Source: Dioscorea cayenensis subsp. rotundata (lineage: Eukaryota > Streptophyta > Magnoliopsida > Dioscoreales > Dioscoreaceae). From it: a DNA stretch of 64,000 bases. The notes under the pieces are model-generated. The model saw only the letters and a list, made by a program, of their open reading frames with translations. It made no database searches and was not told where the DNA came from. This document shows positions 1-64,000 of the stretch, one piece after another. Position numbers and translations under genes: made by a program. The stretch is taken from the NCBI RefSeq assembly GCF_009730915.1, contig NC_052475.1:32425016-32489015 (forward strand). Reading direction: 5' to 3'. How positions within the stretch are numbered: the stretch's first letter is position 1; the number at the start of each line of letters is the position of its first letter.

Positions 1-329
1 GAAAAGGATAAGAAATAAGTAAATGGTTAATTATTTCAATACATGAAAAGTTTTTAAAGGCCAAAAATCATCTTACACTAAATCTACTAAAACATGCGAG
101 CATGCATCTTTGGATTGATCATGCTCTATTCTAATTTGTCTTGGGCACCAATGCCTAATTTGGTGAAAATGGGTGATTAGGTTAGTGGTCTAAAATGTGA
201 CTTTGATTCATTAATTGCTTCTTTACCTCGAGAATATGGAACTACTTTGGTATATCCTACTACTCCACCATTATGGAGAATGTGTGATTTCTTGGAGACT
301 CAAACTAAGACATATTTGAGAAATCCTAA

Positions 330-470
330 TTAGGGCAATTTTATGGAATAATTGGTTAGAACAAAATGATCATATTTTCAACCGATACCCATTTCAATTC
401 TAGTCAAAATTGGTTACATGGTTCTTCTTTGGATTTTGCAACTTCCTTAGCTCACTCACCATTGTTCTTG
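330..470 (+). mobile_element. LINE tail fragment
   Basis: One frame reads AILWNNWLEQNDHIFN near 339-386. This is the conserved stretch just after the zinc-binding region of plant L1-type LINE ORF2 (compare the fuller copy at 3265-3320 in this window). It is short and has a stop soon after, so it is a relic. I see no intact ends. Confidence 0.45.
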
Positions 471-560
471 GTGAAATAAAGCCCAACAACATATCACTTA
501 GCTAAGCAACTCAATTATTGTTCGCACCCTTGCCACTTAGAATAGATAGTTGCCTTTATT

Positions 561-806
561 TATTTATTTATTTATTTATTTATTTGCCAAGATGAGCAGC
601 TAGACCGCTAAGAAAAGCAAGGGCGTGCATAAGCCTCGGCAGAGCAAGTGGGGGCAGGGCCCTTGTACACGTGGGCGCTGGGATAACCCACACACAACTA
701 CTACTCACACTCCTAGAAATATGCCATCACCAATGATTCGAACTCTCACCACTTATGAAGGGTTTCTAAAGGAGACCCAGCTACCAACTTGGTCGTCAGT
801 GGATAT
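561..806 (-). mobile_element. tRNA-derived SINE, copy 1
   Basis: Same family as the SINE at 3584-3817. Both share the blocks CGTGCA.AAGCCTCGG, ACGTGGG and TTCGA..CTCTCACCAC. On the minus strand the head near 800 has an A-box-like GTTGGTAGCTGGG and, about 45 bases on, a B-box-like GAGTTCGAATC. The tail end lies against a TTTA microsatellite (about 556-585). Flanking TTGCCTTTATT (550-560) and TTGCCTTCATT (807-817) look like an imperfect 11-bp target-site duplication. Confidence 0.65.
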
Positions 807-1838
807 TTGCCTTCATTGATTATCACCTGGGTAATACTATTTCTTTTAGATAGCTTTGTATTTATTTATTTTGTCTACCATTTTTTTGTCTACTACTTTT
901 GTTTTCTACATTTCCTCTTGTCGGGGTTACTTGCATTGCAATAGTGAAAAACTCTATGGAAGTTACTGTAGCAAAATCACTGTTTACGGTGCTGTAGCAA
1001 TTTAATGGTTATGTATACAATCTCTATACGGTCAGCATGCTGTCTGTATGATTTAGTGCAAACTTTTGGGAGAATCTATACGGCCTCTATATGTGCCGTA
1101 TGGCACCAGTATGTCCTAGGCAAAACTCTCTAAATGATTATATGGTCTTCATATGCCTCTTATATGCCCATATGCCTCTTATATGCCCATATGACACCCA
1201 TGATGCATCCTGAACAATTCCATGTGACCTCTACAAGGGTTTAAAACCCTCATAGGTCAAATACAGCTCTTAAGAGTGCAATTACAACCCCTCTTTATGA
1301 CCTTGAATGAGTTAATGTCTATAAAAGACGATAAATACACATACAACCATGCAAGACACCAATTTTAGCATGAAAACTTTTCGAATAGAGGGAAAATCAG
1401 GAGACTCCTTAAAGCCTCTTACAATGCTTCCGCTATGTCAATTAATGGAGTTTAGAAGGATCTCTCTCGCTAACTAGAGGCATACAAACTCAAAGACAAG
1501 AGTATTCAATGAGAGACTCAACAAGACATGCATACATCATATCTCCCAAGATAAATACAATGACATCAAGAAGGATTTAATTAAGGAGATTAACTCAAAG
1601 GATTAGGAACCTTATTAGTAAGGATGCTCTCTACCCAAGAATGTAGATCCGATCTTCTTGCCAAGTTTAGCCCTAATCCCCTTCTCCTTCCTCTTCTTGG
1701 TTTCTTTCTTCTTTCACTCAATTGTCTCATCCTTCTCTTTCCTTACTCTGGCATCCCAAGAATGAGAGTTTAACACAAATAAGACATTCATATGAGATTA
1801 CTTTTTTGCCCTTGACATTTTATTAAATGACATAGCTT

Positions 1839-1877
<39 letters not shown>

Positions 1878-2537
1878 GCCATGCCCGACTTTATTGTTCT
1901 AGCCCAAATGGGCTGAAACCCAACACCTCTATTGCTCTTGTAACCCTCATTTTCACCACTGGTGGACTTTGAGATCTTTTCTACCCCATCTTTTGTTCAT
2001 TTAAATTTCTCCATGACTTGAAGGGTTTGAAACTATTCCTTCTTATTTTTAGAAGGTTTTGGTTTACCTACTTCATTAAAAAAATTACATTAATTTTTAA
2101 AAAATTAAATAAATTATAAAATATATTATAAGGAGAACCAGATACAAATACTATAACCACCAAGAGTGATTAAAAGATCAAATACAATAGCATATATAAT
2201 AATTAATATATAAAAAAAGGGGGAACAAATGGAGGCCACCCTTTATATTGATCTTGAATTTGATGAACTCGTTAAGTTCAACAATGGAAGATACTTATTT
2301 TAAAGGCATAGTTATGAAGTAGTATGAGCTGTGATACATTGTTAAAAAATACAATTAAAGAGAAAAATAATCATATGAGAATGTAGCTACTAACTACTTT
2401 CACGGTAGATGGTAACTCTTTTCCTTAGTAAGTGAAAGATATTAGGGATCAAGCTACTAATAAAAGATGAAATGAGCGAAAAATATAACATTGTATACAA
2501 TATATACTCTTCACACCAATTGAAATGAAATAAAATC
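807..2537. other. Gene-free stretch with repeat debris
   Basis: No gene is visible. The stretch holds a tandem duplication of about 20 bases (CATATGCCTCTTATATGCC, about 1148-1188), a (TA)n run at 1841-1874 and long AT-rich stretches. Wording such as GGTGCTGTAGCAATTT at 980-1000 looks repetitive, but I could not assign it to an element family. Confidence 0.4.
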
Positions 2538-3986
2538 GTGGAGGAATTTGCTTCCTACCCATAGAGGACGGATTTCGTTCTTCTGGAGGGGGGTGATTAG
2601 TGGCCTTCCAGCGTTCCGAGGCGGCATAACATGTGTTATCAACTTAGGAAATGAGACGCTTTTCTGGAAGGATCGTTGGCTTAATGGTAGGGCTCCAATG
2701 TATCAATGGCCTAACCTCTTCAGAGATAGTAGACAGCAGAACTCCCCTTTCATGGAACTTGCTCACTTGTTGGAGGATGCTCCTTTTTTGGAGGATAATG
2801 ATGTTGCCCAGGTTCGGGTTCATTGGAGATCGCGCAATCGGGAGGAGAAAAATAGTAAATGTTGGGTTTTTTCAAGAAATGGTTCTTTCTCGGTGAAATC
2901 TTACTACAACTTTCTCAATGATGGTGGGCTGCGTTGCAATGTGGCGAAGTTTTTTTGGAAAAAACATTGCCCCTTGAAAATCAATATCTTTAGCTGGCTT
3001 GTTTGGAAAGACAAGATCCTTACTCTTGAGAATCTGGAAAGGAGACGATGTAATAAACTTCCAACGGCAACCTGTGTGATGTGTCACTTTGACATTGAAT
3101 CAGTCGATCATCTTTTTCTATACTGCCCTTTCGCTAGGGAGGTGTGGGACATCTTTGGTAGGCTATTTCGATGGCCGGCCCCACCTACGACGATGAGTTC
3201 TATCTAGTGTTCATGGAGATTTAACGTTAGGCTAGTGGATCGGGTGGTTACTGATATTGTGATTAAGGCGCTTGTTTGGCATATTTGGTTGGCTAGGAAT
3301 GATAGAATTTTTAATGCTAAAATTCTTTTTGTGCATTGCATTGTTCTGAATATTGCTCGCATGATTTTATCGTGCCTCGATGCACTTGTAGATAACGTCA
3401 AAGGGAAGCTGGAGGACTCTATTTCTATGGTCCGGCGAAGCCTTGAGTTCCTGGAGCCTCAAGGAACGTTGCCAAGAGTGGTGCTGCTGCCGAGGAGGCA
3501 CCAGATCTGACCACGGGCTAGTCTGTCATGTCTGAGTGTGGGTCCGAGGAAGATCTTGCTATCTTCCTCTGGTGTTTTCTTTTCTTTTTTTTTTTGGGAA
3601 AGAGGAGCGGGGCGAACCCACTAAAGACCCAGGGACGTGCACAAGCCTCGGTGGAATAAATGGGGATGGGGCCGCGCTCACGTGGGTGCGGGAACCACCC
3701 ATACACATCCACTATTCACAACTCCCAGAAATGTGCCCTCAGCTGATAATCGAACTCTCACCACTCGGTGAGAGCTCTATCGGCGATCCGTGTACCAATA
3801 GACCCAAAGGTCGTTGGCCTCTGGTGTTTTCTTTTTGTCTAGCTCTTGTGTATCACCTCTTGTGATGCGTAGGGTTATTTTGTGGGTTTCTGTTTGTTCG
3901 GGTGTTATTGTATAATTGTGATTTATTTTAATCTAAGTGGTTTATCTACCTTTTCAAAAAATAAATAAATAAATAAATAAAAATAA
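2538..3986 (+). mobile_element. 5'-truncated L1-type LINE (ORF2 C-terminus)
   Basis: The open stretch from about 2548 to 3204 encodes the end of a plant LINE reverse transcriptase, including the zinc-binding region: W.DKILTLENLERRRCNKLP followed by CVMCHFDIESVDHLFLYC. It resumes after a stop codon at about 3205 with ALVWHIWLARNDRIFNAK. The element ends in a TAAA/AAAAT-rich tail at 3955-3993. AAATAAAATC occurs at 2528-2537 and again at 3987-3996 and is the probable target-site duplication, although its AT-rich sequence makes chance agreement possible. A SINE is inserted in its 3' UTR. Confidence 0.8.
3584..3817 (-). mobile_element. tRNA-derived SINE, copy 2, inside the LINE
   Basis: The insertion is bounded by an exact 18-bp direct repeat, CCTCTGGTGTTTTCTTTT, at 3566-3583 and 3818-3835. 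Read on the minus strand it starts near 3817 with a tRNA-like head (GGTCTATTGGTACACGG, then GAGAGTTCGATTATC as B box) and ends in a run of A near 3595-3584. It lies in the 3' UTR of the LINE at 2538-3986, so it is younger than that LINE. It belongs to the same family as the copy at 561-806. Confidence 0.85.
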
Positions 3987-3996
3987 AAATAAAATC

Positions 3997-5042
3997 AGTT
4001 GTCTTATTTCTCATATAATTAATCATAAACACGAGTTGGGATAATTAGCTGCGTTGAGTATCTTCACACAACTTTTAAGGTTGTGAAATTTCAGGTATAA
4101 GTTTATGCTAATTATCAAAGTTACAACTATATAAATATATATATATATATATATATCCCATCAGTTACAAGTGAGGAGAAAGTGCGATTAATGTAGTTAG
4201 CCCATTACTTTATTGATATTCACCTTCTAATTAACTGAGAAATTGACACCACAGCCCTCCTGATTTATCGACATATAATATGCTGCTACTTATCAGTGTA
4301 AAGTTTGATTTGATTATTAACTATGAAAATATTATGGGTAAGTTAAACACGATGCAAGAACAGCTAATTGTGTATTTCACTAGTTTATCATATCTCTGGT
4401 TATAATATCATATATATATTGTATAGTTTTGACTTTTAGAGAGTGCATATATGTAGCGCAAGAACGGTTTGTGTACTTCACTAGTTTGTCATATCGCTGG
4501 TTATATTTTGCATAGTTTTGACTTTTAAAGAGCATGCATGAACAATGTCATGTAGTTTGCTTGTAAGTTTAGTTTTAATTATACTTTTTCTCAAGTTTCA
4601 TCAGGAAAGAAGGATATTTACATGATGAGCTGGCACCATATAAATATATATATATAGATATAGATATGATTCAAAGGGAGTAAGTACTGTTTGTTGTAGG
4701 TAACAGACCTTCAACCTAACCTTGCAAGTTGCTTAAAGATGAGAGGCAAAGCTCATGGACACGTCTCTCACTTCATCCTTTTTTTTTCTAGCTGCTTATA
4801 ATATACAGAGTGCACACACTTAGCTATTGCTTCTCCACAAAGTCTTCCCACTTGAACTTATGAAAAATTTCTAGTTATATATGTATCTACTCTTTTTCTA
4901 CCGATCGATGATCTTGTTGGGGATTTAATTAATAATTCATATACTTAATTCCTACGAGAAAAGAGTTGATGGACAACCATCAGCTGACAAAAATTTGTTG
5001 CCCTCTACAATCAAGTCAGCATTTTCAGCTAAATAGAGAAAC

Positions 5043-5048
<6 letters not shown>
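3997..5048. other. AT-rich stretch without a visible gene
   Basis: I see no gene. A word is repeated at about 4370-4400 and 4465-4500 (CACTAGTTTRTCATATC.CTGGTTATA), with GTATAGTTTTGACTTTTA following in both, so this is a small local duplication about 100 bases apart. TA runs lie at about 4138-4156. Confidence 0.4.
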
Positions 5049-5090
<42 letters not shown>

Positions 5091-5320
5091 GATATTGTCT
5101 TATAGACTTTATAGTGGCATTTACCAAACTGTACGTCTAATTAATTTTGTTCATGTTTCCAAATCAAATTTCTTTCATCCATTTTTCTTCATCTTTAATG
5201 TCAAACCAAACATAAATTTTCAATTTCATGACCCCACATGCAAAAACCAGCTCTTTCTTCTTTACAATCATGTTCATATGTTTCTATCTATCTATCTATC
5301 TATCTATCTATATGAATTGA

Positions 5321-5363
<43 letters not shown>
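5049..5363. repeat. (GA)n, (TCTA)n and (TA)n microsatellites
   Basis: Three simple repeats lie upstream of the small ORF at 5382: GA dinucleotides at about 5049-5088, TCTA at about 5284-5311 and TA at about 5323-5358 (passing into GTAT). If the small ORF is a real gene they lie in its promoter or 5' UTR. Confidence 0.8.
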
Positions 5364-5368
<5 letters not shown>

Positions 5369-5381
5369 GAACTAAAAAACC

Positions 5382-5756
5382 ATGAGCAATTTGATGAGCT
5401 GCACAAGGCATGGCCAGAGATGGAGGAGGAGAATGAGAGGATTCAGAGTGCGACTCCATGTCAGGATCTTAGGATTCTTGAGTCTCTCGAGAAGATGCTT
5501 GGCTTCAGTGTCCTCATTCTGGAATTGGAGCAAGTTACAAGGAAGAAGAAGAAGAAAAAGAAGAAGTGATGAAAGATCATGGACGCAGCAGTCCAATTAC
5601 AATCTTTATAGTCTAAGATCATGCGGAAGATCAAACTCATTTTGTGCAGAAGCACTAGCTGATTGCTTGGAGTTCATCAGGAGATCATCCGTGCCTCCAT
5701 CACGCCAAGCCAACGTGATTAGCAGCAGCAGCAGCAGCAGCAATATTGTCCATTAG
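5382..5756 (+). CDS. Small basic protein, resembles plant Josephin-like proteins
   Basis: A 124-residue single-exon ORF. The N-terminal half is rich in Arg (RRRMRGFRVRLHVRILGFL). Residues about 45-65 hold a Lys/Arg cluster (GRRRRKRR), and the C-terminal part reads RSCGRSNSFCAEALADCLEF followed by IRRSS. This last piece resembles the RS.S.....AEAI.DCIEFI.SS block I recall from small plant proteins annotated as Josephin-like. Those proteins lack a deubiquitinase domain, so the name implies no enzyme activity. A poly-Ser tail from a CAG/AGC repeat precedes the stop. The start is the first ATG after the GTAT repeat. An overlapping frame (5357-5569) is also open but has only a poly-Lys end. Identification is tentative. 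Confidence 0.45.
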   Translation: MSNLMSCTRHGQRWRRRMRGFRVRLHVRILGFLSLSRRCLASVSSFWNWSKLQGRRRRKRRSDERSWTQQSNYNLYSLRSCGRSNSFCAEALADCLEFIRRSSVPPSRQANVISSSSSSSNIVH

Positions 5757-7406
5757 TTTAGCCTATGCATGCATGTCAGCCTGCCTAATTTGGTTCTTTT
5801 GATGCATGTAAAGAGATGATCTTGTTCTTTTGTTCTTTTGATATATAATTAAGAGCTCTGCGGTACGTTTTTCTGTTTCTTGGTTATTTATCTGCATCAT
5901 CCGTTTTGTTTTATTTTTTTTTCGCACTTTGATCAGTTTGGCAATGGCCATGTTGTTCATATGTTCCTCCTATGCAGTCTCCGGGATTGAGTCAGACTTT
6001 GTCTTGTGACTTCTTTTACAAAATATAAAATATAAGTATGTATTGATCAACTGAATTTTGTCCTCTCAATCTTTATCATGTAAGGGGCTTCTTGTCTTTC
6101 ATAACCCGTGACATACATGTGCTTATTTATATGTGTGTATATATATATATATATATGTAACCCATGGGCTGAAGAAGACAAGACTCATTGGTTGGAGAGC
6201 TATGTTGCAGGGTGCAGGTGCAACCAAGGATTTGCCTGCGCCCCATGAGAGATTCCAAGTCCAGGCCCACAACCCACTCTTCAAGGAAGAATCAGGATTC
6301 TGGAATTATATATAATGGAGGTGATGAGGTCCTTACAATTGTTTTTGCATTAAAACCAGAGAGCAGAGCTTGGGTAAATTACTAAATTTATAATGGAGAT
6401 CAGAGCTGAAATGGTGGGAAAAGTGTTGGTGGACACTGCACATGGTCACGTGGATGGTATTGGTGGGCACTGAGAGCTGGAATGCATGAGCATTATTGAG
6501 CAGACACCCCCAAACGATGCTCTTCTGTCCTTGATTCTCTCTCACGATGCTCTTCTGTCCTTGATTCATGCTCATGTTCATTCGCAGAGTTCATCTCCCC
6601 GGGTGAGTTCTGAAACTGAAGAATATACTGGTTCTAACCTATCATATTTTAACATATTTTTTTTATTGTGATTGTAGACACGTGTTCAAAATTTAATAGA
6701 CTGGAAAAAAAAATATTTCCTGATTTCATAACCAGTGGAGATGAGTTCCTCGTGGGCATGCTCATGCTCAATCTCTATCCATTAATATGCATGACTTAAT
6801 GGTTTTACACATGCAACACACACACACAAGACGACATGAGATTCATACAGCACAGCAGAGGTGTCCTCACCTAAAAGTAAGAGGTAAACAAATAATAGAA
6901 ATTGTATTCAATTCATCAGAAAAACAAAAAAAAACAGCTTCAAACAGGACAGGAGAGGACGGTATGAATGTCAAAGGGATCAACCAAATAACTTATTACA
7001 TTGATTGTTCAGACGGAGATACTCTAATTCAGTTCAAGTACCACAAAATCACAAATACATTCAAAGAGGAACTCAGCATAGCCAGTCATGAGATCAAAAC
7101 ACAAATTTGTTCATCACACGGAGAGCAGTATGAAAAAAATATTCAGGTGGCTCTGCTGGTTAATACTTAATAGAGGTCGCTGGGAGAAACCTAAGGCTGC
7201 TTACAAGAATCTAACAAGGCCAAAGTTAGGGCAGAGAACATACAACAGATGGACACAACACTAAGAGATGTAAAGCAACACACTTAGTTTAGGCTCAAAG
7301 CCTAAAACCATCTGATGTCTAAAGATGCAGCAGGCTCTAGTCTTCACTCCCGAACTCAACCATCCATAGCATTGAGAAATTTATTTCAGGTTCATCACAT
7401 TTTTTT
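5757..7406. other. Intergenic, including the 3' UTR of the HMGR gene
   Basis: No gene is supported. There is a TA run at about 6140-6156 and a 30-base-period tandem duplication at about 6514-6573 (ACGATGCTCTTCTGTCCTTG twice). The part next to 7406 should contain the HMGR 3' UTR on the minus strand. The open frame at 6787-7170 has no recognisable motif. Confidence 0.5.
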
Positions 7407-10400
7407 TTAATGGTTCTTTGTTCCAGCAGCAGCAGCAACAGCAGCAGCAGCCACCTGGGAGATGTCTCTGCTTGATCTGTTATACTTCATGTGGCTTTTG
7501 ACAAGCTGGCCAGCAGCAAGAGCTGACATGAGAGAGAGCTCCCCAGCAAGAACAGCGCCAGCTATGATGGTGGCAAGAAGCCTGGAGTTTGCTCCAGGGG
7601 ATTCCAAGTTAGCACCCTTCACTCCTAGAAGGTCCAAACAGGCAGCCTGAGCAGCCAGCTGAGTCCCCCCTCCAACTGTACCCACCTGAAAGAAGAACAC
7701 ATTGATTAAGATGCATGCATGCATATGAAAACAAATTAATGCTCAGCCTTGCCATTACAAAGCTGGCATATTTACAAGGGAACAAATGCACCACTGACAG
7801 GAATTTAATTAGGCAGAAAAGTAAAGATTGTGAAGCAATACAGAAGTTCAATTCTTTCATTCATTTCTTTTTTCACTATGCACAACAACATATGAGCGAA
7901 GTGGATTTATCTTGTTAGTCATGACAGAGAAATACACACACACACATATATATACATGCATCCAAAATAAAATTCTCATATATAAACAAAAAAAATTTTA
8001 TGTTAATCCTGCAGGCAGATTTCCAGAGATGGGTAAAAGGCAGATAGACAGAAATACCATCAAGTCAAGCTAAGGTAAAAGGGCATGGGTAATAAAAAAT
8101 AATTTGATAGAGCTCCACCAGACAACTGTAAGGTTACTGGACAATTGAGTTATCTTCGAGTTTAGTACAGCAGACCAAAAACAAACATTAATTTATAGCC
8201 ACACAATAGACCAAGCAGGTATCCATGCTCAGCTACTCTTGTCATTCAGCCTTGGAAATCAAAGTAGATAATAGAAAAAACCAAAATTTCAGCCGCATTT
8301 AAGGTAGTGCTTAAGCTAAATGGATAGACAAGAACCAAAGAATCACAGGCATTAGTATGGCAGACCAATAATCCAAATTGATGCTATGTGATGACCGAAG
8401 ATGGGAAAAGACATTACCTCAATTGATGGCATAGTTACAGAGATGTGAAGATCTTTTCCTTCATTGACAGCTTCCATCATGGTAATGCAGTGGGAGCTTT
8501 CCACATTCTGAGCAGGATCTTGGCCAGTAGCAATGAAAATTGCAGACACAATATTGCTGGCATGAGCATTAAAACCACCAAGAGCACCAGCCACAGCAGA
8601 CCCAGCAAGGTTTTTGAGAGTATTGAGCTCCACCAGTGCAGGCACAGAGGTCTTGAGGACCTTCATTACCACCTCTTCCTTGATGATGGCCTCACAAACC
8701 ACTGATTTTCCCCGTCCCTCAATCCAGTTCACAGCAGCCGGCTTCTTATCGGAGCAGAAATTGCCTAATAACCAGCAGCATCCAATAAAAGAGAGTGAAA
8801 GTGAAACTCATGTTTGGCTTATATTGTAACCATGGCTAATGGTTATAAGAATTCACTCAATCATCAGCAAGTTATTTTTAGTTTTAGTGCATTCTAAGAT
8901 AATTCTCAATAGTTCATCCCTGAAGACTCACATACATTTAAGACAGATCTCACAAATCTGAAGGACCAGTACTGAACCTTGATCACCAATCAGATGTTAG
9001 GGTGACACCAATCACTCGAAATTAGGATCACTCATCCCCACCCATAACTAGCACCTTCATAAATCTTCTCATCCAAATGAGATATATGTGTATACAAACG
9101 GAAAAACAAGAAGCAAACCGCATAGAGAGTCAGACACTGACTTATCCAAAGAGATGAAAGTGATAGTCAACCCAAATCCCACAACTCACATCTTAGTTTA
9201 CCACACTTATGCTGGTCTGATTCATAAAGTACAATATGTGAAGGAGACTGAAGAATGATACTTAATCTTTGCTTAAAAAAAGATAATCTGCCACTTAATT
9301 AACACTACAATGAGCAAGCAAGACTATAAAATCACACATGAGACAAGAACATGGAAGGGAAAAACTTGAAATGATGAGATTAATCATAATCAAAGTGTTG
9401 GACCAAAGCTCACCAGAAATGCTAATAACTTCCATGTCGGGGAAGTCATCTTGCAAGTAATCTAAAACGTTCTGCACCCCCTTTGACACCATGTTCATTC
9501 CCATGGCATCTCCTGTGCTGCAAGAGAACCTCATGTACACATTCTTCCCTGCCAGAGCACATTGAATTCCTTGAAACCTAGCGAACCTGCTCGACCTGCA
9601 GAGAAATTTATGACATGTTCTTCAGAAAAATTATGCATACCAAAAAGGAAATGTTTTAGGAAGAAAATTTCCAACACAGGCAAAAGATTGAACATGTAAT
9701 GGGCAACTAAAATAACACAAGGAACGTCCAATGAACAAAAAGAAAAAGAAAATTATGCAAAATCTCATGGCACCAAGAGAAACAAAGCAGAAATCAAATC
9801 TATTGAAAAAAAAAATCAAGAGGAGAACATTTTATGAAAAGCATCCAAAAGCACAATTTTTTTAAAAAAAACATTTTCACATCAGTAAAGAGCACCTATT
9901 GAAGACGACGGTGAGCGTGTCAGAGTTGGATGAATCTTCCAAGAAGAACTTGAGTTGGGCTGCCCTCTTGGCACTCCCAAACCTCACAACGGGTGCCCTC
10001 GTCATCCCATCCCGTAACACCACGCTCTCGGCCCCGCCAGAGACCGCGATCGCCTTACACCCCCTGTTGGTGCTCGCAACCAAGCACCCCTCGGTGGTTG
10101 CCATGGGCAAGTAGTACGTCCTCCCGTCCAATGACAAAGGCCCCGCGATCCCCACCGGCAGCGTGACGTACCCGATGGGCATCTCGCAGCACTGGCCCAG
10201 AATTGACTGGTAATCAAACCCGTGGAGAGGGAGGCCCTGCATCGCACTGCCAGTGATTCTTCTGAGCGCCTCGCGCCTCACCCCGGCGGCCCTTTGGCAA
10301 TCCCCGAGTTTCGATTCGAGGATATACGACGGAGTCTTTCCGGAGACTACGGAGCTTACGATCTCCTCATCGTTATCATCAGGATAGAAAGATGGGATCT

Positions 10401-10833
10401 TGGCGTCGGAGTTGTCAACGAGTAGGGGACAGGGCGGAGGGGGTGGGTTGGCCGATTGGGCGCTGGAGGTGGGAGGGAAGTGACGGTCATCAACGACGAC
10501 ACCTTCGTCGATTTCGTCCTCATTGGAAGGAATAGAGGACTGGACGTAGGTGATGCCGAAGAAGGAGATGAGGTAGATGAGGGAAGCTACGAGGGAAACG
10601 AAGGCAAAGATCTCGGAGAGGGTGAGGAGGTGGAGAGGGGTAGAAGTGCGAACCTTCTCACGCCATCGGCACATGAGGAAGTAGAGAGCCGCCATGAAGA
10701 GAGCGGAGAAGATTTTGTTGGTATGGCGAATGGGTAGAGGGAGGGCATCGGAGGCCTGAATGCGCACAGGAGAGGGCGCCGGGATGCGGTCGGAGGCTGT
10801 GGGCTTCGAAGGGAGCCTCCGACGGACGTCCAT
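7407..10833 (-). CDS. HMGR: 3-hydroxy-3-methylglutaryl-CoA reductase
   Basis: Reduces HMG-CoA to mevalonate with two NADPH; this is the committed step of the cytosolic mevalonate pathway and the enzyme sits in the ER membrane. Four exons: 10833-9896, 9595-9414, 8764-8418, 7685-7407, all GT-AG, giving 1746 nt (581 residues), a normal plant length. The start [11 protein letters not shown] is the usual plant N-terminus. Two membrane segments follow (about residues 41-57, [13 protein letters not shown], and 75-97, [17 protein letters not shown]), then a Pro/acidic linker. The catalytic domain has [10 protein letters not shown] (Glu), [10 protein letters not shown] (Lys), [11 protein letters not shown] (Asp) and [11 protein letters not shown] (His). 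The C-terminus ends in an Ala-rich run encoded by GCA/GCT repeats. No lesions seen. Confidence 0.97.
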
Positions 10834-10900
10834 TGTTACCGGAGGAGCTAATGGCTTCCCTTCGATGGCGGCAACGAGAGAGAAAGAGATGCTCCGTTCG

Positions 10901-10909
10901 TTTTATATA
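10901..10909 (-). promoter_or_regulatory. Probable TATA box of HMGR
   Basis: The minus strand reads TATATAAAA here, about 70 bases before the HMGR ATG. This leaves room for a 5' UTR of about 40 bases. Just upstream are three GGACTC repeats (10913-10931) and a run of CACTTTT-like repeats (about 10934-10981). Confidence 0.6.
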
Positions 10910-10983
10910 AACGGACTCGGACTCGGACTCTTTCACTTTTCACTTTTTACTTTTTATTTTTCACTTTTCACTTTTCACTTTCC

Positions 10984-13430
10984 ATACATGGATGATGGAT
11001 GGATGTCTTCTTTTTTTCCATTTAACACCTTCCTGTTTTACTTTTTATTACCCAACTCCCTTTTTAAAAACTTTTTCAATATATATATATATATTTCAAA
11101 TCGGTCCTTATAAGTCCTTACTTACTTTTTAAAAATAAATAAATATATAAACTATATTTATTAAAATAAAATAAAATAACCTACAGAACACTAATGAAAA
11201 TATTTTGCAGAATATAATTTTATTTTTTCCTCTATATGATCATTGTATTCTTTTTCATTTTTTAATAAAATTATTGTTTATTCAATTTTTTATAATAATA
11301 TATGTATATAATTTCAATTAGTTTATTAATATCATGTGGATTGGTGAAATAACTTGGCAAAACGACGCTGGGAGAGACATTTTACAACATGTGGCTCCAA
11401 TTTTTTAGCCAAAAAATCACATGGCATGTTTGTCCCTTTTTTTATTTGTGTTTCTTTTTTCGGAATTTTCTATACTTACATACGGGCTACAGCTCACTGT
11501 GGCTGTGGGGTTGCGATTTGATTGCTCTTGCTTTGTGTACGTCCACGTGCTGTTGATTCACATGTCTGAACTATTTAAATCAATTTTAAAAAAATATAAT
11601 ATAAATCACAATTTATTTTAAAATTTTATTTAAAAATAATATGTATTGCCAAATGTCCTACTAATTCATTCAGCTATTTCCATTTCAATCCGTCCATGAA
11701 AGAAATTACTTGTTTCACTGAAATAAAATGCTAAAATATTTATTTATTGTAACTTAACAACATTGGAAGATGTAGTGCACGTTACTGCACGTTACTACTA
11801 AATAAATGAATATGCCAAGATTATAGGAGAAAATAAATGTATCAAGAAGTCTTATTTGTACCATCAACTATGTGGCTCATCACTTCTTTCCTCATTTATG
11901 GATTAGCTTGTTATTTTAAAAATGATTATATTCTTTATTATTTTTATTTTTATTATTGATACGCATGTAAGTGATGTAACCATCTAGTTTAAAACAGAGT
12001 TATTCAAGTCTCTTTCCCATTCAATTGCCTTTGAATGTGTATGCGAGTAGTGTCACAAGTCACAAAACATGGTCCCAAGTTCTGTACGGACTTTAAATTG
12101 GGAATTAAATGTTTATTCGTTAATGCTAAAAAAACACAAACAAACAAACAGTCAAACACCTTTCATTGAGTGTGTTATAGGCCATTTGAATCGCGGTAGA
12201 AAATTTCATTGAAAAATATAAATATATATATATATATATTGTAAAGTTACTATTTTGATTTTAGTGCAAATTAATAATATTGAAATATTACTTATTTTAA
12301 ATCTTTTATTAATGAAATATTTTGAATATTATATATTTTATTATTATCTTATATTAATTAAATAATTTATTTTTATTATGATTTAAATTATTTAATACAA
12401 ATAATTATTATAGATATTTAGATATTATTATCCATTTTAATAATTATAATTAAATATGTACATTAAATAGTTCATATTATTATAATTATTGTTTATTTTA
12501 AAAATTAGAATTAAATATCTATATATTAAATATGTTGTAATTAAATATTCTAAGAGAAGGGCATTAATGTTTTTTTCTATAATTCACATCCATTACTCCC
12601 AAATTTGGGAATAATGGAGATTACCCATCTATTGCTTTGACCATGGCATCCATTCTCATTCCTTACCTTTCCCAAACATGTGCTTCTCTTGAGATATATG
12701 TTAATTCCCATTCTTGGATAATCAAAACCTCCATTCCTAGATAATTAATACATTTTGTCCGATTTATTAGTTTTTATTTTGCTAGTGTTACATCACTTAT
12801 ATTCAATTTTTTTTGTCCATTTCCATTCTATATCTAATTTATTTCACTGTTATCTTTAATATTCATTTTAATCAATATTTTCTAACGAATATTTTATGAG
12901 CAGTTCAATTTTTTTTTTTGTCAAATTATGTATATATAGTGTTATTGCATTAAACATTTATAGTACCATTACAATATAATAGATGATATTTTATTCTTGT
13001 CCCTATTCATAATTTGAGTATACAAATTATACTCATCATTTGTTGATAAATTTTTAAAAAACTTAATTATTAATTTTATATAAATAATTAAGATTATGTT
13101 AAGTTTTACTCTGATGTTTTAGGTTACAGCCATTTATAATATTAATTTAGTTGACATTAACCATTATTAATATGTTGTGCAATTTTTATTTTTATTTTTT
13201 TGTTTGAAAAAAATTTATAAACCGCTAAATTTTTTTTTTTAAAAAAAAAAAGCAGTGTTGAGCAAATTGTTGCTCATTGATAATAACTAATAAGCAATTT
13301 AGGATTGGCCATCCAATTGTAATTTGTGACAAGATTGAGAGTAACACGTGTAAATCAATAACATGCGTCATTGTAAACCCATTTGAGGAGTAATCCCCTT
13401 TTCAATTCAATTTTGTTGATGAGTGCATGT
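10984..13430. other. Long AT-rich intergenic region
   Basis: Upstream of HMGR there is no coding signal. The region is dominated by A/T runs with short TA repeats (about 11076-11092, 12222-12238). The patch at 12590-12740 (GGGAATAATGGAGATTACCC and repeated CCATTCTCATTCC / CCATTCTTGG wording) looks like a decayed inverted-repeat element, but I cannot fix its ends. Confidence 0.4.
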
Positions 13431-13638
13431 GCCAAATGAGTGCTGTTTTTAATGGTGCTCAGATGGCATTCACTCTGGTCTGGTGTTAAGTTTTTAGGGC
13501 CATTAGTCGTTGTGCCACTTTAATTTGTGGTCATCATGGGATGGTTGAGACATTAATGTGTCATATTTGATCAAATAATCACACAAAAATAGTCCTTTTC
13601 CCACAAGGTCAATGAATAAGCATTCCCACTGCCAATTT

Positions 13639-14092
13639 AGATGTTGTTTGGATCAGCTTATAACGGACTGAAAAGCATTTAACTTATAAATTAAGTGCTT
13701 ATGAGGTTTATATATGTGTTTAGATGAATTTTTTTGGATAAGTTCAAACGGTGAAATAAGCTCAAATGTAGCTTATTTCATAAGCGGTAAAATAACATCG
13801 TATGAAAATAAGCTATTTTTATAAGCTAATTGGTTAAGTGCAATTACTAAAATGCCCTTAGTCAATCCAAAAAATTACATGCTTTTATATTTCCCCAAAT
13901 TCTCTCATCCCAAGAAGAAGAACAACAACAAAAATATTTTCACAACTGCAAAAGTGCTTCTGAATCTAATACATCTAAACAAAAAAATATGCATAAACAC
14001 TTAACTTACTCTAAAACTACTTTTTCCAAAAGTGCTTCTACAAAACTTAAAAAAAAAAACACTTTTTTTAAAAGCCAATCTAAACGAGTCCT
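13639..14092. mobile_element. MITE-like insertion in the A flank
   Basis: The ends are imperfect inverted repeats (GTTTGGATCAGCTT at 13645-13658; on the other strand GTTTAGATTGGCTT near 14085-14072). The interior is the usual AAGTGCTTTT / AAGCTTATTT wording of small plant elements. The homologous B flank lacks it: B reads straight through CCACTTTCAATTTGAAGTC near 21265-21285, where A has CCAATTT, then the element, then TTGAAATCC. The empty site supports insertion after duplication. I could not read a clean target-site duplication. Confidence 0.65.
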
Positions 14093-14219
14093 TGAAATCC
14101 ATATAAAGAGCAAAAACTCCAACAAAATGAAGGTTCTTTTATGTACACTCACAAAAGCCTGTCTCATTACTGAAAGTCTAAAACAATAACATTATTTTTT
14201 TTAAATTTGGGAGAAAAAC

Positions 14220-14852
14220 ACTTGTAGGGATGGTGTGGTTGACGGAATTTTATATTACCATTAGGATCATAAATGAATTACCATGAATAGGAATATGATT
14301 CCCAGTCAAGTTAGCAAGAATATGTGTAATTTTTGTTTCGTTAACAAAACGGTAATATAACTAAAATATAATATTATTATGCTTCGTTACTAGAGATTCT
14401 TTCATTCTCTTTTTAATACAATATAACTAGATAATATATGTCAAATATTTGAAAAAATTAATGTCAAGAGATTTTTTATCTCCATCCAAATATTTGGATA
14501 TGTATATTTTCATATAAAAAATAAGTCTGATTTCAAAACAAGCTATTAAAGCATTATAATGGAAGTAATTAAAAAAACATTGTAACACCACTTTTATAAA
14601 ATGCAATCAATTTTTTAAAAATTAATATTTTTTAGATTTTATTTGAATTTCAAGTATATAATAAGGGAAAAAATTCGTATTCGGCTTAAAAAAAAAATGT
14701 GAGATGACCACCTATTGAGGATCATATGGACCAAGTTATCACATTTTTAAAATATGATATTCTCATTCTATATAACAAATGAGATAATATAATAGTATAT
14801 GATATACATTCCAGGATAATCTATTATTATCCCTACCAAGAGGCCCCTTAAA
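14220..14852. mobile_element. Second insertion in the A flank, MITE-like
   Basis: The A flank has about 630 extra bases here compared with the B flank (B runs directly from AGAAAAATACTCTTATA at about 21540 to the TTCTTCCAACTC block at about 21605). The ends read CTTGTAGGGAT on the left and, on the other strand, CTTGGTAGGGATAAT on the right, so short inverted repeats are likely. No protein coding is visible. Confidence 0.45.
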
Positions 14853-16035
14853 AAAAATTAATTTATTTATCTTCTAAATAAAAAGGCAAAGATTTGATCT
14901 CCTTCCAATTCTTTAGTTAAAAACTTGTGGCCCATATTTATAAAAAAATAAAAAAATAAAAAAATTCAAAAATTCAAAATTTAAGTGATGTCATAAATAC
15001 TTTTCTAATAAAATCACTATTATGTGAATATTAATGGATATTTATTATTTATTTTAAAATGAAAAAATAATATTAAATTATTTAATTTCAATTAGCGTTT
15101 ATCAAAGATAAGCTAATATAAAAATTTTCTTCAAATCAAATTTCAAAAAAATTCCTTTAAATACACTCTGGATCATCAACTAAACACAACATTAGAATAA
15201 ATTTTCCAATTCTATGGAATGCTTTGAATGAAACAATTATGAATAAAAATCATCACTGTTTCGGTAAAAACGACAAAGGGTGAACCCAGAAAATTTATGA
15301 CATTTATGTCATAAAATAAGATTAATTTAAACAATTGAAGGATGCCATGTTGTGGAGGCACATGATGTTTTGATAATTTTCTTCCTCTTCTTCTTCTTTA
15401 TTTTTTAATAGCTATAATCTATCATATATCCATATTGTTATAATTAAAAACAGATGGAATCTTTCAGTACATGTAAATAATTTTATATGGTCTCTAATCT
15501 CTATGATTGGAAAATGACATTGGAACCTTGTTTAATTAGGAGTATTTATAACTCTCAAGTCAGCAAAGGTATCAGATCTACACGCATAATCATTATTGAA
15601 ACTGATAGTGTAATTTTTTATCACATGATTTTTGTTTTTATTTTTTAAATTTTTTATTTATAAAATGTGGATAAACCAATTAGATTTATGATTAAAAAAA
15701 TACATAACACAGAGAAATTGAGAAATACAACAAAGAGTAGAAGTGAATGAGAAAGGGGACACTGAGTTGGGACATTCTAAAAAAATAAAATAAAATCCTC
15801 TACCAGAAATTCTATGGACAAATAAAAATAATAACACTAGTTGGATTACTGGTTGGTTATATTTCTCCAGCTTGTGTCCCCTCCATGGGATCTTAAAAAG
15901 TCAAGGTTCTGTTTTGCCAAAGTGATTGAACCCTCTAGCTTGATTCTTTTCAGTTTTTAGAGTTGCTGACAACCAATTTATGATTTTCAAAAAAACGAAA
16001 CATAAAATATGTTTTTGCATGTTAACTAAATATTT

Positions 16036-16600
16036 TCATATAATAGCTCTGATAAAGGAACCTAAGCAGTCTTGAGAGGGCCTATAAATTAGACTCTCCA
16101 GGCCCTTTGCAACTTTGTTATGTTGGAGTTTGGCCAATGAGACAAGCTGAATAGGAGTCCAAAGAAATCCCAAATATAATCTCCAAAAGAGCAACGGATT
16201 AAAAAATGGTCTATTAGATTTAATCACAAGATAACAATGGATGGAAGTTACGCTCGGGAGCTTATTACATTTCATAGCAAGTAGGTTCTTATATGTGAGA
16301 ATTTTTTTATCCCATGTCCAGCCAAGCAAAAAACATTGAAGGCCAGTGGCCACCGTCAAAGAGTATACCGTACAAAAGATTTAATTAAAAAATTAGCCAA
16401 TTGAGTTGAGACACCATATCTTAGAATCTTTACTATCTAACAGTGTAAAATAAGACCAAAGATCTCCAGTAAAGTAGGTTTAATAACTGGAAATACAGTG
16501 ACGAAAGAATGAATTAGGTTATTGATGGAGCTCATCAAGTATTGAGTGTTACTAAAAGTCTTGGACCATAGGTAAATTGGTGTACAATATTCCACTCAAA
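16036..16600 (-). mobile_element. LINE relic (zinc-binding region)
   Basis: On the minus strand 16359-16036 reads WDKKILTYKNLLAMKCNKLP, which lines up with W.DKILTLENLERRRCNKLP of the LINE at 2538-3986. FLWTPIQLVSLAKLQHNKV follows. It is internal and decayed, with neither end visible. Confidence 0.65.
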
Positions 16601-16769
16601 GATTTTGAAAAAAAAAAATAGTGTTTTAATTTTTTATTAATGGGATAATACATGTCCTAAAGGCAGGAAGACAACTCGCGATATCTTTTTGGAAAATGTT
16701 GGATAGGGATTCTAAGGTGCACGCACCTTTGGATTAATAATTGAATTGAATAACTTTGTAGCCGCCCAC

Positions 16770-16812
16770 ACCAATTACCAATTACCAATTACCAATTACC
16801 AATTACCAATTA
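16770..16812. repeat. ACCAATT heptamer repeat
   Basis: About six head-to-tail copies of ACCAATT, in the gene A upstream region. CCAAT words are therefore multiplied here; whether that matters for expression is unknown. Confidence 0.9.
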
Positions 16813-17060
16813 GTTTGGGTCCAAAATTTTCATCACCACTTGTCAAAAACGAATGAGATTATTCATTATAGTGAGCAATATTAATTATTTAAAAACGAAT
16901 GAGACAGTGGAGTCTTTTCCAACTGACCAAACGAGATCTAGGTTTATCTGTATCTGGTCCACCCCACATGGATTTTTGCAGACAAAATTTTCCTTCCATT
17001 AATACATTTTGGAAATTAATAAAGTAGATAGCCGCCTACATCTTGAAACAAAAAAAGGAG

Positions 17061-17309
17061 AAACTTTTGGATCAGGGGACTTGACACTTTTGAATAAGAT
17101 AGCCTCCTGCTGGTGGTGGTGGTGGTGGTGGTGGTGGTGGGTAAAACTTTTTGGATCAGGGGGCTTGACACTTTTTGAATAAGATAGCCTCCTGCTGGTG
17201 GTGGTGGTGGTGGTGGTGGTGGTGGTGGTGGGTAAAACTTTTGGATCAGGGGGCTTGACACTTTTGAATAAGATAGCCTCCTGCTGGTGGTGGTGGGGGT
17301 AGGTAAAAC
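17061..17309. repeat. Three-copy promoter minisatellite with nested (GGT)n
   Basis: Three copies of a roughly 80-90 base unit start at 17061, 17143 and 17234. Each reads AAACTTTTGGATCAGG, CTTGACACTTTTGAATAAG, ATAGCCTCCTGCT and then a GGT run (longest in copies 1 and 2). Gene B has only a single diverged equivalent near 24390-24450. It lies about 450-700 bases before the gene A start codon. The proline-rich open frame across it on the minus strand is a product of the GGT runs. Confidence 0.9.
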
Positions 17310-17760
17310 TTGAATTCTACAAGTGACCGAAAATGTGCCGCGTATCAACCCCAAAAAAAAGAAAAAAGAAAAAAACAAAAGAAGCCCTGACTGACTGAAG
17401 CCCATTGTGACAATGCTTGTCATTTGTCCTTCTCCCCACCTGTTTGCCTGGATAGGTCTGAAATTTCAGAAGGTGTTTTTTATTTGTCCAGTATCTTTGA
17501 TTTTTTCTCATTCTGCTGTATTTTATTTTATTCTCATCTCTGGTGAGAGGATTACCCTTCTGTCCTCTTATGTTATTTTTTCAATAAAACTATAGTTTAT
17601 CCATATTTATTTTTTAAAAAAAATTAATATTTAAAATAAAAAACTACTGGACCATACTTTAGTTCTTTAAAACAGTGCTTATCATTGATTGTTTTATTTA
17701 GCAATTTCCAACTTTGTGTTCAAGTCAATCAAAGAGAGAGAGAGAGAGAGAGAGCAAGTA

Positions 17761-20199
17761 ATGGAGGAAGAGGCGAGAGCAATAAAAAAGGGAAGTAGGG
17801 TTTGTCTGACTGGAGCTGGTGGATTTGTGGCTTCGTGGCTTGTTAAACTTCTCCTCTCTCATGGCTATCATGTCCATGCGACTGTCAGAGATCCATGTCT
17901 GTGCTTTCTTCTTCTTATTTCTTTCTATATATTAATTTATATACACACACACACACACACACACCTCTCTCTCCATGAACATCAACTTTGAACTGGAAAT
18001 TTTCTTTACCTTCTTTTTTCTTTCCTTATGTTTTGATTCTCTTGCATGTGGCTTCACTCCTTTTCATTTCTTAGTAATCAAATGTTCAAGTCCTTTTTTT
18101 TTAATTTGTCCACAATCCTCAAATAGAGGATGTCTTCAGACTGTGAATTGTGTTGACAAATCATCCATGATTTGGAGAATGTTAGTTTGTGTTCAATTGC
18201 TTATCTTTAGAATGTTCTGCAAATCAGTTGATACTGTTTGTTATTTTCATTTGGTTATTGGTATTAGGTGACAAGAAGAATTCACATTTGAAGAAGTTGG
18301 AAAATGCCATGGAAAACCTTCAACTCTTCAAGGCCGACTTGCTTGATTATGACTCGATATTAGCGGCAGCTGCAGGATGTGAAGGAGTCTTCCATGTAGC
18401 ATCTCCTGTTCCAACAACCAAAGTGCCTAATCCAGAGGTAAGTTTCTGCCTCAATTATATTCTCACCTATAGATTTGATTCCTGAATGTTAGTTTGATGG
18501 ACACACAAAGCCCTCATGATCTCAGCTCACTTATTTCACTGCTCTAATAATGTGTGTGTGTGTGTGTGTGTGTATCCATTCTTCCAAAAATATTCTGAAT
18601 TTTCTCCTTTCATTTATGATGTTTTTCTTACTTTCTTAGAACCAATTAAACTGTTGTAGAGACACTATCCATTTCATACAGTTTACTCGGTACCAACTTT
18701 TTGTTTCTCGTGGATAGGTTTGATAATACCAGGACAACAGTGAATAATAATTGTATCAGATCATGATTTTGTATTACATATATAGATGCATCAGTTGATT
18801 TATTTAATCTTGATCTGGATCTTGTAGATTTCTTAAAGTATGCTCAAGTTATGGATTTTAATTTATTGTCATTGTCCTAATTATTTTCATCTTATGTTAC
18901 CAATGCTACAGGTAGAACTTATTTCTCCTGCTGTGACGGGTACTCAGAATGTGCTCAAGGCTTGCTCTACTTTGAGAGTTAAGCGTGTTGTTGTGGTGTC
19001 TTCGGGTGCGGCTGTGATATTGAACCCACACTGGCCAAAGGGAAAGGTTATGGATGAGGAGTGTTGGTCAGACCCGGAGCACTGTAGGATGACTGAGGTA
19101 CTAGAGATAATTAATTCCTAAGAAAACTATGTGTATATATTACATATATGGTTTAGTTAGTACACAATTGGTTCTGCTACCTTATTGCATATGTCCCAGT
19201 ATATAGCTGTGGCAGCGCTGGACTCAATTTTGTTATCATGCTTTATCTATACATTACAGGACCACAAGATTCAAAGATATTGATGTTTAATCTGATCACA
19301 TATCCTGTTAAACTAACTGTGCTTCTTGTGATTTTGTATTTTTGCAATGTCGCAGAACTGGTATTGCCTTTCAAAGACACTGGCAGAGGCTGACACTTTC
19401 AAGTATGCAAAGGAGAATGATCTTGACGTTGTCACTGTTTGTCCATCAATGGTTCTTGGACCAATAATGCAGCCCACTCTGAATGCTAGCACCTTGTTTC
19501 TCATCAATATTTTGAAAGGTTTCTTACACTGTGGCACTAATCCTTCTCCTGCATTGTTTGTGGTCTCAAACCATTCTAGCAGCTAATTTGGATCAGAGAT
19601 AGTATAAGATAATCTAAGAGTTCACTTGGTAGCTAAGGCCACTTAAACCACGTAGTATAACAAGCAAGTGAAATTAGGGTGATCCTTAATTGTTATTGAG
19701 CTGCATTGTCTTTCTAAGAATACAGAGTGTCCTTTTCTATTTTTAAACTTTGTGAGATTATGTTGTTTTCACATTGACCCCTTTGCAGGGCTCCGTGAGT
19801 CAAAGGAGAATAGTCTCTACCATACGGTGGATGTTCGAGATGTAGCCGATGCACTGCTCCTTGTGTATGAGAAACCAGAAGCATCTGGGCGGTACATCTG
19901 TGCAAGCCATCCAATCAAGATCAGAGAGCTCATTGATACTTTGAGGAGCATATATCCTAACTACAATTACCCAAACAAGTAAATGTCAACCTCTGCTGCC
20001 ATGATACATTGTTACTGCCATCTCCAATTTTCTACCAGTTAACCGTAATATTTCTTGTGACAGCTTAACTGAGGTGGATTATGGTCACCTTGTCAGTTCA
20101 GAAAAGTTAAAGAAGTTGGGATGGAAATGCAGGCCTCTCAAAGAGACTCTCGTTGATTCGGTTGAGTCTTATAAAGAGGCAGGCCTCTTGAACAACTAA
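17761..20199 (+). CDS. Cinnamoyl-CoA-reductase-like NADPH reductase, copy A
   Basis: Member of the extended short-chain dehydrogenase family (CCR/DFR group), expected to reduce a CoA ester, aldehyde or ketone with NADPH in the cytosol. Six exons: 17761-17896, 18268-18437, 18912-19097, 19356-19518, 19789-19978, 20064-20199, all GT-AG, giving 981 nt (326 residues). The nucleotide-binding loop is [13 protein letters not shown] (about residues 14-26). The catalytic Ser is in [10 protein letters not shown] and the Tyr/Lys in NWYCLSK. True monolignol CCRs carry NWYCYGK, so this is a CCR-like (CRL) protein with unknown substrate. A GA repeat lies just before the ATG. An in-frame ATG at 17689 would add 24 residues, but these are encoded mostly by that repeat, and copies B and C do not share them. 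Confidence 0.92.
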
Positions 20200-20394
20200 A
20201 GATGATGCTGGTTTTCATGCATGTTGTAAAACACTATTAAATTAGCTTGAAACATTGCAGTGCATTTGCAATGGTCTGTTCTCAATATCTGAGGAACCTT
20301 GCTGCTGTGAACAGTCCTTCAATAAACAATTCTATGTTATGAGCAGTTATCAGTAAAAAGTCATAATACTCTTTTCCAAGGCTGGAAAACTGAC

Positions 20395-20560
20395 TTTAAT
20401 CAACAGCTCCCTGTTGTCCATTCCCTCCTCCTACTTATCTGCGTATCCCATTCCAGATTGCATCTTTATATCCAAACTAGCTAGGGATTTCCTTTGGAAC
20501 AATCGTGTCAATGGTGGTGGTGTCCAGCTGCTATTGGCAAGTTTGTTATTAATCCAACTA
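20395..20560 (+). mobile_element. LINE reverse-transcriptase fragment
   Basis: One frame reads INSSLLSIPSSYLSAYPIPD then KLARDFLWNN, matching the plant LINE block INS.L.SIP.YYLS.FP.P....KI.RDFLW. It is 5' and 3' truncated, and sits between CRL gene A and the CRL relic. Confidence 0.7.
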
Positions 20561-20599
20561 GGGTGATAAATGGCAGATTTTAGCAGATTTAGGATTTTG

Positions 20600-20770
20600 G
20601 CCAGTTAACCTGGCATAGATTGAAAGACACAGATTACAATTCATAGCAGACCTTCTAGTTGCTTTGGTGACAAGGATGAGATCCTCTACATACATGAGAA
20701 GATTGAAATTCAGAGAGAATCTAGAATTCCATCCCAGGAATCATATTCGAGTCCATAGCTTTATTGAGGA
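20600..20770 (-). mobile_element. Possible Ty1/copia reverse-transcriptase fossil
   Basis: A short minus-strand stretch resembles the YVDD-type core of copia reverse transcriptase (YVEDLILVTK). It is a broken fragment without LTRs and is old by its divergence. The family call is weak. Confidence 0.35.
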
Positions 20771-20831
20771 TTGAGGTAAGGTTTTGGGAAGTTTTAAGAT
20801 GAAAAGGTAAGGGGATAAATTAAGGATCACC

Positions 20832-21008
20832 TTGGCTTTGCATTAAAAGAGTTAAATGTGCAGTTGTATGTAATGTCTTCTGTTCTGTGGCAACTGTTGC
20901 TATTAAACCACAATAGTAGGATGGCAAAAATTATGGATGAAGAAGAGTCTTGATCAGACAAGAAATACTGCAGGATTACAGAGGCAGTGAGTGAGTGAGT
21001 GCAAAGTA
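20832..21008 (+). pseudogene. Relic of a copy-C-type CRL exon 3
   Basis: This stretch matches exon 3 and the start of intron 3 of gene C (29455-29610). Shared words include GAGTTAAA.GTGCAGTTGTA, ATTAAACCACAAT, GGATGGCAAAAATTATGGA, GAAGAGTCTTG.TCAGACAAG, AATACTGCAGGATTACAGAGG and AGTGAGTGCAAAGTATGCC. It carries in-frame stops (CCACAATAG; AGTCTTGA), and no other exons are seen nearby. It is closer to C than to A or B and abuts the duplicated flank of gene B, so an ancestral array held at least one more C-type gene. Confidence 0.85.
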
Positions 21009-21009
21009 T

Positions 21010-22680
21010 GCCAAATGGGTGCTTCTGTGATGGTGCTCAGATGGCATTCAATTTCACTCTCGTGTGTGTTTTTAGGGACATGTAGTCGTTGTACTTGTAC
21101 CTCTCTAATTTGGATGGTTCACAGACATTAACGTGCCATATTGATAATTAATCACGTCATATATAGTGGCAGTTTGGCCCTTATTTTTTCTTTGACTAAA
21201 TTATGTGCGCATCCATCCAATTAAAAGTTTTTCTTCCCACAATGTCAATGAACAAGCATTTCCACTTTCAATTTGAAGTCTGCATAATGAGAGCCAAAAT
21301 ATGATAAACCACATAAAGCGCCCATATTAGAAAACGGGTATTAACTTCATAATTGTGCATATCTTTGATATAATTTATCATATTTTGTCAAAAAAAACTT
21401 TATGTTTGTTCATCTCTTTGATTTGACTTGGTTTCTTTTGTTAAAATATATGTATACACACACATGCACACATAAAGCTCAAGAACTTGAATTATTACTA
21501 AAAGTCTAAAACAAACTCATAATTTTTCAAAATTTGTCAGAAAAATACTCTTATAAGAGTGGTTCATTTTTCTTTTAAGTCGAAAAGTCAAAAGTTCAAT
21601 TTTCTTCCAACTCAATAGTTGAGAGTTTGGAACTTGTCCATATTTACTAAAAAGATAAAAATAAAAAAAATACATATTTTAAGTGATATTTTATAGTAAA
21701 AGCCATAAATAATCTATTCTTTGTAAAAAGGAATTAAATCTCCAGCTTTAAATACTTTTCTACCAAAAAATTTATTTTTTTAAATATAATTTATTAATTA
21801 TTTTTAAATAAATATGAATATTAGTGGATATTTATTATTGATTTTTTAAAGAAATTAACATTAAATTATTTAATCTCAGTTAACATTTTTTTTTGTTTTT
21901 TTAACAAATAATCAACAAGCGCTACTAATTTCAGTTAGCATTCAAGACAAGCTAATACAAAAAATTTCTAAATATAAAATTTTAAAAAAATGGCTTTAAA
22001 TGCACACTGAATTCATCAACTAAACACAACAGTAGAACAAATTTTCGAAATTCTATTTGAATGATTTTCTTTGATGAAACAATTATGGATAAAACCATCA
22101 TTATTGTTACGGTAAAGAAACAAATCACAAAGGGTGAACCTAAAAATTTATTATATTTATTTTAAAAAAGATTACTGTAAATAATTGAAGGGTACCATGT
22201 TGTGGAGGCACATGATATTTTCTGCTTGTTTTTTTTTATAAATAGCTATAAGCTATCAAGCTGCTAAATAATATATCGATATTATATATTAAAAAAAAAT
22301 ATATAGAATCTTTCATTACTTGTAAATAATTTTCTCTAGTCTCTATAATTGCAAAATAACATTCAAACCGTATTCAATGAGAAGTATTTAAAATTTTTAA
22401 GCCAGGCGTCAGACCTACACGCATAATTTTATTTATTTATTTATTATTATTTTTTTAAAAAGATAGATAAACTACATTCATTAAAAAAGAGAAGTACAGA
22501 CCAACATAAAAAAAGCCCCAACCAGGGATACAATAGAAAGCAAAAAGAACAATAGCAACCGAACCACGTGGGTGGCCCAAAACAGGAATCAGAGAACACA
22601 AACTCTAGGTGTCGGACCTACACACATGATCATTATTAACGCTGAATATGTATTTTTTTTTATCACATGAATTTTTTAAA
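21010..22680. repeat. Segmental duplication, upstream flank of CRL gene B
   Basis: Partner of 13431-15640 (landmarks given there). The match begins at GCCAAATGGGTGCT right after the exon-3 relic, where the A flank has GCCAAATGAGTGCT. The joint therefore falls within a shared short word (GAGTGCA...GCCAAAT) between relic and flank. Confidence 0.8.
22425..22606 (-). mobile_element. Very short 5'-truncated LINE with target-site duplication
   Basis: The left end is a TTTA/TTTTTT tail (22425-22460), so the element's 3' end is on the minus strand. Flanking 21-base direct repeats at 22404-22424 and 22607-22627 differ at three positions. The paralogous A flank has a single copy of this site at about 15565-15586 with no insert, which proves the empty state. 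About 180 bases long, non-coding. Confidence 0.8.
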
Positions 22681-22839
22681 TAAAGTTAATTGTTGGATAG
22701 CCAATGGTATGACACACAAATACAAAGAAGAGGGCAATGACACAAAAATGCAAAAAAGAGGGCAATGGTTCAAATATTTCCCAAATAGTATTGTTTATGT
22801 GTTGTACACTTAGACCCAATACTGTTCATCAGTTTCACC

Positions 22840-24240
22840 TAATGGCTTGGAAAAAGATCTATAGGCCACACAAAAAATGGGAAGATGAGGAATTTTAAAC
22901 ATTCAGGAATTCGATATTGCCCTACTAGATAAATGGTGGTGGAAAATCTATAATAGTTAGAAAGGATGTTGGTCTAAAATTATTTATTTTAACTTCTTCA
23001 ATAGAGGACCTTTAAGACCACTATTTCACTATCTACCTAAGAATAAATGATTCTTTTAGCCTAGAATCACACAGACTCTACCTTCATTCAAATTTTGTCC
23101 CTTGATTATTGTCAACAACGATGATTCAACGTTTTTTGGTACACAACTGGTTAGAGGGTAGAGCTCCCAAAGATCTATGGCATGATCTCTTTAATGATTT
23201 CATCTTCCTTAGATTACAATCAGGCAATTCAAACAAGCACTTATCGTTCAAGTATTGATTTTTATAACAGCCTCCCCTTCTAAAACCTAATCGATTCTAT
23301 TGTTTTTACCAGATTGTACTAGTGAGCAAGATGACACAAAAACCTGGTCCTTAGAAAGCAACAAGAATTTCATAGTTCGTTCATACTATAAATTTCTCAT
23401 CGATAGAGGTGTGTGAAACTCACTATATCCACCCTTCTGGAGTTTTGAATGTCTGAGTAAAATAACTCTCTTCTGTTGGCTAGCATGTGAGGATAAAATA
23501 CTGACTCTTACCAATCTAGCCATGAGAGGTTGTAATCTTCAGAATGACACTAATACTTGCGTATTGTGTCATAAAGGGTTTGAAACAACAGATCATCTTC
23601 TTCTAAGATGTGAGTTTACAATGCACATTTGGGTTTTTTCAGTTAAACTTTAAATCTACATTCCCATCATCATTTAATTTCAGAGGTCTGGACGTCTTAG
23701 ATACTATCCACCGATGTTCGACATTAAGCTCTTTGGGACTTTCTTTTGAAAGCAATTTTTTGGAACATTTAGCTTGAAAGGAGCAATCGAAAATTTAACT
23801 CTCATGCTTTACCATTGCATTCTATTATTGTCAAAATTATTCACCTGTTCCTAACCTGGCTTTTTGCAATTAGAGATCCACACCTACCTAGCGACTCAAT
23901 CTAGAACCTCAACCCTTCACTCATCTTTCTAAACAAGCGACAAAGCGAGCTCACCAGCACCGTGGCACCACAAACCACTTTAGGAGTGATTCTCCTTTCT
24001 GGCAACATGAGTAGACCTTTGTCCCATTCTGGTATATTTTGTCAACTCAACTATATTTCGTTTATTTTTCTTGGTGTTCTAGTGTGATGTTGTTAAAAGT
24101 ACATCATCCATGGTGGTGAACTTTTTTTCCTTTCTCGTTCATGTTTTTATTTTTCTGTTCTTTGTTCTTGTCTGGGGCTCTTGTTAGTTTATTATATTTC
24201 AGCTTGTATTTTTTTTAATAAATCAGTGGTTTATTTAATT
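22840..24240 (+). mobile_element. Decayed L1-type LINE fragment
   Basis: Pieces of ORF2 can be read in different frames. One is LVRGQSSQRSMA-like wording near 23150 (Trp-Leu-x-Gly-x-Ala-Pro region). Another is EDKILTLTNLAMRGC at about 23490-23535, followed by TCVLCHKGFETTDHLLLRCE at about 23558-23618 (the zinc-binding region). The end is T-rich with AATAAATCAGTGG near 24220. Many stops and shifts. It lies between the duplicated flank and gene B. Confidence 0.7.
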
Positions 24241-24593
24241 TTTATAAAAAACTACTGAAATGAAATTCTTTGATTAAAAAAAAAACTAACTGACGTAATT
24301 AGAGACAAATAAAAAAAGACGGAAAAGAGTGATTGATAATTTTCTTTAATTTTTATAAAGGGTGGATAAAAAGAGATAGCAGCCCTTCGTGATGGGGTGG
24401 GGGGTTTGACACCTGACTAAGGCAGCGGTAGCGTGGTAAGGTTGAATTTCAGAAGCGACTGTAAATGTGACGCGTGTCATGGGCATCTAGTAATTTGAAA
24501 GACCATTTGTCTTCTTTATTGTTTATTTAAGCCCCAACCTTGTATTCTTGTCAACAAACGAGAGCGCGAGGGCAGTGTGCAAGGCTGCAAGCA

Positions 24594-24762
24594 ATGGAGG
24601 AAGAGGCGAGAGTTATAAAAAAGGGGAATAGGGTTTGTGTGACTGGGGCTGGTGGATTTGTGGCTTCATGGCTTGTTAAACTTCTCCTCTCTCATGGCTA
24701 CCATGTCCATGCCACTGTCAGAGATCCATGTCTGTCTGTACTTTCTTCTTCTTATTTCTTTC

Positions 24763-24793
<31 letters not shown>

Positions 24794-26947
24794 CTCTCTC
24801 TCCATGAACATCAACTTTGAACTGGAAATTTTTTGTTTTTTCCCCCCTATTTGCCCCCTTTATGTTTTGATTATCTTGAGAATGTTAAAGCTTCCTTTTT
24901 CCTTTTTGTAATTAAAAGTTAAAAGCACGTTTTTGGTCACAATCCTCAAATAGAAATCAAAGATATTAAAGTTTACTTGTTATATAATATACTCAATATG
25001 ACAATAGTTCATGATTTGTGCTGATAAATTAATCATTCATGATTTTGAGAATGTTTGTTGGTGATCAATTGCTTATCTTTGGAATGTTGTGCAAGCCAGT
25101 TGGTACTAGGTGTGTTATTTTCATTGCGTTATTGGTATTAGGTGACAACAAGAATTCGCATTTGAAGAAGTTGGAAAATGCGTTGGAAAACCTACAACTC
25201 TTCAAGGCCGATTTGCTTGATTATGACTCGATACTAGAGGCAGCCGCAGGATGTGAAGGAGTCTTCCATGTAGCATCTCCTGTTCCCACAACCAAAGTGT
25301 CTAATCCTGAGGCAAGTTTCTGTCACACGTCTAGTTTTGATATCTGAATTTGATGGACACACAAAGCTCTCATCTTACTTAATTATTTCACTGCTCTAAT
25401 AATGTGTGTGTGTGTGTGTTTCCCGGTGTATCGATTATCCGAAAAAAAATCTGAATTTTCTCCTTTCATTTCAGGTTTTTCTTACTTTCTTAGAACCAAT
25501 TTAGCTGCTGTTGAGACACTATCCATTTCATTCAATTCCTGTTTACTAGGTACCATCCCTTTTTTTTTTCTTGCGCGCTGATAGGTTTGATAATCCTATG
25601 ACAACAGTACTGAATTAGTATCATTGCATGCATAGATGGATCAGTTAATTTATTTAATCTCCAGATCTTGTAGATTTCTTAAAGTATGCTCAATTTACGG
25701 ATTTTAATGTTGTTATCTCCTAATCTTATGTTACCAATGGTACAGGTAGAAGTTATTTCTCCTGCTGTGACGGGTACTCAGAATGTGCTCAAGGCTTGCT
25801 CTGCTTTGAGAGTTAAGCGTGTAGTTGTGGTGTCTTCGGTTGTTGCTGTGACATTGAACCCACACTGGCCAAAGGGAAAGGTTTTGGATGAGGAATGTTG
25901 GTCAGACCCGGAACACTGTAGGATGACTGAGGTGCTAGAGATAATTAATTCCTAAGAAAACCAACTGTGCTTAATTTATCTATACATTACAGGACCACAA
26001 GATTTCAAGAACTTGATGTTTTATAACCTGATCACATATCCAGTTAAACTAACTGTGCTTCTTGTGATTTTGTGTTTTGCAATGTCATCAGAACTGGTAT
26101 TACCTTGCAAAGACACTGGCAGAGGCTGATGCTTTCAAGTATGCAAAGGAGAATGATCTTGACGTTGTCACTGTTTGTCCATCAATGGTTCTTGGACCTT
26201 TGTTTCAGCCCACTGCGAATTTTAGCACCCTGTTTCTCATCAATATTTTGAAAGGTTTTTTCCACTGCAGTACCAATTTTTCTCCTGCATCTGCATTGTT
26301 TATGACCGGTCTCAACCCATTCTTAGAGCTAATTTAGATCAAAGATTCACTTGCTAGCTAATGCCACTTAAACCTCCTTGCTACTTGCTAGTATAACAAG
26401 CGAGTGAAATTAGGGTGATCATTAATTGTTCTTGAGCTGTGTTGTCTTTCTGATTAAGGATTTAATTAGTACTGTGTTCTTTTAATTTATTATTAAACTT
26501 CATGAGCTAATGTTGCTTTCTTATGACATGACCCCTTTGCCTTTGCAGGGCTCCGTGAGTCAAAGGAAAACAGGCTTTACCATATCGTGGATGTTCGAGA
26601 TGTAGCTGATGCACTGCTCCTTGTGTATCAGAAACCAGAAGCATCTGGGCGGTACATCTGCGCAAGCCATCCAATCAAGATCAGAGAGGTCATTGATACT
26701 CTGAGGAGCGTGTATCCCAACTACAATTACCTAAACAAGTATGTCACTCTGCTGCTATGTTACATTGTTACAGCCATCTCTATCCATTAACCGTAATATT
26801 TCTTTTGACAGCTTAACTGACGTGGATTATGATCACCTTATGACTTCAGAGAAGTTAAAGAAGCTAGGATGGAAATGTAGGCCTCTCAAAGAGACCCTCA
26901 TTAATACGGTCCAGTCTTATGAAGAGGCAGGTATCTTGGACAACTAA
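24594..26947 (+). CDS. Cinnamoyl-CoA-reductase-like NADPH reductase, copy B
   Basis: Paralogue of copy A with identical exon lengths: 24594-24729, 25142-25311, 25746-25931, 26092-26254, 26549-26738, 26812-26947 (136, 170, 186, 163, 190, 136 nt; 326 residues). Binding loop [13 protein letters not shown]; catalytic Tyr/Lys in NWYYLAK, which departs from copy A (NWYCLSK) next to the active-site Tyr. Intron 2 begins with GC (GAG then GCAAGT at 25312), where copy A has GTAAGT. The GA repeat before the ATG in A and C is absent. An in-frame ATG at 24540 is not conserved with the paralogues, so the start is set at [11 protein letters not shown]. Open from start to stop, presumably functional. Substrate unknown. 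Confidence 0.92.
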
Positions 26948-27884
26948 AGATGATACAGGCTTTCATACATGTAGTAACACTTATGAATTAGCTCGAAACA
27001 TTGCGGTGCATTTGCACTTGCACTTGTTGATTTTTAATATATCAAGAACCATCTGTGAACACTCCTTCAATCTGCAATGTTTTGTTATGTGCAGTTCCTA
27101 TGTTTTGACTTATACAATTTTTTGTCTTTTGATAATGGTGCCAAGCCCCGTTAAAGGGGCATCCAGGGATGCGCGCCAATAGTACTGATTCTAGTGTATA
27201 GTGTGGAAAAAGTATAATATTGTGGAAGTAAGATTTTGAACTATCACTTTTAATGGTGAGTTACCCGTGTTTTTTTTTTCTACCCATTCAAAGTTAAATT
27301 GCAAAATATGCTAAAATGTTCATAGTCTAATCGCATTGCACTCATTGCAAAAGATAGTCGTGTGAGATGTTTTTAAAGTCTTGAGTTTAAGTTTTGTAAA
27401 ACACAATGATAATAATGAGTCTCCCGTTGTTGATGTTAATTTTTAATTCACACCTTTATTGTCGGATGAAGATGTACGGGTTGGATTTTTAATTTTTTTT
27501 TCATGTACACGCCCGTGATAGCTCTTGTGGCATTTATAAAAAAAAAATTATATATAAAAAAAAAAATTGTAGAATCTCTTGGTCGGCATGAGGATACTAA
27601 TAAAAAGTTGCAATTTAAATCATCTCTATATCAGGATGGAAGTTAGAGTATTCGTTTAACAACCAAACTGAATTTTGGACTTTATTTTTCAAAAATATAA
27701 AGTAAGGAGTTTATTTGTCCATTGACATGGGCATAGTGAGGATCGCCCCCAGGCAAGCCAAACAAATGAGATGACAGAAGCTCCTCCGTCAGCGCATGGC
27801 ATCCATCTCCACTTGTCACACACCAATGCATGCTCTACTTAATTATATGAATGCTAGCAACGGGGAGAGAGAGAGAGAGAGAGA
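26948..27884. other. Spacer between CRL genes B and C
   Basis: AT-rich, no gene seen. It ends in a GA repeat (27866-27884) just before the gene C ATG, as in gene A. Confidence 0.5.
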
Positions 27885-30686
27885 ATGGAGGAGGGACTAG
27901 AGAAGGGAAGGAGGGTTTGTGTCACTGGGGCAGGTGGATATGTGGCTTCGTGGCTGATCAAGCTCCTTCTCTGTCATGGCTACCAAGTCCATGGCACTGT
28001 TAGAGATCCAAGTATTTATTTGCTCTTTCTCTCCATTTATCATCTCACTGTAATTGCTTTGCTTTTAGTTCAGTAGTGTTAATGTCTATATTTGGTTTCC
28101 TTGATTTTGGTGTCTGTATTTTGCCTCCTTGATTTTGGTCAATCTTTTATGATTGTCATGTTTATATTTGATCACTTGTGTTATGTATTAAGTAGGTATA
28201 CTTATATTTAGCCATTTGTACATATAAAGGCCTAGGAATGTTCTTAGGCATATACAGTCTTGTATTGTTATATATATATATATATATATATATTTATGTT
28301 CTCAATGTACATTGAGGCTTATCAAGCCTTATTCCTCTTCAAGTAGGCATGCGCCTGAAATTTGGCTATCACACACAACCAACAGTGGCTTGTTTTTTTG
28401 TTTTTTTATTTATTTTTTTAGTAAATTAATGATGAAATCCTTAATGAGGATGAATATGGCACCGTGAATAAATCTTGTTAAGAAATATGCAACAACATCG
28501 AGATGTTACACACAGTTGGTAATGTCCTGGTTAGGTCCAAACAAGTTTGAAGCATTGCGTGGGGATTGCATGAATAAAATCAACGATGACTGTATGTGAG
28601 CTCTTATGCCAAATCTCTGGTGGAATTTTCTTGAAAACAATTTTAAAGAGATGATTGGCGATGGGGGTTTTATCATGCAAATTGATGAATAATGTTTTGC
28701 TTACAATGGAAATGGGTTCACCGTTCACCTCAATTGTTGTTGCAGGTTTCTGCTTCTAACAATAAACACTTGTCTTACATGAAGAATATGGAAGTCTTTC
28801 CATTCATCATGTTACCATGTCAGGCTTCTTTTCATATTGTTTGCTTGAGTTTTAGTTTCTAGTAACAAAATTGGTAGTAATCCGGCCACTGTCTGAAATT
28901 AATTCATGGTTGTGGATCAGAACCGGTTACTGATTATATTGATTGTAAGATTGTTCTTTGAAATCAAATTGCTCAGTCAGAAGTCAACATCGCATTGCTA
29001 GTTTGATATACCTGGAATACTGAGCACTTGATTTTTTACATGGAAAACATATATCTATGTCTTTAGTATTTAGAATTCTAGTGATGGTCATACTCGGTTT
29101 CAGGTGATAAGCGGAATTCACATTTGATGAAGTTGGACAAAGCCTCTGAAAACCTCCGACTCTTCAAGGTTGAGTTGATTGACTATGACTCTGTATTAGC
29201 AGCAATTGCAGGATGTGAGGGAGTCTTCCATTTAGCCAGTCCTGTTCCTGCAACAAAAGTGCCCAATCCAGAGGCAGGTTTACCATACAGTTGCAATAAT
29301 GATCAATTGAATTTTTCTTGATAAGATACTGCAGCTGAGGCATCCTTCATATCAGTTTGATGATAGTTTATAATAACTGAATGTGATTAATATCATCTTC
29401 AGGAAGAAGTTATTGTTCCTGCTGTATCAGGAACTCTGAATGTGCTCAAGGCTTGCTCTGCATTAAGAGTTAAACGTGCAGTTGTAGTGTCTTCTGTGGC
29501 GGCTGTCGCTATCAAACCACAATGGCCAGATGGCAAGGTTATGGACGAAGAGTCTTGGTCAGACAAGGAATACTGCAGGATTACAGAGGTAGTGAGTGCA
29601 AAGTATGCCTCTGCCATATAGTCATTAGATTAGAACACTTGATTTGCAATGTGGTTAACATCATTGCATAACTGCTACACACACTGCAAGATCACTGAGC
29701 AAGCTTGGTAGTAAAATGTTAACTCATTGATATCTTCAATATAATCACCTAAATTCACTTATTTACAACCGCTTTGAAAGCTATGTGCCTAGCATGGTAG
29801 ATATCACATCCTTGTGTGTAGATATTGTGCTGATATGTATCTTACTAAACTGTAATTACTTTCTGAGAGTATGTCTCTGCCACAAGCCTACAACTAAATG
29901 AATTGGATTATTAGATGGAGATGTATTTTCAAACATTTTGCAGGAGTGGTATTGCCTTTCAAAGACAATGGCTGAGGCCGATGCTTTTGGAGTATGGACA
30001 GAAACATGGACTAGATGTTATAACTGTTTGCCCATCTTTGGTTATTGGACCTATGTTGCAACCAAATGTCAATGCAAGCAGCTTGTTTCTCATCACTATT
30101 CTGAAAGGTCTTTCTCACTCTATAACTACTGCTTGCATGAATTATCAATTTCAACCAAATGGGTCTGAAACTAGAGAATAGAAATATGTACAAGAACTAA
30201 ATGAGAGCAGCCATTTTCAAAATTAACATCTGAGACTTCGTTGCGTTTGTTAGAAATAAAGCTGGTCTTTGCAGGAATCTGCAAATCAATGGAGGACAGA
30301 ATCCATCACATTGTGGATGCTCGAGATTTAGCTGATGCGCTGCTACTCACATACGAGAAACCTGAAGCATCAGGACGGTATATTTGTTCATCTCATGCTA
30401 TCAAGGCTCATGACCTTGTCGAGATGCTGAAGAACGTGTACCCCAACTATGATTACCGAATAAAGTAAGCAGCATCCTGCCATTACATTTCAGTTTGATA
30501 TAATGTGGTATCATGTTAATATTATTTCATTTTGGAATTTGGATCAACAGGTTTACTGAGCCGAATTATGTGTATTTACTATCTATGGAGAAGTTAAAGA
30601 AGTTGGGGTGGAAATGCAGGCCTCTTGAAGAGTCCCTTGCTGATTCTGTTGACTTCTATAAAGAAGCAGGTCACTTGGAGAACTAG
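27885..30686 (+). pseudogene. CRL copy C, with a one-base frameshift in exon 4
   Basis: Third paralogue. Exons: 27885-28011, 29104-29273, 29403-29588, 29944-30107, 30275-30464, 30551-30686. Lengths match A and B, except exon 1 (three codons shorter) and exon 4, which is 164 instead of 163 nt. The extra base is in the T run at 29985-29988. Up to it the frame reads EWYCLSKTMAEADA; after it only the other frame gives the family sequence (YGQKHGLDVITVCPSLVIGP). As written, the product would be truncated within the catalytic domain. Exons 5 and 6 and all splice sites are intact, so this is either a young pseudogene or a homopolymer sequencing error. Intron 2 starts with GC (GAG then GCAGGT at 29274). 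Intron 1 is about 1.1 kb. Confidence 0.85.
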
Positions 30687-30869
30687 AGAAGCATGCTTGG
30701 AGGAGGCTCTCGGGTTGAATAAATAAGCTTGAGACTTTGCAATGTAGTTGATCATGCAATGGTGTGGCATTTCTTTGGACTGGCCTGCTGTTCTCAATAC
30801 CTAAGAACGTGCTTGTCATTTGAAGCTTCAATAATTTCCTAATTCAATTCCATGTTATTTTTTCCATTA

Positions 30870-31440
30870 TTTCAGTTTTTTTTTTTTAATAAGATGGACA
30901 AGCTATAGCGCTCCATATAGCCACTAGAAAATGAAGGTTTTTTTTTGTTTGCCAAAAGGGAGCTTAACAGCTAAAGAAAAGAAAAACACAAGAACAAGAC
31001 TCCTTAAAACTGGAAATCACAGGCCGAGATCGCTTCCACCAGCCATTTTGGAAGCTTCATCCCTTATGAAATAACATCACAACAGGGTTCCTTAAAGCAA
31101 ATTTTCCAAGTTTGCCTACCACTCGAATTTAGATGTCTGGGGATATACTCCACTTTAGCATCATTACAACTAATGATATGGCTTCGGATCTTCTCTATCA
31201 ACTCCTTATATCTCCACGTTGCCAACAGATCATCCTCGTACATCAGATCAACTAAAGTCGTGCAGCCTGAAAAGATGCGATTTGGATACACTTTTCTGTC
31301 CAAGCATGTCCAGAGAGCATCTTCACTAGAAAAATGAAGGTCTTAACCCACAAAGAACTTGTTAAGGGTACATGTGGGTTTTTAAATACTCCATGCATCC
31401 TAAGTTTTTCTTCCGCCAGGATTTGATTCTCCGTCACCCA
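30870..31440 (-). mobile_element. LINE 3' fragment with RNase H-like domain
   Basis: On the minus strand, 31303-31064 reads WRYKELIEKIRSHIISCND then VEYIPRHLN, the typical C-terminal RNase H-like region of plant LINEs. The low-coordinate end is a poly-T run (about 30871-30883), i.e. the element's A tail. It is 5' truncated. It lies 180 bases after the gene C stop. Confidence 0.7.
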
Positions 31441-32808
31441 TGTGCCAAGGGACCCTTGGTGCCAACATACTATGAAGCCGTTGATTTCTTAAAGCTACTC
31501 TACTTCATTTTCAATAGTGTGGTAAATTAAAATTTTTACATAAATTATTATTTATTATTATTGTAAAATGCAAAAATCATAGAGATTGAGTTTTAATTGA
31601 CTTTTGGAGGGTGGACCTGCCCCTAGTTAGAGAGCCACTCGTTAGGGTTGCTGCTAGTTAGTGTTGCCCTGAGTCTTTACTCAACTTAAAGGTAGTTTGT
31701 TTATGTTCTTTTATGTCTAGTTTTTATCTTTTATATTCAGCTTGTTTGGTCAATTACCTATTCTTTATGGACTACCAATTTTTTGTATCATTGTTTATGT
31801 TCTTTCTTTGTGTATGATATTATTCTGCTAGTGTAATATCTTTTGCTTTTAATGAACGTGATTTATTAATTTTATTTTATTTTTTTAAAAAAATTGAATA
31901 GCGAGAGAGGGACTTGGTTGATAACCTTCTTATCCATCCCGACTAAGATCTTACATCAATAAAATTGAATAATGATAAAATTACTAAATTCCCTCACAAT
32001 TAGTGGGCCATTAGATATATAGGTTTTTTTAAAGTAAAAAAATAAAAAAATCTATGAACAAGTTATGAGTAGGATTTGGGTCTTATTTGATTACGTCCCT
32101 TCATTCAAAAAGGGCTACATTGAATGACTCAAGTGTAATGATAATTAAATGCAGCTTGGAGTTCTTTTAACGGGATGAGACCAAAGGTAATCATGAGGTG
32201 TCAATAGCTAGATAGCTAGTGAGAAATTGTTTGTTCTTTATCAGTGTCACCTTGAGCTTCCCCTACCAAAGTAGTTTTCTCATATGTGTTTGTTATATGT
32301 TGATATCGTCGATGTAATTGTGATTTTTTTTCTGCCTATTGCATGTAGTTATTATCAATGTAGTTGCTCTGGGCCTGATTGTACATTGCGCCTACCTAGT
32401 GGGTTAATTTATGTTTATCCTAGTTCTTATTTTTGTGTCTTTTTTCTAACATGATTTATGTATTGCCTAAAAAAAAATTTAAAAAGGGGAATTCGAACCC
32501 TATCGTATTAGATAAAGTCGTATCAGTGAACTTAGAAAGTCAAGTGCAAAGTTTGGATTAAATCAGACGGATGAGAAATAATTTATGTCAAAATTATGTA
32601 GGAGGTTATCTGCACTCACAATAATATAAAAAAAGAACGGGTTATATCTGCAAATATCCCACGCAAGAAGTCCTTAAAACCAAGAACAATAATAATTCGG
32701 ATCCATTTTGCGAGTTTGACCAGAGGCCTCTGATGCTGCGCGATTCATTGCTGGACTTGGGCTAGGGTTTGCTCCTCCTCCGGCGATCCTCGGCTAGGGA
32801 GTGTCTCC
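31441..32808. other. Intergenic, repeat-like tails and the RRM gene promoter
   Basis: No gene is seen. The stretches at 31680-31900 and 32220-32470 have the wording of plant LINE 3' ends (TTATGTTCTTT..., AACGTGATTTATTAATTTT; AACATGATTTATGTATTGCCTAAAAAA), both on +. From about 32700 base composition changes to GC-rich, marking the 5' UTR of the RRM gene. Confidence 0.4.
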
Positions 32809-35800
32809 ATGGCCCATCACCACCGCTCCGTCTCCGGATCAAGCTCTAGCTCCGGCCTCCACTTCCCTGGTTCCTCCCCCTTCGGGGACACCACCTTTAC
32901 CAAGGTCTTCGTTGGGGGTCTTGCGTGGGAAACCAATAGTGACGCCCTGCGCCGCCACTTTGAGCCCTTTGGAGAAATCTTCGAGGCCGCCGTCATCTCA
33001 GACAAGAACACCGGCCGTTCCAAGGGCTACGGCTTTGTTGGTCCTTCTTTCCCTTTTTTTTTTTCCTTTTGGGATGAAAAAAAAAATCAAATTTTTTATC
33101 TTAATTTCTCTTTTTCTGTTCTTTATTTGGTTCCTTTCAGGTTACCTTTCGCGATCCGGAGTCAGCGAGGAGGGCATGCGCGGACCCTAGCCCAATCATC
33201 GATGGCCGGCGGGCCAATTGCAATTTGGCATCCATGCGGCCTCGTCTAGCTCCCCCTCATGGTAAGTTTTGTTTCCTTTCATTGTTATTCAAGTTAATTG
33301 TTTTATTGCATTTTGTTTGCCCGTTCATTGCATGTTATTTTTCTTTCTTCGTAATGAAATGCTTTTTTTCACCTTCTAATCTCATATGCCATGAATTGAG
33401 CTTTGTGTCGTGTTTGCTTTATGTGTGATGAAATGCTCGAATGCTGATAGAGGTATGACTTTGTGTTTCGTGTCTAAATTTGAAAGTAGTTCAATCATGC
33501 TGGGTAATTTAAGTAAACTGCAAGATAAAATTATTTAGGGATTTATCATTTGAAATTTTGAGACATATACTATTTAAATCCTAAGTTCTATTTGTAAGTC
33601 AAGTGGGGTCATAGAGACGTAAGGTCATCTATGATAAAGAGCTTCTCCGATATTTTAGTAACCAATAAAATAATCTAACCAATTGAAACACAAAGACAGA
33701 AGAAAGAGTGGGTTTTTTTAGTAGATTTGTGGACGAGGGCTAGTGTTCAAGTTAGAATAGGAGATACAAGAATGGATAGTGTAAAAGGGCTTTGAGTATG
33801 ATTTCAAAGTGTACCTTCACATTAGCATGGGGCTTTTCTTTGAGCTTATGTTTTCATCAGGTGTAATCCCTGAGCTTATCCTGAATAATTTTTATTTTTT
33901 CAAAATTCATTTTTTTTGCTCCCAATTAATGTCTCGAATAGGGAGCCTATGACTATGATTCCAAATAGGTCTACTTCTATGGGTGTATTTTATGTACATT
34001 TCTCAAATTTCTATCAACTAAAGTGTTGGTTTGAGACAGTGGAAAATTAAATTGATCATATGTATATTGTGCATCTCTCTGCTACTATGCTAGTCAATAA
34101 AGATCTGAAGAACTAATGAATGATAAAATCTGCATAATAATTGTAATTCTCTCTTCTAATTCTCATGAGCCTAATTGGCATTGTTTGGATTGTCATTTTA
34201 ATAACTCTTCTATTTCTTTTAATAGCACACTCAAGATCTGTGGGACAACATGGCAATGTGCCTGTTCCCAGAGAAGCTTCTGTCGGAGGTTCAATTTATA
34301 ACCAACCAGTTCCATATGGCTTTCAGCAAGGTTTTACATATCCTCCTTTTGGGTATGTCTGCTTTTGTGGATTTTTTTCTCCCATATATATCGCTATAAA
34401 ATAGCTAAATTGCATAGATATACCTCTGAGTATTGAAGGGCATTCCTTTTGATGAGCCACTAAATTTTGTTACTTCAGAAAAAAAGAAAAAAAACCCTTG
34501 CACTTTCATTTCTCTCCAATATAACCAATTTATTCATTCAAGGTGTGATAGAACATATGGCAATCCACTATTCTCTTTTAACCCTCTAAAAGGTCAAAAA
34601 TATTCTTTCGTTGCCCCATTTACAAAAATAAATGAATAAATTAATGCATAATATGTTGAATAGAATTAATACATATTATGAATAATATCTTGAAAATACA
34701 TTTGATTATGAAAAAGTAAATATTTTCACTAGTTTTAATATAAAAGGTACCCCTCGACACTTAAAACAACCTGCAAGGGGTTTGTTAAAAGAAAATATTA
34801 AACCGTAGTGGTTAAAAATTTTTTTGTGAAGGGATTGATGGAAGAGAGATAAGCTACAATCTGAAGTATTCGAGGGTGAATCTTGAATGTTGTTTTTTAT
34901 ATTTGCCAATCCAAACAGATAGCAGTTATGTGCATCTTTAATGCTCCTTGACGCCAAAAGCAACTAGCATATTTAGCCATACAAATTGATGTGATAGAGA
35001 CATAAATTAGGAAGATAAAATGAGAACTCATCTAAATCATAGAATTATCCGCCAAATTCAAAAAATTATCCATGAAAATTTGTAGGTATTCTGAAGATTA
35101 TGGCAAAAATTATAAGATTCTTTTTCTTTTTTCTTTTTTGAATTTGTAAGAAGATTGGGAAAATTAAAAAGTTAAGGAAAAAAATAGAGGAAATGTTTTC
35201 CGATGATATCTATCCATGTATTTTGATGTTATAATAAGTTTGGAACACCCTTCTAAGGCTCTCAAAATGGATGAAATAATTGTTCCAAAAAAAGGAGTAT
35301 AGACTTCCCAAAGAGTGAAATTTAATTCAGTTATGTTTCAAGATGTGTGGATCAAGATCAGATGTGTGGATTTATAATTTGATTGACCCACTGCCTAAAT
35401 TTCATCATTATTAGATTATGACTAGTTATGAAATTTGAGCAATTTCAAAAGCTTATATGGAAAAGAAAAATATTTAAAACTATAAGAAGTTTTATCTCAC
35501 TGAAGATTTTAGAATGTACATCACATATACCAGTTAGGATTTTATTTAGTATATTTTATCCATACTTAAACTGATGCATTAGTTCTAACATTGGAGTTTG
35601 TTTTGAATGCATGCAATTACAAATTTGACAATGTAAATATGACTAATATATTTTTCAAGGTTATATGATAAAAAAAACCTTTTCCATAAGGCATGCTCTA
35701 ACCGTGTCTGGCAATAAGTAGAAATTTTGTGCATAATTCTCTTTTTCCCCCTTTCTTTAGGTTGAGTTTTTTCAACTTCAAATATCTGTGGCGTAAATCA

Positions 35801-37435
35801 GTGCTGTTTCATTTTGGTCTATTGGGTTTGCAATAACATTTATGCAATATGAAAGTAGAATACAATAATTACGGAACATTTTCAAGAGGATTTACTGGTT
35901 TTCCTTGCAGGTATACAGCATATGGGCAAGAGTTTGTCTACCCACAGGTTGTTAATGTTAATTTTGTTCTTACTTTGGTGGATGTTTATTTGCAGGCATC
36001 TCTTATTTAAACAGTTATATAATGCACCATTTTGCAGAATATCTATAACCCTGCTATGGCGCAGCAGTACATTCAAGTTCATGGTGTTCCTGGGACAGTA
36101 AACACAACCATCTTTCCCTTTGGGCAACTGGGCATGCCTTATGTGAGTGGGCATGGTTATGCTCAGGGTTACACAATGCCTGGTCATCACTATGTACAAT
36201 TGACTGGTCCCAATGTTACTGGAGTAACTGCACTACCCCTAGTCCAAGCCCCATACAATGCAGGTAAGTTGAGAGACTTGCGTAATAGCTTGGATGTTTG
36301 TTTTTGGCGTATGTGTAATCAGAACGTATCAATGCTTGCAATTGTATTAGTGCACACATTAGTAGATTGATATTAGTGTGACTTGTTAGGTATAATTGTC
36401 AACTAACCCTTTTTTTTTTTTTCTGGAGTTGTAATTCAATTATGCACAATGAACCTAGATAACAAACATCGAGCAATCAACTTGAATTCACTCTCTAAAC
36501 ATAGTTATTTCAAGATTAATTGTGAGCCTTTTTGTATCTAAGGTTTTTTAACATTAATGTTTTGGAAATTGATTGTGGTGAATGCTTACTTCATAATGTT
36601 TGATGCATTGGTTTACAGAGCTTAAATTCTAATAATAATTTAATTGCATCTGATGGCTTGATGTATGTGTAGGTTTTAACATGTTAAACTGGTCATATAA
36701 AAATCTGCATAAGTTGCATGGTGGTCTTTGTCCTGAAATCATACTTTTGATCGTTCAAGGATGCAAATGATGCTATCTTACAGTTGATCCTACTGCACCC
36801 AAACTGGCCCTTGGTGAGACGGGGCCTTGTTCTCGATAAGTTTTCCAAAAGATTGTCATAATTTTGTTACAGTGAGGTGTTTTTGAACATTTCTAGGGAA
36901 ATGATTTAATACAAGAAAATAAATTTGGAATTCTTATGTGCTCTTTCTGGGTTTAGTAGTTCTACAGAATAGTTTACTAGATTGTATTTGAATTTCTAGG
37001 ATTGACTACATATTTGTTCTTCTTAAGTTTATTTCTTTTGTATGTAATGATCTTGCAAAGTTGCTTTGCCTGTTCCATATGCATACACATGCTAATTCAT
37101 CAGGGGAAAATAATATTCTCTGATAAGTTGCAGGAATAATATTCTGTGTTCTCTTGCTTGCTGATTCACTATTGTGATCTTGAAGTTTTATCTGTTTTTG
37201 TGATGAGTTGCAGCACATATTCCAGCTCAGCCTCAGTTCATTCTTTCTGCTCATTCGCCACAATTTGCACATGGTGGTGGTTCAGAACAAGCTGCAGGTT
37301 GAGAAGAGCATAGGGATGACTAATGTCTTTGAGGTCGTTTCTCCTACTTTTATTATTCTTGTGCCTGTTTCTTTAGTTAAACTGATTTCTAATTGGTCTG
37401 CTTCAGCAGGTATCCTTAGATTGCAGCAGGACTAA
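32809..37435 (+). CDS. Single-RRM RNA-binding protein (RBM24/38-like, ARP1-like)
   Basis: Binds RNA; likely nuclear or cytoplasmic post-transcriptional regulator. Seven exons: 32809-33036, 33141-33261, 34226-34352, 35911-35947, 36038-36263, 37214-37297, 37410-37435; 849 nt, 282 residues. After a Ser-rich N-terminus comes one RRM: RNP2 KVFVGGLAW (about residues 30-38) and RNP1 KGYGFV/TF (about 71-78), split by intron 1, then [20 protein letters not shown]. The rest is a Tyr/Gln/Gly/Pro-rich low-complexity tail ([20 protein letters not shown]). The intron 1 donor is weak (TTT then GTTGGT). The last acceptor is a tandem CAGCAG (37404-37409), allowing one extra Ala. If the last intron is kept, the protein ends at a TGA at 37300-37302. 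A polyadenylation-type AATAAA lies at about 37535. Confidence 0.85.
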
Positions 37436-40400
37436 GAACAGCGGTATTGCTACTTGAGTGGCAGGCTTTTCTTGCCTTGCAAGCTATCATCCTTGCATTC
37501 TAGAGGTTTGATTTCTACATAGAGTTTGTGTATAAATAAAAGGGCCTAGTCTAGTTTTTGGTTCACAGTCATAAAAATCTGTTGCGACCAGTGTAGTAAA
37601 AAATAAATTCCTTAACCTTTTATGGAAATTACTGAAATAAAACTAGCTGCTGCTTATGCTATTGCCTTGTATTGGATGGTGGCTTTACATTAACTAGCAT
37701 TTGAAATCATCTGACACAAAATTGTTTGAACTCTCAGGACTTGATTTCCTTAAGCAGATGGGAATACCTTGTAAAAATGGTCATCCTTAGGGTGTGCACC
37801 ATTTGCCCATTATTTGACGAACCAGTTGAATTTGTTCATTTAGTTATGTTGAGATTTTGTTTTGTTTTGTTTTGTTTTTAAAAATTCTGGTTTTTAGGTT
37901 CGTTGTAAGAGTATTAAAAATTTTTACCTGATTTCCTATTCAACTGGACAATACCACTCTGTGATGTCTTATTTTTATTGTAGTATTATGTGACTATAGG
38001 CTTTTAAATACCTGTGCATATTATTGGAAGAGGTATTCCTTTTTCAGTTGGTATTTAGAATTTTTGTTTTTTCTGGGGTATAAATTAGCTTTTGTTTTTT
38101 TTACTTGTAGTGCATGGAGAATAAATATTTAATGATATGCTTGAGTTATATTTGGTAGATTGCATAAATATACATGTAGATTTTGTACTTTGTTTAGAAC
38201 ATAGGCACTAAGGCTGAATATAGAAGTTAACAAAAAAAAAAGTTGGTTAAGGGATTTTAAAATACTTCTGTGATAGGATAAACTGCAGTTTTAGTCCCTG
38301 ATTTAAGGCCTTTTGATGAATTTAGTCCTTAAACTCAAAAATGATCATTTAGGTCCCTAAGCTAGGAGAATGGTGCTTTTAGTTCCTCGATGTTATGGGT
38401 CCACAGATATGGTATTTTATATTATATTTGTTGGCATACTACAACAAGGCATATTCACGCTGCAACTTATGCCTCCTAAAAAATGAAAAAGCTAGGAGAA
38501 TGGTGCTTTTAGTTCCTCGATGTTTTGTTTTGAACACACCCTTTTCCTTTTGGTTATTTTAACAAAGTATACACTATACAAGCACACAAAAAAAACCCAA
38601 AAATGAAAAAGAAAGGGGAATGGTTGTTAATGTGACATAGGTGATGTCATGACAAATGGTGCTGTGTAATTAAATGTGTATGTTGCTGTAATGGCAAGGG
38701 ACTAAAAGTGCATCATCCTTCTGATTAGTGGACCAAAAATGACCCACCTTGGGCCTTAGTTCACAAACTAAAACTGCACATTGTTGTTTGTAATATAAAA
38801 TAGTTAGCTGATGTTACCGAACTGACCAAACTAATTCCTTTAATGTGGAGTACTTGTTAATTTAGGCAATTCAATTTGGTCGGTTATATAAATTTCTTAA
38901 CTGAATTTTGCTGGTTGTCTTTTAGCCAAATGGACTGACAGATTGCACACTTTAGTCAGCATTGAATGTTGATTTTTCATTTATTTTATGGTGCTAAAAT
39001 GAACATAGGTATCATTAGTGTGGTCTACTTATTGTGTAGTTCTTTTTCTTGAAAATGGTAAAAAATATGCTTTTAAAGTATGCATGCATAGTGTTTTGGG
39101 TGTGGCTGGAGTAAGTATTTTTGAGCTTGTATTTATGTTGGCAGCCAGACTTTTATGCCTTGTTAATTTAAATCAGTATCACTTTTGATGTGATTCATTC
39201 TAATTTGAACAAAGTATTTTCAATTCAGTTGTTTTTAGTCTAATTAATGTTTGATGCTTAACATTTTTCAATATATGTTAATGATAATATTGATTTGATT
39301 AATTCCATTTTGTAAGAACAGTTGGTCATAAATTATTCTATTTTGTTGGAAAATTGGATAACCTAAGTCGTCCCAAGTTGGATACCTCAACTAACATGGT
39401 AATATAGAATAGTTGCCATGTCTTATTGTGTTGTGGGATTAAAAATTTAAGAGCTGATTAATTTTTATATAATATGGTTTTGCAGGTTGTCCATGGTGTT
39501 GGTCAGAGAGATCCCGGAGTCAAGGTCCGAGTTGCTTCAAACAGAAATAGCAGTAGAGCTGGGTTTGCTCTTATAGCTGCCGTTGTCTGTCTGTAAATCC
39601 CCATGGAGGGGCTAACACCATCATCTGCCTGATGGTGGATTCCAGGGTTGGAACTTGGAATCCAAAACCTGCACCTAGTGATGCAGGCAATTGCACTGTT
39701 CATTCAAGCAAAACAACACAAGCCTGACCCGGGTTATCTTCCGTTGGTGTCATTCAGTTAATGTAGGTGATATATTTCTGTTTATTTAGTTCAGGTTTCA
39801 TAAAATCTGATGATAGCGCATCAGTTTGGGCCTCCAAAAAAGCATCTGGCGGGGTTGTCGGATGCTGTGGTTGTCTTCTTAAGTTGTGTCGTACTTTTAA
39901 ACCCATAACCATGTTCCCTTTGTTCAGTTTTTTTCATGGTAGCTCATAGTTTAATATTTGAACAAGTTTATAGTTATTCAGATCAGTTATTAGTGGTGCC
40001 ATTCATTGATCATCGCTGGACAGTTAACATTATTTTAGCGTGTCATGAGTGTGCTGTCCCCCTTTTATTTTATTTTATTTTTTTCATATTTTCTGGTTGG
40101 TAGTTTTTACTTTATGAGTGATAAATGTAATGGTTAATCTCAAAATAAAGTTTTGGTGCAGCTCCAGGGCCTCTTGTTTGTGTCTATTTGTGCCTCTTGT
40201 GCTTCCCTAATTGGGATGTAGGTTGCTTGTATTAATGGAAACGGTATTTTTTTTTTTTTTTTTTGAATAATTAAGAAAAATGGATAACGCAACTGGAGCT
40301 GCAAAAGCATGGTATAAATGATTTCAATAAGTATGAATTGAAACATTAGAATGGGTATTGATATAAATATAGATGTTGATTTTATTTTATTCTTTCTGCC

Positions 40401-40630
40401 AACGTTGAACATGTGGTACAGAAAATTAAAATCTAATTTTTCTAACCTGGAGTGGCAGGTGGCCAAAATATTTATTAATTGCAAATGCTTTTTAACAACC
40501 GCGTGCGTTTACACAATATTGAAGCCAGCAAAGAGGCATATTATTTAGTGAATTGACAAGTAAAAAAAAAAGAATTAAGTATATTAAAAATTAAAAGGAA
40601 TTGAGTTCATGAAAAAACAAAGGACAGACA
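37436..40630. other. Convergent intergenic region between RRM and BIG genes
   Basis: It holds the RRM 3' UTR, a (TTTTG)n run at about 37857-37877 and a MITE at 38275-38785. A GC-richer patch at 39485-39760 begins right after an acceptor-like TTTTGCAG. It may be an alternative 3' exon of the RRM gene: spliced to exon 6 it would add about 22 codons. I have no independent support for that. The patch contains no conserved protein. Confidence 0.45.
38275..38785. mobile_element. MITE with long imperfect inverted repeats
   Basis: The two ends mirror each other over about 110 bases. The left end reads TGCAGTTTTAGTCCCTGA, TTTAAGGCC, AATGATCATTTAGGTCC, TGGTGCTTTTAGTTCC. On the other strand the right end reads TGCAGTTTTAGTTTGTGA, CTAAGGCCC, GTCATTTTTGGTCC, GATGCACTTTTAGTCCC. 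There is no coding capacity. A 34-base stretch (38361-38394) is repeated exactly at 38491-38524, an internal duplication. Target-site duplication not identified. 'Mutator-like' or other superfamily cannot be decided. Confidence 0.7.
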
Positions 40631-43600
40631 TCACGAACTCAATATTATTGGGCCTATGGACGAGTGAAAGATATCACAAAGAACACGCTGTACTTCTCTA
40701 GAGCTGTGTTCACAACTTACAAGATTAACAAACAAAGGGAAAAAACAGGGCAAGTTTCTCTTGAATGAATCACTGTCCAAGCTGCTCAATACCTGCATAG
40801 TGAACACAAGCAGGTTAGTGCGGGCAGCCAACTCCTCTTTCTTGGCTGAACCAAGAGGAAGAACCCGATGCTGGGTCAGGCCATTGTCGGGATGCTGTTG
40901 CACTGATTGGCATCCTGCACAATTCAAGTATTTCTTTAAAATTTTCTCACAGACTCCCACAAGTTGGGATTCTATGCTCATCTTGTGGGGGTTAAACAAT
41001 TTGGATTGGTGTATAGCCTGAAGAAGCTTCAGGTAGTTCTGGTGAGCTTCATTCTCAAAATGGACAACTGGAGGATCTGGTATCTCCAGGAGGGAGCATG
41101 CCGCCTCCAGTTTCTGTAGCAGGATAGTTTGAGAGATCACTGTGCTGGCATGTGATGCGACAGAAGACAGTATATCCAAAAGGATACTTATATGAGCTAC
41201 TGTAAAGAATTCCTCATGGACTTCGTATAATTTCATGACAGCCTGCATGACAAAAGATAAACACATGATACAGCAAGCAGTCAAGAAATTTTAGATACAC
41301 AATCAGAAATTGAAGTTCGAATGCCATAGAAAATGCGTCTTTCGTGAGGTTTAATTTGCAAGCACAAGCATTTATACAAGAAGGTTACGATCTATGATTG
41401 GCTACCAAAAAGAATTCAAATTTCTCAAAACAAATTCACCCTGGTCCCTGGCCATCTTCAAACCCTAGTCCTAAATATGATAATTTCCATGACAATATAA
41501 AGACAAAATAATAAAAAATTTTAAGGGGCAAATTTCCTTTCTTTCTTTCCCTCATTTCTATCCAATGCATCACATCACCCAAACAGCATGTCCTTCCTTG
41601 GCATTCAGTCATGCATCTATAATACCATTTGGACTTTATATATGTAAAGATAGGCACTAGGGCATCTCTACATAGAAAAAGAGTGCCGCATTTCATATGC
41701 AATAGCTTCTAGAAACTCATAGAAGAAAAGAAAGGTGAAAGCCAAGATTACCTGGACTATTAGGAGCTGCACTGCAATATGTCCTTTCATTTTGACAATC
41801 GCATAAGATGCTGTTTCCATATTAGCCTCCTCTTCTTCATTGTTCACAAACTCATTTTCAGATAAGAGTTCAGCATCATAAAACGTTTGATCATTTGGAA
41901 TTTCAACATCATGCATGATCCGGCTAATTCTCGAAAATTCAGACTGGGTCAACAGAACTGCTTGTTTGAGGGGAATCAGGATCTCTATCCATTCATTTTC
42001 TGAGAATTTGCTTCCAAGGGTGCCTGTCAAATGTAGGAAGGAAGCAACACCTGTACTAGCAGATTTATGATATGGAATTCTTAGGTAGTCAGTGAGAATA
42101 ACAATGACATTTGTCAGTTGCCAGCGCACAACATCAAAAAAATGCACAAACAAGTCCACTAAACATTGTGCTGCTACTGCATCGGTTTCACTGTCCCAAG
42201 GATTTTCCTCAAGCTGAGAAGAATTTTGGCTGGGTGAAGTCTGACCAACATGCGTATGATGTGCATTGCTATATATGGGGAAAATGACAGACTTGAAGAT
42301 ATTTGCCCAGAAGTTTCTTGAGAAGAGATGCCCATGATCCTTCAAAATGTTAAATAGTACTTCTAAAGCACCTTTCCTGATAGTTGGCCTTGAATCAGAT
42401 GTCAATTTGGATAAACCTGAAATAAACATTCACGGGGTCAATAAACTTCCAAATTAACCATTTATGCCGGAGATCACATCAGACAGACCATAGTGGAAAG
42501 TGATAATACCAGCAAGCAAAGGAACCCAAAACTGAATATTATCATCTTTATCAGTTAGAGTACCATCTTCTGGGAAATCTCCATTTGCTGAATGGCCCTC
42601 AGAACATACCAGTCCTTCCGCAAGTTTGACAGCACAGAATCGAAGAAATGCAATAGCATTAAGGCTGGCATCACTGTTGAATCTACTCCGTGTGAAAGTG
42701 ATGAGGCACTTAACACAGTCAGTGAATGTCATGGTCTCTGTTTCAGTAATATGGGGAAAATAGTCTCGAACAATTTTCTCCATCGTCTCAAATGCCAAAA
42801 GCACAATGTTCTTGCGCTCATCAGCAGCAGCAATTGTGAATACCTATGGCAACAAGAAAATTTTTCAAGAATCAAACAAGTGAACAATATAACCAAAACT
42901 ATTATCCAAGTCACCTAGTAAAAACATAGGGATTACTGAAGTAGGTTCAAAACTTCTATGAGAAACATAAAGAACATCGAAAATTAAATGAAATAATGGC
43001 ACCACTACGAAAGCCCAAACATACCATGAAAACACTTTTCCAGCCGGATTTGACATTTTTCACACGACTTAAAACCATCTGAGAGATGCATCGAACAATT
43101 AGTTCCCTGATCTCAGAGGAATTGCTTTTCTGCATTACAATTGCAAAAGGCCGTAAAAAATCATTCTGAAAGTTATAGTTTGCAAGTTCTTCTCGTTCCA
43201 AAAACTTCATGGCCAGCTGCCTCAATGAATCCATAACAAAAATTGCAACTGAAAGATTTTCAGATAGGCCAACTGAAACAAAGAAATCAGAAAGAACATT
43301 CCATATGCGAGACCAAACCAATCTTATACGGTTCATGTTGTAATGCCTGCAAGAATGAACAATCATTTAGGTAAAGCATCCTTCAAATTCTCATTTTTCT
43401 TGCACAATAAATTCTGCATAAAATGTTGAATCTGCTTATATGGACGCATAGCATGTACTTACGCAATTTCTACTATCTTTGTGAGGCTGAAAACACGAGG
43501 GTCAGTTGGAGACTGCAACTCAGTCATGGACACCTTACAAAGAGCATTTACAAAAGCCACTATTGCATCACTATTCAATCTCTGGCTGTGAGCAAATATG

Positions 43601-46600
43601 TGGTTCAGTTCAAAACTACCTATCTGATCTAACAGATGTAAATTGGATATGAAGTTATTCATTTGTTCAGGAGTAACCAGCCCTGAAGCAGAAGTAACCC
43701 CTGGAGCCACACTATCATAAGATCCCCCTCGAACAACAGCCATCACTGATGGATTTTGAAGAGCATTTCCTTTTTTCTTTGATGATGGAGTAGCAGGTGT
43801 CTTCTGTGCTTTTTCTTCTGTTTCAGTATGAGAGACGATAAAGAAGGAAGCATCAGGTGGAGCACCTTCTCCCAGCAGGTGTAAATGCTCAAATCGTGAA
43901 AGACATGTTAATACATGTTCCCATGCTTCCTGAAGATAATTACCATCTTCAATAGCGATGGATATTATAGCCTACAAATTTAACAAAGTTAGACACCAGT
44001 TTTTGATAAAACAATCAAGAATAGAATGAAAATTTCACACTTAAATAGGACCTACCAAATAAAAAAAAAGGGGGGAGTAAAGAAAAATGGATTGTCAGCA
44101 TTACATGCTTTCTCTCAAAAGTCACCATTCCCACAGAACTAAGGAGGTTAATCATTAGCGAGTTTTTATTCAGTCAGTAGATCAAAGATCATAAGGGTGG
44201 AAAGGAAAGGAAGCTACAGTTTGGCTCACATCTCATTGCTGGAAGCACATGAAGATGTAATTAAGAACTTACAAATATCAAATTCATCTATGAGCAACCA
44301 TTGGCATTATCTCTATAGCATAACTGACAAGATAAGATAGAAATTTAATTAGATTCTATTAAAGGAAAAAAAACCTTTATCAGATTCAATGTTTTCCTTC
44401 ACATTTCTAACAGAAAATTCAGTTGTGCCATTCCCAGGGTATTTCAGACAACTGATCAGTATGAGGGGCTTTCACAGAAAAACCACATCCCAGAAGCAAA
44501 TCTTAGAGATAAAAAATTAAAAATTAAAAAACATTCTAATGGTAAACCAAGGACTCACTAACCACAATACATGGTAATTGATGCTTCAACAAGATAAATG
44601 AGCCTTTTAAACAAACAATAGAACATGATGAGTCTCACATTGTCTCAAATCTTACCTTCATAGCATCAACATTCTTTTGCTTCATGTCAGCAACACAGTG
44701 GAGGTAGGTAAATTTAGCCACAGATGTAACAAAAGCATCTCTCTGTGTCTGCATGTGCATAACTGACGTGACATGAATAGCATGTCTAAACCCTTGCAAA
44801 CTATAGTTTGTGGCAACTTTATCATCACTTTGGTCAAGTGTCACACTGAATGCAGCCATCATGGGAGCCCAGCTAACCTCCATCATAAATCTCAGAATTG
44901 CGGTGTCTGTGACAGCATAATATGCTGACCTGCAATTGTTTTGAAAAGAATCGAATGAGAAAAGCAAGATTCCATCCCATGATCATCTGCATGCCATTAC
45001 TGTGAAGTAAACTTACTCTGATTTGCCAGACTTAGCTTTAATCTGCTCCTGAATACGCCTGATGAGCATGTCATTAGCTCCTAAAGCCTTTTCTTCAGGC
45101 TGCTTCCAATTGACTAGGTTAAAAATGCTATCCAAGCCTAAAAGCTTATTGATGCTATTTGACTGCTTGTTTTGTGGAGCAGACGAATCAGCATTCATTT
45201 TGATTTCATTTTTCACAATCTGATCATACAGAGATCCCAAATAATCCTCTGGCAAATCCTTTCCGTCATTGATCCCACGGTTATTCCTAATAAAATCTGC
45301 CTTAGACATCTATAAAATTGCATACATGAGTAAAAAATTAAACCTGTATATTGTCTAACAAACAATACAGGGAAAGAGAGAAACTCCAATATTCACCTTA
45401 TCTTTGACCATGCTGTTGTGTGCATCTGTATTTAGCATTATCACTGAATAAGCAAGAACATATGCTGTATCGGCACTGGAGAAAGAACTAGGGTTGCATT
45501 TACAATAGCGTTCTGCAAACTTTTCCATGATGCGATCAATTTTCTGCGCTTCCCCAGGCAACCTGAAGCCTCGTAGGAAAAACCTAATGGCTTCACCAAA
45601 GTCCATCCCTTCAAAGTTGAGAGAATCCACATAAGCATGCATTACTTTCAGAGGGAAGTCATCCCTTTCACCTAAATAATCCCCAATCATTGTCTCATTC
45701 AGACCAGCAGTGTTTTTCAAGAAAGAAGCAACATCTTCAGGAGAACTGCCTATCTTTTTTGAGTTGATCAGAAATTCAATGCCCTTCGAAGGTTTCCTAT
45801 TAAACAGTGCAATACCTTTCTGCATTAATAAGTTTACAACATAAGTGGCATAATCATTTTTCAATAGAAAAGAAACAATAATACAATAATAAAATTATAG
45901 TTTGGACTGGACAGTTAAACAGAACCGTGATTTTACCTGAAATTCTAACTTAAATGCTCGCCGCTGCTCGAGACTGGCAGCATTTTCAGAATTTACTTCT
46001 GAATTGAGATCAAAATCAGTACCATTTCCTTCTTCTCCCTCTACTGTACTAGGATTCTCTGAAGAATACTCTGTGTCAAGCATTGGAGAAAATTCTCCAA
46101 TGCGTAATAGTTGGTCCATCCAGTTTCCCATTGCTTTAACAATGCATGACAAGCACTTCACAGACTCAATGCGAAAAGTAGCATCCTGGGCTGGAGACAG
46201 TGTTGTCACAGAGCCAGGAGGAACACCAAGGGCGGTTTTCAGAAGGCCATTGACAATCCTGAAAAAATCTGATGGAATTATAAGTGTTCTAATATTTGGT
46301 AAAACTAAGTTGCCAGAAAAAAAGAAAAAGAAAAAGAAAAAGAAAAAGAAAAAGAGAAAGAAAGAAATATAATGATTAGTTAGTAAGGTCGAGGATATGT
46401 ATCAGGATTTTTTTTTTCTCACGAAAGATCAGGTACACGGCGACATGTGTCGTTGTCACAAAAGCATGAAAGGCTAAACTAAAGAATAAAATGTATTGTG
46501 TACCTTTCAAAAACATTAGGCGCATCCATGTCACAATCATAGTTCACAAAAATGTCAACAATAATTTGTGGATCGTGACATATTTTTTCTAGCAAGCTGA

Positions 46601-49196
46601 GAACTGTCATTTTTTGTAGAAAGCTGGGCTGAAGCACATTTTCAACAACTCGAAGGACAAGCATGGGGAAGAAAATCCCAATTTCCCCTTTCAAACCAGA
46701 TCTAAACCGTAGCAGCAATCCCATGAAAGATGGAGCAAAGAAGTTGAAAAATACTCATAGCAGATAATGCACTGTATTTTTCAACAGTGATAAGCAGAGA
46801 TACTGCTTGATAGTTCCAATAAACCTGTGTAAAAAAGGTCAAAATAGTTAACACACAGAACTGGCAGTACCAAAAACTCATCATCGAGGAATACACAAAA
46901 AAAAAAAAAGAAAAGAAGCACACAGGTGAGCCAAAAACTTATCATCGAACGGAATACCCACAAAAAGAGTACATCAGTGAGACAATAGAAGTATATATAT
47001 ATATATAAATGAATGAAGACAAAACAAACGACAATCAAGATTGCTATTTCTCACTCGGCATCATTTAAACCTTGACAAATAAAATACATCTTTCACTGAA
47101 ATATGACAAGAAAAAAAAAACAGAAAAAGAAAAAAGAAACATGTCAGAAAAAATCAATGAACATAAAAAAATCTACGAACTTCCAATTCACATAAGATAC
47201 AAAATCGGCAAATCAGACCCTTTCCTCAGAAATTTGTAGAAAGCAGAATATGAAACTGGAAGGCATCCATCAACTGATTGTTTGTCTTCATTGAAGGCTA
47301 AATGGATTTCCAGCCGCCCAAGTCAAATGCTATCAACAACCCAACTATTCAGGTGGCTAACATTCACTTCAACTTGCATCAGGAATAATCAAATTCATTG
47401 AATTTAAAAAGTACCACAAACACAACCGTTTTACTAGTTTGACATTAACTGATTCAATTTCCATTCAAAACAAAACCAGAAAGATGAGCGGTCACCAAGA
47501 ATTCTTCAAGGAAAGAATTCAGAGAATTTACCAACATTTCAGCATCAGACAAACAAAATCAAACCAGCTTCAACTGAATATTAATCAAGCAACTTCACAC
47601 TTAACAAAGCGAAATTAAGCAAGCCAGTTAAGATCGCATTCATAGGGGCATATTTAATCCTAGAAACAAACAAAATGACAAAACCAAATCCAGGGATTCC
47701 AACATTTTTAAGGCTGATTGGAAACTTATATACTTTACAATGAGCCATACTTGTAATCTCTTATCAGTTCTTTAGGTACATCAACCCTTTTCTTCTTAGG
47801 ATAGTGGCAACAATACATGAAACTGCCACCTTTTTTTCTCTTTTGATGCTCTGCCAAGTGCCAAGTTGTTCTTGTTGAACGATTGTATTATTCATAAGTA
47901 GCCTAAGAAAGCTACGAAAAATCATTTATTTAGGCACAAAGAATGTATTTTATTCTCTTTGGCAGTTTCATGACCTCAAATTACAATTGCTATTTCCTAC
48001 CAAGTAATGAAGGTTCTCATAGCAAAACTTGTTTTATTTCATATTGTCAATATTTTTCTCAAATTTTCTTTTCTCAATCACATTTCCTATCCCCTAATCT
48101 AAGATTGAAATTAGAAGAACTTAAATCACAAAGTAATTATCAAGAGTAGTTTATATATTGAAAAAAAGTTTTTTTAAAAAAAAACTTGCCTCTCATTGGT
48201 TCGCCAAACGGGTCCAGAATTGTCAATGACCATCTTGAGCAGCTCCAAAGACAAAACCTTCCCCCTCATCAAAAGGGGATCCTCTGCATTCTCTGAAGTT
48301 GGGAACTTCATTGAAAATCTGCATAAATTCCTGAACAAGAAAATCGCATCCTCTCTAATCATACCCAATCCTCCTCCCTCCGTATCATCCCCGCCATTAG
48401 TCTGCTCATCCCTGGACTCTCTCTGTGCTTTTCTCTCCATTGAAACCTCCGGATCACTGCCTCCCATCTCCTCGTTGATGAAATTCTGCGCAGCTTGGAC
48501 CACTGTTGAATCATTCAGACTCTTGTCGGAGAGATCCAACATATCTGCAATTGATACCGACTGGACCCTAACCTCCACGGTGTCGGCCTCCGCCCGAGCA
48601 AACACGAAGGCCAGGATCTGAGCTAGGACAGCTTTAGCGCATACCTGATTGACCGCACTCTGGCTACCGAGATATACATTGTAGCAGCTCTTCACAATCT
48701 GGACCAAGGCCTCCCCGCGGATGATCACGGAGGGAGACCGTACGGCCGCGATGAGGACTCTCAACATCGCAAGCTCGATCCCATCGTCGCCAAGCCCCCC
48801 GCACCCACAGATGGATCCGAGCAGCCTGGAGGCCGAGTCAAGGGGCTCTTGGGGATCAGATCGGTGATCAATCTCTCCACGAAAAAGGCCAGCAGAAAAG
48901 AGCTTGTGAGCACACTCGAGAGCGGGATCAAGGACCTTAGGAGAAGCAGAGTCCACAGCGAGGGAGAGGGGATATAGCGCGAGGTCGGCATCAGCAGAGG
49001 AGAGGCCGGCGAGTGGTGATGCGTAGTCGGTCTCGGAAGATTCGGAGATGAGCTCAAGTCGATCAAGGGCAGATTTGCAGGCAGCAACAAGAGCGGAGTG
49101 CTTCCGCCATGCGGCGTTCTTGATGATCTTATCGAGGGCGTGGCCGAGAACGCGGCCGGCGCGGGAGGAGCCCCCGAGGGTTTGAGAGGCGGCCAT
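40631..49196 (-). CDS. BIG1/BIG4-like: BIG-type ARF guanine-nucleotide exchange factor (Sec7)
   Basis: Activates ARF GTPases at the trans-Golgi network for vesicle coat recruitment. Eleven exons: 49196-48190, 46824-46504, 46258-45937, 45819-45397, 45309-45017, 44929-44656, 43971-43463, 43346-43025, 42843-42510, 42416-41752, 41242-40631; 5082 nt, about 1693 residues, the usual BIG length. The N-terminus ([20 protein letters not shown]) is of BIG1/BIG4 type. Sec7 domain in exons 4-5: [12 protein letters not shown], the glutamate finger in [20 protein letters not shown] and [16 protein letters not shown] regions follow. Intron 1 has a GC donor (AG then GCAAGT at 48189). Exon 2 contains two small insertions (2 and 1 bases) bracketing an out-of-frame stretch with a TGA at 46757-46755; the frame is right on both sides. 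If real, this would stop the protein at about residue 360; otherwise it is a sequence error. Confidence 0.93.
46316..46368. repeat. (GAAAAA)n microsatellite in a BIG intron
   Basis: A purine repeat in the 245-base intron between exons 2 and 3, close to the 5' part of that intron on the minus strand (CTTTTT when transcribed). Confidence 0.9.
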
Positions 49197-49798
49197 GGCC
49201 GGCCGGGTATCAGATCAGAGAAGGCATGGAGGAGAGAGGGCTTCAGATCTCGAGACCTCGTCGTCTCGGCAACGTTTTAGCAAAAAGAGAGCCCCTTTTT
49301 TGAGGCACCGAATGCCCAAGAGGAGGGGTATTCTGGTCATTTACCAGAATGGACAGAGAGCCATTTCCGGGTTTCGGATCTTATAAATTCATATTAAATA
49401 GTCGTATCTTATCGGATCTTACAACTTCGGATCTACGGCAAAAGGATCCGAATTTGGACGCCTTGGCTCACTTCGTCGTCGTCGTGGTGGTTTTCTTCTT
49501 CTTCGTTTCCAGGCTTCTAGGTGGTGTACCGTGTACAGGTTGAGCGGCGGAACAAATTTTGCTTCTATTTTTGAAGATTCGTACTTAATCTGTTTGACAA
49601 AATGCTTGCTTTGTACCAGCGTTTGTTAATTGGTTGTTTGTTTGTTTGTTTGTTTGCTTGCTTGCTTGTGGTCTTTATTGGTTTTTCTCTTGTGCGCTGG
49701 ATCTGCTTGAAGAAATGCTTCAGTGAACTTGTTGATATCATTTTTACTGTATCCTGATTTGCAGTCTCTGATCATGTTTGTTTGACAGCAGGAGGTTA
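49197..49798. promoter_or_regulatory. Divergent promoter region of BIG (-) and MED18 (+)
   Basis: The two start codons lie 602 bases apart, head to head. The BIG side is purine-rich. At about 49476-49510 a GTCGTCGTCGTGGTGG and TTCTTCTTC stretch, and at 49629-49667 GTTT/GCTT repeats, precede MED18. No clear TATA on either side. An intron in the MED18 5' UTR is likely but not proven (acceptor-like TTTGACAGCAG just before the ATG). Confidence 0.6.
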
Positions 49799-51357
49799 AT
49801 GGAGTGTGTAGTGCAAGGCATTATTGAGACACAGGTATGGCCTTTGAAAAGTTAATTTTTTTATGCCACTTGTAATTATTCTAGTTTTTCTTTCCCCATT
49901 TTGTTACTCTATGATTTTAGGCCTCTAGGGAGATTGGATCCAAATGGAATTATTATTTACTTGTGATTTGTTGTAGTATGATAAGTGGAAAAGATTTCAC
50001 TTTTGACCATTCTACCAATGAATTGAATTCTAGGGTTATTATGCTCTGCAATCTAATATTAGATGTCCTGATCTTAACTTCTATGCTCTTTCAAGCTGTG
50101 TGTGTGTGTGTTTTTTCCCCCTTCTAATATTTAGTGGTTAATTTTCCTGAGAAGATCATTACTTGCTATTGGAGAATTTTTATGCTGGTTAGTGGGTAGA
50201 GCATCATAATAATTATAATAGTAAAAGATAACAACTTGTCACTCTTTTTCTTCATTTTGAAAATGATTATAGACAGCCCTTTGATTTGAATGCATGATGG
50301 ATTGTTTTCCAAGGAACTCCCAATGTTTTGGTAAACATAAACCAGAATTCATAATAGTTGTGTGATGTTGTTGCTTGCATTGCAAATTTGCAATAGATGC
50401 AAAAACCTCACCTTTAGTTGGCCCTTGCTTGATTAAGAAGTGTGCACTTCTGTAATTACTTTTTCTTCCTCTCATTTTCTTGACCCTGTATTTCAGCATG
50501 TTGAGGCCCTTGAGATACTTCTCCAGGGATTGTGTGGTGTTCCAAAAGAGCGCCTCAAGGTACATGAGCTATGCCTAAAAAGTGGACCAAACCTTGGTGG
50601 GTACGCCGCAGGTCTATACTGTTTGTGTCGCCAATCCAAGTATCATGGCTTACATACTTCTTGTATTGTAGGATTGGTGCCCTCAGAGGTCCGTCTCTTG
50701 TGTGATTTGGCACAACCAACACCTTCTTGGTATACTATCTAGTCTGCCCACAAACAACAATTGTCTTTCAATGCTTCCCTATAATGTTTGACACAGACTC
50801 ATTAATCACGTAGGACTGTTCGACATGTTGGGGGTGCCATGCGAGGGGCAGGTGCTGAGCAAATATCCGTCTTGGTTCGGACAGTAGTAGAAAGCAAAGT
50901 GAGCAAGAATGTGTTGCGCTTCTTTTACGCCCTTGGTTATAAGTTAGATCACGAACTTCTGAAGGTTGGCTTCTCCTTTAACTTCCATCGTGGGGCTCCT
51001 ATCACTGTGACTGTCACTTCTGCAAATAAAATGCCGAAGCTCCACGCGACTGAAGAAGCTGTGCCGGTCACTCCAGGGATTCAGCTTGTCGAAATTACGG
51101 CGCCTGCTGCTGCAGACAACTACAATGATGTTGTTTCTGCTGTTTCTTCGTTTTGCGAATATTTGGCTCCGTTAGTGTCTTTCTTTTTCTTTGAAAATTT
51201 TGATTCATAATATCATTCCATTCGCTCATTGGTTTTTTAAACTTTATTTTACAGGCTTCTGCATCTCTCGAAACCTGGTGTTTCGACCGGGATCGTTCCC
51301 ACTGCTTCTGCGGCAGCTGCTGCTCTCTTGTCAAACAGTGGCAATAAGACATCCTAA
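49799..51357 (+). CDS. MED18: Mediator complex subunit 18
   Basis: Head-module subunit of Mediator, linking transcription factors to RNA polymerase II in the nucleus; in plants known for roles in flowering and defence. Five exons: 49799-49834, 50497-50596, 50672-50729, 50814-51170, 51255-51357; 654 nt, 217 residues, the normal plant length. The N-terminus MECVVQGIIETQ-HVEALEIL and blocks GVPKERLKVHELCLKSGPNL, SEVRLLCDL, TVRHVGGAMRGAGAEQISVL, LGYKLDHELLKVGF, EAVPVTPGIQLVEITAP and LLHLSKPGVSTGIVPTA match plant MED18 closely. Introns are all GT-AG. No lesions. Converges with the PFP gene, whose stop codon lies 365 bases downstream. Confidence 0.97.
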
Positions 51358-51722
51358 GATAATATGACTATGAGTAAACAATTGAAGCCAGTTGCTTCGC
51401 TTTTTCTGTTACATTCTATAAGTTATGAATCTTATGATCTCATAAATATGGGTGTGATACACAATCTTAAATGATGATCAAAGTGTTGTTGAACCTTGCA
51501 AATGTTATTACATGAAAGAATCTCTTTTCCAGGCAAATTGTTTTTGTGCTCACATGGAACATAACTAGAGGAAAGCCGCGTGTGTTTATGCTTGTAAATT
51601 GCAATCGTTTTTATTACAGTGATCTGTATATCAACTGGAGTTGGCAAACCACATACATAAATAGATGAATAAATTTTTAGAGATACTCTGAAAACAGCAG
51701 GCAAGATCAAAGATCAAACTAA

Positions 51723-57125
<5,403 letters not shown>

Positions 57126-58523
57126 CTCTCTCTGTGTATCTCTGTCTCTCAGTCTCTCTCTCGCTGAGTCTCTTGGGCACCAGCATGCGTTATTCTTGCT
57201 GGAAAAGTGAGCATAATAAACCGCGGGAACACCCGGAACCAGGCCACCTGCTTTAGATTCTACGACGCTTAAAAGCCCTTCAATGCTTTGTTATTTACAA
57301 GAGAGCCACTCTGAATATTGACTCACTGCTATATATATATATATATATATATTTTTTTCCGCCCTTTAACTTACTACCGGTTGTTTTCATTCATTTGTAA
57401 CTTTCCTTTATCCAAAATATATATATATATATATAACATTTTACAATTAAAAAATTTATTTTTACAATATAGTGGATGATAATGATGAGTGCAACGTTGT
57501 CAATAATAAAAATTATAATAATGAAAGCAACACTAACATTATTTATCAGTTTGTTTTTTATATATATATATATATATTCTGTGATGTGCTGCTCCTACTT
57601 TATTTTTTAATTAGTGCATATAAAAGGGGTAAAAAGGTAAAGAAAAGTTGAAAGGACAAGTACCCCTTCTGAATCTGATTTGTGAAAACATAAAAGACAA
57701 AGTAAAGCATCGACTTCCAGAAGATTGAAAACTATGGGTCTGTTGGACGATGGAAATTTGACAAACTCACCCTTTGATTTCTTTGATCCATGTTATGGAC
57801 TATAGACTATAGACTATAGACTATAGACTATAGAGGTTGGCTGATGGAAATTAGTGCCTGTTTCTTGACCTCATTCCATTCATATATTAATTTGATTTAT
57901 GCCTTTATGGGTTGGTGGATCCTGCACTAATAATCTGGGTTAAGTTCCCCAAACAAGACTGATTACAAAGTGAGTTTAGCAAAGTTGTAAAAGATTGTCC
58001 CTCACTCAATAAAGAGGGTCAGGGATGTTAATTGGTAATGACTTTTAGCAGAATCTTAAATGCCAAGAATATGACCCTTGCTTTCTCTTTACCAATTAAG
58101 GATCTGTGCTTAATATCCAATGAAAATGACAGATTTATTTTTTTAAATAAAAAAAAGGTATTTCAATATTTCTTAGTTTATATATATATATATACATATT
58201 ATACTGAGGAGAAAAGGAGGAAGAAAGTTGTAGAAAACAAAATATCATGTGAACTAGATAGATAAAACATAAACCCCATGATTTCGTGATTTATTTATTT
58301 TTCAATCTGAATTAACATTTATTGTTAAAAAAACAATATTATTATTTTCATTTCAACACAGGAGACAACATAAGTTAAGATAGTTCCTAATGAGAAGCAT
58401 ATCATCCACATAATCAAATCCTGGCCAAAAAGAAAACAAGAAATAAATAATTTACAAAATGAAAGTTTAACCAACATTAGTCACTGAATACCATTTACTG
58501 CAATTCCCATCATCTCTGTCAGA
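57126..58523. other. Intergenic between PFP and bZIP60
   Basis: It contains the PFP promoter (CT/GA-rich just before its ATG), three TA runs (about 57331-57352, 57418-57436, 57560-57577), a heptamer repeat at 57798-57834 and the bZIP60 3' UTR. No gene seen. Short open frames here are low complexity. Confidence 0.5.
57798..57834. repeat. GACTATA heptamer tandem repeat
   Basis: About five perfect head-to-tail copies of GACTATA. Short, non-coding. Confidence 0.9.
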
Positions 58524-59705
58524 CTAGAAGTCTAGAACAGAAGGGAGACTTGGTCCATTGACAACACCATAAGAACATGAATAATAATAAGAAGACTTCA
58601 TCCTAGACCTCATTCCTCTATACCTCCTCCTCAAAATGATCAAATGATATCCAAAATCATATTCTGCGCCCTTATTTTCTATCTTTTGGACCTCCAGAAC
58701 GGGACCGCTTTCTGGCCGGCTTGCTCCCTTTAGGTTCAGACTGGACAGGCTGGGTGCTAGGAATAGGCAAACAATGCTCATGAGCCAAAACAGGGAACCC
58801 AGCAGCAGGGATTCTGAAGATAATAGGCAGCAGCAGTCAGTTAACACGAAAAACTTCACACACACACACATCATCCATGCATCAGTTCAATTCAAACTCA
58901 TCCAGGAAGCTTCTCCAACAGGTCAGTTGCCATAGTTACAGAAAATAAAATCAAGAAAATATAGGAACTGTGAATGCTTGCTCTCAAGCAAAAACTTGAA
59001 CAAATAGGTCTGAGAAGAACTGACATTGTTCTTCACATGGAACACATCTTTTCAAATGCCATACGAGGATCAGCTATACAAAGAGAACTGCTAAACAGCA
59101 CCAGCCAGCTCCATGAGGAAGTTCAACTAACAAGTTGTTCTGTGCCACAGCCTTTCAAGCTTCATGTAGAAACTCCATATTGAACTAAATACCTACAACT
59201 CTCAAGCCTAGTATTTGGCAGCAAATTGTTTTGATTCAAACTATGACAATTAAGTATTTGATCCTAGAACTATAGGGTACTGTCATATCCAATGCATCAT
59301 AAGAAAATGAAGAACCACCCAAATGCCTTTTAAAAATAAAATCCTAACAGTGAATAAATCACCACCATCCAACATTGCTCAAATTCCAAAGTGTCTGCCT
59401 TAACAAATTTGCAAAATGATGGGCCTATGAGCCAACCACAAGGATCTAACCAAAGATAAGGAACCAATACTTAAGTCTCCAAGGTGTGGCAGACCAGGCA
59501 AAGGAATAGTTAATATCCTCCCTACATTGCTTGGGATGAGAGAAGACCAGTTTAAAATTAGAAATGATGATATTCCCATTAGAACTAGAAGCATCTTTAA
59601 TTGACTGTAAGGAGAGAAATAGTTAACTAAGATAGTTTGGTCATTTACATATGTTCCTCAGGGTGATATTGTTGTTAAAGAAGGGAAAAACAATCAAAAG
59701 CAGAA

Positions 59706-59739
<34 letters not shown>

Positions 59740-62657
59740 CTTTCAGTCTGGAGCACACTTGAAAAATATGTCTCAGAGGAAGCAAGGCTCTCGTGTGAAT
59801 AAAAGCAAAACCTGGCTAAAACAATCCAGACACAGTTACCTAGCAGCTTAAAAAATAAGCTCAACTATCCCTCACGTAAATTATTTCAAATAAATTCAGA
59901 TTTTGCCTCACAGTAGACATTGTGATACTTCTGGATGTGAGGGAGATTCAACAACAAAGTAGAATCAACATAAAAATTACCACTTGATCAAGAATATATG
60001 TTTATAAAATGGCAAAATGCACAAAATTCCTGATAATACCAAGGTAGTCAGCATTGGCCTAGACTTATGAACCGGGGAAGGCCAAAGGTCAAGGATCAAG
60101 AGGTTTGACCTCAAACCGGATTTTAAATTAAAATATAAAACACAGTATATTAAATAATATTTAATTTTTATATCAAATGTACAAAAGATATTAAACAAAA
60201 CAACTAAACAAGGCTCATTTCATATTTAAAAAACAAAGCCCTATAACATCTAAACTAAATCCATGTATTACCTCATAAAAAAAATTTCTTCTAATGTTAA
60301 CATCAAATTCACATAGGATACTAAATAAAAAATTAACACTTAAATCCACAAATATTAGCCCGGGTCATGATTTATTTAAAAATTAGTTTTTTTAAAAAAA
60401 ATTTATTTGCCCCTATTGAACCGCCTAGGTCACACAATTTTAGCAGATCCCTGCCTACACAGTTTTTAAGGGAGAACCAAACCACCCTAGCCTCCAAGTT
60501 TAGTTCAACCAGATCCGACTGGCAATCCTTACTACACAGGATAATACTAGGTTGCAGTAGGATTAACTATATATTGCTGCATACAGAAAGGCTGTTGCAC
60601 ACGTGGTAGTTGAATAACACAAATTCCAATCATTCCTTCATTAAACAGCTTCCACAAATAAACTCAAGTGCAACTAGTGGACCTCCAGGTGACTCTTCGT
60701 TCTGGATTCCAGGATGACAAAATATAAATCTAGGGGAGCTAAACACAGCTGGAATCAACTATCTCTAAAAGTAACTTTCATGGCTGAATTCCGCACATCC
60801 CTTGTCATATACTTCTCTTATCTCTTTTTCGGTTTCTACATCAAACAAGATTCAAATAAATCCCAGCTCTAGATTCCAGGATACTATATACACAAATTTA
60901 ACCCAACATATGGTAAGATTGTTCCTTATCCCCACACCGTGAATACATTTTATTTCAAACAATGGTTGGCCATGATTGTTCACTGAGATGACATTGCATT
61001 GCTTGGACTAATAAATCTTCACACTTGGGCAATAGAAGCTCAATGACGCTAATACTCCGAAAACATATACCATCTCAACCACAGATACCCAAATCAATAT
61101 GACATGCATAAGACTCTCAACAGTCATTGATATTATTAACCACAATAAAAGGTCAGCCTATGAAATATATGCCAAACATGAGATCTTATATTACAGAAAA
61201 ATATTACATCTAGGTTCATTAAAAACAAAAGTAAAGTTAGAATTTGAGACCAAATATAGTTCAAGCATATAACAAAATGGAAGGGAGCACTTAGCAAATA
61301 ATCAAATAAAGATTATTGAAATATGATAAAAGTTTCAAAAAATCACACACAGCAAAATAAAAGAAAGTAGAATGAAGATAGAGGTGATGCTTTAAATAGG
61401 CATGTTTCTTACCCATCAAGAGTACAGCAGACTCCTGTCTGGCTGCGGGAGCACCAAATGCCCTCCCATTCTGCAAGCATTGGCGGAGTGCCAGGTTTTC
61501 AGCAACACAACACTGAAAGGCATACCTTAGGCGCCGGCACTCTGATTCCAGATACCTGCTCTTCATCTCTAGGTCCTTAACGTAAATCTTCTTCCTCTCC
61601 CTAGATTTCATGGCAGAATCTCTATTCCGCATCTGCCTGAAAATTCCAATGCCCAAGACATAAGGTAGTAAGCAACTACCCACAACGCATTCACCAGAAC
61701 AAAAGACAGCTATAAATGTCTCAAATACATTTATTCAAGAATATCTTCTCCAGAGTTTGTTTGATTAATTGTTGTCTTTCTCGCTCAAACTAATCAATAA
61801 AACAAACATTGCACTAACTGAAATAAAATCAGTTTTTTTCATGCAATAGAACAAGCATTCCAGGATTTCACAATAGATACAAATGGTTAATGGAAAAATG
61901 GGAAATTCTAATAAAGAAAAAATAATCAGGAAAGCAAACTTCTATACTAACTTTCGTCTATGTGAATTCAGTTCACCTTTTTTTCCCTGTACAATTTTGT
62001 TCCCAAAGCTTCTCTCATATTAACAGGCAAAAACTTGACCACAATATAAATCATACACCTGAGCTAGAGCTACTTTTAAGATTAGAAACAAATAAAAACC
62101 ATCGATGCCTTTAAAACATAATTTTGGTTCGAAAACCCAAGCTATTCATACCTTCTCCGCTTCTTAATGATTGAATCATCTTCAATCTCGTCCACGACGA
62201 CAAAAGACTCGTCCTTCTTCTCAATTTCCTCGCTCTTCCCACCATCAAGCCCTGAAACCCTATCCTTCTTCTCATCATCATCGCTCTCCCCGTCATCAAG
62301 GCCCGAAGCCCCATCTTTCTTCTCATCTTCATCGCTCTTCCCATCGTTAAGGCCCGAAACCTCTTCCTTCTCATCATCGCTATTCCCATCATTGGACCCC
62401 AAAATATCCGAGAAGAAATTATTCTCAAATCCCTCATGAACTTCCGGCGTCTCGGCACCACCATCATCGTTCTCTAATAAGAACTTCTCCAGCTCCTCCG
62501 CCCACGAGGAGTTGGAGTCCGCCGGTGACAGCGACTGCTGCTCCGGCGAAGGGAAATCAAACAGGGATATGTCGCTGAGATCCAAGCTTGGAACTTCATC
62601 GAAGTCTCGCAGAAGGGCTTCGAGATCGAAATCCTCAACGCCGTCGACCTCCGCCAT
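58524..62657 (-). CDS. bZIP60: bZIP60-type ER-stress transcription factor (unspliced frame)
   Basis: ER-membrane bZIP factor of the unfolded protein response, activated by IRE1 cutting its mRNA. Exons 62657-62152, 61636-61413, 58813-58524: 1020 nt, 339 residues. Residues 1-165 are very acidic with three tandem 17-residue repeats (SGLNDGKSDEDEKKD type). Then the basic region KKRRRQMRNRDSAMKSRERK, KIYVKDLEMKSRYLESECRR and a leucine zipper. Exon 3 encodes one membrane segment (GSLFWLMSIVCLFLAP, about residues 249-264) and an Arg-rich tail. Around 58780-58808 lies the IRE1 region: CTGCTG (CxGxxG) in a hairpin. Excising 20 or 23 bases would switch to a frame ending at 58672 that replaces the membrane segment with KPARKRSRSGGPKDRK. 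The start is ATG 62657; the in-frame TTG before it is not a start. Intron 2 is 2.6 kb. Confidence 0.93.
58780..58813 (-). promoter_or_regulatory. Predicted IRE1 cleavage region of the bZIP60 mRNA
   Basis: In the mRNA, the last base of exon 2 and the start of exon 3 form GAA-U-CCC, loop UGCUGCU, GGG-UUC: a stem with a one-base bulge, the loop holding CUGCUG registers of the CxGxxG IRE1 consensus. Removing 58802-58780 (23 nt) or 58799-58780 (20 nt) gives the same downstream frame. Both sizes are known for plant bZIP60 orthologues. I could not place the second hairpin with certainty; the palindrome GCTCATGAGC covers the expected 3' cut. Confidence 0.7.
58814..61412 (-). other. bZIP60 intron 2 with repeat debris
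   Basis: A 2.6-kb intron, much longer than intron 1 (about 515 bases). It contains a (TA)n run (59709-59737) and a repeat-like patch at about 60050-60540 (CCGGGTCATGATTTAT, TTGAACCGCCTAGGTCAC, AGTTCAACCAGATCCGA) with the wording of decayed inverted-repeat elements. A second patch at 59400-59600 also looks repetitive, of unknown family. No conserved protein seen. Confidence 0.5.
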
Positions 62658-63819
62658 CAAATCTATAGAAAAATTAAGAAGAAAAAATCGAAGAGGTTTC
62701 GCTAAATCGATGGATTTTTATAGGATGCGATTCCTTGGAGGGAAAGTAATCAAAGCCGGTGGGAAAGCTATCTTCAGGTCTTTCATCTTATACGGTGAAA
62801 CCTCTTTTCTTCCGTCGATTTTGCGTTGAGATTTGGTTCAAGATTCATATCTACGGCGGATGAAGTGATGTTATGCTAGTTATTATTCTATAGCGAATTT
62901 TATGAAACTATAAAGAGTTTGCCGTCACTCGACCAATAGGATTTCATTCTGGACTGGAGGAGTTGGAAGGTTGCCTCGAGATCTGGTTTTTAATGCATCG
63001 AGATACGGTTTCCTTAAGTTACTCATCCCAACCATTTTTTTTTTAAAATTGTGAGAGATCAAATTCTCAGTAAAATTTGAAATCGAGTAATTCATGCCTT
63101 TTGTTTTAATCTAATTTTAAACTCGCCCATGTTTATCAGGGAAGATTAAAATAAACTCTTGAGTTTGGATAATTAAAATCACTGGTGTAATTTAATGATG
63201 AAAAAATTGTTAGTGTTCTTGTTATTTATAAGTTTCACATCTTTGAAGCCATATTGTGATCAAGTCCTCAGCAATCATTATAAATTCAATATAATTAGCA
63301 AAGTTAATTAATAGCCTGAAACAATCAGATGTATTTCACTTTCATCATACTTCTTCCAAAATGGATATATAATCTTCTTAATTAATTATATGTACTTTTG
63401 GAACAGTGTGTCTGAAATTTTTCGTTTTAATTAGATCTCGCCTTGATGGGCATGCAATGCAACTAACTTGCCTTGATGAAAAAGACAAGAAAAGCGAAAA
63501 AGCAGAGCTATAGTAGATTAATGGAGGAGGATCTATAGGGCTGTGAGTTGTTATTGGTATGTAGTGGAGAGGGAAGGAGGAGCACCAAGAGAATGTGGAG
63601 CATGAAGTGCAGTGCAGTGCAAGCGAGGAGTCCATATTCATTTCCAATCTCCATCTTTGTGAACTGGCACAATGATTAGAGTTCAACTGTGGGGTCAATG
63701 GCAATGGCTATAAAGAGGAGATCATTTGTTAGAATGCATTATGCATGCACTCAAGGCTTAAGCTGTTTTTTAGCATTAGTACTAGCTAACTACTAAGTAC
63801 TGCTGATTTTTGGCAGAAA
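62658..63819. other. Intergenic, bZIP60 promoter and promoter of the right-edge gene
   Basis: No gene seen. A TATA-like TATAAA lies at 63709-63714, about 105 bases before the ATG at 63820. The minus-strand open frame at 63378-63704 has no recognisable features. Confidence 0.5.
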
Positions 63820-64000
63820 ATGGTTAGTTGTTCATTGTTCCTTGTTGCTTCTGTGGCAACAACTATTATGGCACTTTGTATTGTCCTTGCCAATTGTCAT
63901 GAAGAAACCAATACTAGAAATATGACTCTTGAAGCTCAGCTTCAGAACAAGAGAACTGTGTCATCCGCCATGGATGGAGGTGGAGGTGGAGGTGGAGGTG
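63820..64000 (+). CDS. N-terminus of a predicted secreted protein, cut by the window edge
   Basis: Open from ATG 63820 (context AAAATGG) to the last base, 60 codons, no stop. Residues about 1-26 (MVSCSLFLVASVATTIMALC then IVLANC) look like a signal peptide. A hydrophilic stretch with a possible N-glycosylation site (NMT) follows, then a poly-Gly run encoded by GGTGGA repeats that reaches the edge. The family is not recognisable from this piece; glycine-rich wall proteins and N-terminal extensions of secreted enzymes are possible. A TATA-like box lies about 105 bases upstream. AG just before the ATG could also be an acceptor. Confidence 0.5.
   Translation, partial: MVSCSLFLVASVATTIMALCIVLANCHEETNTRNMTLEAQLQNKRTVSSAMDGGGGGGGG

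Follow-up and report, generated by a model that had tools for sequence, protein, structure and literature searches.

The bZIP gene analysed here raises the question of where IRE1 would cut its mRNA, and of what must happen to that mRNA before it can be cut. The gene lies on the minus strand of the window (the whole 64-kb stretch of DNA under analysis) and has three exons, namely exon 1 (coding part 62152-62657), which encodes an acidic N-terminal region and the start of the bZIP basic region, exon 2 (61413-61636), which holds the remaining bZIP domain, a predicted hairpin for the 5' IRE1 cut and the opening 15 nt of the putative IRE1 intron, and exon 3 (coding part 58524-58813), which is dual-coding, with stops at 58526-58524 in the unspliced frame and at 58674-58672 in the frame read after IRE1 splicing. 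The joined exons encode 339 aa. Both bZIP_1 (PF00170, 34.8 bits) and bZIP_2 (PF07716, 30.4 bits) of Pfam match residues 164-206 above the cut-off, and the N-x7-R of the bZIP, read by eye, is present as NRDSAMKSR. C-terminal to the zipper the protein reads ESAVLLMESLLLGSLFWLMSIVCLFLAP, and the unspliced frame of exon 3 encodes GSLFWLMSIVCLFLAP; the peak 19-residue hydropathy for each is 2.28, which bears out the hydrophobic segment (SLLLGSLFWLMSIVCLFLA, residues 245-263 of the unspliced protein, 58755-58811) that a sequence-only reading of this DNA had seen in exon 3. Within exon 1, a 51-bp tandem repeat (62212-62378, 3.3 copies) encodes an acidic 17-aa unit (SGLDDGESDDDEKKD...) in the N-terminal region.

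A search of the genome (584 Mb, 2249 contigs) with the exon 2-3 protein recovered the gene's own locus (E 1.1e-42 and 7.7e-10) and no second bZIP60 copy, the next match (E 5.2e-6, 48% identity) falling in the bZIP part; the locus is the sole bZIP60-like gene found in the genome searched. The IRE1-type RNase domain (PF06479) was found in one place of the same genome, on contig C14, with matches in two exons (100 and 48.6 bits), and the adjoining frames carry kinase-like motifs, read by eye, including HRDLKPQN, SDMGISK and related ones. The sequence itself shows a bZIP gene with two adjacent C-x-G^x-x-G hairpins (^ marks a cut) in its normally spliced mRNA and with a last exon open in two frames; cleavage by IRE1 we infer by homology. 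Very probably the gene is a plant bZIP60 and IRE1 cuts its mRNA at the twin hairpins, the 23-nt IRE1 intron being itself split by a spliceosomal intron. Under ER stress, IRE1 would cut the mRNA after 61428 and after 58806, the 23 nt (CTGTACTCTTGATGG/AATCCCTG) would drop out and the ends would be rejoined, presumably by plant tRNA ligase, at the predicted junction GGAGTCTG^CTGCTGGGTTCC, and the 339-aa ER-anchored protein would give way to a soluble protein of 282 aa bound for the nucleus. Such a mechanism is already established in several plants, and what is new here is a bZIP60 with a corrected cut site, that is, the correct annotation of its spliced form and protein, together with a nested intron that merits a survey.

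The IRE1 intron was placed by joining the printed primers for unspliced and spliced mRNAs of three species with the intron lengths reported for them. For maize, the unspliced-specific primer (GTACTCACGGAAACCCTGCC, given as the mRNA strand), the spliced-specific primer (GTCNGCCGCTGGTTTCCCTGC, where N is a mismatch introduced by the authors) and an intron length of 20 nt from sequencing (PMC3369818) yield the excised sequence CCGTACTCACGGAAACCCTG, which ends inside the loop corresponding to the window's CTGCTG. The Arabidopsis primers (PMC3373542, PMC9302528), combined with an intron of 23 nt obtained by sequencing, give GAGTCTG^CTGTGCTCTTGTTGGAATCCCTG^CTGTTGGGTTCCC, and the wheat primers, combined with the 20-nt length obtained there by sequencing (PMC6927285), give AGGAGTCTG^CCGTACTTTCGGAAACCCTG^CCGCTGGTTTCCC. 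In Table 1 of the wheat paper (PMC6927285) the names of the unspliced and spliced primers seem to be swapped, r1 covering the spliced junction and r2 being mostly intronic. In 3/3 species the end of the intron thus falls in the loop whose counterpart here is the CTGCTG of exon 3, by homology. Among the papers listed in a literature search for primers from other species that match the site, none is by its title a bZIP60 splicing study.

By this homology the window reads GGAGTCTG^CTGTACTCTTGATGGAATCCCTG^CTGCTGGGTTCCC across the predicted cuts, and the predicted IRE1 intron comprises 23 nt, of which 15 nt (61427-61413, CTGTACTCTTGATGG) close exon 2 and 8 nt (58813-58806, AATCCCTG) open exon 3, with the second cut expected after 58806. 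Identity with the Arabidopsis bZIP60 intron extends to 21/23 positions, and since this match spans the exon 2/exon 3 junction, it also supports the splice junction 61413/58813. The CTGCTG hairpin of exon 3 is accordingly predicted to be the 3' IRE1 site, and exon 2 to hold the 5' site in its CUG^CUGU loop. The loop repeats CTG, and cutting one CTG further on (26 nt) would preserve the frame as well; 23 nt is preferred by homology.

Hairpin 1, the putative 5' site (61418-61436, minus strand), reads AGGAGU-CUGCUGU-ACUCUU, with a 7-nt loop to be cut after 61428; its stem can be extended by an outer C-G pair (61437/61417) to 7 pairs, one of them G-U, and it is homologous to the maize and wheat sites. 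Hairpin 2, the putative 3' site, reads in full GGAAUCC-CUGCUGCU-GGGUUCC, the outer two bases of its 5' arm (GG, 61413-61414) being the end of exon 2 and the remainder, AAUCC-CUGCUGCU-GGGUUCC, with an 8-nt loop, lying at 58794-58813. In an alignment of four sequences (window, Arabidopsis, maize and wheat), neither loop varies at the C, G and G of C-x-G^x-x-G, and standard pairs fill 44/44 scorable cells of the 13 pairs when the structure is imposed. Sliding the partners by 1-3 columns lowers pairing to 24-65%, a control biased toward a structure that was itself derived from the same four sequences. One pair of hairpin 2 differs on both sides, being U-G in the window and Arabidopsis and A-U in maize and wheat. 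Of 500 column shuffles, 93 did as well as the real alignment in paired percentage and covariation score, and 436 in the count of double-change pairs; with four sequences, too few for the purpose, the covariation test is underpowered. Twin CxGxxG hairpins with no fewer than 4 pairs per stem arose in 57/5000 shuffles of the whole mRNA and in 17/5000 local 300-nt shuffles, and in a whole-mRNA series with longer stems they arose in 10/6000 (at least 5), 3/6000 (at least 6) and 0/6000 (at least 7). No twin hairpins were found in the unspliced 64-kb window on either strand, because the spliceosomal intron splits the pair. Rfam, applied to 58400-62700 at a permissive threshold, gave 0 matches, though a match here would be interrupted by the intron.

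Folding of exons 2-3, which had been suggested as a check on the sequence-only reading, varied with the context. The minimum pair probability of hairpin 2 stays at 0.45-0.64 over eleven flank lengths. That of hairpin 1 ranges from 0.01 to 0.95 with the flank: it is 0.94-0.95 with 15, 25, 30, 40, 60 and 80 nt, then 0.91, 0.87, 0.69 and 0.31 at 100, 150, 200 and 300 nt, and only 0.01 at 20 nt, where a rival hairpin prevails. In these models the predicted stability of hairpin 1 depends on the flank, and this counts against our preferred explanation. The rival, an exon 2 hairpin at 61446-61424 (GCAGC-AGAC with GUCU-GCUGU), can hide the 5' IRE1 loop, and it prevails also in the unspliced fold on the donor side. 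For the unspliced pre-mRNA, the predicted best folds around donor and acceptor contain neither hairpin 1 nor hairpin 2.

Removal of the 23 nt would open a second frame in exon 3. The tail so encoded, AAGFPVLAHEHCLPIPSTQPVQSEPKGSKPARKRSRSGGPKDRK (44 aa; 58672-58805 with the stop codon), has its first codon beginning at 61428, and the predicted IRE1-spliced product of 282 aa ends in ESAAGFPVLAHEHCLPIPSTQPVQSEPKGSKPARKRSRSGGPKDRK before a TAA at 58674-58672. Translation confirms that taking out 20 or 23 bases leads into this frame and to the basic stretch KPARKRSRSGGPKDRK (58675-58722), as the sequence-only reading had stated; we regard the stretch as a putative nuclear localisation signal. In the IRE1-spliced form the peak 19-residue hydropathy is just 0.57, that is, the membrane segment is gone. 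The start of the tail, ESAAGFPV, is the same in wheat, with ESAVGFPA in Arabidopsis and SAAGFPALA in maize being similar. In Arabidopsis, ORF2 covers residues 219-258 (40 aa) and carries the NLS at its C-terminal end, the tail strengthens activation, a change in the NLS cut activation by about half, and the serine at residue 246 is reported to be conserved in dicots and monocots (PMC12781897). If Arabidopsis ORF2 starts at the same codon, the corresponding 28th residue of the tail would be serine here too.

The gene resembles Arabidopsis bZIP60 (At1g42990) in its predicted 23-nt intron, its two loops, its unspliced frame (ESAVLLxESLLLGSLxW) and the ESA(A/V)GFP at which the spliced tail starts; where the Arabidopsis tail ends in an NLS, the tail here ends in the basic stretch, a putative one; the tail has 44 aa vs 40 aa in Arabidopsis ORF2 (PMC12781897). 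With maize ZmbZIP60 and wheat TabZIP74 it shares the hairpin pair and, as predicted, the cut pattern and the loss of the anchor via a frameshift; those two, however, known from the primers to their transcripts, have a 20-nt intron and a shorter bridge between the hairpins. Monocot IRE1 sites are reported to tend toward such a shorter bridge (PMC3369818), and the predicted 23-nt length and longer bridge of the window would fit the dicot pattern. As in XBP1 of animals and HAC1 of yeast, IRE1 would cut within a pair of loops, each of which has three conserved bases, but the introns of XBP1 and HAC1 measure 26 and 252 nt, and the proteins gain a transcriptional activation domain there, not a basic nuclear tail. 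The loop of hairpin 2 has 8 nt vs the 7-nt loops described for HAC1 and XBP1, which counts against our preferred explanation.

Where exactly the cut falls was answered differently by the sequence-only reading, which had IRE1 excise 20 or 23 bases up to 58780, with the CTGCTG loop as the 5' site and a second site near 58780. Such a deletion would leave the downstream frame and the basic tail unchanged, and in one fold weak GGC/GCC pairing flanks the region with a probability of 0.42. On the other hand, no CxGxxG motif is present from 58804 to 58699, the published primers of maize, Arabidopsis and wheat put the intron upstream and make the CTGCTG-type loop its 3' site, the deletion would take the coding of GFPVLA out of the conserved tail start, and hairpin 1 of exon 2 would be left unexplained. 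We therefore hold this placement to be highly improbable; that it nonetheless gives the correct frame is owed solely to 20 and 23 having the same remainder modulo 3. The core of that reading, a bZIP60 regulated by IRE1, is well supported by the comparisons above, and its error lies in the placement and in having missed the 5' loop of exon 2 with its predicted cut after 61428. The difference has a practical side, in that the 23-nt shift would be visible by RT-PCR across exons 2-3, and a search at 58780-58802 would miss the deletion.

The gene might also descend from bZIP60 and have lost IRE1 control in its lineage, the protein staying membrane-bound or being freed by proteolysis. Competition of hairpin 1 with another fold in some contexts speaks for such a loss, but neither hairpin, none of the six key loop bases and neither of the overlapping frames is damaged, the genome has an intact IRE1-type RNase domain, and we judge the loss to be very improbable. 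It could further be asked whether the shifted open frame and its basic end are a functionless product of chance. Open frames of at least 44 codons appear in 12% of synonymous recodings (2410/20000), and by itself the length is nothing unusual; frames of this length that also carry a 16-aa stretch of net charge 7 or higher, however, appear in just 28/20000, the tail begins as it does in three other species, and for Arabidopsis, effects of the tail and its NLS on activation and nuclear localisation have been measured (PMC12781897), which makes chance an extremely improbable explanation.

An IRE1-cut bZIP60 of this form would have one unusual feature, which the sequence-only reading did not mention: a spliceosomal intron of 2599 nt (58814-61412, minus strand, GTAAG...TTCAG) interrupts the predicted 23-nt IRE1 intron after its 15th nucleotide and splits it into 15+8. 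Provided that the gene model is correct, nuclear splicing has to come before hairpin 2 can form, and the 3' IRE1 site would be assembled by that prior step. The sequence-only reading had rightly seen that the CTGCTG hairpin forms only after normal splicing, and had drawn only the last base of exon 2 into its 5' arm; the arm takes the last two (GG, 61414-61413). In Arabidopsis bZIP60 the 23 bp are placed 'within the second exon' by a figure legend (PMC4398384), that is, in one exon, in contrast to the split by the 2599-nt intron here, whether that intron was gained or kept. No description of a nested or interrupted IRE1 intron was found among the matches listed in the open-access literature, which is weak evidence of absence.

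Nesting of this kind would mean that unspliced or intron-retaining RNA cannot respond to IRE1, and, if the nested intron is functional or widespread, that nuclear splicing is a required first step in one plant stress arm. Gene models that mis-call the exon 2/3 junction would hide the IRE1 site. The exon junction complex is expected about 20-24 nt upstream of an exon junction, and by this rule it would sit at 61436-61432 (AGGAG), in the 5' arm of hairpin 1. We speculate, with little confidence, that the complex could mask hairpin 1 up to the first round of translation, which would clear the complex away; such gating, if true, would tie stress readiness to translated mRNA. Retention of the nested intron would yield, by reading on through 61291-61412, a bZIP protein of 283 aa with a new, partly hydrophobic tail and an intronic stop.

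A recent insertion of a mobile element was considered as the origin of the nested intron and looks unlikely, the genome matches being interior and none of those listed touching the ends. In the repeat search, in which 40/60 candidates were scored, 39 of the 43 non-self genome matches listed fall in intron positions 1012-1389 with 67-77% identity, the others being one match at 894-997 and three simple-repeat matches near 1674-1707. The interior stretch, at about 60024-60401, appears to be an old dispersed repeat fragment, with at least 39 partial genome matches at 67-77% identity.

Upstream of the gene, the patterns ERSE, ERSE-II, P-UPRE, UPRE and UPRE-III gave 0 matches in 1 kb, a point against the preferred explanation. 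What comes closest to a stress element within this 1 kb is an ATTGG box followed by TGACG at 62927-62937, upstream of the start codon. Elsewhere in the window, coding stretches were observed for an HMG-CoA reductase (9877-10902), an RRM protein (32734-33249) and a Sec7-family ARF activator with DCB, HUS and Sec7 domains (45355-49214), together with a retroelement zf-RVT fragment (2524-3207).
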